This document shows, piece after piece, positions 1 to 64,000 of a DNA stretch of 64,000 nt. The notes beneath the pieces were generated by a model. That model made no database searches and was not told the origin of the DNA. It saw only the letters and a list, made by a program, of their open reading frames with translations. Source of the DNA: an uncultured Ruegeria sp. (GTDB taxonomy: Bacteria > Pseudomonadota > Alphaproteobacteria > Rhodobacterales > Rhodobacteraceae). Each line of letters opens with the position of its first letter. Within the stretch, counting starts at the first letter, position 1. Made by a program: the position numbers and the translations under genes. Location of the stretch: assembly GCF_947500045.1 (NCBI RefSeq), contig NZ_CANMQQ010000006.1:62001-126000 (forward strand), written 5' to 3'.

Positions 1-590
1 ACTATTACTTCGGCTTCGAACATCAGGGCGCGCTGCCCGATATCGTGGTTATGGGGAAACCCATTGGCAACGGTCATCCGCTGGGCGTGCTTGTGACAAC
101 CAAGGCGATTGCTGAAAGCTTCGATAACGGGATCGAGTTTTTTTCGACCTTCGGCGGCTCCACCTTGTCCTGTCGGCTAGGGAAAGAGGTGCTGGACATT
201 GTCGATGACGAAGGCCTGCAAGAGAACGCCCGTTCCATGGGGGGGCGCTTGATGGATGGGCTTAGACAGATCGAAGCCGGCTTCGCCTGCGTTGGCGATG
301 TGCGCGGTATGGGCCTATTTCTCGGCGTAGAGCTGATTAACCCGGACGGATCGGAAAGCAGTGAGATTTGCAGCTACGTCAAAAACCGGATGCGTGATCA
401 CCGCATCCTGATCGGCAGCGAGGGACCGAAAGACAATATCCTGAAAATCCGACCACCGCTGACGATCGACGCGGACGACGTAGATATGATCCTTTGGACG
501 CTGCGCGATGTGCTTGAAGAGGTTGGAGGCTATAAACCACCCCCCGCGTGTGACCATGATCACCATCATGCGGGCTGCGGCTGCTGCTAA
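1..590 (+). CDS. Class III (PLP) aminotransferase, C-terminal part (5' end outside window)
   Basis: The gene enters from the left edge in frame 3, and about 195 codons are visible. It is the C-terminal half of a fold-type I, class III aminotransferase. The motif VVMGKPIGNGHPLG carries the PLP-binding lysine, followed by the usual STFGGSTLSC segment and the C-terminal small domain (VRGMGLFLGVEL; LKIRPPLTI). These enzymes move an amino group between an amine or omega-amino acid and a keto acid in the cytoplasm. The substrate cannot be read from this half. The last 13 residues (CDHDHHHAGCGCC) form a His/Cys-rich tail that the fold does not need and that could bind metal. The stop is followed by a hairpin at 601-620. 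The family is secure; the specific function is unknown. Confidence 0.85.
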   Translation, partial: YYFGFEHQGALPDIVVMGKPIGNGHPLGVLVTTKAIAESFDNGIEFFSTFGGSTLSCRLGKEVLDIVDDEGLQENARSMGGRLMDGLRQIEAGFACVGDVRGMGLFLGVELINPDGSESSEICSYVKNRMRDHRILIGSEGPKDNILKIRPPLTIDADDVDMILWTLRDVLEEVGGYKPPPACDHDHHHAGCGCC

Positions 591-620
591 AAAAACAAAA
601 CCCCGGCGAAATTGCCGGGG
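588..620 (-). terminator. Rho-independent terminator of the hemP operon
   Basis: A perfect 7-bp stem (CCCCGGC/GCCGGGG, loop of 6) at 601-620. Read on the minus strand it is followed by TTTTGTTTTTTT, so it is a strong terminator for the leftward hemP operon. It may also stop the rightward aminotransferase, although the plus-strand T tract is poor. Confidence 0.75.
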
Positions 621-635
621 TCTTGCTACCACCGA

Positions 636-1112
636 TCAGTGGAGCACCGAAATTGGGGGTTGGTGCCCGGTCGTCGGCATCGGTATGGCTGCGGTCATGC
701 GGCGCAGTGCCAGACCCAGTTCTTCGGACAATGAGGCCAGAGCTGGTGCAAAATCGGGCCGTACGATCAGTGAGGCCATCATCATTGCGTCTTCGCGCGC
801 ACCTTCGGAAGCGGCTGCAATCATCTGGGCAAAACAGTTCTCATCCGCCCCCAGACACACACATCCTAGCCCGTGACGCACCAGAGGCCGACGGCCATGA
901 TGCGCACAAAGTGAGCAGAGCCGATCCAGCGCCAGCATCGTGGCGCGCCCTTGATCTGCACCCAGCGCAATATTGAAATCACTTGCTGCATTGGTGCGGC
1001 CCTCGGCCCCGTCACCCCAAAGACGCAGATACATCACTGCACCGGCCTCAATGGGGCTCATGTCAGACAGGCGGCCAACGGCGGCCCCGCCACGCGATGA
1101 AGGTGTGTTCAT
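636..1112 (-). CDS. Uncharacterised protein coupled to hemP
   Basis: A 158-residue protein I do not recognise. It has no signal peptide or membrane segment. It is rich in Ala, Met and Cys; a CSLCAHH stretch (about residues 66-72) and CVCLGADENCF (about 84-94) could be metal or haem ligands, but this is only a possibility. Its ATG overlaps the hemP stop by 4 bp (ATGA), so the two are translationally coupled, and a strong terminator follows at 588-620. The coupling suggests a role in haem or iron uptake. That is inference from context. Confidence 0.6.
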   Translation of the reverse strand: MNTPSSRGGAAVGRLSDMSPIEAGAVMYLRLWGDGAEGRTNAASDFNIALGADQGRATMLALDRLCSLCAHHGRRPLVRHGLGCVCLGADENCFAQMIAAASEGAREDAMMMASLIVRPDFAPALASLSEELGLALRRMTAAIPMPTTGHQPPISVLH

Positions 1113-1276
1113 TTTGTCAGGATCAGTTTGCCTGCGCGGGTGATGCGCAACGTATACAGCTGATCGCCCAGCTCGATATGGGCCAGATTACCGCCATTAG
1201 TGAGGTCTTCGGCCTTGTGAGCCGGAAGCATCGAAACAGCATAGCTTTGGGTCGAGGAAGGGGTTTGCATGTTCAT
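1109..1276 (-). CDS. hemP: Hemin uptake protein HemP
   Basis: A 55-residue protein with the HemP signature at its C-terminus (LYTLRITRAGKLILTK) after a variable N-terminal half. HemP is a small cytoplasmic protein found with haem and iron uptake genes; in other bacteria it affects expression of the haem receptor. I chose the ATG at 1276 because GGAG lies 8 nt upstream; the longer reading from 1306 has no comparable ribosome binding site. It is the first gene of a two-gene operon with the 158-residue gene. No haem receptor or ABC transporter is in the window. I could not identify a convincing iron box in the AT-rich upstream region (1277-1499). Confidence 0.85.
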   Translation of the reverse strand: MNMQTPSSTQSYAVSMLPAHKAEDLTNGGNLAHIELGDQLYTLRITRAGKLILTK

Positions 1277-1499
1277 CGGGACATCTCCAGAGCGTCTTTG
1301 GCACATGGCCTTATCTGCGTTTGTTTCGCTTGATCTGGCTGACCCACATTTGGGTTGGCTATCTGTTCACAAACTTAATCTGATTAAAATAGTAAGGTTT
1401 GTCAAGCTTCGGTTTTGCAATCATCTTCTGGTATCACTATTGCGCGACCGCGCGCCGCGAATTAGGCATTGAATACAGACAATAAAGGCAGAATCGCAG

Positions 1500-2174
1500 A
1501 TGACGGCAGTTGTAGTTTTTGATCTGGATGGCACTCTGGTGGACAGCCTCGCCGACATCGCAGCTGCAGCGAACCGCATGTTGTGCGACCAAGGCCATCC
1601 CACCCTGCCCAAAGAGACAATCGGCGGATTCGTGGGAAACGGCCTGCCCAAACTGGTCGAGCGCGTGATGATCCATTGCGGAATGGACACGGTGCGCCAC
1701 GCGGAACTAACACAGCTTACATTGACACATTACAATGCAGGCGCGTGTGATCAGACGACAGTTTATCCTGGAGTGCTCGAGGCGTTGGATGAACTTCAAG
1801 GAATGGGTTGTGCGCTTGGCGTCTGCACCAACAAACCCGAGGCTCCGGCCCGGCATGTGCTGGGCGAACTGAAACTATTGCCTTATTTCGATACCGTGTA
1901 CGGCGGCGATACATTGGACACTCGTAAGCCAGATCCGGCGCATCTGTACGCCAGCTTCAAGGCATTGCCAGTCGTTGGACCGCAGATTTTCGTCGGTGAT
2001 AGTGAGGTGGATGCCGAAACAGCCCAACGTGCGAAGGTGCCGTTTTTACTGTTTGAAAAGGGGTATCGCAAATCACCAGTCGCGGACCTGCCGCACACAT
2101 TCAGCTATGACAATAGCGCCAAATTACCCGTGCTTGTTCGGCATATCTTGCAGGACGCAGCTTTGCAGGCATAG
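1500..2174 (+). CDS. gph: Phosphoglycolate phosphatase (HAD family)
   Basis: A 224-residue HAD hydrolase. Motif I is VFDLDGTLVDS (residues 6-16, nucleophile Asp8 and acid/base Asp10), motif II lies around GVCTNKP, motif III is the Lys in TRKPDPAHL, and motif IV is IFVGDSEVDAE. The helical cap between motifs I and II matches the Gph group. Gph removes phosphate from 2-phosphoglycolate, which arises from DNA end repair or Rubisco oxygenation. The length is typical. It is monocistronic, transcribed away from hemP, with a hairpin after the stop. Another small-molecule HAD phosphatase cannot be excluded, because cap residues decide specificity. Confidence 0.85.
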   Translation: MTAVVVFDLDGTLVDSLADIAAAANRMLCDQGHPTLPKETIGGFVGNGLPKLVERVMIHCGMDTVRHAELTQLTLTHYNAGACDQTTVYPGVLEALDELQGMGCALGVCTNKPEAPARHVLGELKLLPYFDTVYGGDTLDTRKPDPAHLYASFKALPVVGPQIFVGDSEVDAETAQRAKVPFLLFEKGYRKSPVADLPHTFSYDNSAKLPVLVRHILQDAALQA

Positions 2175-2187
2175 GCCTGAAAAAATT

Positions 2188-2223
2188 GAGGGGCCGGCCA
2201 AGGGGGTAAGAAGCCAGCCCCTC
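2188..2223 (+). terminator. Hairpin after gph
   Basis: An inverted repeat GAGGGGC(c)GGC / GCC(a)GCCCCTC with a 14-nt loop lies 13 nt after the gph stop. There is no T tract, so termination is plausible but not certain. The rest of the 2175-2385 gap shows no gene. Confidence 0.4.
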
Positions 2224-2385
2224 ATCGGGGGAATTTAGTGAAAGTGGTTGGGCACGCTGGCCCGGTAGTTAATAAGAAGTTAACGCACCCGCGCGATACG
2301 CGAAATTGGGGGATTCCCGTAGTGCCGCAATTTTTTCTCCGAAATTCGGCAAATTTCCGCGCGCACAAGTCCCGATAGCCGAGTT

Positions 2386-3558
2386 TTATACGGCCTGTGC
2401 AGCCGCTGCCCGCGCGATTACCAACTCTTCGTTTGTAGGAATGACCATCAATTTCACACGGGACAGATCAGTCGAAATAACTCGCCAGTTATCAGCGTTA
2501 GCATCATGGTCCAGCTCAATCCCCAGCCATCCCATGTCGGTACAGATACGGTCGCGGATATAGGTCGAGTTCTCGCCGATCCCGCCGGTAAACACGACGG
2601 CATCCAAACCACCCAGAACAGCGGCAAGTGCCCCCAACTCACGGCGGATACGAAACGTATAATAGTTGATGGCGTTGCGTGCGCCCGGTGTATCCGAGGA
2701 TTCGAGGGTACGCATATCATTCGTCATCCCCGAAAGACCCAACAGCCCGGATTTGCGATAAAGAAGATCAGAAATTTCATCCGCACTCATGCCCCTCTGA
2801 TCCATGAGATACAGAACAACGCCCGGATCCAGCTGGCCGCAGCGCGTTCCCATCGGCAAACCATCCATGGCCGAGAACCCCATGCTTGACCCAACCGAGC
2901 GGCCGCCGATCATGGCACACATCGATGCTCCGTTCCCAAGATGAGCTACGACCACCCGCCCACCGTGTATCAGCGGAGCTGTCTTGGCCAGATGATCCGA
3001 AATGTAATCATAACTCAGCCCGTGGAAACCATAGCGCCGAACGCCCATGTCATAATACTCGGTCGGCAATGCGAAGGTGTCATTGACCCACGGGTGATGA
3101 CGGTGAAAGGCCGTATCAAAACAGGCAACCTGCTTTGCGTCCGGGAACCTGTCCATAGCGGTACGAGCGCCATGCAGATTGTAGGGTTGATGCAGGGGCG
3201 CAAAAGGCTCAAGCTTTTCCAGCATTCGCAAACTGTCGGGGGTCAGTAGTATGGGCCTGTCGTTGTCTGGCCCACCATGCACAATGCGATGCCCTACTGC
3301 CACCACTCGTGCCGAAGGGAACTGCTGCTCCAGCAGATCCAGAATATAGTCCAACGCGCTGGCTTGATCGCGCAGGGCCTCAGACGTGGTATCCGCAATT
3401 ACCCGACCATCGACGGCACTTGCACTGATGCTGGCCGCCGGACTGCCGATGCGTTCAACCTCACCCGAGCAGATCAAAATCGGGTCGGCGTCACCAGACG
3501 TGAACAATCCGAACTTCAGCGATGATGACCCCGAATTCAGCGTGATTATATATTCCAT
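2386..3558 (-). CDS. ackA: Acetate kinase
   Basis: A 390-residue ASKHA kinase. It begins with ITLNSGSSSLKFGLF (phosphate-binding motif with the conserved Asn), has HRIVHGG near residue 95, CFDTAFH (catalytic Asp region) near 145, AHLGNGASMCA near 205, and FTGGIGENS near 325. It interconverts acetate + ATP and acetyl phosphate + ADP in the cytoplasm. Its ATG shares one base with the stop of the upstream MaoC/PTA gene (TGATG), so translation is coupled and the two form an acetyl-CoA/acetyl-P/acetate unit. In this genome it could also handle the acetyl phosphate made by Xsc. Confidence 0.95.
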   Translation of the reverse strand: MEYIITLNSGSSSLKFGLFTSGDADPILICSGEVERIGSPAASISASAVDGRVIADTTSEALRDQASALDYILDLLEQQFPSARVVAVGHRIVHGGPDNDRPILLTPDSLRMLEKLEPFAPLHQPYNLHGARTAMDRFPDAKQVACFDTAFHRHHPWVNDTFALPTEYYDMGVRRYGFHGLSYDYISDHLAKTAPLIHGGRVVVAHLGNGASMCAMIGGRSVGSSMGFSAMDGLPMGTRCGQLDPGVVLYLMDQRGMSADEISDLLYRKSGLLGLSGMTNDMRTLESSDTPGARNAINYYTFRIRRELGALAAVLGGLDAVVFTGGIGENSTYIRDRICTDMGWLGIELDHDANADNWRVISTDLSRVKLMVIPTNEELVIARAAAAQAV

Positions 3559-4943
3559 CAGATCCCGTCCGACATTCGTGCTGCGTGCAGGGCTGCCACA
3601 GCACAGGAAGCCAACCGCGCCTTTTCATCATCCGCGCGGCTGTTTAGGATAATCGGTACCCGAGCGCCAAGAACGACTCCGGCCGCTTCGGCGTGGGCAA
3701 TATAGGTCAGCTGCTTGGCCAGCATGTTGCCCGCATCCAGATTGGGCACAACCAGAACATCCGCACGACCAGCCACCTCGGACACGATACCCTTGGTCCG
3801 TGCAGCCGCAATGCTGACCGCATTGTCCATGGCAAGCGGCCCGTCGACCAGACCGCCCCTGATCTGCCCCCGGTCGGCCATCTTCGACAGCAGCGCTGCA
3901 TCAATGGAAGATCGGATTGCCGGGGTTACCGTCTCGACCGCTGACAAGACACCGACTTTCGGCGCCCCTATCCCGATCGAGATCGCCAGATCAATCGCGT
4001 TTTGCGTGATATCGATTTTAGTCTCCAGGTCGGGTTCGATATTGATCGCTGCATCTGTCACTAATAAAGGGTGCGGCTGACCGGGAACATCCATGACAAA
4101 GACATGGGTAAAGCGACGCCCCATACGAAGGCCACGCTCGCGCCGAAGTGCCGCCCGCAGCAGTTCATCAGTGTGCAAGTGCCCCTTCATCAAGGCTTGG
4201 GCCTGCCCATCCGCAACCAGATCAACCGCCCTATTGGCAGCATCCAAATGATTTCGGACTGGTATTATCTCGGTGTCACCCAGCGGCAATTCGATCTCGC
4301 GCGCCGCGGCAGCAATCTTATCAGGATCTCCGATCAGGATCGGCTTGATGATGGTTTCGCGGGCAGCCAGCAAAGCACCGCCCAGCGCGTTGGGCTCTTC
4401 CGGGGCAACAACGGCGGTGCGGATCGGTGGCAGCGGGCGCGAACGATCAAGCAGCGCGTCAAAATGGCGATGTCTCTGCAAGACCAGACCGGGCACCTCG
4501 ATCTCATTGAATGACATCTCTTTTTCAGGCGCGACGACGACCGCCGTACCTGAGACAATCAGCGCCCCATCGCTGAGCCGGACAACGATGGTTTCCATCA
4601 CGACCTCGCGGTTCCCGCGCTTTTCAAGAACCTTGACGCGCGCAGTCAGCTCGTCCCCTGCTAAGGCATGCATACTGAATTCGAAACTCTGCGACTTATA
4701 TAGCGTACCTGCCCCCGGCAGGACATTTCCCAGAACCGCCGAGATCAGCGCACCAACGAACATGGCCGGGGCGATGGCCTCGTTCAACTGATCGCCATCG
4801 CCGTCTTCGGTGGACAGGTGTAAGGGATTGTGGTTGCCCGAGTTTGAGGCAAAAACAAAGAAATCATCTTCGGTGCAAATCCGTGTCAGTTCAGCAGTAT
4901 CGCCAACCTGTAACTGATCATATGGCTTGTTGTGGTATTGCAT
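3558..4943 (-). CDS. MaoC-like hydratase fused to phosphate acetyl/butyryltransferase
   Basis: A 461-residue fusion. Residues about 1-145 are a MaoC/hot-dog domain (ICTEDDFFVFASNSGNHNPLH, with the Asp/His typical of R-specific enoyl-CoA hydratases). Residues about 160-461 are a PTA_PTB domain (PNALGGALLAARE; LVTDAAINIEPDLETK; VDGPLAMDNAVS; VVPNLDAGNMLAKQL). The PTA part transfers an acyl group between CoA and phosphate. Placement directly before ackA makes it the probable phosphotransacetylase of this organism. I chose the ATG at 4943, which has GAGAGG just upstream; an in-frame ATG at 4976 has no ribosome binding site. The role of the MaoC domain is unknown; it may bring in a longer acyl-CoA substrate. 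Confidence 0.88.
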   Translation of the reverse strand: MQYHNKPYDQLQVGDTAELTRICTEDDFFVFASNSGNHNPLHLSTEDGDGDQLNEAIAPAMFVGALISAVLGNVLPGAGTLYKSQSFEFSMHALAGDELTARVKVLEKRGNREVVMETIVVRLSDGALIVSGTAVVVAPEKEMSFNEIEVPGLVLQRHRHFDALLDRSRPLPPIRTAVVAPEEPNALGGALLAARETIIKPILIGDPDKIAAAAREIELPLGDTEIIPVRNHLDAANRAVDLVADGQAQALMKGHLHTDELLRAALRRERGLRMGRRFTHVFVMDVPGQPHPLLVTDAAINIEPDLETKIDITQNAIDLAISIGIGAPKVGVLSAVETVTPAIRSSIDAALLSKMADRGQIRGGLVDGPLAMDNAVSIAAARTKGIVSEVAGRADVLVVPNLDAGNMLAKQLTYIAHAEAAGVVLGARVPIILNSRADDEKARLASCAVAALHAARMSDGI

Positions 4944-5019
4944 AGCGCCTCTCAGCGGCTGTTTTGCACCGACCATTATGAGATTTCAGTTAAACATCCA
5001 ATGACATTCACAGGGTTTT

Positions 5020-6312
5020 CTAGGGCTGAAAACCAGCAGGCACACCGAATATTGGCCGATCAAGCGTTGTTCCCGTCAACGCATCCAGGAACGCGACAAG
5101 ATCAGCGATCTGCTCGTCCGTCAATTCTTGCTGCGCAATATCGATTTTATGGCGCTGTCGATCCATCTCCCGACTGTCCTCCCAGACGATGAAATCGACC
5201 TTCTCCAACCAAGGCACCTTGGGTAGAGCCGCCATATCCGGGGTCCAGGCAGCAAGGCTTTCCCGAGGGTTCAGGTGATGGCGGATGATCCCCTCAAGAT
5301 CGGGGAAAGCACCGTTGTGACCATAGGGGGCGGTTTTGGAGACATTCCGCAGCATGGGCGTGCGGAACCGATAGGCGTCTTCCAACCGGTTGCTTTCCCC
5401 CACCCGACCCACATCGCGCGCATAGGGATCCCACTGCCGGGTCTTGCCCGGACCAAACGGGGGCAGCCCCAGCGCATGGAATTTCTGATCCGAAAGCAGC
5501 GGGCCAGAGTGGCAAGAGGCACACTCTGCATCACCAAAGAACAGGTTCATTCCCTCTTGTTGCTGCGGCGTCAGGGCCGAGCTGTCTCCGGCCAGATACT
5601 GATCGAATGGGCTGTCGGTACTGCGCCATTCCACAGCCATGAAAGCAGCAAGAACGTTCGCGATCTGGGTGATCGTGATATCCTCGGTCGTTTCAACCTC
5701 ATCGAACGCAGCCACGAAGGCGGCACCATACCTCGGATCGATCCGTACGCGTTTGGCTAGGATCGGCCAGCCCTTGTCGATCCGATCGTGCACCGCGCCT
5801 GTGACCTGATTCTCGGCCACATTCCCGGCCATCTCGAATTGCGAGGTCAGCGGGAACAGCGCCTGCGCGGCCAGTATCGAGTTCAACCCGTTGGGCAGCC
5901 ATTCCTGCGCCGGAGAATTGAAGCCATTGCCATACACATCAGAGATGCTGAGGCGTCCGTCATGGAAAACCGTATGGATGTCCTTTGCGCCCAGGTTCCA
6001 CAGCCCGGGCGAATTGCGCGGGATACGTTTGCGAATCTTGTCCGCGCCGCTTCCGGGGGTTCGATCCGGCCCAAGCCCGTGCCCGCCCTCGCCAATGCCC
6101 AGCGACAGTCCGTCCGAGGTGCCAAAATCCGGGTGATGGCAATGGGCGCAGGCGATGTTCTGGTTGCCAGACAGGATCGGATCGTAAAACAGTTGATGAC
6201 CAATGGCGGCCTGTTCCATATCAAAGGGGATGAAATCATCATCAGTCAGCGGGCGCGGCAGGTCTTGTGCCGTAGCGGCCCCGGCCAACAGGAAGGCAGC
6301 CCCATGCGCCAG
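5020..6312 (-). CDS. Di-heme cytochrome c peroxidase/MauG-like protein, probable non-ATG start
   Basis: About 430 residues with two haem c motifs, CAHCH near the N-terminus and CASCH in the second half, and the typical HDGRL and PYGHNGAFPDLEGI segments. This is the bacterial di-heme peroxidase/MauG family, which is periplasmic. The start is a problem. The frame stays open to an ATG at 6729, but everything beyond about 6312 is antisense to a good Sel1 gene. The residues just before the mature protein (LAHGAAFLLAGAATAQD) look like a signal peptide with an AxA-type cleavage site and can only be reached from a CTG at 6312 or a nearby alternative codon. The family is secure, the start is not. The substrate is unknown: peroxide or an oxidative protein modification. 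Confidence 0.8.
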   Translation of the reverse strand: MAHGAAFLLAGAATAQDLPRPLTDDDFIPFDMEQAAIGHQLFYDPILSGNQNIACAHCHHPDFGTSDGLSLGIGEGGHGLGPDRTPGSGADKIRKRIPRNSPGLWNLGAKDIHTVFHDGRLSISDVYGNGFNSPAQEWLPNGLNSILAAQALFPLTSQFEMAGNVAENQVTGAVHDRIDKGWPILAKRVRIDPRYGAAFVAAFDEVETTEDITITQIANVLAAFMAVEWRSTDSPFDQYLAGDSSALTPQQQEGMNLFFGDAECASCHSGPLLSDQKFHALGLPPFGPGKTRQWDPYARDVGRVGESNRLEDAYRFRTPMLRNVSKTAPYGHNGAFPDLEGIIRHHLNPRESLAAWTPDMAALPKVPWLEKVDFIVWEDSREMDRQRHKIDIAQQELTDEQIADLVAFLDALTGTTLDRPIFGVPAGFQP

Positions 6313-6774
6313 ATTGTATTTGCACTTTTCTGTCTCGCGACACCTGCGCTGGCCGAACTGGAACAAGCGCGCGATCTGATGGAAGCCGGAGAATTTGAGG
6401 CCGCCCGCGAAGAGCTTCTGCCAGCCGCCAGCTCTGGCAATGCCGAAGCCGAAGAACTGATCGGCGTAATGTATGGGCTGGGTCTTGGGGTTGACCAAGA
6501 CTATGAGCGGGCGTTCGAATGGTACCTGCGCGCCTCGCTGAAAGGCCATCCCGGCGCGCAGTCGGGGATTGGCTGGTATTACGAGCTGGGTCTGGGCCTG
6601 CCCGCGCCTGATCTGGTGCGGGCGTATATGTGGTACACGCTCAGCGCTATTGGCGGCGATCCCGATGCAGCGATCAGCCTTGAGGAAGTGGTCAAGAAGA
6701 TGTCGCCGGAGCAGATCGAAAAGGCGCATGTTCTGGTCAACGACTACAAAGGGTGGATGTACCCGTTTCGGTAA
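6304..6774 (+). CDS. Sel1-repeat (TPR-like) secreted protein
   Basis: A 156-residue protein with a clear signal peptide (MRQIVFALFCLATPALA) followed by Sel1-like repeats: AEELIGVMYGLGLGVDQDYE, AFEWYLRASLKGHPGAQSG, and AYMWYTLSAIGGDPDA. Such solenoids bind other proteins in the periplasm. The start is supported by GGAAGG 7 nt upstream. A much longer open frame from 5788 is antisense to the peroxidase gene and is not used. The gene is divergent from the di-heme peroxidase, and the two starts touch or overlap by about 9 bp, so they may share control or function. A hairpin at 6775-6798 follows. Confidence 0.8.
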   Translation: MRQIVFALFCLATPALAELEQARDLMEAGEFEAAREELLPAASSGNAEAEELIGVMYGLGLGVDQDYERAFEWYLRASLKGHPGAQSGIGWYYELGLGLPAPDLVRAYMWYTLSAIGGDPDAAISLEEVVKKMSPEQIEKAHVLVNDYKGWMYPFR

Positions 6775-6798
6775 GGGTCGGGCCGTAAAGCCCGACCC
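6775..6798. terminator. Bidirectional hairpin between the Sel1 gene and dctP
   Basis: A perfect 9-bp inverted repeat GGGTCGGGC/GCCCGACCC with a 6-nt loop lies directly between two convergent stops (6774 and 6805). It probably stops transcription from both sides, although there is no long T run on either strand. Confidence 0.6.
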
Positions 6799-6804
6799 AT
6801 CGAT

Positions 6805-7866
6805 TTAGTTCAGATCCGCATCGCGCGAAGAATTCACATCTGCCTCAGCCGCTGCAACTGCTTCGGTCAGTGCAGTGAACACCTCATCACCACGGGCAAC
6901 ATTGGTCTGGAACCACTCGTAAACCGGGGTTGCGGCGTCTTTGAACGCGGCTTTCTGATCAGGTGTTGGCACGTAAAGGTCACCGCCACCTGCAACGAAA
7001 TCCTCGTAGGCCTGGATCGACTTGCGTTTGGGCGAGGCAAAAGTTGCCTGCTGCAGAGCATAGAAACCATCGACAACAACACGGCGCATGTCCTCGGGCA
7101 TCTCTTGGAATTTGGCGTTGTTCATCCACCACAGCGCGCCCATATAGGCGTGACCATCCAGCGTGACGTATTGAAGACCCGCATCGGGGAACTTCATGCC
7201 CATGATGTCGGTAATCCCATTCTTGGACCCCTCGACAACACCGGTCTGGAAGCTGGTGAACAGTTCAGGCCACGGGATCGGGGTCGGCGAGGCACCGAGA
7301 GCTTTCACCAACTCCTGCGGCAGGTCAGCGACCACGGTGCGGATTTTCAGGCCTTCCATATCGGCAGGCTCAGCAACACGGCGCTGCGTGTTGGCAAAGT
7401 TGCGCCAGCCGCCGGTATTGCCGATGGTCATCAGACGTATCGCACCGCCGGAATCCTCCAGTGCCATGTCACGCATCTGCCTGGTGAAATCACCTGACAG
7501 AACATGCTCGGCTATCCGGTCGTCGGCCATCAGATAGGGTAGGTCCAACACCTGAACATAGGGGAAGATGCCAGAAGCGCCGCCCGAAGTTGAGATGTAG
7601 ATGTCGATGGTCCCATCCGCCACGCCCTGCAGGCATTCTGCCCCGTTCGAACACAGCTGCGTGCCGATGAACAGTTCGACTTCGATTGCACCGTTCGAAG
7701 CGGCCTCGACGTAGTTTTTGAAGACGACCAGGCCGTCATAATCCTCGTCGTTTTCGTTCGAGTTGGCAGTAGCGCGCAACGTATAATCAGCAGCTGCTGC
7801 CGCCATGGCGGATGCAGCCACCAGCGATGTGGCCACCGCTGCGGTTTTGATAAATCTTCTGAGCAT
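6805..7866 (-). CDS. TRAP transporter substrate-binding protein (DctP family)
   Basis: A 353-residue periplasmic solute receptor. It has a signal peptide (about residues 1-26, ending AMAAAAAD). The DctP fold is seen in VFKNYVEAASNGAIEVELF, DGTIDIYISTSG, MEGLKIRTV (the region with the conserved carboxylate-binding Arg) and PWPELFTSFQTGVVEGSKN. It delivers an organic anion to the DctQM permease encoded directly upstream. It is the last gene of a six-gene operon that starts with an SsuD-like monooxygenase. I infer the substrate to be an organosulfonate, possibly a sulfo-sugar or its glycoside, from these neighbours alone. Confidence 0.9.
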   Translation of the reverse strand: MLRRFIKTAAVATSLVAASAMAAAAADYTLRATANSNENDEDYDGLVVFKNYVEAASNGAIEVELFIGTQLCSNGAECLQGVADGTIDIYISTSGGASGIFPYVQVLDLPYLMADDRIAEHVLSGDFTRQMRDMALEDSGGAIRLMTIGNTGGWRNFANTQRRVAEPADMEGLKIRTVVADLPQELVKALGASPTPIPWPELFTSFQTGVVEGSKNGITDIMGMKFPDAGLQYVTLDGHAYMGALWWMNNAKFQEMPEDMRRVVVDGFYALQQATFASPKRKSIQAYEDFVAGGGDLYVPTPDQKAAFKDAATPVYEWFQTNVARGDEVFTALTEAVAAAEADVNSSRDADLN

Positions 7867-7890
7867 GCGTTTCCTCCCTGTGGTACTCAG

Positions 7891-9180
7891 TTAGTTTGCA
7901 AATCCCGTTATTCTCGGGATCGTCATGGATAGTGCCGGGATGTAAGTGATCAGGAAGATCACTATGATTTCGACTGCCAGAAACGGCAGGATCGCCTTGG
8001 CGATGGTTTCAACCCGTTCCCGCGACACGGCGGCAGCAACGAACAGCACGAGCCCCATGGGCGGCGTGGCCAGACCAACGGTCAGGTTGACGCTCATGAT
8101 GATCGCAAAATGGATCGGGTCCACACCGAGGCTGGTGAAGATGGGACCAAGGATCGGGCCAAGGATGATAATCGCGGGGCCTGCATCCAGGAACATGCCA
8201 ACAACGAACAACAGTAGGTTGATCAAGAACAGCAGGATCAGTGGATTTTCCGACAGGCTGAGGATAAGCGAGGCCAGCTGTTCTGGCGCATGGCTGAGGC
8301 TGACCACGGTCTTGAACGCCATCGCAGCACCAACCAGCAGCAGGACGACCGCCGAGGTCATGCCCGCGTTGCTGAGAATCTCAGGCACCTCTTTCAATGT
8401 CAGGGTGCGCAGGACAAAGAACCCGATGATGAACGCGTAGCCCACGGCCACCGCTGCAGCCTCGGTCGGGGTGAAGATGCCACCCAAAATGCCGCCCAGA
8501 ATGATCACAGGCGTCAGCAGTGGAAAGAAGGCCTTGAGACTGGCCTGACGACGCTCACCCCATGTGTATTTGCGACTGGCAACGGGGAAATCGTAGCGAT
8601 CGGCCATAACCTTGATCATCAGCATCAGGCCAACGCCAACCATCACCCCCGGCACGATGCCCGCAAGGAATAGCGCGGCCACGCTTTCGCCCATAACATA
8701 GGCATAGATGATCATGATGCCCGAGGGTGGGATGATCGGTCCGATCACCGAACTGGCCGCAGTGATCGCAGCCGCGAATTTGCGGGTATAGCCCTGTTTC
8801 TCCATCGCCGGGATCAGCATTGATCCAAGCGCCGAAGTGTCGGCTACGGCAGATCCAGACAGGCCGGCAAAAAGGATCGAGCTGAGTACATTCACATGCG
8901 CAAGGCCGCCCCGCAGGTGGCCCATCAGGGCCTGGCTAAACTCCACGAGGCGGATGGTGATACCGCCTCGGTTCATCAACTCTCCGGCCAGCATGAAAAA
9001 CGGGATCGCCATCAACGGAAAGCTGTCCATGCCGTTATAGACATTGCGGTAAAGCAACGTGATGTCGTTGGTCTGACCGCTGAGCCACAGTAATATGCCC
9101 GGAGCGGCCAGAAGCGCGAAGAAGACCGGTAGACCGATTAGCAGGAAGATCAGGAATGTGGGTAGGAACCAGATCAGCAT
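7891..9180 (-). CDS. TRAP transporter large permease (DctM family)
   Basis: A 429-residue polytopic membrane protein with about 12 hydrophobic segments. It carries the DctM hallmarks PFFMLAGELMNRGGI, SGSAVADTSALGSMLIPAM and GPIIPPSGIMIIYAYV. It moves the substrate with Na+ or H+ after delivery by the DctP receptor. Its ATG (9180) directly abuts the stop of the small permease gene (9181), as is usual for dctQ-dctM pairs. Confidence 0.93.
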   Translation of the reverse strand: MLIWFLPTFLIFLLIGLPVFFALLAAPGILLWLSGQTNDITLLYRNVYNGMDSFPLMAIPFFMLAGELMNRGGITIRLVEFSQALMGHLRGGLAHVNVLSSILFAGLSGSAVADTSALGSMLIPAMEKQGYTRKFAAAITAASSVIGPIIPPSGIMIIYAYVMGESVAALFLAGIVPGVMVGVGLMLMIKVMADRYDFPVASRKYTWGERRQASLKAFFPLLTPVIILGGILGGIFTPTEAAAVAVGYAFIIGFFVLRTLTLKEVPEILSNAGMTSAVVLLLVGAAMAFKTVVSLSHAPEQLASLILSLSENPLILLFLINLLLFVVGMFLDAGPAIIILGPILGPIFTSLGVDPIHFAIIMSVNLTVGLATPPMGLVLFVAAAVSRERVETIAKAILPFLAVEIIVIFLITYIPALSMTIPRITGFAN

Positions 9181-9768
9181 TTATTCGGCCCCCACTGCAG
9201 CTTCGGGAATTTCAGGCAGCAGATGCTCGCCACCAAGTAAGGTGACGACAGACCGCAGGACCAGTTCGATATTGACCAAGATCAGAAGGATGATCCCTAC
9301 CAGCAGCGATGCCATCATCCAGCTACGCGGAATGCGGTACCATTCATCGAACCCAAAAGAGGTGGGAAGATAGAGAGCCGCCGTGGCGAACCGGCCGCCA
9401 AAGCCAGTGACCTCGGACCAGCCAATATTGACTGCGACCAGCAGGACCACCAGCGAGATCAGCAGCAGAAACAGATTGAGCGATAGGCCAAGCACGCGTG
9501 GCAGGAAACGCTGCAACATATCGATGGCGACAAAGCCCCCGCGGCGGAACGCGGTGGGGGCCATCAGGCCAGTCATCCACAACATACAGAACCGCGCGGC
9601 CTCATCTGGCCAAGGCAGGGCGTTCCCCAGGACGTATCGAAAAAACACCTGGATCAGGATTGCGATGACCATGAATGCAATCGCAACAACACCAACCGCG
9701 CGGCCCAGACGCAGCGCGGTTTCGTTCACGAATGCAATCGGCGCCAGCGCCGATGCCAGTCCGCCCAT
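9181..9768 (-). CDS. TRAP transporter small permease (DctQ family)
   Basis: A 195-residue membrane protein with four predicted helices and the DctQ motif YVLGNALPWPDEAARFCMLW in the second segment. It forms the permease with the DctM protein. It is longer than many DctQ proteins because of a hydrophilic C-terminal tail. It follows the flavin reductase gene in the same operon (gap 53 bp). Confidence 0.9.
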   Translation of the reverse strand: MGGLASALAPIAFVNETALRLGRAVGVVAIAFMVIAILIQVFFRYVLGNALPWPDEAARFCMLWMTGLMAPTAFRRGGFVAIDMLQRFLPRVLGLSLNLFLLLISLVVLLVAVNIGWSEVTGFGGRFATAALYLPTSFGFDEWYRIPRSWMMASLLVGIILLILVNIELVLRSVVTLLGGEHLLPEIPEAAVGAE

Positions 9769-9821
9769 GCGGATCCTCCCACTGTCAGCCGCGAGTTTGC
9801 CCCGCGGTCGTCATATCGCGC

Positions 9822-10340
9822 TTAGGTTTTCGCGAATTGGCCGAGTTTTCCGGCAAAGAAGGTCAGCGCGTCTCCATCCGCCATGCTGACCTTCAGGACT
9901 TTACCCACCACGATCACGTGATCGCCTGCATCGTGATAAGCGTGCTGCTCGCATTCGAACCGGGCAAGACTACCCGGCAATAAAGGGGTGCCGTTTTCAC
10001 AACGATCATGTTCGATATCGCGTAGCGCATGGGCGTCTTTTGAACAGCCAAAGCAAAGCTCGGCCTGTTCGGCAGACAAAACATGCACACTGAAATGGCG
10101 CGCCCCATGAAAATACCGGAACCGGCGCGAATAGCGATCGCCTGCCCACATAACCAGCGGTGGATCCAGCGACAGGGACGAAAAGCTGTTGGCCGTAATG
10201 CAGATCGGGCCATCTTCGCTGTCGCAGGTCACCACCGTAACACCCGTGGCAAAGCGACCAAAAGCGTCACGCAGGGTTCTTGTGTCGCCCTTATGCGGGA
10301 TGAATGTGTTGGTCATGTCACGTGAGATTGCGTTCATCAT
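9822..10340 (-). CDS. Flavin reductase (FMN reductase of a two-component monooxygenase)
   Basis: A 172-residue flavin reductase-like protein. It has LRDAFGRFATGVTVVT, ITANSFSSLSLDPPLVMW (flavin-binding core), HFSVHVLSAEQ and a DHVIVVGKV strand close to the C-terminus. It would use NAD(P)H to reduce free FMN and pass FMNH2 to a monooxygenase. The obvious partner is the SsuD-like enzyme two genes upstream. The ATG overlaps the aldo/keto reductase stop by 4 bp (ATGA). In the sulfo-SMO pathway the equivalent is SmoA. The assignment to that role is inference. Confidence 0.88.
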   Translation of the reverse strand: MMNAISRDMTNTFIPHKGDTRTLRDAFGRFATGVTVVTCDSEDGPICITANSFSSLSLDPPLVMWAGDRYSRRFRYFHGARHFSVHVLSAEQAELCFGCSKDAHALRDIEHDRCENGTPLLPGSLARFECEQHAYHDAGDHVIVVGKVLKVSMADGDALTFFAGKLGQFAKT

Positions 10341-11227
10341 GGAACCTCATGCCCTAGCGCTGCCTCATACAGGCGGAACCAGCTTTCGCGGTCTAGTTTG
10401 ACTTTCAATGCGTCTGAGGCGCGCCTGATGCGGTCCAAGTTATTTGTCCCCAAAACCGGCAGGATGATCGCCGGATGCGCGAGTAAGAAGGCAACCGCAA
10501 CGGCAGCGCGATCCACTCCGAATTCCGCAGCTATCTCATCTGCTACGACACCAACCGGAGGGTTGCCGGCCATCAGGAGCCCCCCACCCAGCGGGGACCA
10601 CGCCATCAGTGGATGACCATGCTGCTGATGGAATACCAGATCGCCATTGGTAAACGGGCTAATCTCACCGAGAGAAATTTCAATCTGATTGGTGACCAAC
10701 TGCGTTTTCATCGCCGATTGCAGCAAAGACCAGTCCCATGGACGGAAGTTGGACACGCCAACTGCGCCGACCTTGCCGCTGGCAACAACTTCATCCAGTG
10801 CCGCGCCGGTTTCATGGTGATCCATGAGCGGATCAGGGCGGTGGATAAGCAGCAGGTCGATATGGTCGATTGCCATTTCCGACAATGACGTATCAACCGA
10901 TTTCAGAATATGCGCCCGCGAGGTGTCGTAGTATTTAACCTTGGCATCCGCATATCGCCCCATTGGCGCGACGATGTCACACTTGGTGACGATCTCCATC
11001 TTCTGGCGCAGCCTGGGATTGGCGCGCAAGGCGTTGCCTAAAACGGCCTCAGCCGCGTATCCGCCGTAGATGTCGGCCTGATCGAAGGTGGTGATACCCT
11101 GATCCAGACAAGCCTGAATCTTGGCCTCCACATGCGCGGTCGACGTATCGCTGTCATCACCCAAGCGCCACATGCCATAGACAAGGCGGCTCATTTCCAG
11201 CGTGTCAGATAGTTTCACACGTTGCAT
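10337..11227 (-). CDS. Aldo/keto reductase, YdhF/SmoB-type
   Basis: A 296-residue AKR TIM barrel. The active-site tetrad is visible: Asp and Tyr in DQADIYGG, Lys in EIVTKCDIV, His in LLLIHRPDPLMDHHETG. The NADPH site includes VSNFRPWDWSLLQSA, TNQIEIS, WSPLGGG and LGTNNLDRIRRA. The closest groups I can recall are E. coli YdhF and the SmoB reductase of Agrobacterium, which reduces 6-oxo-glucose to glucose in sulfoquinovose breakdown. It lies between a flavin reductase and an SsuD-like monooxygenase, with a 1-bp TGATG overlap upstream and ATGA overlap downstream, which supports a linked pathway. The aldehyde substrate is inferred. Confidence 0.88.
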   Translation of the reverse strand: MQRVKLSDTLEMSRLVYGMWRLGDDSDTSTAHVEAKIQACLDQGITTFDQADIYGGYAAEAVLGNALRANPRLRQKMEIVTKCDIVAPMGRYADAKVKYYDTSRAHILKSVDTSLSEMAIDHIDLLLIHRPDPLMDHHETGAALDEVVASGKVGAVGVSNFRPWDWSLLQSAMKTQLVTNQIEISLGEISPFTNGDLVFHQQHGHPLMAWSPLGGGLLMAGNPPVGVVADEIAAEFGVDRAAVAVAFLLAHPAIILPVLGTNNLDRIRRASDALKVKLDRESWFRLYEAALGHEVP

Positions 11228-12381
11228 CAGCGACGAACTCCATTTCCCAGCGGGGTCGCCGGGGTGGTTGCAGGCACGCGCCCGTAGGCTTCGGGAAGCG
11301 AGCAGGTTTTCAGGTTGGGCATCACGCGGGCACCAAAATGTTTGGCTTCGTCCATGTGCGGATAGCCCGAGAAGATGAAGGCACGGATGCCCATCTTCTG
11401 GTACTCTTCGATCTTAGACATAACCTGATCGGTCGATCCGACCAGCGCCGCACCACAGCCAGACCGCGCGCGCCCCACACCCGTCCACAGGCCGGGTTCG
11501 ACATAGCCATATTCATCTGCCAGATCGCGGTTCTTGGACTGATGCGCCACGCCCAACGAGGTCGCATCCAGCGCCCGTTCGCGGATGGCGCGGCCATAGT
11601 CGTCATCCAGTTTCGAGACGATGTGGTCCGCGTATTCCTGTGCTTCGGCCTCGGTATCCCGAACGATCATGTGTACGCGCAAGCCGTAATCCAACGTCCG
11701 GTTGTAGTTTTCAGCGACAGTGTGAACTGCTTTCATCCGCTCGGCCAATTGATCCTTGGTTTCCGGCCACATCAGATAAACGTCACAATGCTCGCCGCAC
11801 AGATCCAGAGCAGATGGTGAGTAGCCACCAAAATAGAGCAGCGGACCACCGGTCTGAAAAGGCCGGGCCGGATCAGCGGTCAGGCCCGAGAAGTTGTAGA
11901 CCTCGCCCGCATGGTTGATCTCGTCCTGTGTCCAGGCCTGTTTCAGAATCTCGACCACTTCGCGCGACCGTTGATATCGGTAGGCGCTGTCAGCTTTCTC
12001 GCCAGGGAAATCGGACGAGATGATGTTGACCGTCAGCCGCCCTTTCAGCATGTGATCGAGCGTTGCGATGGTGCGGGCCAGCATGATGGGCTGCATCTCA
12101 CCACAACGCACGGCGGCCAGCAGGTTGATCTTTTCGGTGATCGGCGCGCAACCTGCGACAAAGCTCAGCGTGTCCTGACCGACCTGATAAGACGACGGGC
12201 ACAGGATGTTGCGGAACCCTTGCGCCTCGGCCTCTTTCACGATGCTGGAACAATGGTCCCAACTTGACCGCAGATCGCCATCGGGCAGCCCGAGGAACTG
12301 ATAATCATCCGAGCAGAGCGCAGCAAACCACGAAACCTCGGCCGCATCCAGATCGGGGGATGTGATGGGGACGATGGTCAT
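11227..12381 (-). CDS. LLM-class (SsuD-like) flavin-dependent monooxygenase, candidate sulfo-sugar monooxygenase
   Basis: A 384-residue bacterial-luciferase-like monooxygenase. Features: VSWFAAL at the N-terminus, the SsuD-type LLAAVRCGEMQPIMLARTIAT and GRLTVNIISSD, LLYFGGYSPSALDL (FMN phosphate region), and GIRAFIFSGYPHMDEA at the C-terminus. These enzymes use FMNH2 and O2 to cleave a C-S bond, giving sulfite and an aldehyde. The start at 12381 has GGAG 10 nt upstream; the longer frame to 12426 lacks one. It is the first gene of an operon with an aldo/keto reductase and a flavin reductase, the same trio as smoC-smoB-smoA of the sulfoquinovose monooxygenase pathway. A plain alkanesulfonate monooxygenase is the alternative. 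Confidence 0.85.
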   Translation of the reverse strand: MTIVPITSPDLDAAEVSWFAALCSDDYQFLGLPDGDLRSSWDHCSSIVKEAEAQGFRNILCPSSYQVGQDTLSFVAGCAPITEKINLLAAVRCGEMQPIMLARTIATLDHMLKGRLTVNIISSDFPGEKADSAYRYQRSREVVEILKQAWTQDEINHAGEVYNFSGLTADPARPFQTGGPLLYFGGYSPSALDLCGEHCDVYLMWPETKDQLAERMKAVHTVAENYNRTLDYGLRVHMIVRDTEAEAQEYADHIVSKLDDDYGRAIRERALDATSLGVAHQSKNRDLADEYGYVEPGLWTGVGRARSGCGAALVGSTDQVMSKIEEYQKMGIRAFIFSGYPHMDEAKHFGARVMPNLKTCSLPEAYGRVPATTPATPLGNGVRR

Positions 12382-12430
12382 TTGATTCGCGCTCCGTGCA
12401 TCTTTTACTTTTCTCTTGCGTAGCAATCAC

Positions 12431-12446
12431 ATTGATGTAGATCAAT
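12431..12446. promoter_or_regulatory. Candidate operator in the monooxygenase/GntR divergent promoter
   Basis: A perfect inverted repeat ATTGATgtagATCAAT lies in the 105-bp gap between the divergent SsuD-like monooxygenase and GntR genes. A third copy of the half-site, ATCAAT, follows at 12452-12457. Position and symmetry fit a site for the adjacent GntR/UTRA regulator. Inference only. Confidence 0.5.
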
Positions 12447-12486
12447 AGTGTATCAATTTTTCCCGCGACCGAATGAAGCGCCCTCG

Positions 12487-13197
12487 ATGACCTCCAACAG
12501 CCGCAACCCCAATGCCCTGCCGATCTATGTCCAGATCTCAGAGCTGCTGATCCGTGATATCGCGGCAGGTCGTCTGATCGATGGCGAGCGTCTGCCACCC
12601 GAGCGGGATATGGCAATCAATCTGAAGGTCTCAGTAGGCACGTTGCGAAAATCGCTCGCCGAGCTTGAGAAAAAAGGCATGTTGGAGCGCATTCAGGGTT
12701 CGGGCAATTACATCCGCGAAACCGGAACCCAGAACAGTGTCTACGCCATGTTCCGGCTGGAACTGCCTGAAGGCGGAGGTTTGCCGCGCGCCGATGTCTT
12801 GTCGGTTGAACACCTGGAAAAACCCTCAGATCTGCCAGAATTTGGCCAGTCGAAATACGCATCGCGGGTGCGTCGGATGCGCTATCTGAATGACACAATC
12901 ATCGCTGTCGAAGAAATCTGGTTGGACGAATCAGCCGGAACCATCGATCAGAGCCTGCTGTCTGACTCATTGTATCGCTATTATCAGCAACAGCTCGGCT
13001 TCTGGATCACACGGGCCGAGGACCGCGTTTCGGTAGGCGCATTGCCCGACTGGACGCCCAGCGGCTTCACCAAACCCGCGGGCCAGACGGCTGGGTTCAT
13101 CGAACGATTCAGTTGGTCTGAGAATGCTGAACCCGTCGAGTTTTCAAAAACATGGTTCGACCCGGATCGGGCCACATACGTCCAACGCCTGAAGTAA
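12487..13197 (+). CDS. GntR-family (HutC/UTRA) transcriptional regulator
   Basis: A 236-residue regulator. The N-terminal winged helix has PIYVQISELLIRDIAAGRL, GERLPPERDMAINLKVSVGT and RKSLAELEKKGMLERIQGSG. The C-terminal UTRA effector domain starts near residue 80 (RMRYLNDTIIAVEEIWLDE, FSKTWFDPDRATYVQRL). HutC-type regulators bind a small metabolite and usually repress neighbouring genes. I used the ATG at 12487 (MTSNSRNPNALPIYVQ) rather than 12448. It is divergent from the monooxygenase operon and 12 bp ahead of the Gfo/Idh/MocA gene, so it probably controls both. The inducer could be a sulfo-sugar or its product. Confidence 0.88.
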   Translation: MTSNSRNPNALPIYVQISELLIRDIAAGRLIDGERLPPERDMAINLKVSVGTLRKSLAELEKKGMLERIQGSGNYIRETGTQNSVYAMFRLELPEGGGLPRADVLSVEHLEKPSDLPEFGQSKYASRVRRMRYLNDTIIAVEEIWLDESAGTIDQSLLSDSLYRYYQQQLGFWITRAEDRVSVGALPDWTPSGFTKPAGQTAGFIERFSWSENAEPVEFSKTWFDPDRATYVQRLK

Positions 13198-13209
13198 AAG
13201 GAACTGCGC

Positions 13210-14310
13210 ATGACCCGGACCATCAATTACGGGCTGATCGGATGTGGTATGATGGGGCAGGAACACCTGCACAATATCGCTCTGCTAAAGGGCACACGTG
13301 TTGCCGCAATACGGGAGCCTGACGCGGAGATGGCACAAACGGCGAAGGCCATCGCGCCCGAGGCGCAGATGGTTTCGTCCATTCAAGATCTTCTGGCGAT
13401 CAGTGATCTGGATTGTCTTGTGATTGCCAGCCCCAACCACTTGCATGTCGAACAGCTGGCCGAGATTGCTAAGACCCGCCCCCTGCCCCTGCTGATCGAG
13501 AAACCTCTGTTCACCGATCCCGCCGATCTTGACCGGCTTGAGGAGTTGGAACGCAGCTATCCTCACCCGATTTGGGTTGCGATGGAATATCGCTATATGC
13601 CACCCATCGCCGCGCTGATCGACAAAGCTGAAACCACCAGCGGTGGGGTCAAAATGCTTTCGATCCGCGAACATCGCTTCCCGTTCCTGGAAAAAGTCGG
13701 CGACTGGAACCGATTTAGTCGCAACACCGGTGGGACTTTCGTCGAGAAATGCTGCCATTTCTTTGACCTCATGCGCCTGATCCTGCAATCCGACCCTGTG
13801 CGGGTTTCAGCAAGCGGCGGACAAGCCGTCAATCACTTGGACGAGGAGTATGGCGGCGAGACTCCGGACATACTGGACCACGGCTATGTCATCGTCGATT
13901 TCGCCTCAGGTGCACGCGCCATGTTGGAGCTTTGCATGTTTGCTGAAGGCGCACGCTATCAGGAGGAGATCTCGGCTATCGGGCCCAAAGCCAAAATCGA
14001 AGCGCTGGTGCCTGGCCCTGGTCGGTTTTGGCCGGGGCATCTGGGTGACGCGCCTGTGCCACAGCTGATCACTAGCCCACGCTCACCGAAAGGCCCTGTC
14101 AAACAAGACATCCCGGTTGAACCGGAATTGCTGGCTGCAGGCGACCACAACGGTTCGACCTATTACCAGCACAAAGGCTTTCTGGAACTGGTCAGGGGGG
14201 AACGCGCGGTGCCCGAAGTCACTCTGCGGGATGGGATATGGGCTGTCCGCATCGGGCTCGCCGCGCAACAAGCGGCCGAACATGGCCGAACGATTAGCCT
14301 GATTGGATAG
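13210..14310 (+). CDS. Gfo/Idh/MocA-family protein; candidate NAD-dependent sulfoquinovosidase (GH188-like) or sugar dehydrogenase
   Basis: A 366-residue protein with an N-terminal Rossmann fold (YGLIGCGMMGQEHL), IASPNHLH, LLIEKPLF (the family EKP motif) and a C-terminal domain with NRFSRNTGGTFVEKCCHFFD. Family members oxidise sugars with NAD(P), and some are NAD-dependent glycosidases. A family of NAD-dependent sulfoquinovosidases (GH188) has this fold and occurs with sulfoquinovose genes. Here no GH31-type sulfoquinovosidase is present, so this protein may release sulfoquinovose from its glycosides. It follows the GntR gene with a 12-bp gap. Fold: certain. Glycosidase role: inference, with dehydrogenase as the alternative. 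Confidence 0.82.
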   Translation: MTRTINYGLIGCGMMGQEHLHNIALLKGTRVAAIREPDAEMAQTAKAIAPEAQMVSSIQDLLAISDLDCLVIASPNHLHVEQLAEIAKTRPLPLLIEKPLFTDPADLDRLEELERSYPHPIWVAMEYRYMPPIAALIDKAETTSGGVKMLSIREHRFPFLEKVGDWNRFSRNTGGTFVEKCCHFFDLMRLILQSDPVRVSASGGQAVNHLDEEYGGETPDILDHGYVIVDFASGARAMLELCMFAEGARYQEEISAIGPKAKIEALVPGPGRFWPGHLGDAPVPQLITSPRSPKGPVKQDIPVEPELLAAGDHNGSTYYQHKGFLELVRGERAVPEVTLRDGIWAVRIGLAAQQAAEHGRTISLIG

Positions 14311-14319
14311 ACGATAAAG

Positions 14320-16212
14320 TCAGAATATCACGTTGAGCATCAACAGCGAGACGATCAGAAAAATGATCGTCATGATCCCACCTGAACGGACGAAATCCAT
14401 CACCTTATACCCCGCTGGCCCCATGATCAGCGCGTTGACCTGATGGGTGGGAATAATGAAGCTGTTCGAGGTCGAGATCGCAACGGTCAACGCAAAGACC
14501 GCAGGATTGGCACCCGCGGCAACCGCGATTGAAACCGCAAGCGGCACCAAAAGCACGGTGGCCCCCACGTTTGACATAACCAGAGAAAACGCTGTCGCCA
14601 GAATTGCAACCCCGGCCTGAAGTGCCCAGATCGGCCATCCATCTAGGATGATCATGATCTGCTGCGCAATCCATGCTGCAGTTCCTGTATTCTGCACCGC
14701 CTGACCTAGGGGGATCAGACACGCCAGCAGAAAGACCGTGTTCCATCCGACCGCCCGGTACGCCTCATCCACGCTTAGCACACGGGACAGCATCATACCC
14801 GCAGCACCGGTCAGCAGACAAAGCGACAACCGCACATCCGTGAACAGGATCAGCGACAATGAGATCACGAAAAAGCCAAGAGCCCAGCCAACCTTTTGTG
14901 GGCGCAGTTCATCCTGTGGGAAGTCTGACGTGACAACTACAAAATCCGGGTCACGCTTGATCCGCATAAGGTTATCCCAGCGGGTATGGGCAACCAACAT
15001 GTCACCAGCCTTGAATTCTTCGAGGCCTATTTGCGTGGATTCATGCGTCTCGGTCTCTACATGGCTCAGCGTTTCCTCTCCCCTGTGGATGGCAAGCAGA
15101 GACATTCCATAGGTTTTGCGAAACAGCAGTTCACGAGGGCACTTCCCGATCAATTTGCTATCGGGTGTCACGACTACTTCGGCTATCCCGGCATTTGTCG
15201 GCGCAAATTCTTCAACAAAAACATCCAGATCAGGCAGAACGGTCAGCCCGTATTTTTCGGCAAATTCCTCAACAACCCATCGCCGTCCGACAATTGCCAG
15301 TCGGCAAGGCGCGGCGATCTCGGCCGTCAAAACCTGCACCATCGAGGTCTTGCCCCGATAAAATGTTGAAATGATATAGAGATGATTTTCAAAGTTGATA
15401 TCGGCCAAAATTTTCCCGACCAACGGGCTGTCTGCCGGAACCACAACTTCAAAAACATCAGCTTTCAGCCCGTAAACTCGCTGAAGATATTCCTGTGTTC
15501 CTCGACCGGTCCCGGTACTGTCCGAGCCAGCAGCACTTGGCAGCACCCAACGGCCCAGCAACAGGAAATACGCAATACCTGTCAAAATAAGCACCGCACC
15601 AATGGGCGTCACCGAGAAGAGCCCGAAAGGCTCCATCTGCTGTGCTTCGGGTAAACCTTCGTTAGCTGTCTGGATCAGATCATTCAGTAGGATCAGTGGC
15701 GACGACCCAACCATCGTCATCGTCCCGCCCAAGATTGCACAGAAACCCATCGGCATGAGCAAACGCGACAAAGGAATTCCCGATCTCGACGAGATGCGGC
15801 TGACCACTGGCAGGAACAGAGCAGCAGCGCCGACATTCTGCATAAATGACGAGATAACCCCAACAGTGCCTGAAATGATGGGCAATACCCGGCCTTCTGA
15901 TTTGCCGCCATATTTCAGAATTACCGAGGCAACTTTGTTCATCAGCCCCGTCTTGTCCAAGCCCGCGCCAACGATCATCACCGCAATAATGGAAATGACC
16001 GCGTTTGATGCAAAACCATCAAACAGATGCGGCACGTCGGCCAAATTCTCAAGCCCGGGCGCATAGCTCAACAAGCCGACAATGACTAAAACGAGAATGG
16101 CAGAGAGATCGATCCTGACGATTTCGGACACAAACAAGAAAACAGTGAACGCCAAAAGCCCGGACACCACGGCCATTTCGTAAGTAAATGCCAATTGCTC
16201 CACTAGGGTCAC
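14320..16212 (-). CDS. SLC13/DASS-type anion transporter with two TrkA-C (RCK_C) domains
   Basis: A 630-residue membrane protein. Two groups of helices (residues about 15-195 and 420-630) flank a cytoplasmic insert of about 200 residues with two RCK_C-like units (VVVPADSPLVGKILADINF and VVVTPDSKLIGKCPRELLF). Signature segments are SSFMQNVGAAALFLPVV and AISTSNSFIIPTHQVNALI. This architecture is found in transporters annotated for sulfate and other divalent anions. The gene converges on the Gfo/Idh/MocA gene with only 9 bp between stops. Sulfite or sulfate handling after desulfonation is an attractive reading, but the ion and the direction are not shown by the sequence. Confidence 0.85.
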   Translation of the reverse strand: MTLVEQLAFTYEMAVVSGLLAFTVFLFVSEIVRIDLSAILVLVIVGLLSYAPGLENLADVPHLFDGFASNAVISIIAVMIVGAGLDKTGLMNKVASVILKYGGKSEGRVLPIISGTVGVISSFMQNVGAAALFLPVVSRISSRSGIPLSRLLMPMGFCAILGGTMTMVGSSPLILLNDLIQTANEGLPEAQQMEPFGLFSVTPIGAVLILTGIAYFLLLGRWVLPSAAGSDSTGTGRGTQEYLQRVYGLKADVFEVVVPADSPLVGKILADINFENHLYIISTFYRGKTSMVQVLTAEIAAPCRLAIVGRRWVVEEFAEKYGLTVLPDLDVFVEEFAPTNAGIAEVVVTPDSKLIGKCPRELLFRKTYGMSLLAIHRGEETLSHVETETHESTQIGLEEFKAGDMLVAHTRWDNLMRIKRDPDFVVVTSDFPQDELRPQKVGWALGFFVISLSLILFTDVRLSLCLLTGAAGMMLSRVLSVDEAYRAVGWNTVFLLACLIPLGQAVQNTGTAAWIAQQIMIILDGWPIWALQAGVAILATAFSLVMSNVGATVLLVPLAVSIAVAAGANPAVFALTVAISTSNSFIIPTHQVNALIMGPAGYKVMDFVRSGGIMTIIFLIVSLLMLNVIF

Positions 16213-16428
16213 CAGGCCTCAATCGTGAACTTAATTAACATTTCTAGGCAATTGACCCGTGTCTGTCATGGTTTTTGTGATCGTTGAACGAAATCAAAGC
16301 TCCTATCATTTATTGCCCGCATCGATATCGACAGATATGAACTTGAGAATACCCAGCCACTGATGACGAAGCCGTATCACGATTTCAGAGAAAAGGGTGT
16401 GCCGTGCAAAGATGTGACAGAAACTTTC

Positions 16429-17352
16429 TCATCCCGTGACGCTATAATCATACTGGCGCAGTGAGGCGAACCTGCGGCGGGCGCTTGGCCAATCGAAATG
16501 AAACAGTGGGTCAGGAATTCGCCAGTTTTCGCCATAACTCTGAGCAAGCAACGCCGGTTCGTCTTGCGGCAATCCGATCGTGCCTCCGTTCAGGGGTTTC
16601 AATGGAAAGATAGCATCGTCCGGCAAATCATTGAGAGAGTACGGGTAAACGCTAAAGCGTCCGCCGTCTGACCACGCCGGGAACAGATCGATATCGATCC
16701 CCAAGCTGTTCCTGACCTTGAATGTCGGCGAGTTTCGCGTCAGGGATTCCGGGTCAAGACAATTGTTGGCAATCAGGTCTTGCTGAAAGAGCGCCCATTC
16801 CTTCGGTATGTCATCAAGCGTAGACTCGCCGAGATACACAGCAAAGTCGACATCATCGTCATGATCGATTAACCGGCCATCTCTGACATGCCCCAACAAG
16901 GCACCAGCATACAGCATGATCGGTTTCCCAAGCTGGATCACTGGCTTTAATTCAGAATCCAGCTTCGAAAGTATTTCGTCACTGGCCATCTCTGAAAATG
17001 TCCGATTGTAGCCATGCGGCGTAATGAAGTCCGGGTGCAAGGTCTGCTTTACGCACTCAAAAAAGGTCGCGAACCGGGCTTCCTGGCCCTTCTTGGCATA
17101 GCGCCTCTCCATCCTTTTGAGCCTGCCGTGCGTTCGAGCAGGCCTAAAGCGTCGATGGCAGCACAGCAGAACGTAGAGCTCTTCCCAATCGTCGAACAAG
17201 GCAGGACTATTCAATTGTCGTATTAATGGCTGCAGAGCATCCACTGCCAAACGCGTCTTCCGCGGGCGAGGCAACGCAATCTGGGCCGTGGCATGCGCAA
17301 ACACATGATCGCGCAGTGACACGAGCTGTTGTGCAATCTCTGCCTCAGTCAC
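16429..17352 (-). CDS. LicD/fukutin-like nucleotidyltransferase-fold protein
   Basis: A 307-residue protein. The central part carries the LicD-type active-site block: YAGALLGHVRDGRLIDHDDD, then DDVDFAVY, with a later DIDLFPAW. LicD proteins transfer phosphocholine or similar groups to surface glycans and have a nucleotidyltransferase-type fold with metal-binding Asp residues. The N-terminal 110 residues are basic and helical. The ATG overlaps the stop of the upstream methyltransferase by 4 bp, so the pair is co-translated. GC content is lower than in the ribosomal genes next to it. The acceptor is unknown. The 216-bp gap before it (16213-16428) holds no gene I can see. Confidence 0.7.
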   Translation of the reverse strand: MTEAEIAQQLVSLRDHVFAHATAQIALPRPRKTRLAVDALQPLIRQLNSPALFDDWEELYVLLCCHRRFRPARTHGRLKRMERRYAKKGQEARFATFFECVKQTLHPDFITPHGYNRTFSEMASDEILSKLDSELKPVIQLGKPIMLYAGALLGHVRDGRLIDHDDDVDFAVYLGESTLDDIPKEWALFQQDLIANNCLDPESLTRNSPTFKVRNSLGIDIDLFPAWSDGGRFSVYPYSLNDLPDDAIFPLKPLNGGTIGLPQDEPALLAQSYGENWRIPDPLFHFDWPSARRRFASLRQYDYSVTG

Positions 17353-18017
17353 GGTTTTCTTTCATAGATCGCCCTCGCGACGATCGCATCTTCTGATTTG
17401 TATTTTGCATATCCTATGCCTTCGACCCCATAGCTCTTTGAGAAGAGGTGCCGTTCCATCTTAGCATCCAACTGCGATGGGCACATGTAACGGCGGAAAT
17501 GCGGTGCCGCCACTTTCACCAGATCCCGATCCGCAAGAGTTCGGAATTCGAACGCCGCTATGTCTCCAGGTCTGCAAGCTTCATGTAGGGCTGCAATCAA
17601 CAGATCTTCTTCCTCATCGGTAATTGCGTGCAAAAAGAAACGCGCATAAACGCAGACTGTATCGGCTCTTCTTTCAGACAACACCTGCTGCACCTGACCA
17701 TCTGCGAGGTTTGTTCTGAAAAACTCCAGATCATCGCCGCCCTGAACCTGCGTGTGTTCCTTTGCAGACGCGATGGCTGCCTCGGATGCATCCAGTCCGG
17801 TAACTTTGAACCCATGGCGCGAGAAGAAGAAACTATCGCGTGCATTTCCGCATCCGATATCAATTACATGCGCTTGCCTATCAATTTCATTGGCCACAAA
17901 CGCGGCAAATTGAGACGGCAGAGATATTTCCCAGAAAGTAGCGGAATTGGCGTAGAAATCATTCCAAAAATCGCGCCGACCTCGCGGCTGCGCAACTTCA
18001 GGCACTTTTGAGGTCAT
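17349..18017 (-). CDS. Class I SAM-dependent methyltransferase
   Basis: A 222-residue methyltransferase. Motif I is VIDIGCGNARDSFFF (SAM-binding glycine loop), followed by the acidic end of strand 2 in VTGLDASEAAI, FFRTNLAD, and a motif around CVYARFFLHAI. I chose the ATG at 18017 (MTSKVPEVAQ), because the upstream extension to 18152 runs through the rplA terminator. It is coupled to the LicD-like gene downstream, and both are lower in GC than their surroundings. A role in modifying a surface glycan or its precursor is possible from that linkage; the substrate is not known. Confidence 0.75.
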   Translation of the reverse strand: MTSKVPEVAQPRGRRDFWNDFYANSATFWEISLPSQFAAFVANEIDRQAHVIDIGCGNARDSFFFSRHGFKVTGLDASEAAIASAKEHTQVQGGDDLEFFRTNLADGQVQQVLSERRADTVCVYARFFLHAITDEEEDLLIAALHEACRPGDIAAFEFRTLADRDLVKVAAPHFRRYMCPSQLDAKMERHLFSKSYGVEGIGYAKYKSEDAIVARAIYERKP

Positions 18018-18109
18018 TTGTGAGGGTTCTTTCGCGCGGCTGCAGGACGTTATTAGCAAAACTTTGCCAGACGCCCAAGGCGACTGCAATCGGTTCTTTG
18101 TGAATGGTG

Positions 18110-18149
18110 GCACAAACGAAAATCCCGGGTAGTTTTCGCCACCCGGGAT
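18110..18149 (-). terminator. Rho-independent terminator of rplKA
   Basis: A perfect 9-bp stem ATCCCGGGT/ACCCGGGAT with a 10-nt loop (18122-18149) lies 28 nt beyond the rplA stop. On the minus strand it is followed by TTTTCGTTTG. It separates the ribosomal genes from the methyltransferase-LicD pair. Confidence 0.8.
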
Positions 18150-18176
18150 CAATTCTTGTCAGATCTGTACTAAGGC

Positions 18177-18875
18177 TTATTCGCCGGCAGCAGCTGCCAC
18201 ATCCAGCGTCACGCCGGGGCCCATGGTCGAGCTCAGCGCGATTTTCTTCATGTAGGTACCTTTGGCACCAGTCGGCTTGGCCTTGGCCACGGCCGAGATG
18301 AAGGCGCGGACGTTTTCAACCAGCTTGGCTTCGTCGAACGACGCTTTGCCAACACCGGCGTGAACAACGCCACCTTTTTCCGCCTTAAACTGGACTTCAC
18401 CACCTTTGGCTGCTTCCACGGCCGCTTTCACGTCCATGGTCACGGTGCCAACTTTGGGGTTCGGCATCAGGTTGCGGGGGCCCAGAACTTTACCCAGACG
18501 GCCAACGATCGGCATCATGTCCGGGGTGGCAATGCAACGATCGAATTCGATGGTGCCGCCCTGAATAGTTTCCATCAGGTCTTCTGCGCCAATGATATCC
18601 GCGCCAGCTTCTTTCGCTTCGTCGGCCTTGGGGCCACGAGCAAAAACAGCAACGCGCATCGTTTTACCGGTGCCATTGGGCAGGCCGACAACGCCACGAA
18701 CCATCTGGTCCGCGTGACGGGTGTCAACGCCCAGGTTCAGTGCGATCTCGATGGTTTCATCGAATTTCGAGGTTGCGTTGCCTTTGACTAGGGAAACAGC
18801 TTCTTCGACCGACAGGTTTACCTTGCCAGCGACAGCTTCGCGCGCAGCGCGGGTACGTTTACCGAGTTTTGCCAT
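18177..18875 (-). CDS. rplA: 50S ribosomal protein L1
   Basis: A 232-residue L1 protein ([15 protein letters not shown] at the start; [40 protein letters not shown]; a C-terminal [11 protein letters not shown]). It binds 23S rRNA at the L1 stalk and in many bacteria represses its own rplKA mRNA. Length and order (1 bp after rplK) are canonical. Codon use is strongly biased, as expected for a highly expressed gene. A strong terminator follows. Confidence 0.98.
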
Positions 18876-18876
18876 C

Positions 18877-19326
18877 TTACTTCACCTCGATGCCCATAGA
18901 GCGGGCCGAGCCCAGGATGATCTGCATTGCGCCTTCGACGTCGTTGGCGTTGAGATCTTTCATTTTGGCTTCGGCGATTTCGCGAACTTGTTTGCTGGTC
19001 ACGGTTGCCACGGTCTCACGACCTGGGTTTTCCGCGCCACGGGGGCGGTTCCGCTTGCCAACCGGCTTCAGACCAGCTGCTTTTTTCAGGTAGTAAGACG
19101 CGGGCGGCGTCTTGATGTCCATGGTGAAGGACTTGTCCTGATAATAGGTGATCACGGTCGGGCAAGGCGCGCCCTGTTCCATGTCTGCGGTCTTGGCGTT
19201 GAACGCCTTGCAGAATTCCATGATGTTGATACCGCGCTGACCCAGCGCCGGACCAACTGGCGGCGACGGGTTCGCCTGACCTGCAGGAACCTGCAGTTTC
19301 ATTGTACCAGCAAGCTTCTTGGCCAT
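18877..19326 (-). CDS. rplK: 50S ribosomal protein L11
   Basis: A 149-residue L11 protein ([40 protein letters not shown]-terminal rRNA-binding domain with [10 protein letters not shown] at the end). It is part of the GTPase-associated centre and is needed for RelA activation. It is first in the rplKA unit. Unlike the usual nusG-rplK arrangement, it is separated from nusG by about 1.4 kb holding an SGNH-like gene and a terminator, so it needs its own promoter in the 19327-19637 gap. Confidence 0.98.
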
Positions 19327-19449
19327 TTGGTTTTCCTTTCAACTCAGGTGAAACGCGTTCCACCCAGACAATGTTGCGTGGTCCGATCCGGGATCGCGAT
19401 CCCAGCAACCTCCCACGAGAGAATCTCGCCCGAAGACGATAGGGCGGCA

Positions 19450-19476
19450 TTTATATCGGAATGACTGGGTTGGCAA
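19450..19476 (-). promoter_or_regulatory. Possible rplKA promoter
   Basis: On the minus strand TTGCCA (19476-19471) and TATAAA (19455-19450) are separated by 15 bp, about 125 bp before the rplK start. The spacing is short, so this is a weak call. It is the best promoter-like pair in the 311-bp gap between rplK and the SGNH-like gene; nothing else was seen there. Confidence 0.3.
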
Positions 19477-19637
19477 GTAGCGGAAGTCACTATTCAAAGC
19501 GACACCTTTGTGTCCTGATCAGCCGGTTGGTTTCGGGTTGGCAAGGAGCTACCCCTGTTCGCAATTTGCGCTCATCCACTCAAAGCCTGATCGCGAAGTA
19601 GACGCGCTGCCGGCAGGATGCTGAAGGAAGATGCGAT

Positions 19638-20417
19638 TCATGCATACCTTCCAAGCATTGAAACGTCTGCGGTTTCCCGCGCAAGTCGAGTAAGCAACTC
19701 GGAGAAGCACGCCTCTATCTCCAACGACCTTTTTAAATGGACATCTCGTTTTCGGCCACAAAACTCTGGATTGGTGAGTCCTGGTTGGTCCGCTAGGCCG
19801 GTATGGTTTCGGATATCAAAATAGGAAATACCCGCTGCTTCGGCTTGTTTTTGAAGTTCTCCGGCAATTCTTTCGTTAATTTCCCGGTGACGTTTAATAT
19901 TGATTTGGTTTTGCCTCAGCCAGTCGACAAACGCGTCTTGGGTTAGACCCAGTTGGTTAGGCAAGGTCTCGAGCAACATATTGTGCAATTGGTACTTTCT
20001 ATGCAGAGTTGAGGTATTGAGGCCTTTTACCAAAACTCGACGATTGGGCGCTGCTTGTTGGCAAAACAGCAGATAATGGCTGAGTTGATCAATTCTGGAT
20101 TGAATGGCCGTATCCAGGTCGACCTGATCGCGGATAGCTACGAAGTAGCAACTCAACTCGGCGTCTACCTGTCCAAAACCAAACGACACTAAATCGGGAT
20201 CCAGACTTTCAATCGCATTCTTTGCGGCGTCGAACGAAGAATTTTTCTTTGTTGTGGGTCTAAACCCTGCGGCAGTCGCCCCTTTGATCGCTAGTACGTG
20301 CGCCTCTTCAAATCCAGATATTTCAACCGGGCAAACGCGACCGTATCGAAAGTTTCGCTCGCTGCTTTCAGCTCCCAGTAAACGGCTGTGGGAATCGCCA
20401 ACACACAATATTTTCAT
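19638..20417 (-). CDS. SGNH/GDSL-like hydrolase candidate, unknown substrate
   Basis: A 259-residue protein I cannot assign to a named family. It has the elements of an SGNH hydrolase: LCVGDSHSRLLG at residues 4-15 (block I, Ser nucleophile in GDS), SFGFGQVDAEL near 82, and a C-terminal RDVHLKRS that could give the Asp-x-x-His pair of block V. It lacks a signal peptide, so it would act in the cytoplasm. GC content is clearly lower than in the flanking nusG and rplK genes. It lies inside what is normally a continuous nusG-rplK region and may be acquired. Esterase or glycan acyl-modifying function is only a possibility. Confidence 0.6.
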   Translation of the reverse strand: MKILCVGDSHSRLLGAESSERNFRYGRVCPVEISGFEEAHVLAIKGATAAGFRPTTKKNSSFDAAKNAIESLDPDLVSFGFGQVDAELSCYFVAIRDQVDLDTAIQSRIDQLSHYLLFCQQAAPNRRVLVKGLNTSTLHRKYQLHNMLLETLPNQLGLTQDAFVDWLRQNQINIKRHREINERIAGELQKQAEAAGISYFDIRNHTGLADQPGLTNPEFCGRKRDVHLKRSLEIEACFSELLTRLARETADVSMLGRYA

Positions 20418-20695
20418 TGTTTCATTCCGATCCCGCCAACTTGTCGTCGAGACCAGTCAATCCTTCGAAAACACCTGTGTCAATGCAAGCAATGGCTTTG
20501 CCGGATCTGGCGGTGGTAGGGAAATCTCACCCCTGCAAACGGCCTGCACACTGACGCTCACGCATGCTTGGGCAAAGACCACTCCGAATTCAAACCCGAG
20601 AGTAGCTTAAGCATCGAAAGAAGTTGCTCCGCACTGAACGAGCTTGCCAAATTCGGAACTAAATCCGGCGAATGCAGCGTTCGCAAGATTGGCTG
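20418..20695. other. Non-coding gap between the SGNH-like gene and the nusG terminator
   Basis: The space between the SGNH-like start and nusG is 339 bp. Apart from the nusG terminator (20696-20732) I see no gene with a start and ribosome binding site. Open frames here on the plus strand are antisense runs into nusG and are not credible. Confidence 0.6.
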
Positions 20696-20732
20696 CAATA
20701 GAAAACGCCGTGATGTCTGCAACATCACGGCG
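20696..20732 (-). terminator. Rho-independent terminator of secE-nusG
   Basis: A perfect 11-bp stem CGCCGTGATGT/ACATCACGGCG with a 5-nt loop (20706-20732), followed on the minus strand by TTTTCTATTG. It lies 25 nt after the nusG stop and separates nusG from rplKA. Confidence 0.88.
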
Positions 20733-20756
20733 CAACAATACTCTGCGAAAGCCTTA

Positions 20757-21290
20757 TCAGCTCTGTTTGGTGACCTGCGTGAAGTCCAGTTCCACAGGCG
20801 TTTCGCGACCGAAGATCGAGACCGAAACTTTCAGTTTCTGCGCGTCGTCGTCCACGCCTTCGACCATGCCGTCGAAATCCTCGAACGGGCCGTCGTTGAC
20901 CTTGACCTTCTCGCCGATCTCGAAGCTGATCATCAGCTTGGGCGCTTCTTCACCTTCCTGAACGCGGTTGAGGATCTGGTTGACCTCGGCATCGCGCATC
21001 GGCATCGGACGGCCTTGCGGACCAAGGAAACCGGTGACGCGGTTGATCGAGTTCACCAGGTGGTAGCCCTGATCCGACATTTCCATATGCACCAGCACGT
21101 AACCCGGCATGAAGCGGCGCTCGGTCGTGACTTTCTTGCCTCGGCGCACTTCGATCACCTCTTCGGTGGGCACCAGAACTTCGTCGATATCGTCCTCAAG
21201 GCCCTGTTCAGCCACCGACGTGCGGATCTGCTCTGCGATCTTCTTTTCGAAATTCGAAAGAACGCTGACCGAGTACCACCGTTTCGCCAT
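20757..21290 (-). CDS. nusG: Transcription termination/antitermination factor NusG
   Basis: A 177-residue NusG. The NGN domain begins AKRWYSVSVLSNFEKKIAEQ and contains RRFMPGYVLVHMEM and VTGFLGPQGRPMPM. The KOW domain has FEIGEKVKVNDGPFEDFDG. It binds RNA polymerase, increases processivity, and links to Rho and ribosomes. It lies downstream of secE as usual, with a 199-bp gap that contains an inverted repeat at 21421-21443. Confidence 0.97.
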   Translation of the reverse strand: MAKRWYSVSVLSNFEKKIAEQIRTSVAEQGLEDDIDEVLVPTEEVIEVRRGKKVTTERRFMPGYVLVHMEMSDQGYHLVNSINRVTGFLGPQGRPMPMRDAEVNQILNRVQEGEEAPKLMISFEIGEKVKVNDGPFEDFDGMVEGVDDDAQKLKVSVSIFGRETPVELDFTQVTKQS

Positions 21291-21420
21291 GAACCTGTCG
21301 TCCTTGTTTGCCTTTGGTGCGTTCGAACTGAGCGAAGCACCGGAATTGAAAATCTATCGCGTCACCCGGAATAAAAAGCGGCGCGCAGCTCGAATCGCCG
21401 CACGCCCATTCCGAATAGTT

Positions 21421-21443
21421 CCGTGTCAACTACTCTGACACGG
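21421..21443. repeat. Inverted repeat between secE and nusG
   Basis: A perfect 8-bp inverted repeat CCGTGTCA/TGACACGG with a 7-nt spacer lies about 130 bp before nusG. On the minus strand it has no T tract, so it is not a standard terminator. It could be an attenuator, an RNA processing site or an operator. On the minus strand it also contains TTGACA, but I found no matching -10. Confidence 0.35.
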
Positions 21444-21489
21444 CGCGCTGTGCAAGGGGGCAATGGCGCGAACGCCGCCCCAATCTGCC

Positions 21490-21687
21490 TTAGTTGAAGG
21501 CGCCCAGCACCAGCTGCAGGCCACCGCGAATGCCCAAATCAACCAGAGCAAAGAACACAGCAGTCAACGCCGCCATGATGAACACCATGACCGTGGTCAA
21601 CAGCACTTCACGCCGGGTTGGCCAGACGACCTTCGCGACTTCGGATCGGACCTGCTGAATGAACTGGATCGGGTTTGTGGTGGCCAT
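21490..21687 (-). CDS. secE: Preprotein translocase subunit SecE
   Basis: A 65-residue SecE with one membrane helix. It has the conserved amphipathic segment FIQQVRSEVAKVVWPTRREV followed by the hydrophobic span. It clamps SecY in the translocon. The ATG at 21687 (MATTNPIQF) is chosen; the in-frame extension to 21747 has no family support. The length fits the short single-span form of most bacteria. A tRNA-Trp gene often found before secE is not present; ccoS lies there instead. Confidence 0.95.
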   Translation of the reverse strand: MATTNPIQFIQQVRSEVAKVVWPTRREVLLTTVMVFIMAALTAVFFALVDLGIRGGLQLVLGAFN

Positions 21688-21753
21688 GAGGCGTATCTCT
21701 CTGCTAGCGGATGGGCCGGACATAACCGGGCAATGCGGCAATTTCAAGGGCGG

Positions 21754-21912
21754 TCAGGGTCTGGGCTTATCGTCCCATTCATCGTTTAGGATGCGGCGCG
21801 CGTCGCCCTCAGGGTCGTCATATTGATTCGAGCGCACGGTGTAGACGAATGCAACAAGGCCAACACCGCCCAACAGCAGGGAAATCGGGATCAGGTAGGC
21901 AAGCACTTCCAT
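21754..21912 (-). CDS. ccoS: cbb3-type cytochrome oxidase assembly protein CcoS
   Basis: A 52-residue protein starting MEVLAYLIPISLLLGG, with one N-terminal membrane helix followed by SNQYDDPEGDARRIL, the CcoS signature after the helix (Asp/Glu-rich Y-D-D-x-E-G region). CcoS is needed for haem and Cu insertion into the cbb3 oxidase CcoN subunit. It is the last gene of the ccoGHIS operon, starting 6 bp after the ccoI stop, and is too short for most ORF screens. Confidence 0.92.
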   Translation of the reverse strand: MEVLAYLIPISLLLGGVGLVAFVYTVRSNQYDDPEGDARRILNDEWDDKPRP

Positions 21913-21917
21913 CGGGG

Positions 21918-24095
21918 TTACCTCAGCCGCAGGGCATTCAGCGATACCGTAATCGACGATGTCGACATCGCCAAGGCCGCAATCAGAGGCGTTGCCAACC
22001 CGGCAACAGCCAGCGGTACCGCGATGACGTTATAAACGGTGGCAATGCGGAAGTTTTCGCGAATCCGGCGCGTCGCCTTGCGGGCTGTATCGCAGGCTTC
22101 GGCAATTGGTGACAGATCATTGCCCAACAGCACGATATCCGACGCAACCCGCGCCGCATCCAGTGCCGAGGCCGGAGAGATCGACACATGCGCCGCAGCA
22201 AGTGCGGCCGTATCGTTCAACCCGTCGCCGACCATCAGAACGTGTCGTCCCTGATCGCTGAGTTCCTGCACTTTGGTGGCTTTGTCCTGCGGTAAGGCTT
22301 TGGCGATCCAGTTCTCAATACCAAGCTTGCCGGCCAAGGCTTGAACCGCGCCTTGCGCATCACCGGATATCAGGATGACGTCTTTGCCCGCTGCGCGGAA
22401 CGCTGCGATGGCTTCGGCTGCACCCGAGCGCAGGCTGTCCGTAAAAGTAAAGCGCAATGGGGGGTGCGATCCACTCGCAAGCCATGCAGCGGTTTGCTCA
22501 CCATCTTCGCCTCCGACCCATGCCGCGCGTCCCAGGCGGACACGCTGATCCCGATAGCACCCTTCAGTGCCATAACCCGGCACCTCGACAACGTCGCGCA
22601 GGATTGCGGGCGTAATCCCGGCCTCGCGTGCAGCCTTTGCAAGGGCAAGCGACAGGGGATGAGAAGAGGCCTCGGCCAATGCCAGCGCAATTTCCAGATC
22701 ACTTCGGGAATGATCACCCAGATCGGTCAGCTCGGGCACGCCCGAAGTAAGGGTGCCGGTCTTGTCGAACACGACAGTGTCCACCTCAGCCAGACGTTCA
22801 AGCGCGGTGGCGTGTTTGATCAGCATCCCGTTGCGGAACAACCGGCCCGAGGCCGCTGTGGTCACTGCAGGCACTGCTAGCCCCAATGCACAGGGGCAGG
22901 TAATAATCAACACAGCGGCGGCAATGTTCAGCGCAGTGCGAATATCGCCGGAATAAATATACCACCCCAGAAAGCTGAGCGCTGAGAGGATATGTACCCC
23001 CGGCGCATAAAGTTTGGCCGCCTTGTCAGCTAGCGAGGTATAGCGTGATCGGCCCGATTCAGCGATGGCCACCAGATCGGCCATGCGGTGCAGCGAGGTA
23101 TCTTCACCCACGGCGGTCGCGCGGATGGTCAGCGGGCCGGTCAGGTTGACCTCACCCGCACTAACCCTCAGCCCAACTTCGGCAAAGACAGGTAGGGTTT
23201 CACCGGTCAGCAGTGACCGGTCCAACTCGGACTGGCCCGAAACAATTTCGCCATCCACTGGCATACGCCCTCCGGGGCGCACCAATACCAGATCGCCTAC
23301 GTTCAGGCTGGCGACAGCAACCTCTTCTTCGGTTCCGTCCACAATTTGGATAGCCCGAGGGACTTCGAGCGCCGTAAGCTCTTCAGCGGCCGATCGCGCG
23401 GCAGCGCGCGTGCGATAATCCAGATACCGACCTGCAAGCAGGAAGAACGTCAGTGTCAGCGCGGCATCAAAATAAGCATGTTCACCGCTGAGGGCCGTTT
23501 CCCAAATCGAAGTGAGCAACGCCAACAGAATCGCCAAAACAATCGGCACATCCATATTCAACCGCCGCACGCGCAAGGCGCTCCAGGCAATGGTAAAGAA
23601 GGGTTGGGCTGAAAACGCAATTGCAGGCAGTGCAATCGCTGCTGATATCCAGTGGAACATGTCGCGCGTCGCGTCAGTAGCACCGGACCAGACCGACACC
23701 GACAACAGCATCACGTTCATCGAGGCAAAACCTGCCACCGCAAGCCGCATCAGCAAATCACGACCAGCCTTGTCGGTTTGTGTAGCCGAAAGCGCACCCG
23801 GATCCAGCTCATGTGCTTCAAAGCCAGCACGTTCCAGCACCGGGATCAGCTCGGCTGCACGAATATCAGGTGTTGCTTTGACCAGCGCGCGCTTCAGGGT
23901 GAGATTGACGCGCGCAGCCTCGACACCGGGATGGGCGTTCAACTCGCGTTCGACAGTCGCGATGCAGGCCGAACAATGAATACCGGGCAGCGACAGCGCG
24001 ATCTGCACATCCTCTGGAACAGGGCTCGTCGATTCCACTGGGGCTGCAACGCATCCGGGACAGGCCGCTCTGGCTGGAGTGGCTTGCGCAGTCAT
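21918..24095 (-). CDS. ccoI: Copper-translocating P1B-type ATPase CcoI (FixI)
   Basis: A 725-residue heavy-metal P-type ATPase. It has an N-terminal Cys pair (CPGC), an HMA domain (GIHCSACIATVERELN), eight predicted helices, the transmembrane metal site TCPCALGLAVPA, the phosphorylation site VFDKTGTLTSG, and MVGDGLNDTAAL. Together with CcoG, CcoH and CcoS it supplies copper to the cbb3 oxidase from the cytoplasm or membrane. Its position in ccoGHIS separates it from copper-resistance CopA. The ATG is 6 bp after the ccoH stop. Confidence 0.95.
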   Translation of the reverse strand: MTAQATPARAACPGCVAAPVESTSPVPEDVQIALSLPGIHCSACIATVERELNAHPGVEAARVNLTLKRALVKATPDIRAAELIPVLERAGFEAHELDPGALSATQTDKAGRDLLMRLAVAGFASMNVMLLSVSVWSGATDATRDMFHWISAAIALPAIAFSAQPFFTIAWSALRVRRLNMDVPIVLAILLALLTSIWETALSGEHAYFDAALTLTFFLLAGRYLDYRTRAAARSAAEELTALEVPRAIQIVDGTEEEVAVASLNVGDLVLVRPGGRMPVDGEIVSGQSELDRSLLTGETLPVFAEVGLRVSAGEVNLTGPLTIRATAVGEDTSLHRMADLVAIAESGRSRYTSLADKAAKLYAPGVHILSALSFLGWYIYSGDIRTALNIAAAVLIITCPCALGLAVPAVTTAASGRLFRNGMLIKHATALERLAEVDTVVFDKTGTLTSGVPELTDLGDHSRSDLEIALALAEASSHPLSLALAKAAREAGITPAILRDVVEVPGYGTEGCYRDQRVRLGRAAWVGGEDGEQTAAWLASGSHPPLRFTFTDSLRSGAAEAIAAFRAAGKDVILISGDAQGAVQALAGKLGIENWIAKALPQDKATKVQELSDQGRHVLMVGDGLNDTAALAAAHVSISPASALDAARVASDIVLLGNDLSPIAEACDTARKATRRIRENFRIATVYNVIAVPLAVAGLATPLIAALAMSTSSITVSLNALRLR

Positions 24096-24101
24096 CTCTC
24101 A

Positions 24102-24560
24102 CTAACCTTTCACGTAAAGTGGCACGCGCTGCGTAAATTCGGCACCATCTTTGGCTTTGGCCACAAGGCGAATGTTCCAGTTGCCTTTGCCCAGCGCAGC
24201 AGGGGCCGCATAGGCGATGCCGTCAAAAGTGAACTCCGGTGAAAAGTCATCCTTCACATGCGTGGCACGCCCGACGACGGCCTGCAATTCGGCCACCTCA
24301 ACGGGGGAACCGGTTTGATCAGTGATGTGCAACACCAAAAGCCCCCCGGTCAGCTCTGCCTCAATCTCCCAACCCAGCGCCTGATGCTCTTGCAAGCGCT
24401 CGTTGAACTCCTGACTGGCGACATACGAGTTCTTAACTTCCAGTCCCGGGAACGTCTTGACCGCGCTATAAGCCAGGACGAGGTTCACGGTGATGATCAC
24501 CCCAAAGGCGACAACAAATACCGCCAGCGCGTGTTTGCCGGTGAATTGACGCTCAGCCAT
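24102..24560 (-). CDS. ccoH: cbb3 oxidase assembly protein CcoH (FixH)
   Basis: A 152-residue protein with one N-terminal membrane helix (ALAVFVVAFGVIITVNLVLA) and a periplasmic FixH domain (VKNSYVASQEFNERLQEHQALGW). It stays associated with the cbb3 oxidase during assembly. It is located between ccoG and ccoI with gaps of 2 and 6 bp, so the four genes form one transcript. Confidence 0.93.
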   Translation of the reverse strand: MAERQFTGKHALAVFVVAFGVIITVNLVLAYSAVKTFPGLEVKNSYVASQEFNERLQEHQALGWEIEAELTGGLLVLHITDQTGSPVEVAELQAVVGRATHVKDDFSPEFTFDGIAYAAPAALGKGNWNIRLVAKAKDGAEFTQRVPLYVKG

Positions 24561-24562
24561 TC

Positions 24563-25990
24563 TCAGTTTCCTCGTCCGTTGAACGTGGTGTCTTTATATG
24601 CACGCTCACCGCTTTCCAGATCCTCGACCCAGATGCGAACTGACGTGCTGTCAGCCGCCGCAGGACCGGTGTCTTTCAAAGCCGTGATATATACCCGGGT
24701 TAATTGTGCCGTATCTGCAGCCACATTTACAGAATCGCCCTCCACCCCTTCGATTTCGACCTGCAACGACGGATTCCCTGCAAGAGACAACTTATAGGGT
24801 CGTTCCTCGCCGTGTTTATTACGCAAGCGCACGTCATAGGTATTACGGATCGTGCCATCTGAAAGGGTCACAAAGGTCGGGTTCCGCACCGGAGCCACAG
24901 TCAGGTCGATATCCGAGCGGATGAACAGGGCAAAGAGAAGGGCAAATCCGACCAGCGACCACAATGAGGTATACAGAATCGTGCGCGGTCGCAGGATGTG
25001 TTTCCAAATATTTTTGGGCGGGTGACCTTCGCGTTCGCGCGTCTCATCGATCAGCGCCATATAGTCGATCAGACCGCGTGGTTTACCGATCTTGGCCATC
25101 ATGTCATCACAGGCGTCAATGCAAAGCGCACAGGTGATGCACTCCAACTGCTGCCCATCACGGATGTCGATCCCCACCGGGCAGACATTCACGCAGGCCA
25201 TACAGTCGATGCAGTCGCCGAGTTCGGTATCAGCCGTGCGCTTGCCTTTGCCACGCGGTTCACCCCGCCATTCGCGGTAGCCAACAACCAGCGTGTCTTC
25301 GTCCATCATCGCGGCCTGAATGCGCGGCCAAGGGCAGGCATAGATACAAATCTGTTCGCGCGCGAAGCCGCCAAAGAAGAATGTGGTCGCTGTTAGGATC
25401 AGCATCGTTGTGTAAGCGGCCGGATGCGCATTGCCGGTGACAAGGTCACGCGCCAGCGTTGGCGCATCCGCAAAATAGAAGACCCACGCGCCGCCGGTTG
25501 CCAGTCCGATAAAGAACCAGACAACCCATTTGGTCAGCCGCAGGCGCACTTTGCGGAAATCCAGCTTTTTCTGGTGATGCAGGCGCAAACGCGCGTTGCG
25601 GTCGCCCTCAATCCAGCGCTCAACGAGGATATAGAGGTCAGTCCACACGGTCTGAGGACATGCGTAACCGCACCAGACCCGGCCCAACGCCGAAGTGAAC
25701 AGGAACAGGCCCAATCCCGCCATGATCAAAAGCCCGGCGACAAAATAGAATTCGTGCGGCCAGATTTCGATCCAGAAGAAATAAAAGCGCCGGTTCGCCA
25801 AATCCAGTAGAACGGCCTGATCCGGAAGGCTTGGCCCCCGATCCCATCTTATCCACGGCGTCACATAGTAGATGCCCAGCGTAACCGCCATGATGATCCA
25901 CTTAAGGTTCCGAAACGGACCGGATACCCGCCTTGGGAAAATCGGCTCTCTGGCGGCGTAAAGGCTGGGGGTCGGGTTGGAATCGCTCAC
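24563..25990 (-). CDS. ccoG: cbb3 oxidase assembly iron-sulfur membrane protein CcoG (FixG)
   Basis: A 475-residue protein with about five membrane helices and two [4Fe-4S] ferredoxin-type clusters (CIDCMACVNVCPVGI and CITCALCIDACDDMM), plus the RVWCGYACPQTVWTD and QICIYACPWPR segments. CcoG reduces Cu(II) and hands Cu(I) on to the cbb3 assembly path. The C-terminal part is an Ig-like periplasmic domain. It is the first gene of ccoGHIS. An FNR box lies 64 bp upstream at 26054-26067. Confidence 0.96.
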   Translation of the reverse strand: MSDSNPTPSLYAAREPIFPRRVSGPFRNLKWIIMAVTLGIYYVTPWIRWDRGPSLPDQAVLLDLANRRFYFFWIEIWPHEFYFVAGLLIMAGLGLFLFTSALGRVWCGYACPQTVWTDLYILVERWIEGDRNARLRLHHQKKLDFRKVRLRLTKWVVWFFIGLATGGAWVFYFADAPTLARDLVTGNAHPAAYTTMLILTATTFFFGGFAREQICIYACPWPRIQAAMMDEDTLVVGYREWRGEPRGKGKRTADTELGDCIDCMACVNVCPVGIDIRDGQQLECITCALCIDACDDMMAKIGKPRGLIDYMALIDETREREGHPPKNIWKHILRPRTILYTSLWSLVGFALLFALFIRSDIDLTVAPVRNPTFVTLSDGTIRNTYDVRLRNKHGEERPYKLSLAGNPSLQVEIEGVEGDSVNVAADTAQLTRVYITALKDTGPAAADSTSVRIWVEDLESGERAYKDTTFNGRGN

Positions 25991-26053
25991 AGGCTGGCTC
26001 CGGGGACTGGCTCTTCTGAGTATGCGTTCTTCCAGATCACAAGCATAGGAACT

Positions 26054-26067
26054 TTGACATGGGTCAA
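26054..26067. promoter_or_regulatory. FNR (FnrL) box upstream of ccoGHIS
   Basis: TTGACatggGTCAA is a perfect palindrome matching the FNR consensus TTGAT-N4-ATCAA with the common C/G variant. It is 64 bp before the ccoG start, suited to activation under low oxygen by the FnrL encoded at 32165-32908. Confidence 0.8.
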
Positions 26068-26093
26068 AACGCGCATCGTACAGACACCTTTTA

Positions 26094-26969
26094 TCACGTT
26101 TCCCGCGCCTGCCGTCTTAGCCACGCGGCAAAAGTTTTGACGGCAGGCCTAAGTGCCGAATTTGCCGTAACAATATGGTATCCGCGGGCATCGGGTTCCG
26201 CATAGAGTTCTACAATGCGGCCCGCTTTGATATCCTGCTCGACGAAATGTCGCACAGTGACAGTAACCCCCTGACCCGCGCGCAGCCCATCCAACACCAG
26301 ATTGCCTGGTAATTCGGTACGACCTGCGCCACGTTCCGGACCCGCACCGTGTTGGGCAAGCCAAGTCGTTGCTTCTGTGGTGCCGATCTCTTCCAGCCAG
26401 GGCAACTGGGCCAGCTCTGCCGGGGTCAATGACGTCTTTCCCCCTAGAAGTTTCGGCGCAGCAACTATGACCACAGGTGACTGCAGCAACATTTCTGACT
26501 GCACACCAGCCCAGCCGCCCGGACCATATCGAATTGCAATGTCGATCCCCCCCGGTCGCAGTTCGACCACATCAGCGGATGGGTCGAGGATCAGGTTCAC
26601 CTCCGGGTGGGAATTGCGAAAAGCCGGAAGGCGCGGCATCAGCCACGAGGCCGCGAAGGAAGACGTCAGCGACACATGCACCGGTCGATCCAGGCCGGAT
26701 CTGGCCAGATCACCGACGGCTGCCCCGATCGCACCGAACCCAAGCTGCAGAGCGCGCGCCAGATGCTCTCCGTCCGCCGTCAACGCCAATGCTTTGCCGC
26801 TGCGATCCAGCAATGCTGCACCGAGATGCTTTTCCAGCACACGCAACTGTTGGCTAATGGCTGCATGACTGACATTCAACGCGGCCCCGGCTTCGACGAC
26901 ATTGCGCTTTTCAGAAAATGCAGCAAAGGCACGAAGCGCGGCGAGCGGAGGAAGTTTAAGCCAATCCAT
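26094..26969 (-). CDS. LysR-family transcriptional regulator, GcvA-like
   Basis: A 291-residue LysR regulator. The N-terminal HTH is LPPLAALRAFAAFSEKRNVV followed by ALNVSHAAISQQLRVLE. The effector domain has SLTSSFAASWLMPRLPAFR and DIAIRYGPGGW, both typical of the GcvA/AmpR-like group. I use the ATG at 26969 (MDWLKLPPL), which matches the usual family start; upstream residues to 27113 lack support. It is divergent from a 47-residue gene across a 100-bp gap and may control it. It sits between ccoG and ccoP but is unlikely to belong to the oxidase regulon. Confidence 0.9.
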   Translation of the reverse strand: MDWLKLPPLAALRAFAAFSEKRNVVEAGAALNVSHAAISQQLRVLEKHLGAALLDRSGKALALTADGEHLARALQLGFGAIGAAVGDLARSGLDRPVHVSLTSSFAASWLMPRLPAFRNSHPEVNLILDPSADVVELRPGGIDIAIRYGPGGWAGVQSEMLLQSPVVIVAAPKLLGGKTSLTPAELAQLPWLEEIGTTEATTWLAQHGAGPERGAGRTELPGNLVLDGLRAGQGVTVTVRHFVEQDIKAGRIVELYAEPDARGYHIVTANSALRPAVKTFAAWLRRQARET

Positions 26970-27069
26970 ATGTAATCCACACTTACACGAAGGAATGGTA
27001 ATTGAGTCGCATTTTGGGCGCCAAAGGTCAATCTTTAACGCAGAAACCATCCCACGCAGGAGACAAGCA

Positions 27070-27213
27070 ATGCTGACCGTTTTTGCCCGATCTTTCATGA
27101 CCGCAACCCGCACCGACGCCCATCACATTCGTGAAACGCCCAAGCCGCGCCGCCACAATCGCCGTTGGTTGCCTGAAAACCATTGGTGGAGGGAAAGCCC
27201 GCGCACCGAGTGA
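27070..27213 (+). CDS. Small uncharacterised basic protein divergent from LysR
   Basis: A 47-residue reading frame starting MLTVFARSFMTATRT and ending ENHWWRESPRTE. It is rich in Arg, His and Trp, with no membrane segment. AGGAG lies 7 nt before the ATG, an excellent ribosome binding site. It is divergent from the LysR gene, a common arrangement for a regulator and its target. I do not recognise a family. An inverted repeat (27290-27337) follows. I judge it real from its start signals and context. Confidence 0.55.
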   Translation: MLTVFARSFMTATRTDAHHIRETPKPRRHNRRWLPENHWWRESPRTE

Positions 27214-27289
27214 ATTGAATAATCTCGGATGAGGGGCTGCAACCCGCTACTGGACCGCAGTCCAACGCGGCCCTATTGTTCAGGAAATC

Positions 27290-27362
27290 GGCACCGGCTG
27301 TTCTGGAAACGCGCGAACAGATCGAACAGCCGGTGCCTCAGCCTTCGGGCGGTTACCCGCCC
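27290..27362 (-). terminator. Two tandem hairpins after ccoP
   Basis: A 14-bp perfect inverted repeat GGCACCGGCTGTTC/GAACAGCCGGTGCC with a 20-nt spacer (27290-27337), and a smaller GGGCGG/CCGCCC hairpin (27347-27362) between it and the ccoP stop at 27381. They probably end both ccoNOQP and the small convergent gene. There is no T tract. Confidence 0.5.
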
Positions 27363-27380
27363 GGAGGTGTTCTTTGATCC

Positions 27381-28244
27381 TTACTGACCGCCACCCAACT
27401 GGTGGACATAGGCTGACACGGCGCGGACCTGTGCGTCAGTCAGGCGGTTTTCCCAAGCGGGCATGACGCCAAAGCGGCTGTTGGTGACTGTTTCAGTCAA
27501 CGCCTCTTCGCTACCACCAAAAAGCCAAATCGCATCGGTCAGGTTTGGCGCGCCTTGTGTGACATCACCTTTGCCATCTTCGCCGTGGCACGAGGCGCAA
27601 TTATCCTCGAACACGACCTTACCCGCCTGCGCCGCCGCATCGTCGGTCTGCGCATTTGTCAGTGACATGACATATTGGACGACCTGAGTGATCTCGTCAT
27701 GTTCGAGAATTTCACCAAAGGCCGGCATCTCGGAATAGCGCGCATCGTCGCTTTCTTCGTTGCGGATACCGTAGGCAACGGTGGTCTCAATGTCCTCAAG
27801 CGTACCGCCCCAAAGCCAAGCGTCATCCAGCAGGTTCGGGAAGCCCGGTGCGCCCTGCGCACCCGAGCCATGGCACTGCGCGCACCAAGTCCTGAACACA
27901 GCGCCACCTGCGTTGACGGCGTATTGCTGCAGCTCCGCATCCTTGGCGACATCATCCAGCGGAGTTTCCACCAACTTGACGTTCCAGGGCGCGTTCGCCT
28001 CTTCAAAGGCGATCATGTCCTGCTGAACCAGCTCACGCGATGACCATCCCAACACACCCGCCGTTGCCGAGTGAACCAGCGGCCATGCCGGGTACAGGAT
28101 TGTATAGATCACGGCCCAGATGATGGTGGCGTAGAAAGTCCACAGCCACCAGCGCGGCATTGGGTTGTCGAATTCTTCGATACCGTCCCAGCTGTGACCC
28201 GTTGTATTCGGATCACCCGGCTGTTTATCAGGTGTCTTGCTCAT
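27381..28244 (-). CDS. ccoP: cbb3-type cytochrome c oxidase subunit III (di-heme cytochrome c)
   Basis: A 287-residue CcoP. It has one N-terminal membrane helix (PRWWLWTFYATIIWAVIY) and two cytochrome c domains with CAQCH and CASCH motifs. It passes electrons from soluble or anchored cytochrome c to CcoO and the CcoN core. The ATG overlaps the ccoQ stop by 4 bp. It is the last gene of ccoNOQP. Confidence 0.97.
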   Translation of the reverse strand: MSKTPDKQPGDPNTTGHSWDGIEEFDNPMPRWWLWTFYATIIWAVIYTILYPAWPLVHSATAGVLGWSSRELVQQDMIAFEEANAPWNVKLVETPLDDVAKDAELQQYAVNAGGAVFRTWCAQCHGSGAQGAPGFPNLLDDAWLWGGTLEDIETTVAYGIRNEESDDARYSEMPAFGEILEHDEITQVVQYVMSLTNAQTDDAAAQAGKVVFEDNCASCHGEDGKGDVTQGAPNLTDAIWLFGGSEEALTETVTNSRFGVMPAWENRLTDAQVRAVSAYVHQLGGGQ

Positions 28245-28429
28245 TTCCTCGCCTCCTTGGATTCGGCGGGTTTGTCTTGATGCCGGAAGGGGATATTGGC
28301 GGTGTCTTTGTATTCCTTGCTGGCGCCTGGGCGGAACACCCAGATCACGATGCCAACGAAGAAGGCGAACAACAGCAGCAACATCCAGCTATCCGCGAAC
28401 TGTCTTAGGAGTGTGTATTCTTCCATCAC
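28241..28429 (-). CDS. ccoQ: cbb3-type oxidase small subunit CcoQ
   Basis: A 62-residue protein with one membrane helix (MLLLLFAFFVGIVIWVFRPG) and a short charged tail. CcoQ stabilises the cbb3 complex, particularly under oxygen exposure. It sits in the canonical place between ccoO and ccoP. Confidence 0.95.
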   Translation of the reverse strand: MMEEYTLLRQFADSWMLLLLFAFFVGIVIWVFRPGASKEYKDTANIPFRHQDKPAESKEARK

Positions 28430-28437
28430 AACCCTCC

Positions 28438-29166
28438 TTAGCGGCTTGCGTCCGGGGTGAAGGTCGAGAAATCGACCAGCGTGCCCAGCATCTGCAGATA
28501 AGCGACCAACGCGTCCGCCTCGGTCAGCTCTGGCTGGCCGTCAAAGTTGCGCACGTTCACCTTGTCACCGTAGCGTTCCAACAGACCGTCGTAGTCACTG
28601 TCGGGATCTGCCTGAGCGCGGAAGTCGGCTTGCGCGTTCTCCAGCATCTCGTCGGTATATGGTGTACCGACCAGCGCATTGGCGGCCATAACATCACCGA
28701 TGTATTTGCCGTCAATCTTACGGTGCTCAAGGAAGCCATATTTCGGCATCACCGATTCCGGCACAACCGACTGCGGGTCACGCAGGTGGTCCACTTGCCA
28801 CTGATCCGAATAGCGACCGCCCACGCGGGCCAGATCGGGCCCGGTACGCTTGGAGCCCCATTGGTGGGGGTGGTCATACATCGATTCAGCCGCCAGCGAG
28901 TAATGGCCATAGCGTTCGACTTCGTCCCGCATCGGGCGGATCATCTGGCTGTGACAGGTGTAGCACCCTTCACGAATGTAGATGTCACGCCCTGCCATCT
29001 CCAATGGGGTGTAAGGGCGCATGCCTTCCACCTTTTCGATGGTGTTCTCGAGGTAAAACAGCGGGGTGATCTGCACCAGGCCACCGATGGTCACGACCAG
29101 AAAGCTGAAGATCAGCAGGAGGGTCGCGTTGGTCTCGAGGATCTTATGTTTGTCGAGAATTGCCAT
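28438..29166 (-). CDS. ccoO: cbb3-type cytochrome c oxidase subunit II (mono-heme)
   Basis: A 242-residue CcoO with an N-terminal membrane anchor ([18 protein letters not shown]) and one haem c motif in [14 protein letters not shown]. The [19 protein letters not shown] segment is typical. It accepts electrons from CcoP and delivers them to CcoN. Confidence 0.97.
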
Positions 29167-29182
29167 TGCTCCGGCCCTCCCT

Positions 29183-30790
29183 CTATTCAGCCGGGACTGC
29201 GACGGTCAGACTGGCCTCTTTGGCCGGCGCTTTCCGTACAGTCATCCATAGATTGTAGCACATGATCACGGCGCCAGCGAGGAACATGACCCCTCCCAGA
29301 CCGCGCACCACATACATCGGGAACTTGGCAGCAACGGTGTCGGCGAACGAGTTCACAAGGAAGCCGTTGGCATCCACTTCACGCCACATCAGGCCTTCCA
29401 TGATGCCCGTGACCCACATCGACGCGGCATACAAAACGATGCCGATCGTGGCGAGCCAGAAGTGCCAGCTGACCATCTGCAGCGAATACAGACGCTCACG
29501 CTTCCACAGGACAGGCACCAGGAAGTACAGCGCACCAAAGGTGATCATACCGTTCCAGCCCAGCGCGCCCGAGTGCACGTGGCCGATGGTCCAGTCAGTG
29601 TAGTGGGACAGGCTGTTTACCGCGCGGATCGACATCATCGGACCCTCAAAGGTCGACATGCCGTAGAAGCCGACTGCGATCACCATCATGCGGATAACCG
29701 GGTCTGTGCGCAGTTTGTCCCATGCGCCCGACAAGGTCATCAGGCCATTGATCATGCCACCCCAGGACGGCATCCACAGCACGATCGAGAACACCATGCC
29801 CAGCGTCGAAGCCCAGTCTGGCAACGCCGTATAGTGCAGGTGGTGCGGGCCAGCCCAGATGTACAGGAAGATAATCGCCCAGAAGTGAATGATCGATAGC
29901 TTGTAGCTAAAGACCGGACGCTCGGCCTGTTTCGGAATGAAGTAGTACATCATGCCCAAGAAACCAGCCGTCAGGAAGAAGCCCACTGCGTTGTGGCCAT
30001 ACCACCACTGAATCATGGCGTCTTGCACGCCAGACCAGACGATGACCGATTTCGAACCCCAGATGCTGACCGGGATGGTCATGTTGTTGACCAGATGCAG
30101 CATGGCAACGGTAACGATGAAGGCCAGATAGAACCAGTTCGCCACATAGATGTGCGGTTCTTTCCGTTTCACGATCGTACCCAGAAAGACCGTCAGATAG
30201 GCCACCCAGACCACTGTTAGCCAGAGGTCAACATACCATTCAGGCTCGGCATATTCTTTCGACTGGGTTCCGCCCAGCAGATAACCGGTTGCGGCCAGAA
30301 CGATGAACAGCTGATAGCCCCAGAACACAAACCATGCCAGATTACCGCCCCAAAGACGCGCCGCGCTTGTACGCTGGACCACATAAAACGAGGTTGCGAT
30401 CAGCGCGTTCCCACCAAAAGCAAAGATGACCGCAGATGTGTGCAGCGGCCGCAAACGTCCAAAGTTCATGTAACCTTGTGCCCACTCAAAGTTCAGCGCG
30501 GGAAAGGCCAGCTGGAACGCAATAAAAGTTCCTGCCAAAAACCCGACCACACCCCAAAAGGCGGTTGCGATGACGCCGTAACGGATCACGTCATCCATGT
30601 ATTCCGCCGAGCGATCTACAAGAATATCTGGCTCATCGGTGTTTTTAAGCGTCCAGATAAACAAGCCACCAGCGATAATCATCACCAGAATTGCATGCAC
30701 CTGATACGCCAAATCCCGTGCATAGTTGGACCCGATGGCTGCAAACAGCACCACCAGCCCAAGCACGATCAGCTTGATGTAATTTGACAT
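29183..30790 (-). CDS. ccoN: cbb3-type cytochrome c oxidase subunit I
   Basis: A 535-residue haem-copper oxidase core with 12 or more helices. It has [16 protein letters not shown] (low-spin haem His), [16 protein letters not shown] (CuB His region), [15 protein letters not shown] (CuB His pair) and [12 protein letters not shown] (high-spin haem region). It reduces O2 to water with high affinity and pumps protons. I use the ATG at 30790 (MSNYIKLIV), 7 nt after GGGA. An FNR box lies 95 bp upstream, shared with the divergent usp gene. Confidence 0.97.
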
Positions 30791-30884
30791 ATTGCGTCCC
30801 TTTGCCATGCTCCGCGCGATTCTTTATGCCACACGGAACCCTTTTGACTGCATGCCGTAATGCAGTGGTGTCAATTCTGCTGCT

Positions 30885-30898
30885 TTGATCTGTGTCAA
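30885..30898. promoter_or_regulatory. FNR (FnrL) box between ccoN and usp
   Basis: TTGATctgtGTCAA matches the FNR consensus with one substitution. It lies between divergent ccoN (start 30790) and usp (start 30984), about 95 and 86 bp from the two starts, so it can serve both. Confidence 0.78.
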
Positions 30899-30983
30899 GA
30901 CAAGCCCCTGTTTTCTGTGACAGGTATTTTCCTGAAACAAGCACGCAATCCACATGATGCAGCGCCGGAAACATGAGGTCGAT

Positions 30984-31823
30984 ATGGCATACAAATCCTT
31001 GCTTACGGTCATGACAGAAACCAAGCATTCTCAAACGGCTCTGGCACAGATGGTGGCTTTGGCAGAAGGGCAAGGCGCCCATGCCGAAGCCCTGTGTCTT
31101 GGTGTCGATCGCAGCCAGACCGGGTACTACTACGCTGGTGCCAATGCTTTGATCTTACAAGAAACACTGAGTCGCGCCAATGCCGAGGCCGATGAAATTC
31201 TCGCATATGCCCAGGATTTCCTCGGCAAGTCAGGAATACGCTGGTCAGCCGAAAACGGGGTGGCCCAGATCGCCGATCTCGGTCGACATGTTGCGCGTCG
31301 CGCACGGTTTTCGGATCTGGTGATATTACCGCGCCCCTATGGTAAAGACCGCAACGCCGAATCCGAGCCCATCGTCGAGGCCGCCATGTTTGAGGGCCAT
31401 GCCCCGGTCTTGCTGGTGCCAGATGATGTTGAACCGATATCCTCGCCTAAAACCGTTATGGTGGGCTGGAACGAAAGCATCGAAGCCATGCGGGCCATCC
31501 GCCGTGCCCTGCCATTTCTGAAGCAGGCAGAGCTTGCCCGAATCGTCGTCATTGATCCGCCGCGCCATGGGCCCGATCGTTCGGACCCCGGAGGGCTGTT
31601 ATCTCAGATGTTGGCGCGGCATGGCGTAAAATGCGAAATCGACGTGCTTAGCAAGACGATGACACGCGTGTCGGATATCCTGAACCGCCATGCCGCTGAT
31701 ACCGAGGCCGATATGATCGTCATGGGTGCCTACGGGCATTCGCGCTTTCGCGAAGCCATCTTAGGCGGCGCAACCCGCAATATGCTGGAACAATCCGAAG
31801 TACCGGTTTTCTTGGCTCATTGA
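30984..31823 (+). CDS. Universal stress protein, tandem UspA domains
   Basis: A 279-residue cytoplasmic protein with two Usp folds. The second ends with the nucleotide-binding signature MGAYGHSRFREAILGGATRN, which suggests ATP binding; the first half has a weaker version. Tandem Usp proteins next to cbb3 oxidase genes are common in proteobacteria and are often oxygen-regulated. The start at 30984 (MAYKSLLTV) has GAGG 5 nt upstream. It shares a promoter region and FNR box with ccoN. Confidence 0.9.
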   Translation: MAYKSLLTVMTETKHSQTALAQMVALAEGQGAHAEALCLGVDRSQTGYYYAGANALILQETLSRANAEADEILAYAQDFLGKSGIRWSAENGVAQIADLGRHVARRARFSDLVILPRPYGKDRNAESEPIVEAAMFEGHAPVLLVPDDVEPISSPKTVMVGWNESIEAMRAIRRALPFLKQAELARIVVIDPPRHGPDRSDPGGLLSQMLARHGVKCEIDVLSKTMTRVSDILNRHAADTEADMIVMGAYGHSRFREAILGGATRNMLEQSEVPVFLAH

Positions 31824-31863
31824 TGAGACCAGCAGGACCGCTTCCCAATCGCGGCGGCTTTTC

Positions 31864-32118
31864 TCAGGCCTTACGGATCAAACCGATCAGGAACAATAGG
31901 ATCACCGCTCCAATTGTCGCAAAGAAGATCGAGGACAAGAGCCCACCGCCAACGGCAAAGCCCAGGGCCGGAAATATCGTGCCCGCCAGAAACGCACCAA
32001 CGATTCCGACGATGATATTTCCAATCAGGCCAAAGCCGCGTCCTTCCATGATTTTTCCGGACAGCCACCCAGCAATCGCGCCGATAAACACCATGGCCAA
32101 TACACCGCTGAATTCCAT
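31864..32118 (-). CDS. GlsB/YeaQ/YmgE family small membrane protein
   Basis: An 84-residue membrane protein with about three helices and the family glycine-rich pattern (GAIAGWLSGKIMEGRGFGL, NIIVGIVGAFLAG). The family is called transglycosylase-associated, but its function is not known; it is often stress-induced. AGGAG lies upstream of the ATG. It follows fnrL on the same strand with a 46-bp gap and may be co-transcribed. Confidence 0.85.
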   Translation of the reverse strand: MEFSGVLAMVFIGAIAGWLSGKIMEGRGFGLIGNIIVGIVGAFLAGTIFPALGFAVGGGLLSSIFFATIGAVILLFLIGLIRKA

Positions 32119-32164
32119 GTTGAACTCCTAATAGTTGTGAGGTCGGCGTCAGAACAGTCAGACG

Positions 32165-32908
32165 TCAGACCAGAAATCCGCCATCCGTATCGTCGCCCGC
32201 CTCTTCCATCAGGCGCCTCATGTCGGGAATGGTTATGTGGCGTTTGCTTTCCAGCGTTATGACTTTGTCTTTCTTTAAGGCCGATATTTGCCTGCTGACA
32301 GTTTCCAGCGTCAAACCAAGATAGTCAGCCATCGCCTCACGCGTCAGCGGCAAGTCGAAAATGATCGAACCGGTCTGGCCGGATTGATGAAGCGAGGCAT
32401 CCCTGCGCGCAATGATCGAGAGAAGGCTGGCGATCTTTTCCCGCGCGGTTTTGCGCCCAAGCACCAGCATCCACTCACGCGCGGCATCCAACTCGTCCAA
32501 GGTCATCTGTAACAGGCGCTGCGCGATATGCGGCGTCGTTACCATCATGTCCTCGAACGGTTTTTTGCGGAAGCAGCACATCACCAAATCGGTCGTTGCA
32601 ACCACGTCATATGGCGCATTTTCACGCCCGGGTCGGCCGACAAAATCACTGGGTAACAACAGACCTACCATCTGGGTACGCCCGTCTTCCATCGTCTGGG
32701 TCAAAGAGGCAATTCCGGACACAACCGAACCAACAAAATTCATCGGGTCGCCGGACCAGATAATCGTCTGCCCAGCTTCGAAGCTGCGATAGTACTTGAT
32801 GCTTTCAAGTTCTTCCAGCTCGTCTCTTTCACAATGCGCGCACACAGCGCGATGCCGGATCGGACATTCACTGCAATTGGTATGGTCGAATTGGGCCTTG
32901 AGTGTCAT
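32165..32908 (-). CDS. fnrL: Crp/Fnr-family oxygen-responsive regulator FnrL
   Basis: A 247-residue FNR protein. The N-terminal cluster Cys residues are in TNCSECPIRHRAVCAHC, and a further Cys pair occurs in LVMCCFRKKP, giving the set needed for an oxygen-labile [4Fe-4S] cluster. The HTH is TREAMADYLGLTLETVSRQI with the FNR-type ExxxSR contacts. I use the ATG at 32908 (MTLKAQFDH), preceded by GGAAA; an ATG at 32920 would abut the FNR box. It activates genes for low-oxygen growth. Boxes lie before ccoG, before ccoN/usp, and in its own promoter, shared with hemN. Confidence 0.95.
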   Translation of the reverse strand: MTLKAQFDHTNCSECPIRHRAVCAHCERDELEELESIKYYRSFEAGQTIIWSGDPMNFVGSVVSGIASLTQTMEDGRTQMVGLLLPSDFVGRPGRENAPYDVVATTDLVMCCFRKKPFEDMMVTTPHIAQRLLQMTLDELDAAREWMLVLGRKTAREKIASLLSIIARRDASLHQSGQTGSIIFDLPLTREAMADYLGLTLETVSRQISALKKDKVITLESKRHITIPDMRRLMEEAGDDTDGGFLV

Positions 32909-32920
32909 TCGCGTTTCCAT

Positions 32921-32934
32921 TTGATTTCGGTCAA
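32921..32934. promoter_or_regulatory. FNR box between fnrL and hemN
   Basis: TTGATttcgGTCAA lies between the divergent fnrL and hemN genes, 13 bp from the chosen fnrL start and 36 bp from hemN. It probably activates hemN and also places fnrL under its own control, where such a close site would repress. Confidence 0.78.
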
Positions 32935-32969
32935 AGTACCCTGGGCCCTCCCGCTTTAGTCATATCTTT

Positions 32970-34325
32970 ATGACACTGAAACCTCAACTAGCACGGCTTG
33001 GACTTTTTGACGCGAAAGTACCGCGTTACACGAGCTATCCCACCGCCCCTCATTTCAGCAATGATGTGGGGGCAGACCTGTTTGGCGACTGGGTTTCCGG
33101 AATCGCCCCCGGCAGTTCGATCTCGCTTTACATCCATGTACCGTTCTGCCGCAGGCTGTGCTGGTTCTGTGCGTGCCGGACACAAGGCACACAAACAGAT
33201 AACCCGGTCATTGCCTATGTCGACGTCCTGAAGGCCGAACTGGACCTTTTGGCCGCACGCCTGCCCGAAGGTGTTACGCTATCACGTCTGCACTGGGGTG
33301 GCGGCACTCCGACTCTGCTGAATGCAGATCTGATGCGTGAACTGGCCGGGCGGATTCTCCAGATTGTTCCGCTGGGGCCGGATGCCGAGTTTTCGGTCGA
33401 GATCGACCCGAATGAGATTGACGAGGCGCGGTTGGATGCACTGGCCGAGGCCGGGATGAACCGCGCGTCGATCGGGGTTCAGGATTTCGACGATGAAATC
33501 CAGAAAACCATCGGCCGCATCCAGAGCTATGATGTCACCCGCAAAGCGGCCGAGATGATCCGCGCGCGCGGTATCTCCAGCCTGAACGCGGATATCCTTT
33601 ATGGCCTGCCCCATCAGACCAAGGCCCGCATGACTGAAAGCGTACAAAAGCTGCTTTCTTTAAACCCTGATCGGGTGGCGCTCTATGGCTACGCACATGT
33701 GCCTTGGATGGCCAAGCGCCAGCAACTGATCCCGTCAGACGCGCTTCCCACACCGGAACAACGGTTGGAGCTTTTTGAAACCGCCCGGCGTCTGTTCCTA
33801 TGGGACAACTACGCCGAAATCGGGATTGATCACTTCGCGACTCAGGACGACGGACTGACCCACGCATTGCGCGCCGGTCATCTGAAACGGAACTTCCAGG
33901 GCTACACCGACGATCAGGCCCCAATCCTGATTGGTTTGGGTGCCAGCTCCATCTCACGATTCCCACAAGGCTACGCGCAAAATGCCCCTGCGACCTCAGC
34001 CCATACCAAGGCCATTCGAGAAGGGCGATTTTCAACCTCCCGTGGGCATTTGTTCAAGGGTCAGGATGTCTTGCGATCTCGTCTGATCGAGGCGTTAATG
34101 TGCGACTTCCAGATCAATTCGAACGAAATCTTGCGTGACTATGACATCTCTGCTGCCGAACTGCAGCAGATGTACGCCAAGGCAAACTCTGCTTTCGACG
34201 GATTGTTGCGCGTAGATGAAAACGGCTTGTACATACCACCCGACGCGCGCGCCCTAACCCGCATGATCGCGCGCGGCTTTGATGCCTATGACCTAAGCAA
34301 AGCCGGGCATAGTTCCGCGATCTGA
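32970..34325 (+). CDS. hemN: Oxygen-independent coproporphyrinogen III oxidase
   Basis: A 451-residue radical SAM enzyme. The cluster motif is YIHVPFCRRLCWFCACRTQG (CxxxCxxC), with the glycine-rich HWGGGTPTLL and FSVEIDPNE behind it. It decarboxylates coproporphyrinogen III without oxygen in haem synthesis. The C-terminal HemN domain and length match the true HemN rather than the shorter HemW. It is divergent from fnrL with a shared FNR box, as in Rhodobacter relatives, and would supply haem for the cbb3 oxidase under low oxygen. Confidence 0.95.
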   Translation: MTLKPQLARLGLFDAKVPRYTSYPTAPHFSNDVGADLFGDWVSGIAPGSSISLYIHVPFCRRLCWFCACRTQGTQTDNPVIAYVDVLKAELDLLAARLPEGVTLSRLHWGGGTPTLLNADLMRELAGRILQIVPLGPDAEFSVEIDPNEIDEARLDALAEAGMNRASIGVQDFDDEIQKTIGRIQSYDVTRKAAEMIRARGISSLNADILYGLPHQTKARMTESVQKLLSLNPDRVALYGYAHVPWMAKRQQLIPSDALPTPEQRLELFETARRLFLWDNYAEIGIDHFATQDDGLTHALRAGHLKRNFQGYTDDQAPILIGLGASSISRFPQGYAQNAPATSAHTKAIREGRFSTSRGHLFKGQDVLRSRLIEALMCDFQINSNEILRDYDISAAELQQMYAKANSAFDGLLRVDENGLYIPPDARALTRMIARGFDAYDLSKAGHSSAI

Positions 34326-34334
34326 ATTCCATTC

Positions 34335-34359
34335 GGTAGGTCGTTTTTCGCGACCTGCC
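34335..34359 (+). terminator. Hairpin after hemN
   Basis: A 9-bp stem GGTAGGTCG/CGACCTGCC with one G-T pair and a 7-nt loop, 10 nt after the hemN stop. There is no clear T tract after it. The remaining gap to 34538 holds no gene that I can support. Confidence 0.45.
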
Positions 34360-34538
34360 CTTCCAAACCAGCACGGGGGCTTGACGCAGGCGTTCGGTTT
34401 TCTCCACACTCTAGGGGTGGAGAGGCCCACCTCTTCACGGCCTGAGGCAGGCAGACGCAGACAGATTTTGCCGACGCGCATGCGTTCGACAGCCCTTTTC
34501 GTGCAGCCATTCTGCAACCTGAAAGAGGGACAGCACCT

Positions 34539-36464
34539 ATGCGCGTTTTCACCGTCCTCGGCCCCAGCCAATCGGGCAAATCCACCTTGGTCGAGGCCAT
34601 CAGCCGCCTCGACGGGCGACCAACCACATTCGATGTTTCCGGAACCGTGCACTTGCACGGTTTTTCTTACTTGGACGAGCCTTGGTGCGCCGTTGACGTG
34701 GACGGGGGCGGCGATGCGTTGGCCTATGTCGGCCCCGCAATGGCAATCTCGGACGCTGCGGTTATCGTGGTGCCGCCCGATCCGGATGCTGCCGTTCTTT
34801 GCGCCCCATATCTGCGCCTTGTCGAAGAAGCTGGCATACCCTGTTTCCTCTTCATCAACCGTATGGACAGCCCCAATGGCCGGATCCGCGACATCGTTGC
34901 TGCGCTACAGACCTATTGCACCCATCACATTACCCTGCGTCAAGTTCCGATCCGCGAGGGAGAGACCATCATTGGTGCTGTCGATCTGATCTCGGAACGG
35001 GCATGGAAATATCAAGAGGGCCAGCCCTCGGCCCTGATCGAGTTGCCACAGTCGGCAGAAGACCGCGAACAGGAAGCGCGCACCGAGTTGCTCGAGACCC
35101 TCTCAGATTTCGATGACCACCTGCTGGAACAGCTGATCGAAGACAAACAGCCCCCCAGCAAGGAGGTCTATGAACTGGCCGCGCAGGTATTGCAGAACCA
35201 CCAACTGATCCCCGCCTGTCTGGGTGCCGCCAGCAGTGGCAATGGTCTAACCCGGCTGATGAAGGCATTGCGCCATGAGGCACCGGAATTCAACATTGCG
35301 GCAGACCGGGATGAGGCCGAAGAATCTGCGCGCGCCATTGCTGGCTTTGCTGATGTGAAAAAGCATATTGGCAAAATCACCGTGTTGCGTGGCTTGGGCG
35401 ACGGGGTGCAAGCGCATGAACCTCTTGGCGGAGAAACCGTTGGAAACCTGACCACTTTGGATGCCAAGACCCAGATCGGTGTGCTGGAGGCCGGACAGAT
35501 CGGTCTGGCCGTCAAATCAGACCATCTCAATCCCGGTTTCATCTATGACAGCACTGCTGCTACGCTATTGCCGGAATGGGCCTCGTCACATCCTGCGGCG
35601 CATCGCCAGGTCGTCTCACCTGCGCATGAGCGCGACGATGTGCGCCTGTCGAACGCGCTGACCCGGCTGGTCGAGATCGATCCTGGCCTGCATATGGAAC
35701 AGGATGAACTGAGCGGTCACTCCATTCTTGGATCGCAAGGCCCGCAGCACATGCGGCGCGTGAGCGCCAAACTTGCCGAAGACTTCGGGATCGAGATCGA
35801 AGCTGAAGCCGCAGGAACCGCTTATCGCGAAACCGTCCGCACAAAGGTCGAACATCGCCACCGCCACCGCAAGCAATCCGGCGGCGCGGGACAGTTTGCC
35901 GATGTGGTCATATCCATTGCGCCATTGCCACGCGGCTCGGGGTTCCAGTTTGAAGAGGTGGTCAAAGGCGGCGCTGTGCCCCGCAACTATATCCCTTCGG
36001 TGGAACATGGGGCCAAGGACGCCTTAGTCGAAGGCCCCGAAGGTTTCCCCGTAGTCGATGTCAAGGTCACGCTCAGCGATGGCAAGCACCATAATGTGGA
36101 CAGCTCCGACTATGCCTTCCGCATGGCAGGCAAGAACGCCGTGCGCGAAGCGCTGCCCGAGGCGAAACCGGTTGTCCTGCAACCGATCCTGAACGCCGAG
36201 ATTCACCTGCCGTCGACCTTTGTCGGCGATCTGGTCCCGACGATCAGTTCACTGCAGGGCCAGGTTCTGGGGTTTGAGGGCAATCCGAATGCGTCGGGTT
36301 GGGAGATCTTCAACGCCCAACTTCCCGCCGTGGCCGAGGACGAGCTGCACCGGACACTCGCCAGCGCCACGCGAGGCACCGGTTGGGTCAAGCTCCAATT
36401 CGATCATTATGAAGAGCTACGTGGCCCTGTTCCCAATTCGGCTAAGAACAAGGAGATGGCCTAA
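34539..36464 (+). CDS. EF-G-like translation factor paralogue with a reduced G domain
   Basis: A 641-residue EF-G-related protein. The P-loop is GPSQSGKST, DVDG could be a G3 motif, and NRMD replaces NKxD. Only about 35 residues separate P-loop and G3, where true EF-G has a long switch I with RGITI, so switch I is missing. Domains II to V are recognisable, including KQSGGAGQFADVVISIAPLP of domain IV and VVDVKVTLSDGKHH. It is shorter than EF-G (about 700). It is therefore not the main elongation factor. It could be a FusA2-like or ribosome-protection-like protein of unknown role and may be inactive as a GTPase. It stands alone, between hemN and yejF. Confidence 0.75.
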   Translation: MRVFTVLGPSQSGKSTLVEAISRLDGRPTTFDVSGTVHLHGFSYLDEPWCAVDVDGGGDALAYVGPAMAISDAAVIVVPPDPDAAVLCAPYLRLVEEAGIPCFLFINRMDSPNGRIRDIVAALQTYCTHHITLRQVPIREGETIIGAVDLISERAWKYQEGQPSALIELPQSAEDREQEARTELLETLSDFDDHLLEQLIEDKQPPSKEVYELAAQVLQNHQLIPACLGAASSGNGLTRLMKALRHEAPEFNIAADRDEAEESARAIAGFADVKKHIGKITVLRGLGDGVQAHEPLGGETVGNLTTLDAKTQIGVLEAGQIGLAVKSDHLNPGFIYDSTAATLLPEWASSHPAAHRQVVSPAHERDDVRLSNALTRLVEIDPGLHMEQDELSGHSILGSQGPQHMRRVSAKLAEDFGIEIEAEAAGTAYRETVRTKVEHRHRHRKQSGGAGQFADVVISIAPLPRGSGFQFEEVVKGGAVPRNYIPSVEHGAKDALVEGPEGFPVVDVKVTLSDGKHHNVDSSDYAFRMAGKNAVREALPEAKPVVLQPILNAEIHLPSTFVGDLVPTISSLQGQVLGFEGNPNASGWEIFNAQLPAVAEDELHRTLASATRGTGWVKLQFDHYEELRGPVPNSAKNKEMA

Positions 36465-36474
36465 CGCCAAGGAT

Positions 36475-36495
36475 GCGGGCTGCCTGTCAGCCCGC
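36475..36495. terminator. Hairpin between the EF-G-like gene and yejF
   Basis: A perfect 8-bp inverted repeat GCGGGCTG/CAGCCCGC with a 5-nt loop sits between two convergent genes and overlaps the last codons of yejF. It may act in both directions; there is no T run. Confidence 0.45.
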
Positions 36496-38064
36496 CGCCG
36501 CAATCAGTTCACGTGTATATTCGGTTTGGGCGTTTTCGAATAAATCCTCAGCGGCGCCCATTTCGATCACATCGCCGTTGCGCATAACGATGACGTTGTG
36601 GGACATCGCGCGCACGACCTTCAGGTCGTGACTGATGAACAGATAGGCCAGTCCATATTTCCGCTGAAGATCGCGCAACAAATCGACGATCTGCACCTGT
36701 ACTGTCATATCCAGCGCGCTTGTGGGTTCATCCAGCACCAGCAGCTTGGGCCGCAAGACCATGGCGCGCGCTATAGCGATACGCTGGCGTTGACCGCCTG
36801 AAAACTCATGCGGATAGCGGTCCATTGCGGCTGGGTCCAACCCGACCTCGGCCATTACTTCAGCCACCAACTCGCGCGGGGCGCGATGCGGATCCACATT
36901 GTGAATTGCTAACCCTTCGGCGATGATCTGCATACAGGTCAAACGCGGGCTGAGGCTGCCGAACGGGTCCTGAAACACGATTTGCATGTCCTTACGCAGA
37001 CGCCGCAATTCGCGCGTGGACCAGCGTCGTACGTCCTGATCCCGAAAAGTGATTCCACCCTCGGACGCGATCAGCCGCATGATGGCCAGCGCCAGCGTCG
37101 TTTTGCCCGAGCCACTCTCGCCGACGATCCCAAGCGTTTCACCCGCGCGAACGCTGAGCGTGGCATCGTTGACCGCTTTCACATATCCAACGGTCCGTTT
37201 GAGAAAACCACGTTGGATTGGGAACCAGACCTTCAGGTGATCAGTGCGTGCCACCTCTTCGGCGTCCGCGGCCACCGGATCAGGTTGCCCGGACGGCTCA
37301 GCCGCCAACAGCTTGCGCGTATAGGGGTGCTGCGGGTTGTCGAATATCTCGGTTGTCACTCCGGTTTCGACGATCTCACCATCCTTCATCACGCAAACCC
37401 GATCAGCTATGCGTCGCACAATTCCAAGGTCATGAGTGATGAACAGCATCCCCATGTTCTCAGCTTTCTGCAACTCAGCCAGCAGTTCCAGAATCTGAGC
37501 CTGAATGGTCACGTCCAGCGCGGTCGTGGGTTCATCTGCGATCAGGATGTCCGGCTTATTCGCCAGCGCCATGGCAATCATCACGCGCTGCCGCTGCCCT
37601 CCCGACAACTGGTGCGGATAGCTATCGAGACGTTCCTCGGGGTCCCGAATGCCGACCTTGGTCAGCAATTCGACAATTCGACCGCGCGCCGCATCGCCAC
37701 TCACGCCCTGATGCAGCGCCAGCGATTCTGCCATCTGCTTCTGGATCGTGTGCAACGGGTTGAGTGAGGTCATTGGCTCCTGAAAGATAAAGCTGATATC
37801 GTTGCCGCGCACATCCATCAACCTGTCTTCGGACGCGTCGATCATCTCTTGCCCGTCATAGGTGACCGAGCCCTCGACTATTGCGCTGTCGCCCAGCAGC
37901 GACACGGTGCTGAGCGCGGTTACGGATTTGCCTGAACCGGATTCTCCAACCAGCGCCACCGTTTCACCTCGATCCACGGTAAAGGACACGCCTTTGACCG
38001 CCGCCGATACTTGTCCGTCCTGCCGAAACGAGACCTTGAGGTTGTTCACATCCAGCAAGCTCAT
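36487..38064 (-). CDS. yejF: ABC transporter ATPase, two fused nucleotide-binding domains (YejF)
   Basis: A 525-residue protein with two ATPase units. The first has [14 protein letters not shown] (Walker A), [15 protein letters not shown] and [13 protein letters not shown]; the second has [28 protein letters not shown] and [11 protein letters not shown], with an oligopeptide-type domain between them. It energises peptide uptake by YejB and YejE with the receptor YejA. The ATG overlaps the yejE stop by 4 bp. All ATPase motifs are intact. Confidence 0.93.
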
Positions 38065-39167
38065 GAGAAGGTCTTTCTGGGATCAAACGCATCCCGCACG
38101 CCTTCAAAAATGAAGACCAGCAGCGACAGCATGATGGCAAAGGTGAAAAAGGCGGTGAAGGCCAACCAGGGTGCCTGCAGGTTCTGTTTTGCCTGCAGTG
38201 TAAGTTCCCCCAGCGATGGGGCCGAGGACGGAAGACCGAAGCCAAGGAAATCCAGCGACGCCAACCCGCCAATGGTGCCGGTCACGATGAACGGCATGAA
38301 GGTCAGCGTGGCGACCATCGCATTGGGCAGCATGTGGCGGAACATGATCGTCATGTTGCCAACGCCCAGAGCGCGCGCAGCACGGACATATTCCAGATTG
38401 CGTGCCCGCAGGAATTCAGCACGCACGACGCCCACCAGCCCAGTCCAACTGAACAGGATCATCAGGATAACCAGAAGCCAGAAACTTCGACCCAGAATGG
38501 CGAACATGATGATAATCACGTAAAGCGAAGGGGTAGATGACCAGATCTCAATAATGCGTTGAAAAATCAGATCGATCCAGCCGCCGAAAAACCCCTGAAT
38601 AGCCCCGGCAAAAATACCGATCAGGCTGGCGGCCCCGGTGACGATCAAGGTGAACAGGATCGATAATCGGAACCCATAAATCACCCGAGCCAACACATCG
38701 CGCTTGGTGTCATCAGTACCGAGCAGGTTCTGGCCATTGGGCGGCAGGGGCGCCGCACCGGGCCTATCCACGCTGGTATTGAAGGAATATGGGATCAGAG
38801 GCCAGACAGCCCAGCCTCGTTCAAAGCCTTCGGCCTCGAAAGTGCCCGCCCTGATCTCATCGATGATGCCTTCGGGGTCGTCGAAACACTCTTCCAGACC
38901 ACCGCTATCGATCAGGCACATGACCTCTGGGTCACGATAGATTGCCTCGGTCTGGAAATCGCCGCCAAAGTCGGTCTCGGCGTAGAAATTGAAAACCGGT
39001 GTGTAGAACTCACCCCGGTATTTCACCAGGATCGGCTTGTCGTTGGCTATAAATTCAGCGAACAGCGACAGGCCAAACAGCACCGAGAAGAGGATCAGCG
39101 ACCAGAACGCCCGACCATTTCGCCGGAAATTGCGCCAACGGCGCTGGTTGAGAGGGGAAAGTGCCAT
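38061..39167 (-). CDS. yejE: ABC transporter permease YejE
   Basis: A 368-residue membrane protein with an N-terminal helix, a periplasmic loop of about 100 residues (residues 35-130), and five further helices. The permease motif is EFLRARNLEYVRAARALGVG (EAA loop). It is one half of the oligopeptide permease and is longer than DppC-type proteins because of the periplasmic loop, as in YejE. Confidence 0.92.
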   Translation of the reverse strand: MALSPLNQRRWRNFRRNGRAFWSLILFSVLFGLSLFAEFIANDKPILVKYRGEFYTPVFNFYAETDFGGDFQTEAIYRDPEVMCLIDSGGLEECFDDPEGIIDEIRAGTFEAEGFERGWAVWPLIPYSFNTSVDRPGAAPLPPNGQNLLGTDDTKRDVLARVIYGFRLSILFTLIVTGAASLIGIFAGAIQGFFGGWIDLIFQRIIEIWSSTPSLYVIIIMFAILGRSFWLLVILMILFSWTGLVGVVRAEFLRARNLEYVRAARALGVGNMTIMFRHMLPNAMVATLTFMPFIVTGTIGGLASLDFLGFGLPSSAPSLGELTLQAKQNLQAPWLAFTAFFTFAIMLSLLVFIFEGVRDAFDPRKTFS

Positions 39168-40259
39168 TTATCCCTCCCGCTTTTCGAAATCGATGCGCGG
39201 GTCGACCAGCACATACATCAGGTCACTGATGATGCCGACGACCAGCCCCATCAGGCCAAAGATGAACAGCGTGCCAAAGATCACCGGATAGTCGCGTGCT
39301 ACGGCAGCCTCGAAGCCCAATCTGCCCAGACCATCCAGCGAGAAGATCGTCTCGATAATGATCGAGCCCCCGAAGAACACACCGATGAACACCGCCGGAA
39401 AGCCCGCTATCACAATCAGCATCGCGTTGCGAAAGACATGGCCGTAGAGAACCTTACGCTCGCTCAGACCCTTTGCGCGGGCCGTCATGACATATTGCTT
39501 CTTGATCTCATCCAGAAACGAGTTCTTAGTCAGCAGCGTCAGCGTTGCAAAGGCCGAGATCGTAAGCGCGATGATCGGCAGAGCGATGTGCCAGAAATAA
39601 TCCAAGATCTTGCCGACAAGGCTAAGGCTGTCCCAGTTGTCCGATGTTAGACCGCGCAGCGGGAATATCTGCCAATAAGAACCACCCGCGAACAGTACCA
39701 GCAACAGGATGGCAAACAGAAAGCCCGGTATTGCATAGGCGACGATGATGGCCCCACTGGTCCAAGTATCGAAACTCGACCCGTCTTTGATCGCCTTTCG
39801 AATTCCCAGCGGGATCGAAACCAGATACGCGATCAGGGTCGACCACAGGCCGAGCGAGATCGACACAGGCATCTTCTCAAGCACCAGATCGATCACGCTA
39901 ATCGATCGGAAATAGCTTTCACCAAAATCCAGCGTCAAATAGTTGCCCAGCATGCCCAGAAAGCGTTCGAGCGGCGGTTTATCGAAACCAAACTCTTTCT
40001 CCAGCTCAGCAATGAATTCGGGCGGCAAGCCACGTGCGCCTACATATTTGTCATCAAAGCCCCCGCCTGCGGGCTCGGCCCCCGCCCCGGCATCGCCGCC
40101 CGCGAAACCAGCGAAGACATCGCCCTGCCCGTCGATCTGCGCGATGATCTGCTCGATCGGGCCGCCGGGTACAAACTGTACCAACGTGAAATTGACGATC
40201 ATGATGCCCAGAAGGGTCGGGATGACCAGCAACAGGCGTCTTAGGATATAGGCGCCCAT
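39168..40259 (-). CDS. yejB: ABC transporter permease YejB
   Basis: A 363-residue membrane protein ([20 protein letters not shown] at the start, typical of DppB/YejB). The EAA loop is [21 protein letters not shown] glycine-rich periplasmic insertion (residues about 45-75, with [13 protein letters not shown]) is characteristic of YejB. It abuts yejE (gap 0) and yejA (1 bp). Confidence 0.92.
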
Positions 40260-40260
40260 G

Positions 40261-42171
40261 TTATCGCAGCGCGCCTCTCGCTTTCAGTTCAGCTTCTTTC
40301 TCAGGGTTGATCCACCACATATCGAGATATCCCAGCGAGAATGGAGGCAGATTTTCAGGATATTCATACATGTCGTAGTAAGCCGCCCAGTAATCCGCCA
40401 CATACCCATCGGGAATAACGAAGAACTCATAACGCAGCACGCGATCCAATGCCATCAGCGCTGCGTCCTGTTCGGTCTGATTTGTGGTGTCAAATGACGC
40501 TTCAATCACGGCATCCACCAAGGGGCTGGCAAGACCCGCCGGATTGAACAGGCTAAATGCGGCCTCTTCTGATCCATACATCTGGCTCAGACCACCACCG
40601 GTCGACAGGAACGAGCCATACCGGTTCGAATACACCATGTCGTAATCCCGTTCCCGCCGCCGCAGAGTGAACTGAGAGGGATCCACCTTCTCAGCCGAAG
40701 CGTCTACGCCAAGCGATTGCAGGTTCTGCACATAGGTTTCGATCATCGTCCCAGTCGAGGTTGGAATGCTGGACGCGTAGGGAATATTGACCTTCAGCGT
40801 CTGCCCTTCGGAGTTGCGGCGCAGGTTGCCTTCGCCTACTGGCCATCCGGCCTCATCCAGCAGCTTTGACGCCGTTCGCAGATTGCGACGGTCGTTCAAC
40901 CGGGCCGCGCTGGATTCGTGCACTACAAGCGCAGGTTCACTGAACACGTCAGCGGGGACTACATCTCCGAGGGCTTCGAGAAACGCGAGTTCTGCATTTT
41001 CTGGTACACCAGTCGCCTCAAGATGCGTGCCTTGCACGAACGAACTGCGCGGCGCATTCAGCCCGAACATCAGCGATTCATTTGCCCATTCAAAATTGAA
41101 CGCAAGTGCCAGAGCCTTGCGAACATTCTTGTCAGCAAACTGCGGTTTACCCAGGTTGAAAACAAAACCAGACGGTGTCGGTGGGCTACCGTCTGCAATC
41201 TCATCCTGCACGACATATCCTTCGCTGAGCTTGGGGAAATTGTAGCTGGAGGCCCACAGCTTTGGATCGCTTTCGATGCGCATGGTGTACTCACCCGCCT
41301 TGAAGCCCTCGAATGCGGCGGTCTGATCAGCGAAATATTCGATTCGAATGGCATCGTAATTGTTGCGACCTACGTTGATCGGCAGGTCTTTGCCCCAATA
41401 GTCATCTCTGCGCTTGTAAACGATCCGGCGGTTGATGTCATAGCTGTCCAGTTTGTAAGGACCAGAACCCACTGCAACCTCTAGGCGGGGCTCATCAAGG
41501 CGGCGGCTTTCGTCAGCCTCGAACCAGGCTTTCGAAAATACGGGGGTCGAACCAACTGTCTCGATCAATCCGCGCCGCGTGACATCGGGGCTGAAGGTAA
41601 ATTTGACGGTATGATCATCAAGGGCTTCAGCCCCAGTGACCATGCGCGCGACGGCTTGCGCATAAGACGGAAGGCCCTGTTCGATGAACAGCCGGTGGCT
41701 ATAGACCACATCTGCCGCGGTAATCGGGGTTCCATCCCAGAACATCGCTTCTGGGCGCAGATGGAAAATCACATAGTTCCGGCCTTCGTCATACTCCATG
41801 CTTTCGGCAACCACACCATAGTATTGCCCCACACTGTCCGAAGTGCTTTCGATCAGTGGATCATATTGAATCGTTGTCAATGCACCCGCGCGCCCCTTCC
41901 GCGAGTAGGGGTTTAGGGAATCAAAAGTACCCGATCCTGCCAGAGAAAGCTCTCCGCCCTTTGGCGCATCGGGATTGACATAGTCCAAATGCGGGTAATC
42001 TGCAGGGTAATCCAGATTTCCGAAGTATGAATACCCGTGGCTCCGTGTGACGCCATCCTCATTGGCACTGACCCAATCGCTGGCCCCCAGAACAATTGCC
42101 GCCGAAATCCCCAGTGCCGTCGCCCAAGAGGGTATTCCGGTAAAGCGCATCGCGGGCAGAAAGGGTTTCAT
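40261..42171 (-). CDS. yejA: Periplasmic peptide-binding protein YejA
   Basis: A 636-residue SBP_bac_5 receptor. A signal peptide is visible in the first 35 residues (hydrophobic part [20 protein letters not shown]). Family features are [34 protein letters not shown] and [16 protein letters not shown]. It binds short peptides or peptide-like molecules and delivers them to YejBEF. In other bacteria Yej systems also import microcin C. It is first in the yejABEF operon. Confidence 0.93.
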
Positions 42172-42280
42172 AGGTTCGTCCTCTGAATTTCTGTCATCTT
42201 CATAGTCGTGCCCGCCAGCTAAAGGTCCAGCACCGTCAGTTGCAAGTTTAGAATGCGTGAACGCTTTGTGAAGTTATTCT

Positions 42281-42314
42281 CGGATAAAAAAAAGCCGCTG
42301 CTTGACGCAGCGGC
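42281..42314 (-). terminator. Rho-independent terminator of the cytochrome c gene
   Basis: A perfect 8-bp stem GCCGCTGC/GCAGCGGC with a 5-nt loop (42294-42314), followed on the minus strand by an eight-T run. It is 28 nt after the cytochrome c stop and is one of the clearest terminators in the window. Confidence 0.92.
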
Positions 42315-42342
42315 TTTGAATTCGTCCGGATTGATCAACAGA

Positions 42343-42852
42343 TCAGTTGCCGATGGTCTGCAGATAAGCAATCAGATCGGCGCGGTCCTGCGGCTTTTTC
42401 AGTCCAGCAAAGCTCATCGAGGTGCCCGAGATATAGCTGCTGGGGCGGGTCAGGAACGCATCAAGCGCTTCGGGCGTCCAGTTGCCACCATGTGCCTGCA
42501 TGGAGGCTGAATAGCCCGTAAATCCCTTGGCGGTCGCGACAGGGCGATCAACAATTGCATACAAGTACGGGCCGGTGCCATTCGCGCCATCTTCCAACTT
42601 GTGGCAAGCGGTGCATTTGCGGAACACTTTCGCACCCTTTTCAGGGTCTGCAGCGGCCAGAATCTCTTCGAAGACCACTTCTTCTCCGTCAGCGCTTTCA
42701 CCCGAGCTTTCGGTTTCGATAATGTAAGAAGCCTCGGCATGATGGCTATCCGAGCTATAAAGGACATCAGCCCCCCATTTTGCCAGAAGCAGCACCAGGA
42801 AGGTGCCAAACAGGCCGGCTGCGGCCTTGGTAACTGTCATCGTGTCGAACAT
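42343..42852 (-). CDS. Membrane-anchored class I cytochrome c
   Basis: A 169-residue protein. An uncleaved N-terminal helix (AAAGLFGTFLVLLLAKWG) is followed by an acidic linker (residues about 40-65) and a cytochrome c domain with CTACH and a distal Met (SGTSMSFAGLK). This layout matches the CycM/cytochrome c-y group, which carries electrons from bc1 complex to oxidases such as cbb3. A strong terminator follows. It is on its own, divergent from pheA. Confidence 0.9.
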   Translation of the reverse strand: MFDTMTVTKAAAGLFGTFLVLLLAKWGADVLYSSDSHHAEASYIIETESSGESADGEEVVFEEILAAADPEKGAKVFRKCTACHKLEDGANGTGPYLYAIVDRPVATAKGFTGYSASMQAHGGNWTPEALDAFLTRPSSYISGTSMSFAGLKKPQDRADLIAYLQTIGN

Positions 42853-42973
42853 TTTGATCGCGAGTCCATTTCAGCTGTCTGCGGGGTGTCTAAGGCTTCC
42901 CCTAAGAAGAGGCAAGGTATAGACACCGCGACTAAACGCCCAATTCAACAACTTGTTGCACGGAATCGACCAA

Positions 42974-43807
42974 ATGACCAAACGTATCGCATTTCAGGGA
43001 GAACCCGGCGCCTATAGCCATGAGGCCTGCCGCAACGCGCGCCCCGATATGGACGCCCTGCCCTGCCGCACTTTCGAAGATGTGATCGAATCGGTACGCT
43101 CGGGCGAAGCTGAACTGGCAATGTTGCCGGTTGAAAACACCACCTATGGCCGCGTCGCGGATATTCACCGGCTGCTGCCCCATAGTGGGCTGCACATAAT
43201 CGACGAAGCGTTTGTGCGCGTTCATATCAACGTGCTGGCCGTGCCCGGTGCCAAGCTGGAAGACATCACCGAGGCGCATTCCCACCTTGTATTGTTGCCG
43301 CAATGCGCGGGATTTCTGAAACAGCACGGAATTCGCGGTCGGGTCAGCCCGGACAATGCCCGTGCCGCACGTGAAGTGGCCGAGATCGGCGACAAACATT
43401 CCGCAGCTTTGGCCAGCGAACTGGCGGGTGAGATCTATGGCCTCAAGGTGTTGGCCCGCCATATCGAGGATCAGGGGGACAATACGACCCGCTTTCTTGT
43501 GATGTCACAAGAGGCCGACGATTCGCGGCGCGGGGATCATGGAATGATCACCAGTTTCGTCTTTCAGGTGCGCAACATTCCGGCCGCGCTGTATAAGGCG
43601 ATGGGTGGTTTTGCCACCAACGGGATCAACATGACCAAGCTGGAAAGCTATATGGTTGACGGCTCATTTACCGCGACACAGTTTTATGCCGATATCGTTG
43701 GCCACCCGGAAGACCGGAATGTGCAACTGGCGATGGACGAGTTGCAGCATTTTACGACTAACGTCGAAGTGCTGGGCGTCTACCCGGCCGCTCAGCCGCG
43801 TGGGTGA
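42974..43807 (+). CDS. pheA: Prephenate dehydratase
   Basis: A 277-residue monofunctional enzyme. The periplasmic-binding-protein-like catalytic domain has IAFQGEPGAYSHEA, ENTTYGRVADIH and DNTTRFLVMS (the catalytic TRF motif). The C-terminal ACT domain with ALYKAMGGFATNGINMTKLE senses phenylalanine. It turns prephenate into phenylpyruvate in phenylalanine synthesis. There is no chorismate mutase domain, as usual in alphaproteobacteria. The start is the ATG at 42974 (MTKRIAF), not the upstream 42953. Confidence 0.95.
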   Translation: MTKRIAFQGEPGAYSHEACRNARPDMDALPCRTFEDVIESVRSGEAELAMLPVENTTYGRVADIHRLLPHSGLHIIDEAFVRVHINVLAVPGAKLEDITEAHSHLVLLPQCAGFLKQHGIRGRVSPDNARAAREVAEIGDKHSAALASELAGEIYGLKVLARHIEDQGDNTTRFLVMSQEADDSRRGDHGMITSFVFQVRNIPAALYKAMGGFATNGINMTKLESYMVDGSFTATQFYADIVGHPEDRNVQLAMDELQHFTTNVEVLGVYPAAQPRG

Positions 43808-43819
43808 TGAAGGTACTCG

Positions 43820-44359
43820 TTAGCCCCGGAGCGTAAATTCAGACCGCCGCAGACCGTTGCGCAATGCCTCTAAAATGAGGGTGGCGTTAACTTCCACGCC
43901 ATCTGGCGAGTTGACCTCCAAGTCATACACCCTGTCCTGGTGAATGGTCTCTTGATCCTTTGTGGCGCTCCCGATCTGGCGGTTGCCGCGCGCTGCTTCT
44001 CTTTCGACAAGGATATCTGTCGGGCAATGCACGGCGACGAACAAGATATCGTGGCTCTTCAGGCCTCGCTTTAGGGTTTCAACCCATTCAGGCGTATCGA
44101 GTATATGTTCTATGATCAGGTTGTTTCCGGCATCTGCATAAGCGGCCAGAGAGGCGTGAAAACCCGCGAAAAGTTTTGCCCGTTCCTCGGACCAATCGAA
44201 ATCATTGTCGTGAAAACGCTGCATTGGCAGCACGCCAGAATCCCGCAGATGATCTATCGAAATGTGCCAGAACGGTACCTCTGCTTCTCTTTGAAGCGTT
44301 CGTGCCAAGGTGGTTTTGCCGCTGCTGGACGCGCCATGGAGAAAGATGATCTGTGACAT
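43820..44359 (-). CDS. Chloramphenicol phosphotransferase-like P-loop kinase
   Basis: A 179-residue P-loop protein. Walker A is FLHGASSSGKTTLA, a lid-like basic region follows CPTDILVEREAARGNRQIG, and HISIDHLRD is near residue 32. This matches the CPT-like family (COG3896). The original member phosphorylates chloramphenicol, but most relatives have unknown substrates, so resistance should not be assumed. It converges on pheA and is upstream of a GNAT gene on the same strand. Confidence 0.8.
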   Translation of the reverse strand: MSQIIFLHGASSSGKTTLARTLQREAEVPFWHISIDHLRDSGVLPMQRFHDNDFDWSEERAKLFAGFHASLAAYADAGNNLIIEHILDTPEWVETLKRGLKSHDILFVAVHCPTDILVEREAARGNRQIGSATKDQETIHQDRVYDLEVNSPDGVEVNATLILEALRNGLRRSEFTLRG

Positions 44360-44400
44360 TCAGAAAGAAGACCTGATTGCCTTGGGACTCATTGAGCAGC

Positions 44401-44889
44401 TCATGCTTCGGAAACACGAAAGACTTTGCATACTGCCCCATCCATACACCGATACTCCCGAAATCCCATGGCTTCGTAATAGGCAAGTCCCTCTGGATTA
44501 TTGGCCCCTATCGTCGCATCAATCGCAGGCAATCCTTTCTGCTGCGCGGCCTGCAGAGTGGATTTGAACAATGCCCGCCCTATGCCGCGCCTTGCAGCAG
44601 ACGGCTTTATGTGTGTGCCGATGACGCCCCATCCGACCTCAACCTCATAAGGGTTATTTTCGGTGGCAAGCTTCAATGACTGGAAACCCAGAATGTCTCC
44701 GTCTGAGGCCACTGCAACGCTGCAGCGGATACGTTCTGGATCGCTGACGTAATGTGACAGGGCAAATGCCGTGTCGCTGGGTTTTTTCCGCTTTCCAGCG
44801 GCGACCAGCGCCGCCAGCACATCAGAAATGCCGACCGCATCTGCGACCGTGGCTATCCGTATGGTCGGCTTTGCCAAATTGTGCCTCAA
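44401..44889 (-). CDS. GNAT-family N-acetyltransferase
   Basis: A 162-residue GNAT protein. The acetyl-CoA-binding motif is IKPSAARRGIGRALFKSTL, followed by IGANNPEGLAYYEAMGFREY, the usual C-terminal signature. It acetylates an unknown amine. The SRPBCC gene upstream on the same strand is 10 bp away, so the two are probably co-transcribed, and the P-loop kinase gene follows 41 bp downstream. Confidence 0.85.
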   Translation of the reverse strand: MRHNLAKPTIRIATVADAVGISDVLAALVAAGKRKKPSDTAFALSHYVSDPERIRCSVAVASDGDILGFQSLKLATENNPYEVEVGWGVIGTHIKPSAARRGIGRALFKSTLQAAQQKGLPAIDATIGANNPEGLAYYEAMGFREYRCMDGAVCKVFRVSEA

Positions 44890-44899
44890 ATCGCCATCC

Positions 44900-45367
44900 T
44901 CAGACCCCGTGCAGGTGCCGCTCCTCTAGCTCGCGCGCGAATTCGCTCAGACGCGTCTGGAACTGCCGACGAAATCGGGACTGCCCCAGCTTCAGGGATT
45001 GAAGCAAAAGTCGGGCGGGTAGTGTTTTTGCTCCCATCGACGTTTCGACAAGAAATCGGGTCCGACGCTGGGACAGCGCCAAAAGCTCGACGACCGTGTC
45101 GCCGTTCATGCCTTTGCTGCTGGATTGAAACCGCATCAAAGATGGTCGCTCAAACTCCGTCATCTCTACCGTGATCTGACGGGGCTTGCCGCGTATTTTG
45201 AACTCGGTCTCCCATGTCGTTCCGGCTTGCGGCAGTGCAGAGCCCGAAACGCGCCTTACATCGATCCCACGCCGCAAGGCCATGCGTTCAAAGCGTTCGA
45301 AATCCGAGACCATGGTAAAAACCGTGTCGATCGGGACCTCAATGTCTTCCTGCGCTGAAAACTGCAT
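44900..45367 (-). CDS. SRPBCC-fold protein (polyketide cyclase/START-like)
   Basis: A 155-residue protein with an SRPBCC pattern: an N-terminal strand QEDIEVPIDTVFTMVSDFE, a mid-domain TWETEFKIRGKPRQITVEM and a long C-terminal helix. These proteins bind hydrophobic ligands in a deep pocket. The ligand is unknown. No catalytic residues stand out. Confidence 0.75.
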   Translation of the reverse strand: MQFSAQEDIEVPIDTVFTMVSDFERFERMALRRGIDVRRVSGSALPQAGTTWETEFKIRGKPRQITVEMTEFERPSLMRFQSSSKGMNGDTVVELLALSQRRTRFLVETSMGAKTLPARLLLQSLKLGQSRFRRQFQTRLSEFARELEERHLHGV

Positions 45368-45406
45368 CTTCGCTTTTCTCTGCCCTTGATTGGGTTCAGT
45401 TTCTCG

Positions 45407-46390
45407 TCAGTCCAGTGTGTCTGCAAGCCAGTGTTGCAATAAAAAATGCGCAATGGCGCCTTTTCGGGCCGGCAGAAGCTTGGGATGATCCCCGGCAAAG
45501 GCCTGCATCATCTCGGTCCGGGTCACCCACATCGCGTCCTCGATCTCAATCGGGTCGATCTGGATATCACGCGACAGCGCCACACCCGCGCAACCAATCA
45601 TCAGTGATGCGGGAAAGGGCCAGGGCTGACTGGCGAGGTATTGGACCGCGCCAACGGGCACGCCTGCCTCTTCCAACACTTCGCGTCGCACCGCTGCCTC
45701 TAGCGTTTCTCCGGGCTCGACGAAGCCTGCCAAAAGCGAATACATGCCCTCGGGCCAACCGGGGGAACGGCCCATCAACACCGAATTTTTGTGCGTGATC
45801 AGCATGATGACCACTGGGTCCGTTCGTGGAAAATGCTGCCCGCCGCAAGAAGGGCAACTGCGCTGCCATCCACCCTGAGTGATCTCGCTGCGGGCACCGC
45901 AACGGGCGCAAAACCGATGCGTTTCGTGCCAGCTGATCACCGCCTTAGCCGCTGCAGCCAGCTCTGCATCACGCGGGCTCAGGCGTGCCATGATCCGGCG
46001 CAGTTCGGCAAACACGTACCCCTCGGGCAAGTCGGGATGCTGCTGTTCGCTGCGATCCACAAAATCGCCGACACCTGACAGATCCAGCCCTTCAGCCGCC
46101 CAATCCGAGATATCCATTGCAAAAAGCGGCGATCCGTCATCTGAGCGCCCAAGAAAAACGGGCACTTCAATGACACCGCTCGGACCATTTTCAAAGATTG
46201 TGTGACGCATAGGAAGCAAGGCCAGTTGATCCAGCGCATCGCCTTGAACCAAAAGCTTGCCGCGCCACAGCAATACACACTTTGCAGACGAGTCGGCATA
46301 GGCCTGCGCCAATTTGTCCGTATCCCCGCGCAGCAGTCCCGCCCTGTCCAGCCCCGAACCACCAAAAGTCACCTGTTCTGCGCGTTTCAT
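45407..46390 (-). CDS. nudC: NAD(H) diphosphatase NudC
   Basis: A 327-residue Nudix hydrolase. It has a Zn ribbon (CARCGARSEI and CPSCGGQHFPRTD), the Nudix box GFVEPGETLEAAVRREV with LEEAGV, and the NADH-specific SQPWPFPASLM after it. It cleaves NAD(H) to AMP and NMN(H), and in bacteria also removes NAD caps from RNA. The ATG at 46390 (MKRAEQVTFGG) is preferred, with AGGA upstream; the longer frame from 46456 is unlikely. It is divergent from the CpdB-like gene. Confidence 0.93.
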   Translation of the reverse strand: MKRAEQVTFGGSGLDRAGLLRGDTDKLAQAYADSSAKCVLLWRGKLLVQGDALDQLALLPMRHTIFENGPSGVIEVPVFLGRSDDGSPLFAMDISDWAAEGLDLSGVGDFVDRSEQQHPDLPEGYVFAELRRIMARLSPRDAELAAAAKAVISWHETHRFCARCGARSEITQGGWQRSCPSCGGQHFPRTDPVVIMLITHKNSVLMGRSPGWPEGMYSLLAGFVEPGETLEAAVRREVLEEAGVPVGAVQYLASQPWPFPASLMIGCAGVALSRDIQIDPIEIEDAMWVTRTEMMQAFAGDHPKLLPARKGAIAHFLLQHWLADTLD

Positions 46391-46565
46391 GCCTGCCATT
46401 CCTGTATTTTTGCAAAGGGCTGCCATGTCTTGGCCATCGGCGCAACGGATATTCATCGAATAAAATCCGTTGCGCCGTTGAATGACCGCAGCATTGCCCC
46501 GGAAATTGCACTAAGCACAACTCATAGTGAATTAACTGTTACCCAAACACCCAGAAGTACGAATA

Positions 46566-48446
46566 TTGAAAACCGAAGCGTTACCGCCCCAAGACCGAGA
46601 TTCCAAACGTCGCGCCCATCTTCGCATCCTTGCGACCTCGGACCTCCATATGCACCTGACATCATACGACTATTATGCCGACTGCCCCGATCCGAATGTT
46701 GGCTTCACCCGCACCGCCAACGCGATTCGTGCAGCCCGGGAACAGGCAGAGCACAACAGGTCACTTGTCCTGTTGTTCGACAATGGCGATAGCTTGCAAG
46801 GTACGCCGATTGGCGACTGGGCAGCCGAAACGGTTCCCAATGTCCACCCCTTACCCAAGGCGTTCAACGCGCTGGGGTATGACGCAATCGGATTGGGCAA
46901 CCATGATTTCGGGTTCGGATTGGATTTCATCAATCGCGTCACGCGCCAGCTGACCTGCCCGGCTATCTGTAGCAACATGAAAAGCAAATCGCCGGATCAG
47001 GGCTGGGTTTCACATGCGATCTTGCAACGCTCGGTCACGACTGGCCAAGAAGATGTTGCGATTCGCATTGGTATTCTTTCCGTTCTGCCCACCCAGACCG
47101 CCCGATGGGAGGCGCATATGCTAAAGGATGCGGTCCAGATGACCGACATCCTGAACGCGGCACAAGATGCGGTAACCACGCTGCGCCAGGCCGGATGCGA
47201 TGTGATCGTGGCACTGGCGCATACTGGGCTGGGCATTGCAAAGGCAGAACCCGAGATGGAAAATGCCATCATCCCGCTTGCAGCCTTACCGGGGATAGAT
47301 GCGATTGTCGCTGGTCACACCCATCTGACCTTGCCCGGAAACGCCCATGCCGGTTTGGCGTATGTCGACAGTGATCGCGGCCTTGTCCATGGCAAACCCG
47401 TTGTCATGCCAGGGTGGGCTGGCTCTCATCTCGGCGTCATAGACCTGAAGTTGGAACGAGACGGCAACAAAGCTTGGCAAATTGTCGAATGCGAAGTCGA
47501 AGCGCGCGCGGTAAATCAAATGAACCCGTCGGTGACCGATTGCCCCGAAATGACGCGCCTTTTCGCTGAGGGTCACACCGCAACGCGCGCCCGGGTGGCA
47601 AGGCCGGTCGGCACTATTTCACATTCTTTGCACAGCTATTTTTCATTTTGTGCCCCCGATCGCGGATTAGCGCTTGTGGCTGCGGCGCAGGCCGCTGCAC
47701 TGCGTCCGCATTTGCTAGATTCCGAATGGGCCGATTATCCCGTCCTGTCTGCCACAGCCCCGACCAAATTCGGAGGCCGTGCAGGCATCCGTTATTATAC
47801 TGATGTTCCAGCCGGAAACATATCGGTGCGCAATGTGGCCGATCTGTGCGTGTTTCCAAACGAGTTGCGTGCCGCTCAGATCACCGGCGCGCAGGTTCGG
47901 GACTGGCTTGAGATGTCTGCCGGGCTGTTCAATCAGCTTTCGGCTGCTAATCCGGAACACCTGATTGATCCTGTGCGAGCGGGCTACAACTTTGATGTCC
48001 TGCACGGCGTAACCTGCCGGTTCGATCTGTCACAGCCTGCTCGGTTCGACGCAACCGGGCGCGAAAATGACTCCAGCAATTCCCGTGTTCGCGATCTTAC
48101 CTTCGACGGGCAGCCGGTCACCCCCGAGCAAAGGTTCGTTGTCGCAGTCAACAACTATCGCGCCAGTGGTGGCGGCCATTTTCCGATCGATTTTCAGGCA
48201 AATCGGATCGACCTGCCCACGCTGCGTATTCACGATATTTTGTGCAATTACATAGCGGGCACACTGCCTAGGGATCCGTTGGAACACGCCCCGCGGCCGT
48301 TTTCCTTTGCGCCAACCCAAAACAGCGGCGCAATTCTGACCACAGGCCCCGGCGCAGAGAAATATCTGGATGAACTGACAGTTTACGCTCCACGGATGCT
48401 GCCCCATGATGCGGACGGGTTCCTGCGCGTTCACCTGTCTTTCTGA
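46566..48446 (+). CDS. CpdB-like 2',3'-cyclic-nucleotide phosphodiesterase/3'-nucleotidase without a signal peptide
   Basis: A 626-residue metallophosphoesterase plus 5'-nucleotidase C-terminal domain. Metal-binding motifs are ILATSDLHMHL (DxH), LFDNGDSLQG, GLGNHDFGFGLDF (GNHD), IVALAHTGLG and IVAGHTHL. The substrate-binding C-terminal part includes NNYRASGGGHFP. E. coli CpdB is periplasmic with a signal peptide. Here the N-terminus (MKTEALPPQDRDSKRRAHLR) is hydrophilic, so the protein may be cytoplasmic or exported by another route. No upstream in-frame start gives a signal peptide that I can see. Confidence 0.85.
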   Translation: MKTEALPPQDRDSKRRAHLRILATSDLHMHLTSYDYYADCPDPNVGFTRTANAIRAAREQAEHNRSLVLLFDNGDSLQGTPIGDWAAETVPNVHPLPKAFNALGYDAIGLGNHDFGFGLDFINRVTRQLTCPAICSNMKSKSPDQGWVSHAILQRSVTTGQEDVAIRIGILSVLPTQTARWEAHMLKDAVQMTDILNAAQDAVTTLRQAGCDVIVALAHTGLGIAKAEPEMENAIIPLAALPGIDAIVAGHTHLTLPGNAHAGLAYVDSDRGLVHGKPVVMPGWAGSHLGVIDLKLERDGNKAWQIVECEVEARAVNQMNPSVTDCPEMTRLFAEGHTATRARVARPVGTISHSLHSYFSFCAPDRGLALVAAAQAAALRPHLLDSEWADYPVLSATAPTKFGGRAGIRYYTDVPAGNISVRNVADLCVFPNELRAAQITGAQVRDWLEMSAGLFNQLSAANPEHLIDPVRAGYNFDVLHGVTCRFDLSQPARFDATGRENDSSNSRVRDLTFDGQPVTPEQRFVVAVNNYRASGGGHFPIDFQANRIDLPTLRIHDILCNYIAGTLPRDPLEHAPRPFSFAPTQNSGAILTTGPGAEKYLDELTVYAPRMLPHDADGFLRVHLSF

Positions 48447-48450
48447 TGGC

Positions 48451-48479
48451 TTGCCATTTTCGTGTGTCGCGCCTATATC
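48451..48479 (+). promoter_or_regulatory. Promoter of the SRP RNA gene
   Basis: TTGCCA and TATATC are separated by exactly 17 bp, and the -10 ends 5 bp before the first base of the RNA stem (48484). Position and spacing are ideal for a constitutive sigma-70-type promoter. Confidence 0.75.
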
Positions 48480-48483
48480 AGCG

Positions 48484-48581
48484 GTGAGAGGTTGGCGCGG
48501 GCGAGCGCCTCGCCAACCTGGTCAGATCCGGAAGGAAGCAGCCACAACGAGCCCCGCTTGGGTCGATGTCCAACCTCTCAC
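48484..48581 (+). ncRNA. ffs: Signal recognition particle RNA (4.5S, small bacterial type)
   Basis: A 98-nt hairpin RNA. The ends pair (GTGAGAGGTTGG at 48484 with CCAACCTCTCAC ending 48581), and the apical part carries the conserved SRP core GGTCAGATCCGGAAGGAAGC, which binds Ffh. It acts in co-translational targeting of membrane proteins. A good promoter precedes it at 48451-48479. In related genomes ffs is often close to dnaX; here rsgA, a hydrolase, a riboswitch gene and a phosphatase lie between. Confidence 0.95.
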
Positions 48582-48742
48582 TTTGAAGCCGCAAGCCACA
48601 GGAGGGCGTTTATGATTGTAGCAATGACCCCTCGGGCAGACCGGTTCTGATCCCTACAGATCGACTGACTGCCTGAACACATTTCCTGCCGATGCGCGTT
48701 TGCCATCTGTCAGGATCGCTGTTTCTGATCACAGGCAGACCA

Positions 48743-49771
48743 ATGTTTCTTTCACTATCGGACCTCGGATGGTCCTCTCACTTTGCGGCTCAGCATGTGG
48801 CTGATCCGTCACTCTTACCTTTTCGCGTCGCGGCAGTTCACCGGGATAGGTTGATCGGACTTAGTCCAGATGGCGAGTCTGCGTTACTCACCCCGGATCA
48901 ATCGACCGGCACATTTGCTGTCGGGGATTGGGTCTTGGTCGATGAAAACAGACGTATACGTCGTGTACTGGACCGGCGCAGTCTGCTGCAACGCCGGGCT
49001 GCTGGCACTGGTGCAGCAGCGCAGTTGATCGCGGCAAATGTTGATGTTCTGTTCATCGTCAGTTCCTGCAACGCTGATTTCAACCTGCCTCGGTTAGAGC
49101 GTTATCTTGCTTTGGCCCACCAAGCGGGCTGCTATCCAGTGATCGTCCTCACGAAGTCGGACATATGTGATGACACGAGCACGTATATCGGAAAGGCACA
49201 GTCACTCGCCCCGTTTCTGACCGTTCTGGCGGTCAACGCATTGGATCACACCGATATAGAACAGGTCCTGTCATGGTGCCCGAAGGGACAAACCAGCGCA
49301 TTGGTCGGATCGTCTGGCGTAGGGAAAACAACTCTTGCCAATGGGATGACGGGGCAGGATCAGGCGACCGCCGACATTCGCGAAGATGACGCTCGTGGCA
49401 GGCACACGACAACAGCGCGCGCTTTGCATCGAATGAGCAACGGCGGCTGGCTGATCGATACGCCCGGAATGCGGGCGTTGCGCCTGCTGGACGCGCAAGA
49501 GGGCGTGGACGAGGTGTTCTCGGACATCTCAGAACTCAGCCTGAACTGCCGCTTCTCGGATTGTCAGCACGATTCTGAACCCGGCTGCGCAGTACAAGCC
49601 GCCATCGACACCGGTGCACTTGATCCGGCGCGACTGGACCGCTGGCGCAAGCTGCGACGCGAAGATCAACACAATTCGGCTTCGGTCGCCGAGGCCCGCG
49701 CACGCGACAAGGCATTCGGTAAAATGGTGCGCAGCGTTATGCATGAGAAAAAGTCCCGCAAGGGACTGTGA
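48743..49771 (+). CDS. rsgA: Ribosome small subunit-dependent GTPase A
   Basis: A 342-residue circularly permuted GTPase. An OB-fold domain comes first (residues about 40-95), then the G4 motif LTKSDICDD, the P-loop VGSSGVGKTTLAN, GRHTTTARALH and DTPGMRAL. A C-terminal Zn site follows in CRFSDCQHDSEPGCAV. RsgA assists late 30S maturation. I use the ATG at 48743 (MFLSLSDLGW); the frame is open from 48692. A hairpin follows at 49777-49801. Confidence 0.92.
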   Translation: MFLSLSDLGWSSHFAAQHVADPSLLPFRVAAVHRDRLIGLSPDGESALLTPDQSTGTFAVGDWVLVDENRRIRRVLDRRSLLQRRAAGTGAAAQLIAANVDVLFIVSSCNADFNLPRLERYLALAHQAGCYPVIVLTKSDICDDTSTYIGKAQSLAPFLTVLAVNALDHTDIEQVLSWCPKGQTSALVGSSGVGKTTLANGMTGQDQATADIREDDARGRHTTTARALHRMSNGGWLIDTPGMRALRLLDAQEGVDEVFSDISELSLNCRFSDCQHDSEPGCAVQAAIDTGALDPARLDRWRKLRREDQHNSASVAEARARDKAFGKMVRSVMHEKKSRKGL

Positions 49772-49776
49772 CCAAG

Positions 49777-49801
49777 TTGGGCACCGGTCATCGGTGCCCA
49801 A
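49777..49801. terminator. Bidirectional hairpin between rsgA and the alpha/beta hydrolase gene
   Basis: A perfect 10-bp inverted repeat TTGGGCACCG/CGGTGCCCAA with a 5-nt loop lies between two convergent stops (49771 and 49807). No T run is present. Probably a two-way terminator. Confidence 0.6.
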
Positions 49802-49806
49802 TACGC

Positions 49807-50664
49807 TCAGGCGATCAGCCGGGGCCAGACAGCGGCGTTTCGCCGGGCGAACGCACCGATATGGCCAATTTGGGATAACCCAAATTCATTTGCTGATAGC
49901 AAATGACGCCGCGCACGCGGGCCATAGAGATCAGCAAGCCGCCAAACCGCATTTGCGGGCACAACCTGATCATCCTCAAAGGCGAACAGATCAACCTGCT
50001 TGCCCGTTTCGGCCCAATGGTTAGCAGGCAGGGTATCTCCGATATCGGGCACATAGCTTTGCGGCGCAGTGCACCACTTGCGCCATTGCCAATAAACCTG
50101 GGCAGGCAGGTTCGTACCAAAGCCTAAGGCCTTTCCCGGCAGATATCCAAGCGCGTGTACAGCCAGCGGAGCATGCCCATACCAGAACAACGCCGCCAGA
50201 GCCCGGTATGGCCAAGGATGATCCGCCAGCGTCACCAAACCCGAGCAGACACAGATCATCCGATCAATCTGATCAATGTCCGATTGCACCGGACCAAACA
50301 TGCCGCCCAACGAATGACCAATGCTCCAAAGCTTTGCCTGCGGAAACCTCTGCCGCATCTCGGTCCGCGCGGCGGGGATATCGATCAACGCCCAATCGGC
50401 CATGGTGACATTCGACCGCTTCTGCGATCCCGTCAGAGAATGGCCGAAATCTCTGTAATCGTAGGTCAGGCAGGCCATCCCCTGCGTTTCAGCAAGCCAC
50501 CTTGCGAAATGCTGGTAATAATCCCTGGGCACTCCGGTCGCGCTGTTGATCACAGCAACCTTGTCCGGATCAAATGCCGGACGGTAAAGCCGCGCCGACA
50601 GCACTGCCGGTCCGGAAGGAAATTGAAAATCCTCTGTCATTACTGCTTGGCGTGTGTCCAACAT
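49807..50664 (-). CDS. Alpha/beta hydrolase
   Basis: A 285-residue protein of the alpha/beta hydrolase fold. The nucleophile elbow is IGHSLGGMFG, with VINSATGVPRDYYQHFARWL (oxyanion region), and a late FEDDQVVPANAVW (acid Asp) and GHIGAFA (His). This pattern fits the COG4757-type hydrolases of unknown substrate. It begins at 50664 (MLDTRQAV) with GAGG 5 nt upstream. A 16-bp palindrome covers its putative -10 at 50684-50699, so it may be repressed by an unlinked regulator. Confidence 0.82.
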   Translation of the reverse strand: MLDTRQAVMTEDFQFPSGPAVLSARLYRPAFDPDKVAVINSATGVPRDYYQHFARWLAETQGMACLTYDYRDFGHSLTGSQKRSNVTMADWALIDIPAARTEMRQRFPQAKLWSIGHSLGGMFGPVQSDIDQIDRMICVCSGLVTLADHPWPYRALAALFWYGHAPLAVHALGYLPGKALGFGTNLPAQVYWQWRKWCTAPQSYVPDIGDTLPANHWAETGKQVDLFAFEDDQVVPANAVWRLADLYGPRARRHLLSANEFGLSQIGHIGAFARRNAAVWPRLIA

Positions 50665-50683
50665 GGTGCCCTCTGAAATCACC

Positions 50684-50699
50684 TGAACTAATCAGTTCA
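50684..50699. promoter_or_regulatory. Palindromic operator candidate upstream of the hydrolase gene
   Basis: TGAACTaatcAGTTCA is a perfect 6+4+6 palindrome, 20 bp before the hydrolase start. It overlaps the -10 position of a promoter with TTGACT (50719-50714) as its -35. The form and place suggest a repressor site, TetR-like in style, but no such regulator is in the window. Confidence 0.45.
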
Positions 50700-50797
50700 C
50701 TCACGCCTTCCCGAGTCAAGGTTGACGTGGCTGGACCGCACGTCACTTACCAAATTCAATCTTCTTGACTCAGGCGCGACTGAACCGCTAGCGATGA

Positions 50798-50995
50798 CCT
50801 GATGGTTCTCGTGCCCAAACGGGCCGGGATGAAAAGGGAACACGGTGCGGTTCTGCCCGGGTAATACCGGAAAGAACCCAGTCCGAGACTGCCCCCGCAA
50901 CTGTAAGCGGAGAGCGATGTCGAAATGCCACTGGCCTTGATGGCTGGGAAGGTCGGCAAAGCGATGACCCGCAAGTCAGGAGACCTGCCATCAGG
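50798..50995 (+). promoter_or_regulatory. Cobalamin (adenosylcobalamin) riboswitch
   Basis: The closing stem is perfect: CCTGATGG (50798-50805) with CCATCAGG (50988-50995). Inside are the conserved elements AAAAGGGAA, GACTGCCCCCGCAACTGTAA, GCCACTGG and GGGAAGG, then GCAAGTCAGGAGACCTGCC, the B12-box region. This is a complete class I cobalamin riboswitch, facing right. It precedes the 135-residue gene at 51095. Cobalamin would normally shut that gene off. Confidence 0.93.
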
Positions 50996-51094
50996 ATGAA
51001 ACTGAAACCTGGGCGGGGTGTCCGGGCAGGGTTAGACCGCAGACTTGCCGTCCCTCCTGACTGATGCCCCATTCCGCGCGCGGAGGGCGCATAG

Positions 51095-51502
51095 ATGATC
51101 TGGAAGACCAATACGCACAAATTCTCGGCAACAATTTGCCAACGGACCGGAAAAAACTGCCCTGCCTTGGCCCGAATGGCACGGGCACTGGCCAGTTCGA
51201 TGGCAAAAGCTGACCCCAAAACCACCGAAAGATTCGAGATTGAAGGAAGCTGCGATCTGACCCATTGCCCCAATGGCTGCACTGCTCGTTTTCGCGCCCG
51301 ACCTGATGAAATCAGAGTATATTGCGATGTGGATTCGGACGCCAAAATCGAACATTTGGATGGCTATGCGGATCTTTTGTTTGGCACCGACGCCTGCGCA
51401 ATCCCTGCAGGCACATTATCTCGCCCGCCATGCGCGATGCTTGAGGCGTTGGCGCTGAGCAAGCGTACTCGGCCCCAGACCGAGTTCCGCCCGTCGGTCT
51501 GA
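51095..51502 (+). CDS. Cysteine-rich small protein under cobalamin riboswitch control (DUF1636/ferredoxin-like candidate)
   Basis: A 135-residue cytoplasmic protein. Cys residues cluster in ATICQRTGKNCPAL (near residue 15) and GSCDLTHCPNGCTARF (near 53), followed by RVYCDVDSDAKIEHLDGYADL. This arrangement resembles the thioredoxin-like [2Fe-2S] proteins of DUF1636, but I am not certain. GGAGG 8 nt before the ATG supports the start. The riboswitch directly upstream places it among genes for cobalamin synthesis or cobalt uptake. No other B12 gene is visible here. It converges on the phosphatase gene with 3 bp between stops. Confidence 0.7.
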   Translation: MIWKTNTHKFSATICQRTGKNCPALARMARALASSMAKADPKTTERFEIEGSCDLTHCPNGCTARFRARPDEIRVYCDVDSDAKIEHLDGYADLLFGTDACAIPAGTLSRPPCAMLEALALSKRTRPQTEFRPSV

Positions 51503-51505
51503 TCG

Positions 51506-52009
51506 TTAGTCGGCTGCTAAAACACTGGCAGGCGCAGTAGCCCAACGCATCTGCGCGTCGGTTTCAACGGCACAAGGGCGCAACCCTCGCAGCCTTTCCA
51601 AGGCTGTGTCAGGGTGTTCTCCGCACTCGACCATCAGGCGCAATACGGCCATACCAGACCGACCGCACCCGCCTTTGCAATGGATTAACACGCGCCCTCC
51701 GCCCGACAGGGCCTGACGGGCAGACTCGCTGACCTCGTCCCACAGCGCATTAACCTCACGCGCAGGAATGCCGTAGTCTTCCACAGGTAAGTGAACCCAG
51801 CGGCAAGCGCGGCTACGCACATCCGCCCCGAAATCCCGCGCGCCATCAAGGATCATCTCAACCTCGGTGGCCATTGACAGAATTAGGCCGGGTTTCCAAT
51901 CGGCCACAGCATCCAAATCACCAAGATAATCTCCTCCCCGTCCGGGCATTGAGGTCAACGCAAGCGTTCCTCCACCAACCTGTAGCGCATGGATAATAAT
52001 CTCAGACAT
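51506..52009 (-). CDS. Dual-specificity/tyrosine phosphatase-like protein
   Basis: A 167-residue protein with the cysteine phosphatase signature LIHCKGGCGRSGMAVL (C-x5-R) and an upstream loop HLPVEDYGIPAREV that can supply the general acid Asp. The N-terminal part (MSEIIIHALQVGGGTLALTS) resembles small bacterial protein phosphatases used near metabolic genes. The substrate is unknown. It is divergent from dnaX with a 167-bp gap. Confidence 0.8.
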   Translation of the reverse strand: MSEIIIHALQVGGGTLALTSMPGRGGDYLGDLDAVADWKPGLILSMATEVEMILDGARDFGADVRSRACRWVHLPVEDYGIPAREVNALWDEVSESARQALSGGGRVLIHCKGGCGRSGMAVLRLMVECGEHPDTALERLRGLRPCAVETDAQMRWATAPASVLAAD

Positions 52010-52176
52010 TCTACGCTCCCCCCGAAACGCTAATCAGAAAATCTAATACTGGTCTTAGACTGTACGATACTAACCGCGTCGGCCAACATTCCAAAATGAA
52101 AATCGTCGCGCCTTGCTGTGGACGCGGGCGGCGGGGGTCTCTACGCTGCGGGCAACTCGAATCCAACAGAGCAGAC

Positions 52177-53937
52177 ATGACCGACACGCCCAGCCCCGCC
52201 TATCAGGTTCTTGCCCGCAAATACCGCCCCGAAACCTTTGCTGACCTTGTGGGTCAGGATGCGATGGTGCGCACCCTAAAAAACGCGTTCGCGGCGGATC
52301 GGATCGCGCAGGCTTTCATCATGACCGGTATCCGTGGCACCGGGAAAACCACCACCGCCCGGATCATCGCCAAGGGGATGAACTGCATCGGGCCAGACGG
52401 CGAAGGTAAACCAACCACTGAGCCCTGCGGCCAGTGCGAGCATTGCGTGGCCATCATGGAAGGTCGTCATGTCGATGTGATGGAGATGGACGCCGCGAGC
52501 CGGACAGGTGTTAATGACATCCGCGAGATCATCGACAGCGTCCGCTATCGCGCAGCCAGTGCGCGCTACAAGATCTATATCATCGACGAGGTCCATATGT
52601 TGTCGACCAGCGCTTTCAATGCGCTGCTGAAGACGCTTGAGGAACCGCCCGAACATGTGAAGTTCATCTTCGCGACCACCGAGATTCGCAAGGTTCCGGT
52701 GACGGTCCTGTCCCGCTGCCAGCGTTTCGACTTGCGGCGGATCGAGCCTGAGGACATGATCGGCCTGCTGCGCAAGATCGCCGAAGCTGAGAATGCACAA
52801 ATCGGCGATGATGCACTCGCATTGATCACTCGGGCCGCTGAGGGGTCGGCGCGCGATGCGACGTCGCTGCTCGATCAAGCCATCTCGCACGGTGCGGGCG
52901 AAACCAGCGCGGATCAGGTGCGCGCGATGCTTGGATTGGCCGATCGGGGCCGGGTGTTGGATCTGATGGAGATGATCCTGCGCGGTGATGCCGCCGGTGC
53001 CTTGACCGAGCTTAGCGGGCAATATGCAGAAGGCGCTGATCCTTTGGCAGTCCTCCGCGATCTGGCTGAGATCACCCATTGGGTTTCGGTGGTTAAAATC
53101 ACCCCCGATGCTGCGGAAGATCCCACCGTTTCACCCGACGAACGCGCCCGGGGTCAACAAATGGCCGACGCGTTGCCTATGCGTGTTCTGACACGCATGT
53201 GGCAAATGCTGCTGAAAGCGCTCGAAGAGGTCTCGGCCGCGCCAAATTCCATGATGGCTGCGGAAATGGCCGTGATCCGCCTGACCCATGTGGCCGACCT
53301 GCCGAGCCCGGAAGAGCTGATCAAGCGCCTGCAGGACACCCCTCCGCCACACGGTGGCGGCCCGAGTAGCCGGATCAGCGTTTCGCCGCAATCAAGCCCT
53401 GCACCGCAGGCTTCGGCCCGACCGGCCTATGCCTCTTCTACCATTGGTGGAAGTGCGGGCGGACCAACAGCCGCGTTGGCCCAGGATGTGCAGGCCGCGC
53501 TGGCGCGCTATCCAACATTTGAACATGTGGTGGAACTGATCAGGGTGAACCGGGATGTGAAATTGTTGGTCGAGGTGGAAAACGGCGTGCGCCTTGTGTC
53601 CTACCAACCAGGCAGGATCGAGTTTGCGCCCACCGACAACGCCCCAACCGACCTGTCCCAAAGACTCGGGGCGTCGCTGCAGCGCTGGACGGGGAACCGG
53701 TGGGCGGTTTCGATTGTCTCAGAGGGCGACGCCCCAACAATTGCCGAACTGCGTGATGCTGCCGATTTGGCATTAAGGGCCGAGGCTGAGGCGCATCCAC
53801 TGGTCCAAGCAGTTCTGAGCCAATTCCCGAACGCTCGGATCAAAAGCATCGAAACAGCCGAACAACGTGCAGCCCAGATCGAAACCGAAGCCCTGCCCGA
53901 GGTCGATGACGAGTGGGATCCGTTTGAGGAAGACTAA
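52177..53937 (+). CDS. dnaX: DNA polymerase III subunits gamma and tau
   Basis: A 586-residue clamp loader subunit. It has YQVLARKYRPETFADLVGQD, Walker A (GIRGTGKTTTARI), a Zn finger (CGQCEHC), Walker B (IIDEVHMLS), the sensor 1 region and SRC box (LSRCQRFDL). The C-terminal tau-type region (after residue about 400) is present. It loads the beta clamp and connects polymerase cores. The start is ATG 52177 (MTDTPSPAYQV). I see no programmed frameshift site at the domain border, so gamma may not be made. dnaX-ybaB-recR is the classic order. Confidence 0.95.
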   Translation: MTDTPSPAYQVLARKYRPETFADLVGQDAMVRTLKNAFAADRIAQAFIMTGIRGTGKTTTARIIAKGMNCIGPDGEGKPTTEPCGQCEHCVAIMEGRHVDVMEMDAASRTGVNDIREIIDSVRYRAASARYKIYIIDEVHMLSTSAFNALLKTLEEPPEHVKFIFATTEIRKVPVTVLSRCQRFDLRRIEPEDMIGLLRKIAEAENAQIGDDALALITRAAEGSARDATSLLDQAISHGAGETSADQVRAMLGLADRGRVLDLMEMILRGDAAGALTELSGQYAEGADPLAVLRDLAEITHWVSVVKITPDAAEDPTVSPDERARGQQMADALPMRVLTRMWQMLLKALEEVSAAPNSMMAAEMAVIRLTHVADLPSPEELIKRLQDTPPPHGGGPSSRISVSPQSSPAPQASARPAYASSTIGGSAGGPTAALAQDVQAALARYPTFEHVVELIRVNRDVKLLVEVENGVRLVSYQPGRIEFAPTDNAPTDLSQRLGASLQRWTGNRWAVSIVSEGDAPTIAELRDAADLALRAEAEAHPLVQAVLSQFPNARIKSIETAEQRAAQIETEALPEVDDEWDPFEED

Positions 53938-54083
53938 CCCGCGCGACTTGGGGTCGATCCATCAAGTGCTGTCGAGCCTAATAGGCGGGAAGACCTTGAC
54001 AACGGACGGGGGCAACCTGACCTCTTGTGCCGCGCGTTTGCCCTTCGTATTTAGGAAACAAATCGAGTAACAGGAGATTACCG

Positions 54084-54428
54084 ATGCTTAAAGGACTCGG
54101 CGGCCTGGGTGACATGGCCAAGATGATGAAATCCGCCCAGGATTTGCAGACCAAAATGACCGACATGCAGGAAGAACTGAACACCATCATGGTTGTCGGC
54201 GAATCCGGTGCCGGGCTGGTCAAGGCCACGGCGTCTGCAAAAGGTGACTTGAAAGGGCTGGATATCGATCCTTCGATCTTCAATGGCGACGACAAAGAAG
54301 TGGTCGAGGACCTGATCCTGGCGGCCATCAAAGATGCCCAATCCAAAGCCGCCGAACGCGCAGAAGAAGAGATGGGCAAACTGACCGAAGGCATGGGTTT
54401 GCCAAAAGACATCAAGCTGCCGTTCTGA
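54084..54428 (+). CDS. YbaB/EbfC nucleoid-associated protein
   Basis: A 114-residue protein starting MLKGLGGLGDMAKMMKSAQ, a helical dimer-forming DNA-binding protein. It binds DNA and bridges it; its gene is almost always between dnaX and recR, as here. AGGAG is present before the start, so the upstream frame from 54027 is not used. Confidence 0.94.
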   Translation: MLKGLGGLGDMAKMMKSAQDLQTKMTDMQEELNTIMVVGESGAGLVKATASAKGDLKGLDIDPSIFNGDDKEVVEDLILAAIKDAQSKAAERAEEEMGKLTEGMGLPKDIKLPF

Positions 54429-54492
54429 TACACCCTCCTGACGGATCAATGGCCGGGTGTCTTCATCCGGCCCATTTGCAGGAGCCTTCGCG

Positions 54493-55086
54493 GTGAGTTC
54501 GAATAGCGATATCGACAACCTGATCGACCTGATGGCAAAGTTGCCGGGGCTGGGCCCCCGCTCGGCCCGCCGCGCGGTACTGCACCTGATCCGCAAACGC
54601 ACCCTGCTACTGACGCCTTTGTCAGACACGATGCAACAGGTCGCCATTACTGCCCGCGAATGCCTGAATTGCGGCAATGTGGGTACCACCGACATCTGTG
54701 ACATCTGCGACGATGAAGCCCGCGCGATCGGCGAACTCTGTGTGGTCGAGGACGTCGCCGACCTTTGGGCGATGGAGCGCGCAGGCGTTTTCAAAGGCCG
54801 CTATCACGTTCTAGGCGGCACGCTGTCCGCGCTGGACGGGATCGGCCCGGACGACCTTCGCATTCCCCGACTGAAAGATCGCGTGGTGGCCGAAGAGATC
54901 ACCGAGATCATCCTCGCCCTGAACGCCACCGTCGATGGCCAGACCACCGCCCAATACATTGCCGATCAGTTGGAGGGGCAGGTCCGCCTGACCTCACTGG
55001 CGCAGGGTGTGCCGATCGGGGGTGAGCTGGACTATCTGGATGATGGGACGATTACGGCTGCGCTTAGGGCGCGGAAGGAATTGTAG
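54493..55086 (+). CDS. recR: Recombination mediator RecR
   Basis: A 197-residue RecR. It has the helix-hairpin-helix [20 protein letters not shown], the Zn finger [16 protein letters not shown], and a Toprim domain ([36 protein letters not shown]). It helps load RecA at gaps. I use the GTG at 54493, with AGGAG 8 nt upstream, since the ATG at 54457 adds residues not found in the family. Confidence 0.94.
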
Positions 55087-55103
55087 TCTTTTTTGCTTCA
55101 AGG

Positions 55104-55610
55104 ATGGAATTTGTGACAACTAAGATGCAGAAACTCAAACCAGCAGTGCGTTTGCAGATTTTGGCATTAGGTGCTGTGGTGTTGTGCTGTCTCGCAAGCG
55201 TGGCGAATCCAGAAAACCTCAGACTAGCTGTGATCTCAAACATGGACGATCAGACACTTGATGCGTTCTACAATAGAATTGCCGCAGAAAACTCGGTCGT
55301 CGACCCCTTTGCTCGTCCAATTGGAATCGATGATACTGACATACTTGTCATTCTGTTAGACAACTGGGCGGACGTTGAAATTCTTCCAAATGGTGGTCCC
55401 CTAGACCCATTATTTGCGAATCTCGGAAAGAACCGCCCAGATACTGTAAGAATCGAAACATCGGCCAAGAGGTCCAGTGGCACCGAATTCCGGATTATTG
55501 CCTACGCTCTTGCGAGCACAAATTACAAGTCGTTGGCGTGTTACGCCGAAGATATCGCCGAAGTACTTCGCAACAATTTTGACGTTTTAAATTCAGACTA
55601 CTGCCAGTAG
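55104..55610 (+). CDS. Uncharacterised protein with an N-terminal signal/anchor segment
   Basis: A 168-residue protein of unknown family. A hydrophobic stretch (LQILALGAVVLCCLASVA, residues about 17-34) is a signal peptide or membrane anchor, with a cysteine pair that could also be a lipobox-like site. The rest is soluble and contains DDTDILVILLDNWADVEILP. The start is uncertain (ATG 55104, GTG 55113 or ATG 55125). Its GC content is visibly lower than in recR just before it, and it ends in an AT-rich gap, which hints at acquired DNA. Confidence 0.5.
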   Translation: MEFVTTKMQKLKPAVRLQILALGAVVLCCLASVANPENLRLAVISNMDDQTLDAFYNRIAAENSVVDPFARPIGIDDTDILVILLDNWADVEILPNGGPLDPLFANLGKNRPDTVRIETSAKRSSGTEFRIIAYALASTNYKSLACYAEDIAEVLRNNFDVLNSDYCQ

Positions 55611-55671
55611 TTTGAAAGCGACCTTATTTTCAGCGATGAGGTGTCATAACACGTCTATTATATTGATTGTC

Positions 55672-55688
55672 CCTACTACGTTAGTAGG
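55672..55688. repeat. Short inverted repeat in an AT-rich gap
   Basis: CCTACTA/TAGTAGG with a 3-nt spacer, in the gap before the exported protein at 55725. It may be an operator or a small hairpin that ends the preceding gene. Nothing else was seen in 55611-55724. Confidence 0.3.
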
Positions 55689-55724
55689 CATCAAAATCGC
55701 CACATAATGTTGGGATACCATGCT

Positions 55725-56213
55725 ATGAGCCGCCTTCTCGCCCTCACCTTCGCCGCTTTAACCGCAACCGCCGCTCTATCCCAAGAACTGATCGACAAAG
55801 GCTTTGTCGAAGGCTGGAACATCATGATGGACCCGAACCTCGGCAATGGTTGCCTGATACAGACCATCTATCAGGACCTTTCCGTTGTGCGGTTAGGCTA
55901 TGACGCGCTGGACAATCGTGGGTATTTCACCGTTTACAACAAAGCCTGGGGCGACATCAAACCGGGGCAAAGCTATCCGATCCGATTTGATCTGGACGGC
56001 AAAAGCTTTGATGCCACCGCCACCGGGTTCAAGCAGGATCGTGTGCCGGGCGCGACGGTGTTCTTCACCGACCGGAATTTCGTCACCTCGATTGCCCAGA
56101 ACAAGACTATGACCGTTTACAACCCGGAAGGTCAGGCTGTCATGGCGATTGACCTGAAAGGTACCGCCAAGGCGCTGGAATATGCCCGCGACTGTCAGAA
56201 CAAAAAGCTTTAA
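55725..56213 (+). CDS. Exported protein of unknown function
   Basis: A 162-residue protein with a clear signal peptide (MSRLLALTFAALTATAALSQ). The mature part resembles small periplasmic proteins of roseobacters with repeated strands (LSVVRLGYDALDNRGYFTVY; KSFDATATGFKQDR), but I cannot name the family. Its stop overlaps the stop of the convergent RNase T2 gene by 4 bp. Confidence 0.7.
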   Translation: MSRLLALTFAALTATAALSQELIDKGFVEGWNIMMDPNLGNGCLIQTIYQDLSVVRLGYDALDNRGYFTVYNKAWGDIKPGQSYPIRFDLDGKSFDATATGFKQDRVPGATVFFTDRNFVTSIAQNKTMTVYNPEGQAVMAIDLKGTAKALEYARDCQNKKL

Positions 56214-56851
56214 CGAATCGGATCGAACAACGCGTCGTTGGCGGTGCAGTCGCGGATGACATCGCGACCACAGGGAACAGGTTCAAGATCGCGGGACAGA
56301 CACAGGCGGACCTCTTCTATGTAGCCCTGCTTGCAAGTGATGGTGATCATGTCCGCCTCAAGCGTGGGGTTGGCCTTCAAAAAGGCCTTCTCTACCACCG
56401 ACGCCGGCAGCTTGACCGAAGCATCCAGTTTGCGGAAAACCTCGGGGCGTGTGACGCCTGAATAGGCCTGCCGCGACAGGGCGAAATAGTCAGGCGCGTT
56501 GAGACCCGAGCAGGTTCCATGCTTTTTCCACTGATGCCAGGCCAGCCCAGAAGACCCCTGAATATCTTCCATTTCCCGTGTCATGCGGCGGGTAGGCGCG
56601 GCCTCGGGCGTGCGGCAAAACGAAGGCCAGCCCTGATGGAACTGCGGCCAAAGACCGTGCAGGATCCACCCGTGATCATGCCGCGCGTCGCATTGGTCCG
56701 ATCCGCGCGCATCCCCTTCGCGGGCGCACCAATTGGGCGACCAGCTAAGCGACAGGACGTAATAGTCGAACTCTCCTGCCTTTTCACCTTCGGCCAGTGC
56801 GGCCACGGCGCTCAGCACCCACAAAAACAGCCCCCAAATACCCTGGCGCAT
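56210..56851 (-). CDS. Ribonuclease T2 family, secreted
   Basis: A 213-residue RNase T2. A signal peptide (MRQGIWGLFLWVLSAVAALAEG) precedes the two catalytic segments: HGWILHGLWPQFHQG (CAS I, catalytic His) and WHQWKKHGTCSG (CAS II, HxxxKHG). Several Cys residues fit the disulfides of the family. It cleaves RNA to 3' nucleotides in the periplasm or outside, which would feed nutrient uptake. I use the ATG at 56851; an open frame to 57073 overlaps the divergent trcR promoter region. Confidence 0.92.
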   Translation of the reverse strand: MRQGIWGLFLWVLSAVAALAEGEKAGEFDYYVLSLSWSPNWCAREGDARGSDQCDARHDHGWILHGLWPQFHQGWPSFCRTPEAAPTRRMTREMEDIQGSSGLAWHQWKKHGTCSGLNAPDYFALSRQAYSGVTRPEVFRKLDASVKLPASVVEKAFLKANPTLEADMITITCKQGYIEEVRLCLSRDLEPVPCGRDVIRDCTANDALFDPIR

Positions 56852-56981
56852 TCGCCTCTTCCCTTCTTTATCTGACGCGACTATATAAGCCTCAAGTTCC
56901 CCGACAACGGAAACCTGCCCCGAAGCCACGGGGCCGCCGAATTCCGGCGACGGGATAGATGTATTTATAGGAGACGGGCTG

Positions 56982-57743
56982 ATGGCAAAACCGCTTATGG
57001 CCAAGGCAACCGCCGTATGGCTGGTGGACAACACCACGATCAGCTTCAAGCAGATCGCGGATTTTGTAGGCATGCACGAGCTTGAAGTTCAAGGCATCGC
57101 GGATGGCGATGTGGCCGCTGGTGTGAAGGGCTTTGACCCGATTGCCAACAACCAGCTGACCCAGGACGAGATCGATACAGCGCAGAACAACCCGCTTTAC
57201 AAGCTGAAGCTCAAGTTCAACCCGGCTGCATCGGGCGAAGAAAAACGTCGCGGCCCACGCTATACCCCGCTGTCCAAGCGTCAGGACCGTCCGAACTCGA
57301 TCCTGTGGCTGGTCAAGTTCCACCCCGAACTCAGCGACGGTCAGATCGCCAAGCTGGTCGGCACCACCAAACCGACCATCCAGTCGATCCGCGAGCGCAC
57401 GCACTGGAACATCTCGAACATGCAACCCATCGATCCGGTTGCTCTGGGCCTGTGCAAACAGTCCGAGCTTGATGCGATTGTTCAAAAGGCTGCCGCTAAG
57501 AAAGCAGCTGAGGGCGGTGTGATGAGCGATGACGAGCGTCGCAAGCTAGTATCGACCGAGCAGTCGCTGGAAATGGACTCGGCGCCGAAGATACCGACTG
57601 CGATTGAGGGGCTGGAAACCTTCTCGCTGTCAAATGAACCGGAAGAGAAAGAAGACGATGACGTGATCGTCGACGCTGATAGCTTCTTCAACCTGCCTAA
57701 AGATGGTGGCAGTGAAGAAGATGACGAAGATCCGCGCCCCTGA
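56982..57743 (+). CDS. trcR: Cell cycle transcriptional regulator TrcR (DUF1013)
   Basis: A 253-residue protein of the DUF1013 family, found only in alphaproteobacteria. The N-terminal region (MAKPLMAKATAVWLVDNTTI) and two helix-turn-helix-like segments (ISFKQIADFVGMHELEVQG; LSDGQIAKLVGTTKPTIQSI) match. It is annotated as a transcriptional regulator of the cell cycle. The acidic C-terminal tail (EEKEDDDVIVD) is typical. A terminator follows at 57752. Confidence 0.9.
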   Translation: MAKPLMAKATAVWLVDNTTISFKQIADFVGMHELEVQGIADGDVAAGVKGFDPIANNQLTQDEIDTAQNNPLYKLKLKFNPAASGEEKRRGPRYTPLSKRQDRPNSILWLVKFHPELSDGQIAKLVGTTKPTIQSIRERTHWNISNMQPIDPVALGLCKQSELDAIVQKAAAKKAAEGGVMSDDERRKLVSTEQSLEMDSAPKIPTAIEGLETFSLSNEPEEKEDDDVIVDADSFFNLPKDGGSEEDDEDPRP

Positions 57744-57751
57744 GATGCGTC

Positions 57752-57785
57752 AGCCCTGACTTGAATTAGTCAGGGCTCAATTTGT
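57752..57785 (+). terminator. Rho-independent terminator of trcR
   Basis: A perfect 9-bp stem AGCCCTGAC/GTCAGGGCT with an 8-nt loop (57752-57777), then CAATTTGTT, 8 nt after the trcR stop. Confidence 0.75.
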
Positions 57786-57797
57786 TCGGGAAACCCA

Positions 57798-58187
57798 ATG
57801 CTGAGCATTTTGTCCTCAATACTCGGACCGCATCGCGCCGTTTCGGTCTATGTGTTCCTGAAAACCTGGTGGCTGGCCATTACCGGGGCCATCGCCATGA
57901 CTGCCATTGTTGCAGGATTGTTGTTGCTGAACGATGATGGCGCGCATGAACACCACTCGTTCCTGACTGTTACGGTTCTTTCTGCGTCGCCAATCAATGG
58001 CGATATCAAGAACGGCGTGATTGCATCGGTACGCTTGCCGGACGGTTCGGCAACTTCCATCACCTCGACGGAACGGCCAGTTGCGCAATCTGTCGGGACC
58101 AGCGCGTGCATCGAGAAACGTGTCTACGTTGAAAGCGGTGAACCCCGATATAGGTTCAAGCTGCCGCGATACTGCGCCGCTAGCTGA
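57798..58187 (+). CDS. Uncharacterised single-span membrane protein
   Basis: A 129-residue protein with one membrane helix (residues about 30-46, ITGAIAMTAIVAGLLLL) and a soluble C-terminal domain outside the cytoplasm. It has two Cys residues (TSACIEKRV and RYCAAS), perhaps a disulfide. I do not recognise a family. It lies between two good terminators (57752-57785 and 58197-58226), so it is a single-gene unit. Confidence 0.65.
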   Translation: MLSILSSILGPHRAVSVYVFLKTWWLAITGAIAMTAIVAGLLLLNDDGAHEHHSFLTVTVLSASPINGDIKNGVIASVRLPDGSATSITSTERPVAQSVGTSACIEKRVYVESGEPRYRFKLPRYCAAS

Positions 58188-58196
58188 AAAGTAAAA

Positions 58197-58226
58197 CCGC
58201 CCGGTCACATCGCCGGGCGGCTTTTT
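58197..58226. terminator. Strong terminator between the membrane protein and the permease
   Basis: CCGCCCGG/CCGGGCGG stem with an 8-nt loop, then CTTTTTCG on the plus strand. On the minus strand it is followed by TTTTACTTTTC, so it serves both convergent genes. Confidence 0.85.
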
Positions 58227-58229
58227 CGT

Positions 58230-59261
58230 TCAAATCATCTGGAACACTACACCCGCAACGATGGCCCCGCTGATGCCTAACCCCAGATAGGTGGCAAAGA
58301 CGCGCGGCTTGACCAGTGACCAGACCGCCGCCATCGCCGGAATTGAACTGACGGCCCCGGCAACCATGAACGCCATGGCAGCGCCCGCTGTCATCCCCTG
58401 CTCCATCAGACCGGCCAATAGCGGCGGTGCGACGTAGGAGTTCAAGTAGGCGGGCATCCCGACCAATGCGGCGATGACGATGGGCGCCACACCCTCGCCC
58501 CCGACGACACGAGCGATCAGGTCTGCAGGGACATAGCTAACCAACAGCGCCTCAAGCACGTAAGCCAGCGCCAGCCATTTCAGCAGGAACAGGCCGTTCT
58601 GAACAAACTCAGAGCGGAACTTGGACCGACGTTCAGGTTCTTGCCAGAACTTCCAAACTGGTTTGTCGTCTGTCTTCGGCACGCTGCCGCAGCAGCCCGC
58701 AGGTTTGTATTCCCGCAGAGGCTCGGCAAAGGCACCGCTGCGCATCAGGGTGCGAACCGCAAAACCCCCGAAAAGACCTAGCGCAATCGCTGCAACAGCC
58801 TTGCCAATGGCAAAAGGCCAGCCCAGCGCACCTGCGGTGATCAACAGTGTTGGTGGATCGATCAAAGGCGAACTCAGCCAGAAGGCCATCACCGCCGACA
58901 AGGGCGCGCCCAGCGCCAGAAGCCCGGCGATAAAGGGAATCACCTCACACGAACAGAACGGAGCCAGTCCCCCGAACAGCGCGGCCAGAAAGATCATCCG
59001 CGTCTCGCGCCCTTCAAACGCGCGGGCGACCATAACTTCGGCCCCGGTTGCCTTGAGGTAGGACAGCAACAGAACGGCAAACAGGATGTATTGACCGGTA
59101 TGCGCAAGCGCTTTTCCGGCAAACGCCACGACTTCGGTCCAGTTACCTGGGTCAAAGATTGCCACAAGCGCCAATATGACCACGATCAAAGCCCACGGCG
59201 TTTTGACTATGTCGATCAGATTCCTAGCCAAAGGCCTGGGGTTCTGTGTCAGTTCAGCCAT
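58230..59261 (-). CDS. Permease of the UPF0718/ArsP-like family
   Basis: A 343-residue membrane protein with about eight to ten helices. Family features are FGGLAPFCSCEVIPFIAGLL (the conserved F-C-S-C-E-V Cys pair), AFWLSSPLIDPPTLLI, and GMPAYLNSYVAPPLLAGLM. Members include ArsP, an exporter of trivalent organoarsenicals, and unknown metal or metalloid permeases. Its start (ATG 59261) overlaps the ArsR gene by 8 bp, so the two are co-translated. A metal or metalloid substrate is likely, but not proven. Confidence 0.85.
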   Translation of the reverse strand: MAELTQNPRPLARNLIDIVKTPWALIVVILALVAIFDPGNWTEVVAFAGKALAHTGQYILFAVLLLSYLKATGAEVMVARAFEGRETRMIFLAALFGGLAPFCSCEVIPFIAGLLALGAPLSAVMAFWLSSPLIDPPTLLITAGALGWPFAIGKAVAAIALGLFGGFAVRTLMRSGAFAEPLREYKPAGCCGSVPKTDDKPVWKFWQEPERRSKFRSEFVQNGLFLLKWLALAYVLEALLVSYVPADLIARVVGGEGVAPIVIAALVGMPAYLNSYVAPPLLAGLMEQGMTAGAAMAFMVAGAVSSIPAMAAVWSLVKPRVFATYLGLGISGAIVAGVVFQMI

Positions 59262-59562
59262 CGTTCGCGACCTTTCCCACCTCATCCACGCAGCATTCAC
59301 TGAGGATGAACTGCGCCAGATTTCTCAGTTCATCAAAACACGCCCGATTGATCGTACTGCGTCCGACTTTCTCTTGCTCTACAACACCACCCGCGGCCAA
59401 AAACCGAAGGTGGTGCGCCAGGGTCGAGGGCGCAATGCCCGTCCGAGACTGGATTTCTCCGACAGTCAGCCCCGTTTGCCCGGCGCGGACCAAAGTCTTC
59501 AGAACCTTCAGCCGAGCTTCGGACCCCATCGCCGAAAAGCCAGCAGCGGCTTCTTCCCACAT
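59254..59562 (-). CDS. ArsR/SmtB-family regulator
   Basis: A 102-residue winged-helix regulator: GSEARLKVLKTLVRAGQTGL, then TGIAPSTLAHHLRFLAAGG (recognition helix) and VEQEKVGRSTINRA. A Cys pair near the C-terminus (ILSECCVDE) may sense thiophilic metal or metalloid. Such regulators repress the adjacent transporter until the ion binds. Upstream is an AT-rich imperfect palindrome (59580-59599). Confidence 0.9.
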   Translation of the reverse strand: MWEEAAAGFSAMGSEARLKVLKTLVRAGQTGLTVGEIQSRTGIAPSTLAHHLRFLAAGGVVEQEKVGRSTINRACFDELRNLAQFILSECCVDEVGKVANDG

Positions 59563-59579
59563 CTGCCATCTCCATTAAA

Positions 59580-59599
59580 CTAGATTTATAGTTATTTAG
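59580..59599. promoter_or_regulatory. Candidate ArsR operator
   Basis: An imperfect AT-rich palindrome CTAGATTTATAGTTATTTAG (CTAnAT...ATnTAG), 18 bp before the arsR start. Size, composition and location resemble known ArsR/SmtB sites. It is a weak call. Confidence 0.4.
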
Positions 59600-59664
59600 A
59601 TCGATTCCCTTTATACGTCAACAGCAGGATTGCCGGTGCATTCTCTATTAGGTTCGGTCGCGCG

Positions 59665-59696
59665 ATAAGTCCAGATTGCCACGACCTTAGGTCCAA
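59665..59696 (-). promoter_or_regulatory. Two TauR-box-like repeats upstream of tauR
   Basis: On the minus strand TTGGACCTAA (59696-59687) and CTGGACTTAT (59674-59665) are direct repeats, 22 bp from start to start. They match the TauR consensus CTGGACYTAA described in Rhodobacter. A weaker third copy is at 59648-59657. The last copy is 14 bp before the tauR start, which suits self-repression. Confidence 0.6.
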
Positions 59697-59710
59697 CCTA
59701 TAAGGATGCA

Positions 59711-61171
59711 ATGGGTATCTCGGTCGACACGTTTTTTCTGGAACGCAATGGGCAAGGCACGTTGCAAGCGCAGCTGCAGCAGTTGATCGCCGAGGGTATT
59801 CTGTCAGGGCGGTTTCATGTTGGTGAAAAGCTGCCCTCGTCCCGTAAACTTGCTGCTCATCTGGGTGTCAGCCGGATAACGGTCACCCTCGCCTATACCG
59901 AATTGCTGGCAAATGACTACCTTACTGCCAAGGGCCGGTCGGGATATTATGTTTCGGAAAATGCGCCCGTGCCGCCGACCTATACGCCAGTGCGGCGTGA
60001 TACCGAGGTCGTCGACTGGGATCGAACCTTTGCGCGCAGATACTCGGATGGTGATGTGTTGGCAAAGCCCAAAAACTGGCGCGAATATCGCTATCCATTC
60101 ATCTATGGTCAGGTCGACAGGAAACTGTTCGATCATGCAAACTGGCGTCTTTGCGCGGTTCGGGCCCTTGGGCACAAGGATTTCGACTCTCTGACCGGAG
60201 ATCATGTCGATCAGGACGACCCTTTGCTGATCGAGTTCATCGCTCGCCACACACTGCCCCGTCGCGGGATCGTAGCAAGGCCCGAGGAAATCCTGATCAC
60301 ATTGGGCGCTCAGAACGCTCTTTGGCTGGCCTCGCGCATCTTGTTGAACAAAAACCGAAGGGCAGCCATCGAAAATCCTTGCTACTACGCCCTACGCGAT
60401 CTTCTGAATCATTCGGAGTGCAAGCTTTCCTACCTGCAGGTCGACCGTGACGGGTTACTTCCGGAAACGATCCCTGACGATACCGACGTCATTTTTACCA
60501 CCCCCAGCCATCAGTGCCCGACTACTGCGACCATGCCGGTCGATCGCCGACATGCGCTGCTGAGTCGTGCTCGTGAATTGGACGCCATGATCGTCGAGGA
60601 TGACTATGAGTTCGAAATGTCATTCCTCGGGGCCCCATCACCCGCGCTTCGATCAATGGATCGGGACGGGCGGGTCATCTATGTAGGCAGTTTTTCCAAG
60701 TCGTTATTTCCGGGTCTGCGGCTGGGCTATATGGTCGGGTCCGAACCTTTTATCCGCGAAGCCCGGGCATTGCGATCATTGGTCCTACGACACCCGCCCG
60801 GTCACATACAGCGAACCGCAGCCTATTTTCTGTCGCTGGGCCACTATGATGCGCAGATCCGGCGTATGGCCAAAACGCTGCAACGCCGCCGCGAAACCAT
60901 TGAAGAGGCCATCGGGCAATATGGCCTGACCGTGGCGGGGCGGGGCATGCTGGGCGGATCATCGATCTGGATGCAGGCACCGCCACGTGTCGACACCGCA
61001 AAACTGGCCAGAGACCTACAGCGCCAAAGTGTCCATATCGAACCTGGCGAGCCTTTCTTCTCGGGCGAGAACAGACCGAAAAACTACTACCGACTGGGAT
61101 ACTCTTCGATCTCGTCAGAGCGTATCGCGCCTGGCATCCAGCAAATAGCCGAGGCCATCCGTAGATCCTGA
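59711..61171 (+). CDS. tauR: MocR/GntR-type regulator TauR of taurine metabolism
   Basis: A 486-residue MocR protein. The GntR winged helix lies at residues about 15-80 (LPSSRKLAAHLGVSRITVTL). A class I aminotransferase-like domain follows, with the PLP lysine in YVGSFSKSLFPGLRLGYMVG and the substrate segment IVEDDYEFEMSFLG. TauR activates taurine genes in response to taurine. It sits 123 bp before xsc on the same strand, and TauR-like repeats occur before both genes. The start (ATG 59711) has AAGG 5 nt upstream. The name rests on this linkage and on the fold. Confidence 0.88.
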   Translation: MGISVDTFFLERNGQGTLQAQLQQLIAEGILSGRFHVGEKLPSSRKLAAHLGVSRITVTLAYTELLANDYLTAKGRSGYYVSENAPVPPTYTPVRRDTEVVDWDRTFARRYSDGDVLAKPKNWREYRYPFIYGQVDRKLFDHANWRLCAVRALGHKDFDSLTGDHVDQDDPLLIEFIARHTLPRRGIVARPEEILITLGAQNALWLASRILLNKNRRAAIENPCYYALRDLLNHSECKLSYLQVDRDGLLPETIPDDTDVIFTTPSHQCPTTATMPVDRRHALLSRARELDAMIVEDDYEFEMSFLGAPSPALRSMDRDGRVIYVGSFSKSLFPGLRLGYMVGSEPFIREARALRSLVLRHPPGHIQRTAAYFLSLGHYDAQIRRMAKTLQRRRETIEEAIGQYGLTVAGRGMLGGSSIWMQAPPRVDTAKLARDLQRQSVHIEPGEPFFSGENRPKNYYRLGYSSISSERIAPGIQQIAEAIRRS

Positions 61172-61177
61172 ACTGTT

Positions 61178-61210
61178 CTGGACTTAAGCCGCCACCCGTT
61201 CTGGCCCTAA
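61178..61210 (+). promoter_or_regulatory. Two TauR-box repeats upstream of xsc
   Basis: CTGGACTTAA (61178-61187), an exact match to the TauR consensus CTGGACYTAA, and CTGGCCCTAA (61201-61210) with one change form direct repeats 23 bp apart. They are 85-117 bp before the xsc start, an activator position. TATGAT at 61275-61280 is a possible -10. Confidence 0.7.
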
Positions 61211-61294
61211 CGCCACGGACACCTGTGCGCCAAAACCGACCAGAAACAGGGGCGCCAGACCCCGTGCCAGCCATCTATGATCGGAGATACGCAG

Positions 61295-63070
61295 ATGAAG
61301 ATGACCACCGAAGAAGCCTTTGTCAAAACTTTGCAGATGCATGGGATCGAACATGCGTTCGGTATCATCGGCTCGGCCATGATGCCCATTTCTGACATTT
61401 TTGAGAAAGCTGGTATCACTTTTTGGGATTGCGCGCATGAAGGTTCAGGCGGAATGATGGCCGATGGCTATACCCGCGCGACCGGAAAAATGTCGATGAT
61501 GATCGCTCAGAACGGCCCCGGCATCACCAACTTTGTCACCGCTGTTAAAACTGCCTACTGGAACCACACTCCGCTGCTGCTGGTCACTCCGCAGGCCGCC
61601 AACAAGACCATGGGTCAGGGCGGTTTCCAGGAGATGGAGCAGATGCGCATGTTCGCGGACTGCGTTTGCTACCAGGAAGAAGTGCGCGACCCCAGCCGCA
61701 TGGCCGAGGTTCTGAGCCGCGTGATCATGAACGCCAAGCGCGCATCGGCACCTGCGCAAATCAATGTCCCGCGTGACTTCTTTACTCAGGTTGTCGATAT
61801 CGAACTGCCTGCTGTAGTTGAATTCGAACTGCCTTCGGGCGGCGCATCGGCAGTATCCGAAGCTGCAGCACTGCTGTCGAACGCAAAGAACCCCGTCATC
61901 CTGAACGGTGCTGGTACGGTTTTGTCGAAAGGCGGCATTGAAGCTTCGAAAGCACTAGCCGAGCGTCTGGATGCCCCGGTTTGCGTTGGCTACCAGCACA
62001 ACGACGCCTTCCCCGGATCGCACCCGCTGTTCGCTGGCCCGCTTGGCTACAACGGCTCGAAAGCCGGTATGCAGTTGATCAAGGAAGCCGACGTGGTTCT
62101 GTGCCTCGGTACCCGTCTGAACCCCTTCTCGACCCTGCCGGGCTACGGAATGGAATACTGGCCTGCAGACGCGAAGATCATTCAGGTCGACATCAACCCC
62201 GACCGTATCGGCCTGACCAAGAAGGTCTCGGTTGGTATCGTGGGTGATGCAGCAACTGTTGCTACTAACATCCTGAACCAACTGTCTGATACAGCTGGTG
62301 ACGAAGGTCGTGATGCGCGCAAGGCGAAGATCGCTGAAACCAAGTCGCGCTGGGCGCAAGAGCTGACTTCGATGGATCACGAGCAAGACGATCCGGGCAC
62401 CACCTGGAACGAACGCGCCCGCGCTGACAAGCCCGATTGGTTGAGCCCGCGCAAAGCATGGCGTGCGATCCAGTCCGCCCTGCCGAAAGAGGCAATCATT
62501 TCGTCCGATATCGGCAACAACTGTGCCATTGGTAACGCCTATCCATCGTTTGAAGAAGGCCGCAAGTATCTGGCCCCCGGCCTGTTTGGCCCCTGCGGCT
62601 ATGGCCTGCCGTCAGTAATCGGTGCCAAAATTGGCTGCCCGGATGTTCCGGTTGTTGGTTTCTCGGGCGACGGTGCCTTCGGCATCGCGGTCACTGAACT
62701 GACTGCGATCGGTCGCGAAGAATGGCCCGCCGTCACTCAGGTTGTGTTCCGCAACTATCAGTGGGGTGCGGAAAAGCGCAACTCGACGCTCTGGTTCGAT
62801 GACAACTTCGTCGGCACCGAACTGGACACCAAGGTATCTTATGCAGGTATCGCAGAGGCCTGCGGCCTGAAAGGCGTCGTGGCCCGTACCATGGACGAAC
62901 TGACCGCCGCGCTGAGCCAGGCGGTCGAAGATCAGAAGAACGGCATCACCACCCTGATCGAAGCAATGATCAACCAGGAACTGGGTGAGCCCTTCCGTCG
63001 CGACGCGATGAAGAATCCGGTTGAGGTTGCCGGTATCGACGCAAGCGACATGCGTCCGCAGCAAGTTTGA
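61295..63070 (+). CDS. xsc: Sulfoacetaldehyde acetyltransferase
   Basis: A 591-residue ThDP enzyme. It begins MKMTTEEAFVKTLQMHGIEH, has the ThDP-activating Glu in CAHEGSGGMMADGY, and the ThDP/Mg motif GFSGDGAFGIAVTEL with the following NYQWGAEK. Xsc cleaves sulfoacetaldehyde with phosphate to acetyl phosphate and sulfite, the common step for taurine, isethionate and sulfoacetate. GGAG 8 nt before ATG 61295 fixes the start. Codon use is strongly biased (expression-type), unlike most neighbours. TauR boxes lie upstream, and a SoeA-type gene follows. The acetyl phosphate can be used by the MaoC/PTA protein at 3558-4943. Confidence 0.95.
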   Translation: MKMTTEEAFVKTLQMHGIEHAFGIIGSAMMPISDIFEKAGITFWDCAHEGSGGMMADGYTRATGKMSMMIAQNGPGITNFVTAVKTAYWNHTPLLLVTPQAANKTMGQGGFQEMEQMRMFADCVCYQEEVRDPSRMAEVLSRVIMNAKRASAPAQINVPRDFFTQVVDIELPAVVEFELPSGGASAVSEAAALLSNAKNPVILNGAGTVLSKGGIEASKALAERLDAPVCVGYQHNDAFPGSHPLFAGPLGYNGSKAGMQLIKEADVVLCLGTRLNPFSTLPGYGMEYWPADAKIIQVDINPDRIGLTKKVSVGIVGDAATVATNILNQLSDTAGDEGRDARKAKIAETKSRWAQELTSMDHEQDDPGTTWNERARADKPDWLSPRKAWRAIQSALPKEAIISSDIGNNCAIGNAYPSFEEGRKYLAPGLFGPCGYGLPSVIGAKIGCPDVPVVGFSGDGAFGIAVTELTAIGREEWPAVTQVVFRNYQWGAEKRNSTLWFDDNFVGTELDTKVSYAGIAEACGLKGVVARTMDELTAALSQAVEDQKNGITTLIEAMINQELGEPFRRDAMKNPVEVAGIDASDMRPQQV

Positions 63071-63090
63071 TCGCTGTCAAAAACATAAGC

Positions 63091-63112
63091 CGGACCGGGT
63101 TTAGCCGGTCCG
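63091..63112 (+). terminator. Hairpin between xsc and the soeA-like gene
   Basis: CGGACCGG/CCGGTCCG with a 6-nt loop, 20 nt after the xsc stop, no T tract. It could reduce read-through to the next gene or protect the 3' end of the xsc message. Confidence 0.45.
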
Positions 63113-63241
63113 CGCACCCAAATACTGAAGGAAAAGGGCGATTGCGCTCTCTTCCTTTGAACGGTTGAGCCCGGCCTCATTCCGCTCCAGTGTGCTCAAC
63201 ACGATCAAGTACCAAGGCGAACCGCCACAGGGAGAGTAAGC

Positions 63242-64000
63242 GTGAACCAACAACCGGACCTCAACCTATCGCCACCGGTATCGGACGAGATTCGCCGCAC
63301 CACCTGCTACATGTGTGCCTGCCGCTGCGGTATCAACGTGCACATGAAGGATGGAAAGGTCGCCTATATCGAAGGCAATCGGGATCATCCGGTGAACAAA
63401 GGTGTTCTCTGCGCCAAGGGCAGTGCGGGGATCATGCAGGTGAATGCACCTTCACGGCTGCGTGCACCGCTGAAACGGGTCGGCCCACGTGGTTCGGGCG
63501 AATTCGAAGAGATCAGCTGGGACGAAGCACTTGATATCGCCGTTGGCTGGCTGAAGCCAATACGCGAGGACAACCCCGAAAAACTGGCTTTTTTCACCGG
63601 ACGCGACCAAAGCCAAAGCTTCACCAGCTTCTGGGCGCAAAACTTCGGCACCTGCAACTACGCAGCCCATGGCGGGTTCTGCTCGGTCAACATGGCGGCG
63701 GGCGGCATCTATACGATGGGCGGCGCGTTCTGGGAGTTCGGCCAGCCCGACTGGGATCATACCAAACTGTTCATGCTGTTCGGCGTGGCCGAAGATCACG
63801 ACAGCAACCCGATCAAGATGGGTATCGGCAAGATCAAGGCGCGCGGCGCGCGGGTGATTGGCGTGAACCCCATTCGCTCGGGCTATAATGCGGTCGCTGA
63901 TGATTGGGTCGGCATCACGCCCGGCACCGATGGGTTGTTCATCCTGTCGATGATCCACGTCCTGATGAAGGCGGGCAAGATCGACCTGGACTACCTCAGC
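63242..64000 (+). CDS. soeA: Molybdopterin (bis-MGD) oxidoreductase catalytic subunit, probably SoeA sulfite dehydrogenase (3' end outside window)
   Basis: The first 253 codons of a large molybdoenzyme are visible; the gene runs off the right edge. A GTG start at 63242 follows AGGGAGA at good spacing. The N-terminal [4Fe-4S] site is TTCYMCACRCGINVHMKDG with a later GVLCAKGSAG, followed by ISWDEALDIAVGWL, typical of the DMSO reductase family. There is no twin-arginine signal, so the enzyme faces the cytoplasm. In roseobacters SoeABC oxidises sulfite and lies next to xsc, so SoeA is the best match. soeB and soeC would be expected to the right. A formate dehydrogenase-like subunit is the alternative. 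Confidence 0.75.
   Translation, partial: MNQQPDLNLSPPVSDEIRRTTCYMCACRCGINVHMKDGKVAYIEGNRDHPVNKGVLCAKGSAGIMQVNAPSRLRAPLKRVGPRGSGEFEEISWDEALDIAVGWLKPIREDNPEKLAFFTGRDQSQSFTSFWAQNFGTCNYAAHGGFCSVNMAAGGIYTMGGAFWEFGQPDWDHTKLFMLFGVAEDHDSNPIKMGIGKIKARGARVIGVNPIRSGYNAVADDWVGITPGTDGLFILSMIHVLMKAGKIDLDYLS

Follow-up and report, generated by a model that had tools for sequence, protein, structure and literature searches.

The DNA analysed, a stretch of 64,000 nucleotides from an uncultured Ruegeria sp. (hereafter, the window), carries an open reading frame that extends from 13210 to 14310 on the forward strand. It starts with ATG and encodes a protein of 366 amino acids that harbors the motifs GCGMMG, EKP and FVEKCCHFFD, and Pfam assigned both domains, GFO_IDH_MocA and GFO_IDH_MocA_C, to this protein. 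The coordinates and the domains agree with the original prediction, which had described a Gfo/Idh/MocA protein with these motifs in a sulfoquinovose (SQ) module and had viewed it as a possible NAD-dependent sulfoquinovosidase of family GH188. The gene, named sqgA here, begins 12 bp after that of a GntR/UTRA regulator; both have the same orientation, and their cotranscription is likely.

The three components that characterize sulfo-SMO clusters (SmoA, SmoB and SmoC) are all found in the window, divergent from gntR-sqgA (Table 1). The SmoC-like protein is a luciferase-like monooxygenase. The PDB entries matched by the SmoC- and SmoB-like proteins, 7olf and 7bby, are presumably SmoC and SmoB themselves; the names under which they were deposited are generic or different. 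In PMC13372026, a sulfo-SMO cluster is recognized by the presence of SmoA, SmoB and SmoC within a span of 10 ORFs, and the module of the window falls within such a span. The MauG-like ORF continues as far as 6729, where it lies antisense to the gene for the Sel1 protein.

Table 1. Features of the sqgA region, with positions in the window.
Feature	Position	Strand	Basis or remark
MauG-like di-haem protein, two CXXCH by eye	5020..6312	-	start uncertain
Small Sel1-repeat protein, start resembles a signal peptide by eye	6304..6774	+	
TRAP solute-binding protein DctP, proposed SQ/SQ-glycoside receptor	6805..7866	-	Pfam, comparison
TRAP large permease DctM	7891..9180	-	Pfam
TRAP small permease DctQ	9181..9768	-	Pfam
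Flavin reductase (SmoA role)	9822..10340	-	Pfam
SmoB-like aldo/keto reductase	10337..11227	-	E 6.7e-124 to 7bby
SmoC-like FMN-dependent sulfoquinovose monooxygenase	11227..12381	-	E 9.2e-213 to 7olf
Conserved element TTGATGTAGATCAATAGTGTATCAAT in the smoC-gntR interval	12432..12457	.	promoter-interval scans
GntR/UTRA regulator	12487..13197	+	Pfam; ORF listed from GTG 12448, ATG 12487 likelier by eye
sqgA, predicted GH188-type NAD-dependent sulfoquinovosidase, 366 aa	13210..14310	+	Pfam, PDB search, alignment, fold search
Codons 154-162 of sqgA: E154 and sulfonate-binding R156, L160, K162	13669..13695	+	alignment; ligand contacts from PMC10755693
H313 codon of sqgA, aligned with catalytic His321 of ArSqgA	14146..14148	+	alignment

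Conservation of this arrangement was examined in the best 80 of 591 confirmed related loci, which are 66-93% identical; among the matches listed, the loci nearest to the window belong to Ruegeria. When window proteins were used in tblastn searches, GntR, SmoC and SmoB were detected in 80/80 of these best loci and the flavin reductase in 78/80. The orientation is also constant, as gntR-sqgA lie on one strand and smoC-smoB diverge on the other in every one of the 80. A DASS-type transporter (14320-16212) was considered as part of the module and discarded because relatives were found in just two of the best 80 loci (L008 and L009).

In rhizobial smo clusters, an ABC transporter is found where the window has TRAP. 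Among the best 80 of 591 loci, an ABC sugar-type transporter and a PF03601 (YeiH-like) membrane protein replace TRAP beside gntR-sqgA/smoCB in L042, L047, L058, L066 and L084, as judged with Pfam on members from L042 and L084 alone. Relatives of the PF03601 protein occur in 23 of the same 80 loci. In L028, a locus without TRAP, a GH88-family protein (3423-5003, reverse strand) adjoins the SQ genes.

A phmmer search of PDB sequences placed three GH188 proteins as the best distinct matches of the window SqgA: 8zn9 (E 5.9e-170), 8qc2 (FlSqgA, E 1.1e-117) and 8qc3 (ArSqgA, E 5.8e-114). The next match, the inositol dehydrogenase 3cea, had an E-value of 4.5e-14. With values down to 5.9e-170, chance is no issue for the family match. 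Identity to the window SqgA, calculated by alignment, is 67.2% over the full length for 8zn9, 52.9% for FlSqgA and 51.5% for ArSqgA, and the next-best relative within the host genome is 30% identical (E 2.3e-17). The similarity to characterised SqgA proteins spans the full length and goes well beyond that to other Gfo/Idh/MocA proteins. SqgA groups with GH188, apart from the inositol dehydrogenases and from GH109, and this is the placement that the original prediction had called for.

The closest relative, 8zn9, was deposited as a marine sulfoquinovosidase under the entry title ‘A vast marine sulfonate-based carbon cycle fueled by novel sulfoquinovosidases’, and it has the same fold and all nine active-site residues (see below) in common with the window SqgA. 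The entry probably stems from the study of Ma et al. published in 2025 in Nat Commun. ArSqgA and FlSqgA, the founders of GH188 (PMC10755693), have the same catalytic and sulfonate residues and the same NAD-binding architecture as the window SqgA. One difference concerns context: GH188 was discovered through Arthrobacter sp. AK01 and its sulfo-EMP cluster (PMC10755693), whereas the cluster of the window combines sulfo-SMO genes with TRAP. The window SqgA is a further marine GH188 member, and the presence of the family in Roseobacter sulfo-SMO clusters is already published: according to PMC10755693, nearly all sulfo-SMO clusters from marine Roseobacter bacteria contain GH188, and the review PMC12890257 refers to Ma et al. 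2025 on the occurrence of GH188 among marine Roseobacteraceae.

Because the superfamily is shared, SqgA might be a common dehydrogenase of the Gfo/Idh/MocA type that acts on a sugar or on inositol (for instance, an SQ 3-dehydrogenase) and would produce NADH without cleaving glycosides. The best-scoring NCBIfam model for SqgA is indeed inositol 2-dehydrogenase (IolG, TIGR04380). However, the score of 89.4 bits is well below the curated cut-off of 355, so that an IolG identity was rejected, and the three GH188 sequences from the PDB are far closer. Membership of GH109 was also rejected: at E<=1e-3, AmGH109A (6t2b) does not figure in the 39 sequences matched in the PDB, and Pfam gives no family named GH109 at this threshold either. 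As described in PMC10755693, the NAD-dependent N-acetylgalactosaminidases of GH109 have superfamily and oxidoreductive chemistry in common with GH188, but the catalytic Tyr226 of AmGH109A stands against a Glu in GH188; the window protein has E154 at this position.

The residues of ArSqgA that contact SQ were taken from PMC10755693 and transferred to the window protein by alignment. ArSqgA K107, Y136, E164, R166, L170, K172, E189, H193 and H321 correspond to K98, Y127, E154, R156, L160, K162, E179, H183 and H313 of the window protein; the Glu163 of that paper is residue 164 according to the offset that fits the other ArSqgA residues. Both the sulfonate-binding residues (Arg166, Leu170 through its backbone, and Lys172) and the catalytic or sugar-binding ones (Lys107, Tyr136, Glu163/164, Glu189, His193 and His321) are therefore present, and the nine positions are invariant in 81/81 sequences (the window and the best 80 of 591 related loci). 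Variants at position 170 are described in PMC11465081; the window SqgA carries the common Leu.

These positions also separate SqgA from its relatives in the same genome. Five of the six lesser Gfo/Idh/MocA paralogues of the host were aligned (L004 was left out). An equivalent of Lys98 is found in 5/5 and an equivalent of His183 in 4/5, as would suit a dehydrogenase, but equivalents of Y127, R156, E179 and H313 are found in 0/5. In view of these residues, the IolG score and the PDB matches, we regard a dehydrogenase as very improbable. Still more remote is the idea that an enzyme of GH188 fold acts on glycosides of another sulfosugar or of an acidic sugar: the SQ substrate is deduced from residues and context, but the sulfonate triad R156-L160-K162 is intact, SmoC- and SmoB-like proteins are adjacent in 80/80 of the best 80 of 591 loci, and in related genomes GH188 also adjoins sulfo-EMP-like genes.

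An AlphaFold model of SqgA was obtained from 18 sequences (pLDDT 86.7, pTM 0.87). When the PDB was searched with this model, ranks 1-12 were all occupied by GH188 chains (8zn9, 8qc2, 8qc3, 8qc5, 8qc6 and 8qc8), and the predicted fold gave query-normalised TM scores of 0.86-0.94 to the 12 chains, with values of at least 0.92 for 11 of them. A putative inositol dehydrogenase appeared at rank 13 (E 2.1e-24), and other Gfo/Idh/MocA oxidoreductases were found from there on. As pLDDT drops below 50 in the sulfonate loop (residues 160-167), no claim about the pocket is based on the model. In a tree, the window SqgA was found with Ruegeria, and 20 GH188 rows were grouped together (100/99). The outgroup, taken from the host genome, sits on saturated branches; hence little was gained from the tree over the similarity scores alone, and it was not used as evidence.

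Altogether, family placement, the sulfonate and catalytic residues, the SQ genomic context and a host without GH31 support the GH188 reading, and we hold it as highly probable that 13210-14310 encodes a cytoplasmic sulfoquinovosidase, SqgA, predicted to act on SQ glycosides that are imported intact. Our own analysis contributes placement, active-site residues, gene order and co-occurrence; mechanism and substrate are those of the characterised relatives in the literature. A cytoplasmic location would fit the lack of a signal peptide by eye and the position of the Rossmann motif at the extreme N-terminus. The glycoside, which may be sulfoquinovosyl glycerol or another SQ glycoside, must then enter the cell first, probably through the adjacent TRAP transporter. 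The mechanism proposed in PMC10755693 involves oxidation of C3 by NAD+, departure of the aglycone, addition of water and reduction of C3, and uptake of deuterium at C2 has been shown for FlSqgA. The same active-site residues make the same mechanism likely for the window SqgA: bound NAD+ would transiently oxidise C3 of the sugar, the aglycone would be eliminated, and water addition followed by re-reduction of C3 would yield free SQ with no net use of NAD. SmoC and the flavin reductase would then remove sulfite, and SmoB would reduce the resulting 6-oxo sugar to glucose. If the assignment is correct, the bacterium can probably use SQ glycosides, beyond free SQ. The amount of sulfoquinovose produced per year is put at about 10 billion tons in PMC10755693, and most of it occurs as glycoconjugates.

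The GntR protein may regulate the module, and a candidate regulatory element is found in the smoC-gntR interval. Its core is a 14-bp palindrome, TTGAT-N4-ATCAA, which matches the FNR box consensus. The core is exact in the smoC-gntR interval of 57 of the best 80 of 591 loci, and the 1.56 Mb of locus sequence contain just two copies outside this interval. A further half-site downstream, ATCAAT, is kept in 57/57 of the loci with an exact core. One of the promoter scans covered 75 sequences including the window (6 of the 80 loci were left out), and the scan for core and extension covered all 80. In the host genome, 12 exact core sites were found vs 1 for the pattern read backwards; the extension is present at one of the 12 only, the smoC-gntR site. 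Within the window, matches to the palindrome with at most one mismatch are not above chance (5 vs 2.26 expected, with 5 or more in 7 of 100 shuffles). In view of the conserved extra half-sites, a dedicated operator is no less likely than an FNR box, and TTGATGTAGATCAATAGTGTATCAAT may be bound by GntR, by an FNR-type protein or by both.

The original prediction had also stated that the module lacks a GH31 gene, and had suggested that SqgA replaces the GH31 enzyme. Both statements fit the data: SqgA lies in an SQ catabolic cluster without a GH31 sulfoquinovosidase, and no GH31 domain (PF01055) was detected in the whole 4.46-Mb host genome (0/1), while an identical search was positive in 6 of 14 control genomes including E. 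coli. The general point of such a replacement had already been made in PMC10755693. The family at large was considered by scanning 394 of its genomes (393 genera) with thresholds of E<=1e-60 for SqgA and E<=1e-100 for SmoC. SqgA was found in 193 genomes and SmoC in 165, and 163 of the latter also have SqgA (Fisher p 3e-76). Of the 60 top-listed among these 163 genomes, G296 was left out; in 58 of the other 59, sqgA and smoC are no more than 3 kb apart, and the gap is 6.3 kb in the remaining one, G179. Two genomes, G094 and G281, harbor SmoC but neither GH188, as no matched relative exceeds 33% identity, nor GH31.

GH31 proteins of any kind are found in 44/394 genomes of the family. As 29 of the 165 SmoC genomes are among them, GH31 and SmoC/SqgA are not strictly exclusive. 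Among the coordinates listed, a GH31 gene close to sqgA was seen by eye in G211 alone. This protein was rejected as a counter-example to replacement: its best matches in the PDB are alpha-glucosidases, and neither sulfoquinovosidase nor YihQ appears among the names of the 44 entries that it matches there at E<=1e-30.

SqgA was detected without SmoC in 30/394 genomes, and the sqgA regions of 13 of these 30 were read. A PfkB-type kinase gene is present in 11 of the 13, a DeoC/LacD-type aldolase in 9, and a fucose isomerase-like gene in 10, the match of the member tested being weak and sub-threshold; for each of the three groups, one member was run through Pfam. This set is in line with a sulfo-EMP-like pathway. 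The remaining two regions, L116 and L120, are not sulfo-EMP-like. The TRAP system of the window is present in 12 of the 13 regions, including 10 of the 11 with the kinase, with DctP proteins 72-85% identical to that of the window; the next DctP of the host genome is 26% identical to it (6805-7866). Two different pathways share GH188 and TRAP, which argues that TRAP carries their common substrate. These data suggest a shared entry block that imports an SQ glycoside and contains an unexplained haem enzyme.

The genes for the Sel1-repeat and MauG-like proteins lie beyond dctP in 44 of the best 80 of 591 SMO loci and in 8 of the 13 regions without SmoC, among them 7 of the 11 kinase-bearing ones. 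Where present, their order is constant: dctP and the MauG-like gene share a strand, and the Sel1 gene is encoded on the opposite one. A MauG-like match is missing from 36 of the best 80 of 591 loci and a Sel1 match from 34, some loci being incomplete; the two proteins are thus hardly essential to SQ use. At genome scale, a high-scoring MauG-like relative was found in 110/394 genomes, using a threshold (E<=1e-140) that was set after a two-humped score distribution was seen. SqgA is present in 106 of these 110; the others are G097, G152, G281 and G334. The high-scoring protein is found in 26 of the 30 genomes with SqgA alone vs 80 of the 163 with both SqgA and SmoC.

A tentative interpretation is that TRAP, Sel1 and the MauG-like protein (5020-9768) join GH188 in a transferable module for the entry of SQ glycosides, kept while the downstream chemistry is swapped between sulfo-SMO and sulfo-EMP-like, and that the MauG-like protein and the divergent Sel1 protein are unrecognised periplasmic members of SQ utilisation; we see the chances of this proposal as evenly balanced. 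Against it stand the loci that lack MauG-like or Sel1 matches and the five in which ABC genes replace TRAP. By its family, the MauG-like haem protein would be periplasmic, and what it oxidises or modifies could be, for example, the Sel1 protein or a substrate that has yet to be taken up. In a word search of the literature that did not extend to the supplement of PMC10755693, no paper was found in which ‘sulfoquinovose’ and ‘MauG’ occur together. Nor did we find a description of a TRAP transporter in SQ-glycoside import, in a search whose scope excluded two Roseobacter SQ papers (Ma et al. 2025; Liu et al. 2023) and the same supplement. The sole paper with both ‘sulfoquinovose’ and ‘TRAP transporter’ is, from its title and abstract, a study of taurine, and in passages of PMC12421959 ‘trap’ either refers to chromatography or belongs to the word ‘trapping’. 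While the GH188 enzyme itself is one more marine member of its family, the shared TRAP-Sel1-MauG block could matter more, as it names a likely glycoside importer and a haem enzyme without an assigned role in sulfosugar metabolism.

Individual loci show variations on this arrangement. In L118 and L121, the Sel1/MauG pair lies about 2 and 3.4 kb from dctP, respectively. The MauG-like and kinase genes of L112 and L115 have a 4-bp overlap and belong to a single gene run that includes sqgA. In L116 (G040:C37), where smoC has no match, sqgA, gntR, smoB, the flavin reductase gene and TRAP are present, and the smoB and gntR matches are separated by about 280 bp.
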